Shown in pieces: positions 1-7,710 of a stretch of 7,710 bases of DNA. Where the stretch lies: assembly GCA_018903015.1 (NCBI GenBank), contig JAHIPR010000100.1:1-7710 (forward strand), read 5' to 3'. The notes under the pieces are model-generated. The model worked only from the letters and a program-made list of their open reading frames with translations. It was not told the origin of the DNA and did no database searches. Positions within the stretch are counted from its first letter, which is position 1; each line of letters starts with the position of its first letter. This DNA is from a bacterium. GTDB taxonomy: Bacteria; Atribacterota; JS1; SB-45; 34-128. Both the position numbers and the translations under genes were made by a program.

Positions 1-255
1 CCGGAAGAATTAGAGCTAAATATAAAAATATATAATAACGAAGAAATCCTCCAGGAATTATTCACCCAAAAAATTAAACCCAACAAAAGATTATTTATTT
101 CATCTTTTTGTAAAGGTTGCGGCACCTGTGTTAAAACCTGTCCTAATAATGCCTTATCTTTAGAAAATGGGAAAGCGGTAGTTAATCATAAATTATGCCT
201 TTTGTGCGGCTATTGCAATCCGGTGTGCCCTGAATTTGCTATTAGATTGATTTGA
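1..255 (+). CDS. C-terminal part of a 2x[4Fe-4S] ferredoxin-type protein (DUF362-like), 5' end outside window
   Basis: An open frame runs from the first base to a TGA at 253-255, giving 84 residues with no start inside the window. The visible part has two tandem cluster motifs: C37-x2-C40-x2-C43-x3-C47-P and C66-x2-C69-x2-C72-x3-C76-P. This is the classical pattern of a bacterial ferredoxin domain that binds two [4Fe-4S] clusters, with the fourth ligand of each cluster usually coming from the other motif. The ending (GYCNPVCPEFAIRLI) resembles the C-terminal ferredoxin domain of DUF362 proteins. The upstream 36 residues fit the end of a larger domain rather than a free-standing ferredoxin. 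The family call is from memory of that motif style; an oxidoreductase subunit is the alternative. It is probably unrelated to the sugar locus, because about 310 bp with a separate promoter lie between them. Electron transfer is likely, but its partner cannot be named. Confidence 0.8.
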   Translation, partial: PEELELNIKIYNNEEILQELFTQKIKPNKRLFISSFCKGCGTCVKTCPNNALSLENGKAVVNHKLCLLCGYCNPVCPEFAIRLI

Positions 256-313
256 TAAGTCTTCCGAACTCCCAAACCACTTACTGCTAATATTTAATTT
301 TTCATTCCTTGTA

Positions 314-333
314 GGGCGTATTGCCACACGCCT
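314..333. repeat. Short GC-rich hairpin, possible decayed palindromic intergenic repeat
   Basis: GGCGT at 315-319 pairs with ACGCC at 328-332, with one G-T pair outside it (314/333) and an 8-nt loop. The flanking gtag before the left arm and the local GC-richness recall REP-like palindromes that end genes in many environmental bacteria. The arms are short and there is no T-run after them, so a terminator role is not supported. Single copy in this window. Confidence 0.3.
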
Positions 334-370
334 CTCTGACAATTAAAAACTTAAACCCTTTACTTCAGTC

Positions 371-419
371 CGCACCTCGCACCTTGCATCTCGTATCTTG
401 CAACCGTAAACTGATAACT
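371..419. repeat. Degenerate 7-bp tandem array, seven units
   Basis: Seven consecutive heptads fill exactly 49 bp. The first two units are identical (CGCACCT); later ones drift (for example TGCATCT, CGTATCT, GATAACT). The fourth base is A and the sixth base is C in all seven units, and the seventh is T in six of seven. The reading on the other strand is close to AGRTRCG repeated. The array lies between genes, is not in an open frame with a start, and is richer in C than its surroundings. It looks like a decayed microsatellite or a unit of a dispersed intergenic repeat family. I know of no protein that binds it. Confidence 0.75.
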
Positions 420-488
420 TATTTTACTAATTAAAAAATATACCCTCTCAGGAATGCCCCAAATATGTGCGGAAAGTGTCTCTTTTTC

Positions 489-517
489 TTGACATGCATA
501 ATTGTATATTGTAAAAT
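489..517 (+). promoter_or_regulatory. Sigma-70-type promoter for the regulator gene
   Basis: A perfect TTGACA (-35) at 489-494 is followed after exactly 17 bp by TAAAAT at 512-517, which matches the -10 consensus at five of six positions. Transcription would start near 524, giving a leader of roughly 40 nt before the regulator ATG at 567. It is the best promoter-like sequence I found in the window. It probably drives the regulator and, since no terminator follows that gene, the E1/E2 genes as well. Confidence 0.75.
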
Positions 518-545
518 AATTTCATGATATGCAAATTATTTCACA
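510..545. promoter_or_regulatory. 36-bp inverted repeat overlapping the -10: likely operator for the SorC-type regulator
   Basis: TGTAAAATAATTT (510-522) and AAATTATTTCACA (533-545) are inverted copies with 12 of 13 positions paired around a 10-bp centre. The left arm covers the -10 hexamer and the right arm ends 21 bp before the start codon, so a protein bound here would block RNA polymerase. The position directly ahead of a SorC/DeoR gene suggests autoregulation with ligand-controlled release. The arms are AT-rich, which raises the chance of coincidence, but the paired TGT/ACA ends and the exact placement argue for a real site. Confidence 0.65.
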
Positions 546-566
546 TAGAGGGAGAAATATCACATA

Positions 567-1514
567 ATGAAAAGATATGCTTCTTTGATTGCTGAGATAT
601 GTAGGATGTATTATCTGGATAATTTAAGTCAGGATGAGATATCATCTAATTTAAGGATATCTAAGTCAGCTGTATCACGTTTACTAAAGGAAGGGAGAGA
701 AAAGGAGATAGTAACCTTTCACATTAAGGATTATGAAGACCGCTTAGGTTCTTTAGAAGATAAACTTGAACAATATTTTAAATTAAAAGAGGCAGTTGTG
801 GTGTCTGATGAAGGAATAAATTCCGAAGAAGCCATTAAAGAGAAAGTAGGAAGAGCAACAGCTTTACTTTTACAAAGAAGAGTTCGAGAAAATGATACTA
901 TTGCGGTCTCTTGGGGGACTACTTTAGCTAAAGTAGTCAAAGCATTAAATTCTCCATCCCATTTAAATATAGATATTGTTCCTCTTTTGGGAGGGATTGA
1001 TATTACTGGCAGAGATATCCATTCCAATGAAATAGCAAGGCAAGCAAGCGAAGCTTTTAAAGGAAGATATTATGTATTAAATGCTCCCGTCTTTGTCAGT
1101 AATTTTCAGATAAAAGAAGCATTTGAGAAAGAAAAAAGCATTAAAGCAGTTATTGATAAAGCCAAATCAGCCGATATAGCAGTGGTGGGCATAGGTAGTC
1201 CTAAACAAAGTTCTACCATGATAAAGCGAGGATATTTTTCTGTTAAAGAATTTGCTAAACTGACTGATAAGGGAGTAGTTGGAGATATCTGTACTAATTT
1301 TTATGATATCCAGGGAAATATTATTAAATTTTCCTTACATAATAAAATGATAGGTTTAGGATTAAAAGAATTGAAGCACATACCCATTGTGATAGGTGTA
1401 GCATGTGGCGAAGATAAACAGGAAGCTATTTTAGGCGCACTACGCGGTGGATATATAAATATTATTGTTACCAATAAAGGGGTTGCCGAGTATTTAATAA
1501 ATACTATAAAATAA
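567..1514 (+). CDS. SorC/DeoR-family sugar-responsive transcriptional regulator
   Basis: This 315-residue protein has the size and layout of SorC-family regulators (LsrR, CggR, B. subtilis DeoR). Residues about 18-45 form the N-terminal helix-turn-helix (LSQDEISSNLRISKSAVSRL). From about residue 60 to the end lies the sugar-binding domain, with family-like stretches SWGTT (115-119), LLGGI (140-144), LNAP (171-174) and GIGSP (208-212); the SWGTT-type loop binds the phosphate of sugar phosphates in known members. It is a cytoplasmic, probably oligomeric DNA-binding protein. The start at ATG 567 is supported by a purine-rich AGAGGGAG ending 12 bases before it, and the frame begins directly before the HTH. 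A strong promoter and a 13-bp-arm dyad lie just upstream, suggesting autoregulation. E1 alpha follows after 104 bp with no terminator, so it likely controls the downstream complex and importer. The effector is unknown; a phosphorylated form of the imported compound is the usual family pattern. Confidence 0.9.
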   Translation: MKRYASLIAEICRMYYLDNLSQDEISSNLRISKSAVSRLLKEGREKEIVTFHIKDYEDRLGSLEDKLEQYFKLKEAVVVSDEGINSEEAIKEKVGRATALLLQRRVRENDTIAVSWGTTLAKVVKALNSPSHLNIDIVPLLGGIDITGRDIHSNEIARQASEAFKGRYYVLNAPVFVSNFQIKEAFEKEKSIKAVIDKAKSADIAVVGIGSPKQSSTMIKRGYFSVKEFAKLTDKGVVGDICTNFYDIQGNIIKFSLHNKMIGLGLKELKHIPIVIGVACGEDKQEAILGALRGGYINIIVTNKGVAEYLINTIK

Positions 1515-1618
1515 TTTAGATTTTGGGATGTCTATTTAAAAAAAGATGTTTAGCATAATGGACTTTGGAAATTATTGAAAAAGAAATTACTAACAAGGAA
1601 AGAAAGGATAACTAAGGT

Positions 1619-2596
1619 ATGGAGATAGGTAGAGAACAGAAAATTAAAATGTTTGAAAGCATGCTTAGAATTCGTAAATTCGAAGATAAGCTTGAACAAA
1701 TATATCGGGATGGAAAATTAAATGGACACTCACATACCTGTCATGGAGAAGAGGCTATAGCAGTTGGTGCCATAGAGGCTCTTTCCGAAAAAGATATTAT
1801 CTTTTCGAATCATCGAGGACACGGTCATTATTTAGCCCGAGGGACTTCTCCTAAAAGTATTATGGCTGAATGTTACGGTAAAGTTACCGGAACAAATCAA
1901 GGGAGAAGTGGAAGCATGTATCTGGTTGATACAAAAAGAGGAATGTTGGTGGCAAGTGGAATTGTAGGAGGTAATATTTGTCTGGCTGTCGGTTCAGCTT
2001 TGGCCAGTCAAATAAAAAAAGATGATATAGTGACTTTAAGTATTTTTGGAGATGGAGCAACTAATATAGGCTTTTTTCATGAGGCACTAAACATGGCTTC
2101 TGTATGGAATCTACCCATTATCTTTCTTTGCGAAAATAATCAATATGCTGAAGCAACACCCAGAGAGCAACATCAAAAGGTAGAGAAGATATCTGATCGG
2201 GCAAGTGCTTATTCTTTGCCCGGGAAAACTGTTGACGGAACAGATGTTCTTAAAGTATATGAAGCGGTTAAAGAAGCAGTAGAAAGTATTCACCGAGGAG
2301 AAGGTCCTATTCTGATAGAATGTGTAGCTTATCGATTATCCGGACATTCATCGGGGGATTTAGGTGCTTATAGACCAAAAGGAGAAGAGGAAGAATGGAG
2401 GAAGATGTATGATCCGGTCAAAAAATATGAAACAAAGCTCCTTAAGGAAAATATATTATCTTTTGAAGAAGCAGAAAAAATAGAACAAGAGATTCAAAAG
2501 GAGATAGAAGAAGCAATAAAATTTGCCGTTGAAAGTGAAGAACCGCTTGCCAAAACAGTTGGTAAATTTGTATATCAGGAGGAAGTTAATGGCTAA
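1619..2596 (+). CDS. Thiamine-diphosphate-dependent dehydrogenase E1 component, alpha subunit (acetoin/pyruvate dehydrogenase type)
   Basis: This 325-residue protein is the usual length for E1 alpha of acetoin or pyruvate dehydrogenase complexes. With E1 beta it would form an alpha2-beta2 cytoplasmic enzyme that decarboxylates a 2-oxoacid, or cleaves an alpha-hydroxyketone, on thiamine diphosphate and reductively acylates the E2 lipoyl group. The TPP/Mg motif is clear: GDG at 144-146 to NN at 173-174. NHRGHGH (64-70) and SGIVGG (113-118) look closer to acetoin dehydrogenase AcoA than to pyruvate E1 alpha. The phosphorylation-loop region reads YRLSGHSSGD (238-247), keeping the GHS histidine. 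One oddity is GSMY at 98-101, where the family normally has GSMH. The start ATG 1619 has AGAAAGGA (1601-1608) ten bases before it. The gene overlaps E1 beta by 8 bp. Family membership is secure; the substrate (pyruvate, acetoin, branched 2-oxoacid, or a sugar-derived ketone) is not decided by the sequence. Confidence 0.92.
   Translation: MEIGREQKIKMFESMLRIRKFEDKLEQIYRDGKLNGHSHTCHGEEAIAVGAIEALSEKDIIFSNHRGHGHYLARGTSPKSIMAECYGKVTGTNQGRSGSMYLVDTKRGMLVASGIVGGNICLAVGSALASQIKKDDIVTLSIFGDGATNIGFFHEALNMASVWNLPIIFLCENNQYAEATPREQHQKVEKISDRASAYSLPGKTVDGTDVLKVYEAVKEAVESIHRGEGPILIECVAYRLSGHSSGDLGAYRPKGEEEEWRKMYDPVKKYETKLLKENILSFEEAEKIEQEIQKEIEEAIKFAVESEEPLAKTVGKFVYQEEVNG
2577..2582 (+). promoter_or_regulatory. 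Ribosome binding site AGGAGG that fixes the E1 beta start
   Basis: A perfect AGGAGG lies inside the last codons of E1 alpha, six bases before ATG 2589. It makes that ATG the start of E1 beta rather than an in-frame TTG at 2523, which has no such signal and would add 22 residues that do not fit the family. The coding overlap with E1 alpha suggests translational coupling and equal subunit supply. Confidence 0.9.
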
Positions 2597-3560
2597 GATC
2601 ATGTATATTGAAGCCTTAAAATCTGCCTTAAGAGAAGAAATGCGTAAGGATAAAAATGTTTTTGTTATAGGAGAAGATATTACCAGATACGGATTTGGTA
2701 TAAATAGAGGATTGGTAGATGAATTTGGTCCAGACAGAGTAAGAAATACTCCTATTTCAGAAGCAGCAATTATCGGTTCAGCAGTAGGAGCAGCCCTGCG
2801 AGGGATGAGACCGGTAGCAGAGATAATGTTTGTGGACTTTATTATGATAGGGTTAGATCAAATTGTAAATCAAGCCGCTAAAATGAGTTATCTATCAAAT
2901 GGTGAATTGTCTGTTCCTATGGTCATTCGGACACCCGAAGGAACAGAATGGTTTGGTGGAGGGGCCCAACACTCTCAGACTCTTCATTCTATGTTTATGA
3001 ATATCCCTGGATTAAAATTGGTGATTCCTTCTGATCCTTATGATGCTAAAGGGCTTCTTAAAAGTTCAATTCGAGACAATAATCCAGTGATTTTTTTTGA
3101 ACATAAACAACTTTATACCCAAAAAGGAGAAGTTCCGGAAGAGGAATATACTATCCCTCTTGGCAAAGCAGCAGTTAAGAAGGAGGGGGAAGACCTTACT
3201 TTAGTGGCTACTTCTTGGATGGTTAAACATAGTTTAGAAGTTGCCGAAGATTTAAAAGGTAAAATAAGTATAGAAGTAATTGATCCTCGTACTTTAGTTC
3301 CTTTAGATAAAGATACTATTATTAATTCTGTTAAAAAAACTGGGAGATTGTTAGTTGTTGATGAATCTCCGGTAAATGGTGGGGTGCAAGGAGAAATAAT
3401 TTCTGTGGTTATACAAGAAGCTTTTTGGAATATGGAATTCCCTCCCAAGAGAATAGGCTCCTTAAATACCCCAATTCCTTTTAGTAGCGCCTTGGAAAAA
3501 AAAGTCATTCCTACCAAAGAAAAGATTAAAGAAGAAATTTTGACCATGTTTTCCGATTAA
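2589..3560 (+). CDS. Thiamine-diphosphate-dependent dehydrogenase E1 component, beta subunit
   Basis: From ATG 2589 the product has 323 residues, the normal E1 beta length. It partners E1 alpha, contributing the residue that activates the cofactor and the C-terminal domain that docks on E2. TPISE at 54-58 carries the conserved Glu (E58) that protonates the TPP aminopyrimidine. IVNQAAKMSYLSNG (92-105) and PGLKLVIPSDP (140-150) are typical of the pyrimidine-binding domain, and GAQHSQ at 125-130 carries the active-site His (H128). The second half (VIDPRTLVPLD, LLVVDES) is the transketolase C-terminal domain. The gene begins inside the end of E1 alpha, and E2 follows 22 bp after its stop, so the three are one translation unit. 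Nothing looks truncated. As with E1 alpha, family membership is clear, but substrate choice among pyruvate, acetoin, branched-chain or a new ketone cannot be read from the sequence. Confidence 0.92.
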   Translation: MAKIMYIEALKSALREEMRKDKNVFVIGEDITRYGFGINRGLVDEFGPDRVRNTPISEAAIIGSAVGAALRGMRPVAEIMFVDFIMIGLDQIVNQAAKMSYLSNGELSVPMVIRTPEGTEWFGGGAQHSQTLHSMFMNIPGLKLVIPSDPYDAKGLLKSSIRDNNPVIFFEHKQLYTQKGEVPEEEYTIPLGKAAVKKEGEDLTLVATSWMVKHSLEVAEDLKGKISIEVIDPRTLVPLDKDTIINSVKKTGRLLVVDESPVNGGVQGEIISVVIQEAFWNMEFPPKRIGSLNTPIPFSSALEKKVIPTKEKIKEEILTMFSD

Positions 3561-3582
3561 AAGAAAGGAAAGAGGAAAAAAT

Positions 3583-4740
3583 ATGTGGAAGATCCAGATT
3601 CCTAAAACAGAATCAAAAGTTGAAGAAGTCACTCTTTTTAAGTGGCATAAAAAAGAAGGGGATAGGGTTATTAAAGGAGAACTTATTGCTGAAATAGAAA
3701 CATTTAAAGCGGCAGTAGAAATAAATTCTCCCGAAACCGGCATTATTTATAAAATATTTGTTAAAGAAGAAGAAACAGTGCCGGTAAATACAGTTATAGC
3801 GATCTTGATTGAAGAAGGAGAAGAAATTTCTCCTGAAGAGATAAAACCCTTTTTGCGAAATCAAAAAGAAGAAGGCGTTTCTTTAAAAGAAGAAAAAATA
3901 TCTTTTCCTAAAAAAGATTTGACCCATAGCAGTGATATTAAAAATGAAAAAATAAAAATAGCACCAATTGCCCGTAAATTAGCTTTAGCAAAAGGAGTAG
4001 ATTTATCCTTAATTAATGGTTCTGGACCAGGAGGAGTTATTACTAAAAAAGACATAGAAGGATATCTTTTTAAAACAAGAGAAAAGACAAATTTTACCAT
4101 CAAAGAAGTATATAAATTAACCGGATTGCAAAAAATAAGCGCCGAAAGGCTTACTTATAGTTATAAAAATATTCCTCAATTTACCCTTTGTAGGAAGATA
4201 GACATTGCTTCGCTTTTAAATATAAGGAAGGAGGTAAGTGCTCGATTAAATCAACATCTTTCTTTAGTTGATTTTATCATTAAAGCCCTAGTTCTCACCT
4301 TTAAAAAATTCCCCGAATTTAATGCGATATTCGAGGAAGAAAATTACAAGTTCATCAAAGAGATAAATATTAATTTAGCAGTAGCTACAGACAGAGGATT
4401 GATGGTTCCGGTACTTAAGAATTTGGAAGGTAAAGATATTTTCGAAATATCCCAATTAAGAAGAGAGATTACTGATAAAGCCTTAAAAGGGAAATTGCAA
4501 CCTGAAGATTTCGAGAAGGGGACATTCACTATTACTAATTTAGGCTTACAGGGTATTGAGTATTTTAATCCCATAATTAACCCTCCCCAGGTTGCTATTC
4601 TTGGAATAGGTAAATCAGAAAAAATGTCTCTTCCATTAAGCCTTTCTATGGACCATCGAATAATAGACGGAGCTAAAGGGGCCGATTTTTTACAGCTTCT
4701 ATCCAAAAAGTTAGCTTCGTACCAAAATGGAGGTGATTAA
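3583..4740 (+). CDS. Dihydrolipoamide acyltransferase (E2 component)
   Basis: This 385-residue protein has the three E2 parts in order. Residues 1-77 are one lipoyl domain, with K42 as the lipoyl-lysine. Residues about 125-162 are the peripheral subunit-binding domain (APIARKLALAKGVDL, then GSGPGGVITKKDIEGY). Residues about 175-385 are the catalytic acyltransferase core with GTFTITNLG (313-321) and the CoA-transfer motif DHRIIDG (357-363, catalytic H358 and D362). It moves the acyl group made by E1 from lipoamide to CoA and forms the core of the complex. Two things are unusual. The lipoylation site reads ETFKA where ETDKA is standard, and the stretch from GIG (341-343) to the DHR motif is about a dozen residues shorter than in typical E2 proteins. 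AGAGGA at 3571-3576, six bases before ATG 3583, supports the start. No dihydrolipoamide dehydrogenase (E3) follows; it must be encoded elsewhere or downstream. Confidence 0.92.
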   Translation: MWKIQIPKTESKVEEVTLFKWHKKEGDRVIKGELIAEIETFKAAVEINSPETGIIYKIFVKEEETVPVNTVIAILIEEGEEISPEEIKPFLRNQKEEGVSLKEEKISFPKKDLTHSSDIKNEKIKIAPIARKLALAKGVDLSLINGSGPGGVITKKDIEGYLFKTREKTNFTIKEVYKLTGLQKISAERLTYSYKNIPQFTLCRKIDIASLLNIRKEVSARLNQHLSLVDFIIKALVLTFKKFPEFNAIFEEENYKFIKEININLAVATDRGLMVPVLKNLEGKDIFEISQLRREITDKALKGKLQPEDFEKGTFTITNLGLQGIEYFNPIINPPQVAILGIGKSEKMSLPLSLSMDHRIIDGAKGADFLQLLSKKLASYQNGGD

Positions 4741-4770
4741 GAGGTAAGAAAAAGATTTGCTCGAAACGAA

Positions 4771-4807
4771 CTTAAGACAGCTTAATATATTTTAAAGAAG
4801 TCTTAAG
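4771..4807. promoter_or_regulatory. Inverted repeat between E2 and the binding-protein gene
   Basis: CTTAAGAC (4771-4778) and GTCTTAAG (4800-4807) are perfect 8-bp inverted copies around a 21-nt AT-rich loop. No T-run follows, so it is not a standard terminator. Within the 117-bp gap it could be an RNA processing or stabilising hairpin that separates E2 from the binding-protein message, or a protein site. Directly downstream a near-direct repeat, GGATAGCTAA (4807-4816) and GGATTAGCTAA (4821-4831), starts at 14-bp spacing. No good promoter was found in the gap. Confidence 0.4.
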
Positions 4808-4857
4808 GATAGCTAAGTATGGATTAGCTAAAAATTAAATTTAAAAAGGAGAAAAAA

Positions 4858-5865
4858 ATGAAAAAGATAATATTATGGTTTTTAGTTTTAACAGTAATTC
4901 TATCCACATTTTCTGTATTTATGATAGCACAAGCAGCCGATAACGATTTTGAAATTGTTATGGTAGTCAAACTTGAAGGAGTTGCCTGGTTTGATAATAT
5001 GAGGTTAGGTATTCAGCAATTTGCTAAAGAAACCGGGGTTAATGCCTACCAAATTGGTGCTGCTACAGCTGACCCAGCATCTCAGGTAGCTCTAATTGAA
5101 GATCTTATTGCTAAGGGCGTAGACGCAATACTAGTTGTTCCCAATGATCCGGTAGCATTAGAACCTGTGTTTAAAAAAGCAAATGATGCTGGGATTCTTA
5201 CTTTTACTCATGAAGCATCTAACCAGAAGCAGGTAAGTTTTGATATAGAAGCCTTTGATAATGTTGCCTACGGAAGACATATGATGGATGTTATGGCCAA
5301 AGATATGAATTATGAAGGAGGATATGCTTGTTTTGTAGGCCATCTTACTTCCACAACTCATAATGAGTGGGTTGATGGTGAAATTGCTCAACAAAAAGAA
5401 AAATATCCCAAGATGGAGTTAGTATGTGATAGAGTAGAAGATCGCGAAAATCAGCAAATTGATTACGAAAAGGCTTTAGAGCTTTTAAAAACTTATCCAA
5501 ATTTAAAAGGTATTATGGGAAGTGCTATGTGTGGAGTACCCGGATTTGCTCTGGCTATTGAAGAAAAAGGCCTTATAGGCAAAGTTGCAGCATACGGAAC
5601 CTGTTTACCTTCTGTTGCCTATGATTACTTAAAGAGCGGTTCTGCCAAGTCGATTCATTTCTGGGTTCCAGCTGATGCAGGATATGTTACCTGTAAGGTA
5701 GCCTGGGAACTTCTTAAGGGTAATGAAATTAAAGAGGGTATGGATTTAGGTAGACCTGGTTACGAAAATATTACCATTAAAAAGAACCAATATGGTGTAC
5801 CAATAATTTATGGTAGCGCTTGGAAAGATGTTACTCTTGAAAATATAGACGAGTACGATTTATAG
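4858..5865 (+). CDS. Periplasmic substrate-binding protein of a Rbs/Lsr/Rha-type sugar ABC transporter
   Basis: This 335-residue protein belongs to the periplasmic binding protein type 1 family (PF13407-like). Residues 1-26 are a Sec signal peptide with a hydrophobic core and an A-x-A site (AQA, 24-26). There is no lipobox cysteine, so the mature protein should be free in a periplasm. The body matches the LsrB/RhaS subgroup in layout: VVKLEGVAWF (36-45), ASQVALIEDLIAKGVDAI, HNEWVDG, YPNLKGI, and the ending ENIDEYDL, which parallels the NIDKYDF ending of LsrB as I recall it. Of the LsrB residues reported to hold AI-2, only the lysine (K38 here) seems kept; the two acidic/Gln positions and the Pro/Ala pair are changed by my hand alignment. 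The ligand is therefore probably another small sugar or polyol. AGGAG (4847-4851) lies six bases before the ATG. A powerful hairpin follows the stop, as is common for highly expressed binding proteins. Confidence 0.9.
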   Translation: MKKIILWFLVLTVILSTFSVFMIAQAADNDFEIVMVVKLEGVAWFDNMRLGIQQFAKETGVNAYQIGAATADPASQVALIEDLIAKGVDAILVVPNDPVALEPVFKKANDAGILTFTHEASNQKQVSFDIEAFDNVAYGRHMMDVMAKDMNYEGGYACFVGHLTSTTHNEWVDGEIAQQKEKYPKMELVCDRVEDRENQQIDYEKALELLKTYPNLKGIMGSAMCGVPGFALAIEEKGLIGKVAAYGTCLPSVAYDYLKSGSAKSIHFWVPADAGYVTCKVAWELLKGNEIKEGMDLGRPGYENITIKKNQYGVPIIYGSAWKDVTLENIDEYDL

Positions 5866-5885
5866 ACCATATCTGCTACAGAGAG

Positions 5886-5930
5886 AAGATTGGTTGAAGG
5901 GTTGTTATCCCTTCAACCAATCTTTATTTA
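5886..5930 (+). terminator. Strong stem-loop terminator or attenuator after the binding-protein gene
   Basis: Positions 5886-5901 pair perfectly with 5909-5924 (16 base pairs, plus a G-T pair outside), closing a 7-nt loop. The stem top is GAAGGG/CCCTTC. It is followed by TTTATTTA, a modest T-rich tail. It lies 20 bp after the binding-protein stop and 173 bp before the ATPase start. It likely ends or trims most transcripts here, protecting the binding-protein message while the ATPase and permease are made at a lower level by read-through or from their own promoter. Confidence 0.88.
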
Positions 5931-5970
5931 GTAAATCCTAAGCTTTGCTTAAATAAAATTTTTTGATAGA

Positions 5971-5992
5971 TAATAGTATGAATTAATAGTAT
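5971..5992. repeat. Direct repeat TAATAGTAT in the spacer before the ATPase
   Basis: TAATAGTAT occurs at 5971-5979 and again at 5984-5992, a 13-bp period. It lies in the AT-rich spacer (5931-6102) between the terminator and the ATPase. A TTGATA at 5963-5968 precedes it, but no well-spaced -10 is evident. It may be chance in such AT-rich DNA, or part of a control site for a second promoter. The rest of the spacer shows no gene or RNA structure I can support. Confidence 0.3.
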
Positions 5993-6090
5993 TATTTTAT
6001 TATTACCGGATACAAAGACTACATTTAAGAATTAGATTGATACTTTATTTAATAAGATACAGCTAAAATTTGTTTATAAAGTATTGCCCT

Positions 6091-6097
6091 GGTGAGG
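6091..6097 (+). promoter_or_regulatory. Ribosome binding site GGTGAGG for the ATPase gene
   Basis: GGTGAGG ends five bases before ATG 6103 and selects this start. An in-frame TTG at 6070 would add eleven residues, including a Cys-Pro-Gly that does not fit the family, and it lacks a binding site. A similar GGTGG precedes the permease ATG. Confidence 0.8.
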
Positions 6098-6102
6098 TTA
6101 TA

Positions 6103-7614
6103 ATGGTTGAAAAGTTAGAAAAATTATTAATAGTTAAAGATATAAGTAAATCATATGTGGGCGTACAAGCATTAGATAGAGTCAGTTTGTCAATAAGCAA
6201 AGGTGAGATACATTGCCTGGTCGGTGAAAATGGATCGGGAAAATCTACCTTGATAAAGATAATAGCCGGGGTAGTTAAGGCAGACGAGGGTGAAATAATA
6301 ATAAATGGTAAAAAGTTCAAAAGTTTACAGGCCATCGATTCGATAAGTGAAGGAATACAGGTAATCTATCAGGACCTATCTTTATTCCCTAATCTTTCTA
6401 TCGCTGAAAATATTTCACTAAATCAGATGATAGAAAGAAAGAAGAGATTTATTAGTTGGAAAGAAATAAGTGATATCGCCAAGAGAGAGTTTTCCAATAT
6501 TAATAAAAAGCTGGATTTAGATGAAAAGGTAGAAAATATTTCTATTGCGAATAGGCAGCTTGTAGCTATCTGCAGGGCACTAACTCAAGATGCCAAACTT
6601 ATTATTATGGACGAACCTACTACGGCAATTACCAAAAGTGAAATTGATCGTCTATTTTCTGTAATTCTGGGTTTAAAGAAAAGGGGAATTTCCACCCTAT
6701 TTGTTAGTCATAAGCTTAGTGAAGTTTTAAAGATATCTGAAAAAGTAACGGTTATACGGGATGGAAAAAAGGTTGGTGTTTATAGTACTGAGGAGTTGGA
6801 CCACGATACCCTTTCTTTCTATATGAGTGGCAAGAAGGTAGTTGATTCTGTTTTTGATTACCAAGAGAAAGAGAGGCAGAAAGAGCCGCTATTAGAAGTT
6901 AAAAATCTTTCCAAAAAAGGTAATTTTCAGGATATAAATTTTAAAGTTCGATCAGGTGAAATTATAGGAATAACCGGAATCATGGGTTCCGGGCGGACAG
7001 AACTTGCTTTATCGCTTTTCGGTTTGAATAGACCGGATTCAGGAGAAATATATATCGATGGTAAGTTGGCAAAGATAAAGTCTCCTCGAGACGCTATTGA
7101 GCTGGGTTTAAGCTATTTACCAGAAGATAGGCTTAATCAGGGCTTATCTATAAAGCAGTCTATCGGAAATAATATTATAGTTACTATATTGCAGAGATTG
7201 TTGAATAGATTCAAACTGTTCGATAATAACAAAAAGTATGAAGCTGCAAAAGAATGGATGGAAGAGTTAAATGTAATTACACCGTCTTTAGAGACTGCAG
7301 CTCGGGCACTGTCAGGCGGCAACCAGCAGCGGGTGGTTATAGCTAAATGGCTGGCTACACACCCTAAAGTATTTATTTTAAACGGTCCTACTGTAGGGAT
7401 AGATGTTGCTTCTAAAAGCAATATACACAATATAGTCAAAGGGTTAGCTAACAAAGGTATTGGGGTTATAATTATTTCTGACGAGATTCCCGAAATTATC
7501 CGGAATTGTAACCGGATAATGGTAATAAGAGAAGGTAGGATTATTAAAAAAGTTAATACAGATGAGGTGACCGAGGCTAAATTGCTGGATATATTAGCAA
7601 GAAATAGTAATTAG
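6103..7614 (+). CDS. Sugar ABC transporter ATP-binding protein (RbsA/MglA/LsrA type, two fused ATPase domains)
   Basis: This 503-residue protein has the normal length for the RbsA family, which powers import of monosaccharides from the cytoplasmic face of the membrane. Domain 1 has Walker A GENGSGKST (41-49), Q-loop YQDLSLFP (89-96), Walker B LIIMDEP (166-172) and the H-loop SHKLSE (H203), but a degenerate signature (SIANRQ, 147-152). Domain 2 has a degenerate Walker A (GIMGSGRTE, 292-300) and a perfect signature LSGGNQQ (403-409). Its Walker B reads FILNGP (424-429), so the Asp and the catalytic Glu are Asn427 and Gly428. One composite ATP site (Walker motifs of domain 1 with the domain 2 signature) is therefore intact and the other is degenerate. 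The permease starts 9 bp after the stop. The spacer upstream contains the binding-protein terminator, so expression is probably lower than that of the binding protein. Confidence 0.93.
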   Translation: MVEKLEKLLIVKDISKSYVGVQALDRVSLSISKGEIHCLVGENGSGKSTLIKIIAGVVKADEGEIIINGKKFKSLQAIDSISEGIQVIYQDLSLFPNLSIAENISLNQMIERKKRFISWKEISDIAKREFSNINKKLDLDEKVENISIANRQLVAICRALTQDAKLIIMDEPTTAITKSEIDRLFSVILGLKKRGISTLFVSHKLSEVLKISEKVTVIRDGKKVGVYSTEELDHDTLSFYMSGKKVVDSVFDYQEKERQKEPLLEVKNLSKKGNFQDINFKVRSGEIIGITGIMGSGRTELALSLFGLNRPDSGEIYIDGKLAKIKSPRDAIELGLSYLPEDRLNQGLSIKQSIGNNIIVTILQRLLNRFKLFDNNKKYEAAKEWMEELNVITPSLETAARALSGGNQQRVVIAKWLATHPKVFILNGPTVGIDVASKSNIHNIVKGLANKGIGVIIISDEIPEIIRNCNRIMVIREGRIIKKVNTDEVTEAKLLDILARNSN

Positions 7615-7623
7615 GGTGGTCTA

Positions 7624-7710
7624 ATGGTAAAAAATAATAGAAGCTTAAGAATTCAAAAATTATTAAAACAAAATGAGTTATATTTATTTTTAGTTATAAT
7701 TGTTTACTCA
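7624..7710 (+). CDS. N-terminus of an ABC sugar transporter permease (RbsC/LsrC/LsrD-like), cut by the window edge
   Basis: ATG 7624 opens a frame that stays open for 29 codons to the end of the window. GGTGG (7615-7619) lies four bases before it, and the gene starts 9 bp after the ATPase stop. The visible part has a basic, polar start (MVKNNRSLRIQKLLKQNE) followed by a hydrophobic run (LYLFLVIIVYS) that looks like the beginning of the first membrane helix. Rbs/Lsr-type permeases begin this way, and a permease is what the operon order predicts. The assignment rests mainly on context, since no diagnostic permease motif is in view. Confidence 0.72.
   Translation, partial: MVKNNRSLRIQKLLKQNELYLFLVIIVYS

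Follow-up and report, generated by a model that had tools for sequence, protein, structure and literature searches.

Known chemistry already links pyruvate dehydrogenase (PDH) to deoxysugars: purified PDH converts pyruvate and glyceraldehyde to 1-deoxyxylulose, aceE mutants supply DXP, and 1-deoxyxylulose is phosphorylated by XylB (PMC3424233). DXR-II is likewise a proven MEP-forming enzyme, with G121, T229 and R320, and also H250, as its diagnostic residues (PMC3847144). A literature search over open-access journal papers found neither an account of a SorC regulator with E1/E2 genes nor one of methylerythritol catabolism by an operon combining DXR-II and E1. Here, we analysed a stretch of DNA of 7,710 nt (the window), which we regard with moderate confidence as the front part of an operon for sugar or polyol use, under SorC control, from an Atribacterota-type bacterium.

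All genes originally predicted for the window, from SorC through E1 alpha, E1 beta, E2, binding protein and ATPase to a permease start, are present, intact and on one strand (Table 1). The gaps measure 104 bp from SorC to E1 alpha, 22 bp from E1 beta to E2, 117 bp from E2 to the binding protein, 237 bp from there to the ATPase, and 9 bp from the ATPase to the permease. By eye, the permease start resembles the permease at L281:739-1761, a gene that matches sugar ABC permease models. The ferredoxin-domain gene ends 311 bp before sorC and is probably a separate neighbour outside the operon. In locus L001, the counterpart of bases 1-255 is the C-terminus of a full-length relative in which 4Fe-4S domains are joined to an aldo-keto reductase. 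Neither this gene end nor the inverted repeat that follows the binding protein gene featured in the original prediction.

Table 1. Features of the 7,710-nt window.
Feature	Position	Strand	Details
Ferredoxin-domain gene, 3' end	1..255	+	87% identity to L001:2704-2952
Predicted promoter TTGACA-17-TAAAAT	489..517	+	Upstream of sorC
13-bp inverted repeat, 92% complementary	510-522/533-545	+	Overlaps predicted promoter, precedes sorC
SorC/DeoR-family sugar-binding transcriptional regulator	567..1514	+	PF04198, 270 bits
E1 alpha, ThDP-dependent dehydrogenase	1619..2596	+	PF00676, 300 bits; loops HRGHGH, GHSSGD
E1 beta	2589..3560	+	ATG at 2589, preceded by GGAGG; overlaps E1 alpha by 8 bp
E2	3583..4740	+	Lipoyl PF00364, E3-binding PF02817, acyltransferase PF00198
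RhaS/LsrB-family periplasmic sugar-binding protein	4858..5865	+	PF13407; nearest PDB chain 5bra, 271 bits
Perfect 16-bp inverted repeat, 7-nt loop	5886..5924	.	In the 237-bp gap before the ATPase
Sugar-type (Rbs/Ara/Lsr) ABC ATPase, two ABC domains	6103..7614	+	Walker A GENGSGKS; LSGGNQ
Permease of sugar ABC type, first 29 codons	7624..7710	+	Runs off window end

Residues 7-311 of the regulator, including the N-terminal HTH, align to SorC (2w48), in addition to the PF04198 domain; DeoR (8r7y) and LsrR (4go1) are also matched in the PDB, and the protein scores below the NCBIfam cut-offs for both DeoR and LsrR. Sites resembling TTGACA-17-TAAAAT occur in the window at chance level (28 found versus 27.0 expected from shuffles). 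The TTGACA is invariant, with conserved flanking columns, 5' of sorC in L001, L002 and L107 also. The inverted repeat at 510-545 is a candidate SorC operator.

The regulator is tied to the dehydrogenase by the neighbourhoods of relatives. Our E1 set held 168 tips, 72 in the window's wider clade and 96 outside it, with duplicate loci left out along with 18 loci whose E1 alpha match was short, stopped or partner-less (L003 and L004 among them). A SorC gene stands no more than 9 kb from E1 at 47 of the 72 wider-clade tips versus none of the 96 others, acetoin-type rows included, and still at 28 of 48 when tips fetched via DXR-II are excluded, which supports the original interpretation on this point. 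Relatives carry their E1 genes near sugar importers of several sorts. The operon of the nearest relative, L004, whose E1 alpha pieces match the window's at 91.5% and 90.5%, appears to run on through DhaK, DhaL and FGGY kinase genes, the contig matching onward from it (L281) reading permease-permease-DhaK-DhaL-FGGY kinase. L001 carries a XylB-like FGGY kinase after E2 (338 bits, below the cut-off of 380.25) and also has an SDR and an MDR, and L158 holds FGGY, a RhaI-like isomerase, an MDR, SorC and AraD. Because kinases lie downstream in relatives (L281, L001), the idea that their absence from the window hints at an unphosphorylated route was dropped. L108, a member of the window clade, has E1 alpha-E1 beta with neither SorC nor E2, and no E2 was found within 9 kb at any of the 12 ARA-type tips, some of which lie on short contigs.

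The importer is a swappable module that stands beside E1/E2 in the closest relatives only. An orthologue of the ABC ATPase is found at G003:C332 (90%), and the binding protein recurs at an identity of at least 80% in 11 of 50 Atribacterota genomes. Linkage was seen, besides the window, only in G004 (E1-E2-importer, L004) and G003 (E2 fragment-importer, L282); L002 and L003 have a different binding protein, and L001 has none in view. Conservation of this exact importer with E1 is not supported outside the closest relatives. The binding protein, which scores 159.8 bits against a TIGR02637 cut-off of 342.25, had been labelled LsrB-like, which is right for fold and family but not for the AI-2 contacts: of the LsrB residues that we take to contact AI-2 (K35, D116, D166, Q167, P220 and A222), an alignment to 5gta shows one of six (K35) to be kept. 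An AI-2 (Lsr) system was ruled out on these contacts and on scores below the LsrB and LsrR cut-offs.

What, then, is the complex? E1 beta exceeds the cut-off of NF006667 (345.9 versus 321 bits, with the frame read from 2523), and E2 has the three domains of a 2-oxoacid dehydrogenase E2 together with the catalytic DHRIIDG at residue 357 and the lipoyl-lysine motif ETFKA at residue 39. Against the curated acetoin E2 model NF011457, it reaches 66.9 bits, below the cut-off of 307. The best NCBIfam model for E1 alpha is that of mitochondrial-type PDH, TIGR03182, at 348.3 bits (cut-off 393.85), and the Bacillus-type PDH model TIGR03181 gives 262.8 bits (cut-off 411.35). DX-, ARA- and fusion-type E1 alphas pass TIGR03182, at 394.3, 394.6 and 411.5 bits, respectively. 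The first loop, HRGHGH, is common to the window and acetoin-type E1; its first His is Tyr in Bacillus-type PDH, in the presumed branched-chain group and in human PDH (YRAHGF). The second loop reads GHS[S/A]GD in the window clade, GHFEGD in acetoin-type and GHSK[S/N]D in DX-type E1, so that the window shares the first but not the second half of the double motif HRGHGH + GHFEGD found in six acetoin-type rows. No K/R follows the HS of this loop in the window clade, a feature that would point, weakly, to an unphosphorylated route.

Clade tests used trees of 68 of the 168 tips, with one typed row added to the E1 alpha tree for the mitochondrial-type test. The Bacillus-type PDH group was drawn from L250-L253, L255 and L256, of which the two scored (L250 and L253) exceed the TIGR03181 cut-off; the presumed branched-chain group consisted of L244, L245, L247, L248 and L254, of which the three scored (L244, L245 and L247) fall below it; L246, counted with the presumed branched-chain group where it was used, lies above it. 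Plain Bacillus-type PDH was ruled out, as starred branches set the window E1 apart and its TIGR03181 score is below the cut-off. Joining the window to the presumed branched-chain group gave a p-AU of 0.0005, and an exclusive clade of the window clade with the six acetoin-type rows was rejected (p-AU 0.0016), becoming borderline when two Dehalococcoidia rows were included (p-AU 0.0586). In the free E1 alpha tree, a starred branch (96) separates the acetoin/DX group from the window clade. Constrained groupings with the acetoin/DX supergroup (p-AU 0.942) and, on E1 alpha alone, with mitochondrial-type PDH (p-AU 0.683 and 0.818) are equally tolerated. On the point of an E1 outside ordinary PDH, the original interpretation is supported for the Bacillus type; by phylogeny, acyloin-type and mitochondrial-type affinities are both tolerated.

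We see an even chance that the window encodes an acetoin-dehydrogenase-like complex that cleaves a sugar-derived alpha-hydroxyketone to acyl-CoA and an aldehyde. The Rbs-type ABC importer would take up a sugar, polyol or ketose. Further enzymes, with genes downstream or at other sites, would oxidise, isomerise and/or phosphorylate it to give an alpha-hydroxyketone R-CO-CHOH-R'. The ThDP carbanion of E1 would add to the ketone, the C2-C3 bond would break and the aldehyde R'CHO would be freed; the E2 lipoyl arm would hand the acyl group on to CoA, and the lipoate would be re-oxidised by an E3 presumably encoded elsewhere. The simplest substrate would be a 1-deoxyketose, CH3-CO-CHOH-R', yielding acetyl-CoA and a sugar aldehyde. 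A freed C3 aldehyde could be phosphorylated by DhaKL, a ketose by FGGY kinases. This would be chemistry of the acetoin dehydrogenase type on a sugar-derived substrate, with the PDH, aceE and XylB deoxyxylulose reactions as a chemical precedent (PMC3424233). The sugar modules found with E1 in relatives also count in its favour, among them the DXR-II loci, in which the DXR-II product is a 1-deoxyketose phosphate. Substrate class, bond broken and step order are what we infer, set against an observed background of gene content, SorC-E1 linkage, the HRGHGH loop and the kinases of the orthologous operon. The interpretation first offered for this locus is partly borne out: the tie to SorC, E1 genes near various sugar importers, an E1 outside Bacillus-type PDH and the first loop speak for it, the missing-kinase hint and a fixed importer do not. 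Counted against the alpha-hydroxyketone reading are the starred E1 alpha branch and the tolerated grouping with mitochondrial-type PDH, a second loop that is neither acetoin- nor DX-type, the NCBIfam naming of DX-, ARA- and fusion-type E1 alphas as PDH, the lack of DXR-II in G001-G004, the ARA-type tips and L108 without E2, and an importer not fixed to E1.

Another reading is a mitochondrial-like PDH recruited into a sugar operon, in which importer and kinases feed glycolysis and E1/E2 turns pyruvate into acetyl-CoA; we consider this rather unlikely. Among solved structures, human PDH comes closest to the window E1 alpha (213 bits), its second loop, GHSMSD, is similar to GHSSGD, TIGR03182 is the best-scoring model and a clade with mitochondrial PDH on E1 alpha is tolerated. 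However, the TIGR03182 score stays below its cut-off, the Tyr of the human first loop is replaced by His, starred branches exclude the Bacillus type, and the DXR-II-linked relatives make poor sense as plain PDH. The E1/E2 domain set, being that of 2-oxoacid dehydrogenases, could also belong to an enzyme of new specificity that decarboxylates a sugar-acid-derived 2-oxoacid (e.g. a 2-keto-3-deoxy acid) to acyl-CoA, and the nearby kinases and dehydrogenases would suit sugar-acid routes. Yet sugar-acid dehydratase, KDG kinase/aldolase and uronate isomerase were no best match among the annotated proteins of L001, L002, L003 and L281, and the HRGHGH loop is acetoin-type, making this option improbable. 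Slightly less probable still is an ordinary acetoin dehydrogenase operon that by chance precedes an unrelated sugar importer. The first loop, the borderline clade with the Dehalococcoidia rows and L180, where sugar ABC genes lie close to an operon annotated for acetoin, are in keeping with it; the rejected exclusive clade, the low score with the acetoin E2 model, the second loop and the SorC gene, which no outside-clade tip has, argue against it.

The DXR-II-linked relatives deserve separate consideration. We fetched 40 Bacillota DXR-II (MEP<->DXP) loci out of 64 listed places, mainly better-scoring ones; G121, T229 and R320 are present in all 40, and H250 in 27. A homologous E1 alpha occurs in 25 of the 40, accompanied in 24 of these 25 by SorC and a glucitol-type PTS, and the layout in Bacillota and Rhizobium is SorC-GutM-PTS(Gut)-DXR-II-E1-E2(-E3). 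This joint occurrence suggests catabolism of methylerythritol through a 'DXP dehydrogenase'. More generally, we tentatively raise the possibility, which we hold to be on the doubtful side, that SorC-linked E1/E2 are acyl-CoA-forming deoxyketose dehydrogenases with reverse DXS-like chemistry. In Bacillota and rhizobia, 2-C-methyl-D-erythritol would be taken up by the PTS as MEP, DXR-II would oxidise MEP to DXP, and E1/E2/E3 would split DXP into acetyl-CoA and glyceraldehyde-3-phosphate. In the window clade, E1 with the third loop type (GHS[S/A]GD, no Lys) would cleave an unphosphorylated 1-deoxyketose taken up by the Rbs-type importer, and DhaKL would phosphorylate the C3 aldehyde. No DXR-II match was found in the G001-G004 genomes or the window. 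The DXR-II-linked operon could conversely be biosynthetic, E1 standing in for DXS as the source of DXP and DXR-II making MEP for isoprenoids. DXR-I is absent from 9 of the 25 E1-linked genomes, 8 of which keep IspG, 11 of the 25 have no DXS over the cut-off, and MEP formation by DXR-II is proven (PMC3847144). We nevertheless judge this unlikely: DXS over the cut-off and DXR-I occur together in 14 of the 25 genomes, G303 keeps the operon without DXS over the cut-off, DXR-I or IspG, and 4 of the 9 DXR-I-less genomes (G174, G208, G285 and G357) have a second DXR-II, the two such loci fetched (L207, L209) having no SorC, PTS or E1 in view. In addition, DXP synthesis offers no obvious place for a sugar PTS, SorC, E2 or E3.

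If the general reading is true, a ThDP/lipoate complex would serve as the C-C cleaving step of sugar catabolism, giving acetyl-CoA directly and bypassing part of glycolysis, and members of the family would be misannotated as PDH, as the curated model names the three DX, ARA and fusion members scored. The DXR-II operon would assign a catabolic function to enzymes described for isoprenoid biosynthesis and, if this is right, some Bacillota and rhizobia would be able to eat methylerythritol, an isoprenoid precursor.

Finally, we would place the locus among known systems. With acetoin dehydrogenase, compared at L180 and L190 (E2 annotated so) and L189 (beside acetoin reductase), it shares E1 alpha, E1 beta, E2, the first loop and the expected CoA-dependent cleavage of CH3-CO-CHOH-R; it differs in its SorC gene, its second loop, its sugar importer and the kinases of its relatives. 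It resembles Bacillus- and mitochondrial-type PDH in domain architecture and in an E2 with an E3-binding domain, but falls outside the Bacillus type, carries His instead of Tyr in its first loop and sits in a sugar-operon context. LsrR likewise belongs to the SorC family, and the Lsr (AI-2) and RhaS importers are of the same transporter family as the window's, which nonetheless scores below both NCBIfam cut-offs and keeps one of the six presumed AI-2 contacts. With the DXR-II/DRL locus, the window has in common SorC, homologous E1/E2 and a sugar uptake system, whereas DXR-II is missing from the window and from G001-G004, an Rbs-type ABC importer replaces the PTS, and the window clade has no K/R after the second-loop HS.

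The genes named in the original prediction were all found in the window, each intact and on the plus strand. The E1 beta gene has GGAGG ahead of its ATG and shares its first 8 bp with the end of E1 alpha; E2 shows its catalytic motif along with all three expected domains. A near-consensus promoter-like site and a 13-bp inverted repeat precede sorC, and the TTGACA and many flanking columns are kept in three relatives (L001, L002, L107). Because site counts in the window equal the shuffle level (28 promoter-like sites vs 27.0, 3 terminator-like sites vs 4.1), only this conservation weighs for the site. The relative expression of the binding protein (SBP) and ATPase genes may be governed by the inverted repeat that separates them.

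Gene orders and positioned features (nucleotides of each locus)
Locus	Position	Feature or gene order
Window	2589	E1 beta ATG
Window	5886-5924	16-bp perfect inverted repeat, 7-nt loop, separating SBP and ATPase genes
L001		SorC, C_GCAxxG protein, SDR, E1a, E1b, E2, XylB-like FGGY kinase, M24 peptidase, MDR start
L001	4314-4838	C_GCAxxG_C_C gene between sorC and E1a
L002		SorC, C_GCAxxG fragment, different Rbs-type SBP + ATPase + permease, E1a, E1b, contig end
L002	2704-2856	C_GCAxxG_C_C fragment after sorC
L003		E1a (contig begins within), E1b, E2, different SBP
L004		C_GCAxxG, E1a, E1b, E2, SBP + ATPase as in window; contig begins ahead of E1a, SorC outside view
L004	1-357	C_GCAxxG_C_C gene ahead of E1a
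L004	329-1266	E1 alpha broken into two reading frames
L107		SorC, C_GCAxxG, E1a, E1b, E2, contig end
L107	3361-3918	C_GCAxxG_C_C gene between sorC and E1a
L108		E1a, E1b; without SorC, without E2
L158		FGGY, RhaI-like isomerase, MDR, E1a, E1b, small protein, MDR, FGGY, SorC, AraD
L175 (Rhizobium K1/93)		GutM, PTS glucitol, ptsP, SorC, 'NAD(P)H-dependent oxidoreductase', E1a, E1b, E2
L176 (S. meliloti Rm41)		ABC importer, SorC, same oxidoreductase as L175, E1a, E1b, E2, lpdA, lipA
L177 (Priestia)		PTS-Gut, E1-E2-E3, SorC, MFS, SorC, SAF protein
L281 (G004:C53)		permease, permease, DhaK, DhaL, ribulokinase-like FGGY, ureidoglycolate-lyase-like
L282 (G003:C332)		E2 fragment, SBP, ATPase, permease, permease, DhaK
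L283 (G003:C244)		SBP, ATPase, permease, permease, FGGY

A scan of genome contigs with E1 alpha gave 69 loci, four of them close: the nearest, L004 (Atribacteria 4572_76), whose two pieces are 91.5% and 90.5% identical to the window, followed by L001 (Atribacterota, 75%), L002 (Aerophobetes, 70%) and L003 (Atribacteria, 70%). L107 (G048) and L108 (G045) came from a phylum search in which 48 of 50 genomes had some match, transketolase-like ones included. Among the best 120 of 7014 protein matches, all of P0001-P0069 (69/69) reach at least 65% identity, and the next stand at 52% or less, bar six partial matches. Across the seven close loci, window included, SorC is present in four and absent from one, with no view in the other two; the importer varies. 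The C_GCAxxG_C_C gene of several relatives encodes a putative redox protein, for which the window gave no match.

Orthologues of the window ATPase occur on two contigs of G003 (90% at C332, 78% at C244). In L004 the ATPase stops at residue 178, and G004:C53 starts at residue 262 (88%); from this split and the order in L282 and L283, we infer that L004 and L281 are contiguous. L281 DhaK scores 406.3 vs a TIGR02363 cut-off of 406.25, and its DhaL, ribulokinase-like FGGY and ureidoglycolate-lyase-like proteins each score under their own. DhaKL is capable of triose kinase activity. The first of the L158 kinases shares 79% identity with the FGGY kinase of L281. Of 50 Atribacterota genomes, 11 (G003, G004, G007-G012, G025, G026, G029) have an SBP at least 80% identical to that of the window; in the nine besides G003 and G004, ten stretches (L284-L293, several short) held no E1 near it. 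A xylose-isomerase-like protein adjoins the importer genes in seven of these (L284-L290), and L288-L290 have a second isomerase past the permeases, 85-86% identical to that of L158. The modules mix, yet their parts recur in E1 operons.

Plasmid relatives (L175-L177) first revealed an operon linking such an E1 to DXR-II, the enzyme interconverting MEP and DXP. The L175 oxidoreductase matches PDB 3upl, which we take to be Brucella DRL, over residues 1-435 (720 bits) and also matches the DRL_cat domain. At 1e-60, DXR-II matches occur in 35 of 398 Bacillota and 27 of 299 Bacilli genomes, two matched genomes being common to both. Forty of 64 distinct places were sampled, chiefly better-scoring ones, from 38 genomes: SorC and PTS-Gut each occur at 32, E1 alpha at 25 (none in view at 15), both E1s at 24, E2 at 23, E3 at 12, and SorC, Gut and E1 alpha together at 24. 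Of the 25 E1 alpha genes, 17 are no more than 1.5 kb from DXR-II and 22 share its strand. PMC3847144 gives G121, T229, R320 and H250 as DXR-II residues; the first three are present at all 40 loci and H250 at 27. A SorC-GutM-PTS(Gut)-DXR-II-E1a-E1b-E2(-E3) operon recurs among L195-L234 (Bacillota) and in L175 and L176. At L198 and L202, with no E1 in view, DXR-II adjoins an FGGY kinase and MDR, and L198 also has an Rbs-type ABC importer and isomerase nearby. A literature search, with subscription journals and preprints outside it, found no description of a SorC-PTS-DXR-II-E1/E2 operon.

The operon is a candidate for a pathway of methylerythritol catabolism in which a dehydrogenase complex would cleave DXP. 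Isoprenoid genes were surveyed in 38 genomes, 25 of them E1-linked, with assembly completeness unstated for absences. DXR-I is present in 16 of the 25, and DXS scores over its cut-off in 14, all with DXR-I. DXR-I is absent from the other nine (completeness unstated), of which eight keep IspG and four have a second DXR-II; G303 lacks DXS over the cut-off, DXR-I and IspG, with the same caveat on completeness. These counts suggest a catabolic role where DXR-II is redundant, and in the eight genomes with IspG but without DXR-I the operon may instead be biosynthetic.

In a wide FastTree phylogeny (168 tips, E1 alpha and beta), the smallest clade uniting the window with a DXR-II operon (L205) numbers 72 tips, with support 0.835. 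Of these, 47 have SorC no more than 9 kb from E1, against none of the 96 outside; once loci fetched via DXR-II are dropped, the clade figure is 28 of 48. These are counts of loci, not events, from contigs of unequal length and many close kin. In a site-mixture tree of 68 rows, the window clade is starred (100; 95 with L064 and L055 added), and starred branches part it from Bacillus-type PDH and presumed branched-chain groups. Its branch, an acetoin-holding group (84) and a group of DXR-II-linked (DX), L158-like (ARA) and alpha-beta fusion E1s (93) form a fork without resolved order; the ARA rows (L158, L115, L118 and others) sit inside the DXR-II-linked ones (98). Joining the window clade to the presumed branched-chain group (p 0.0005) or to six acetoin-type rows (p 0.0016) was rejected. 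Joining it to acetoin-type plus two Dehalococcoidia rows gave p 0.0586, and to the DX/ARA/fusion group p 0.132.

Is the window E1 then an ordinary pyruvate dehydrogenase, the placement that would have spoken against the original prediction? With E1 alpha alone and the human enzyme added, a starred branch (96) of the free tree bars the window clade from the acetoin/DX group. The constrained trees, all scoring above the free tree, tolerate it with mitochondrial PDH (p 0.683; 0.818 with L188 also) and with the acetoin/DX supergroup (p 0.942). Given the starred splits and these p values, the phylogeny argues against Bacillus-type PDH but not against the mitochondrial type.

The active-site loops read NHR[G/N]HGH...GHS[S/A]GD in the window clade (5/5), THRGHGH...GHFEGD in the six acetoin-type rows shown and THRGHGH...GHSK[S/N]D in DX, fusion and ARA rows (R in one of eight DX rows shown); human PDH has YRAHGF...GHSMSD, Bacillus-type PDH YRD...HTMAGD (two rows shown) and the presumed branched-chain group YRDL...HSSDD (three rows shown). 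The residue after the conserved HS is K/R in all 27 DX, 12 fusion and 12 ARA rows; the same position holds E in 7/7 acetoin-type and A/S in 5/5 window rows. A lysine at this position may bind a substrate phosphate.

The alpha-beta fusion E1s (about 680 aa; L109-L113, L119, L127, L129, L132, L148, L149, L151, L165), from the phylum of G001, sit in most of the 13 loci with SorC, PfkB kinase, MtlD-like dehydrogenase, MFS, FGGY kinases, RhaI-like isomerase, MDR and SDR; L149 has E2 further along. Glycyl-radical enzymes and radical-SAM activase-like proteins adjoin E1 at L116, L123, L124 and L159, where a dehydratase step yielding deoxyketones would fit. A separate E1 group (L137, L139, L141-L145, L160) is linked to sigma-54 activators, with E2 alongside in most and TRAP genes (DctP, DctM) at several. 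Plasmids of Rubrobacter (L194), Phaeobacter (L191) and Thermus (L193) cluster E1a-E1b-lipoyl protein with sugar ABC or TRAP genes.

Acetoin-type E1 attacks a ketone that neighbours a carbinol, and the acyl half is handed on to CoA; 1-deoxyketoses hold exactly this grouping. The window E1 may act on such a sugar, free or phosphorylated. One paper reports PDH forming 1-deoxyxylulose from pyruvate and glyceraldehyde, aceE mutants supplying DXP, and XylB phosphorylating 1-deoxyxylulose (PMC3424233). The complex could run such a formation in reverse, as cleavage. Acetoin-type cleavage of a sugar-derived ketone to acyl-CoA as the general mechanism is, in our judgement, an even bet. The window represents a variant of the acyl-CoA-forming ThDP/lipoate complexes, here within a SorC sugar operon.
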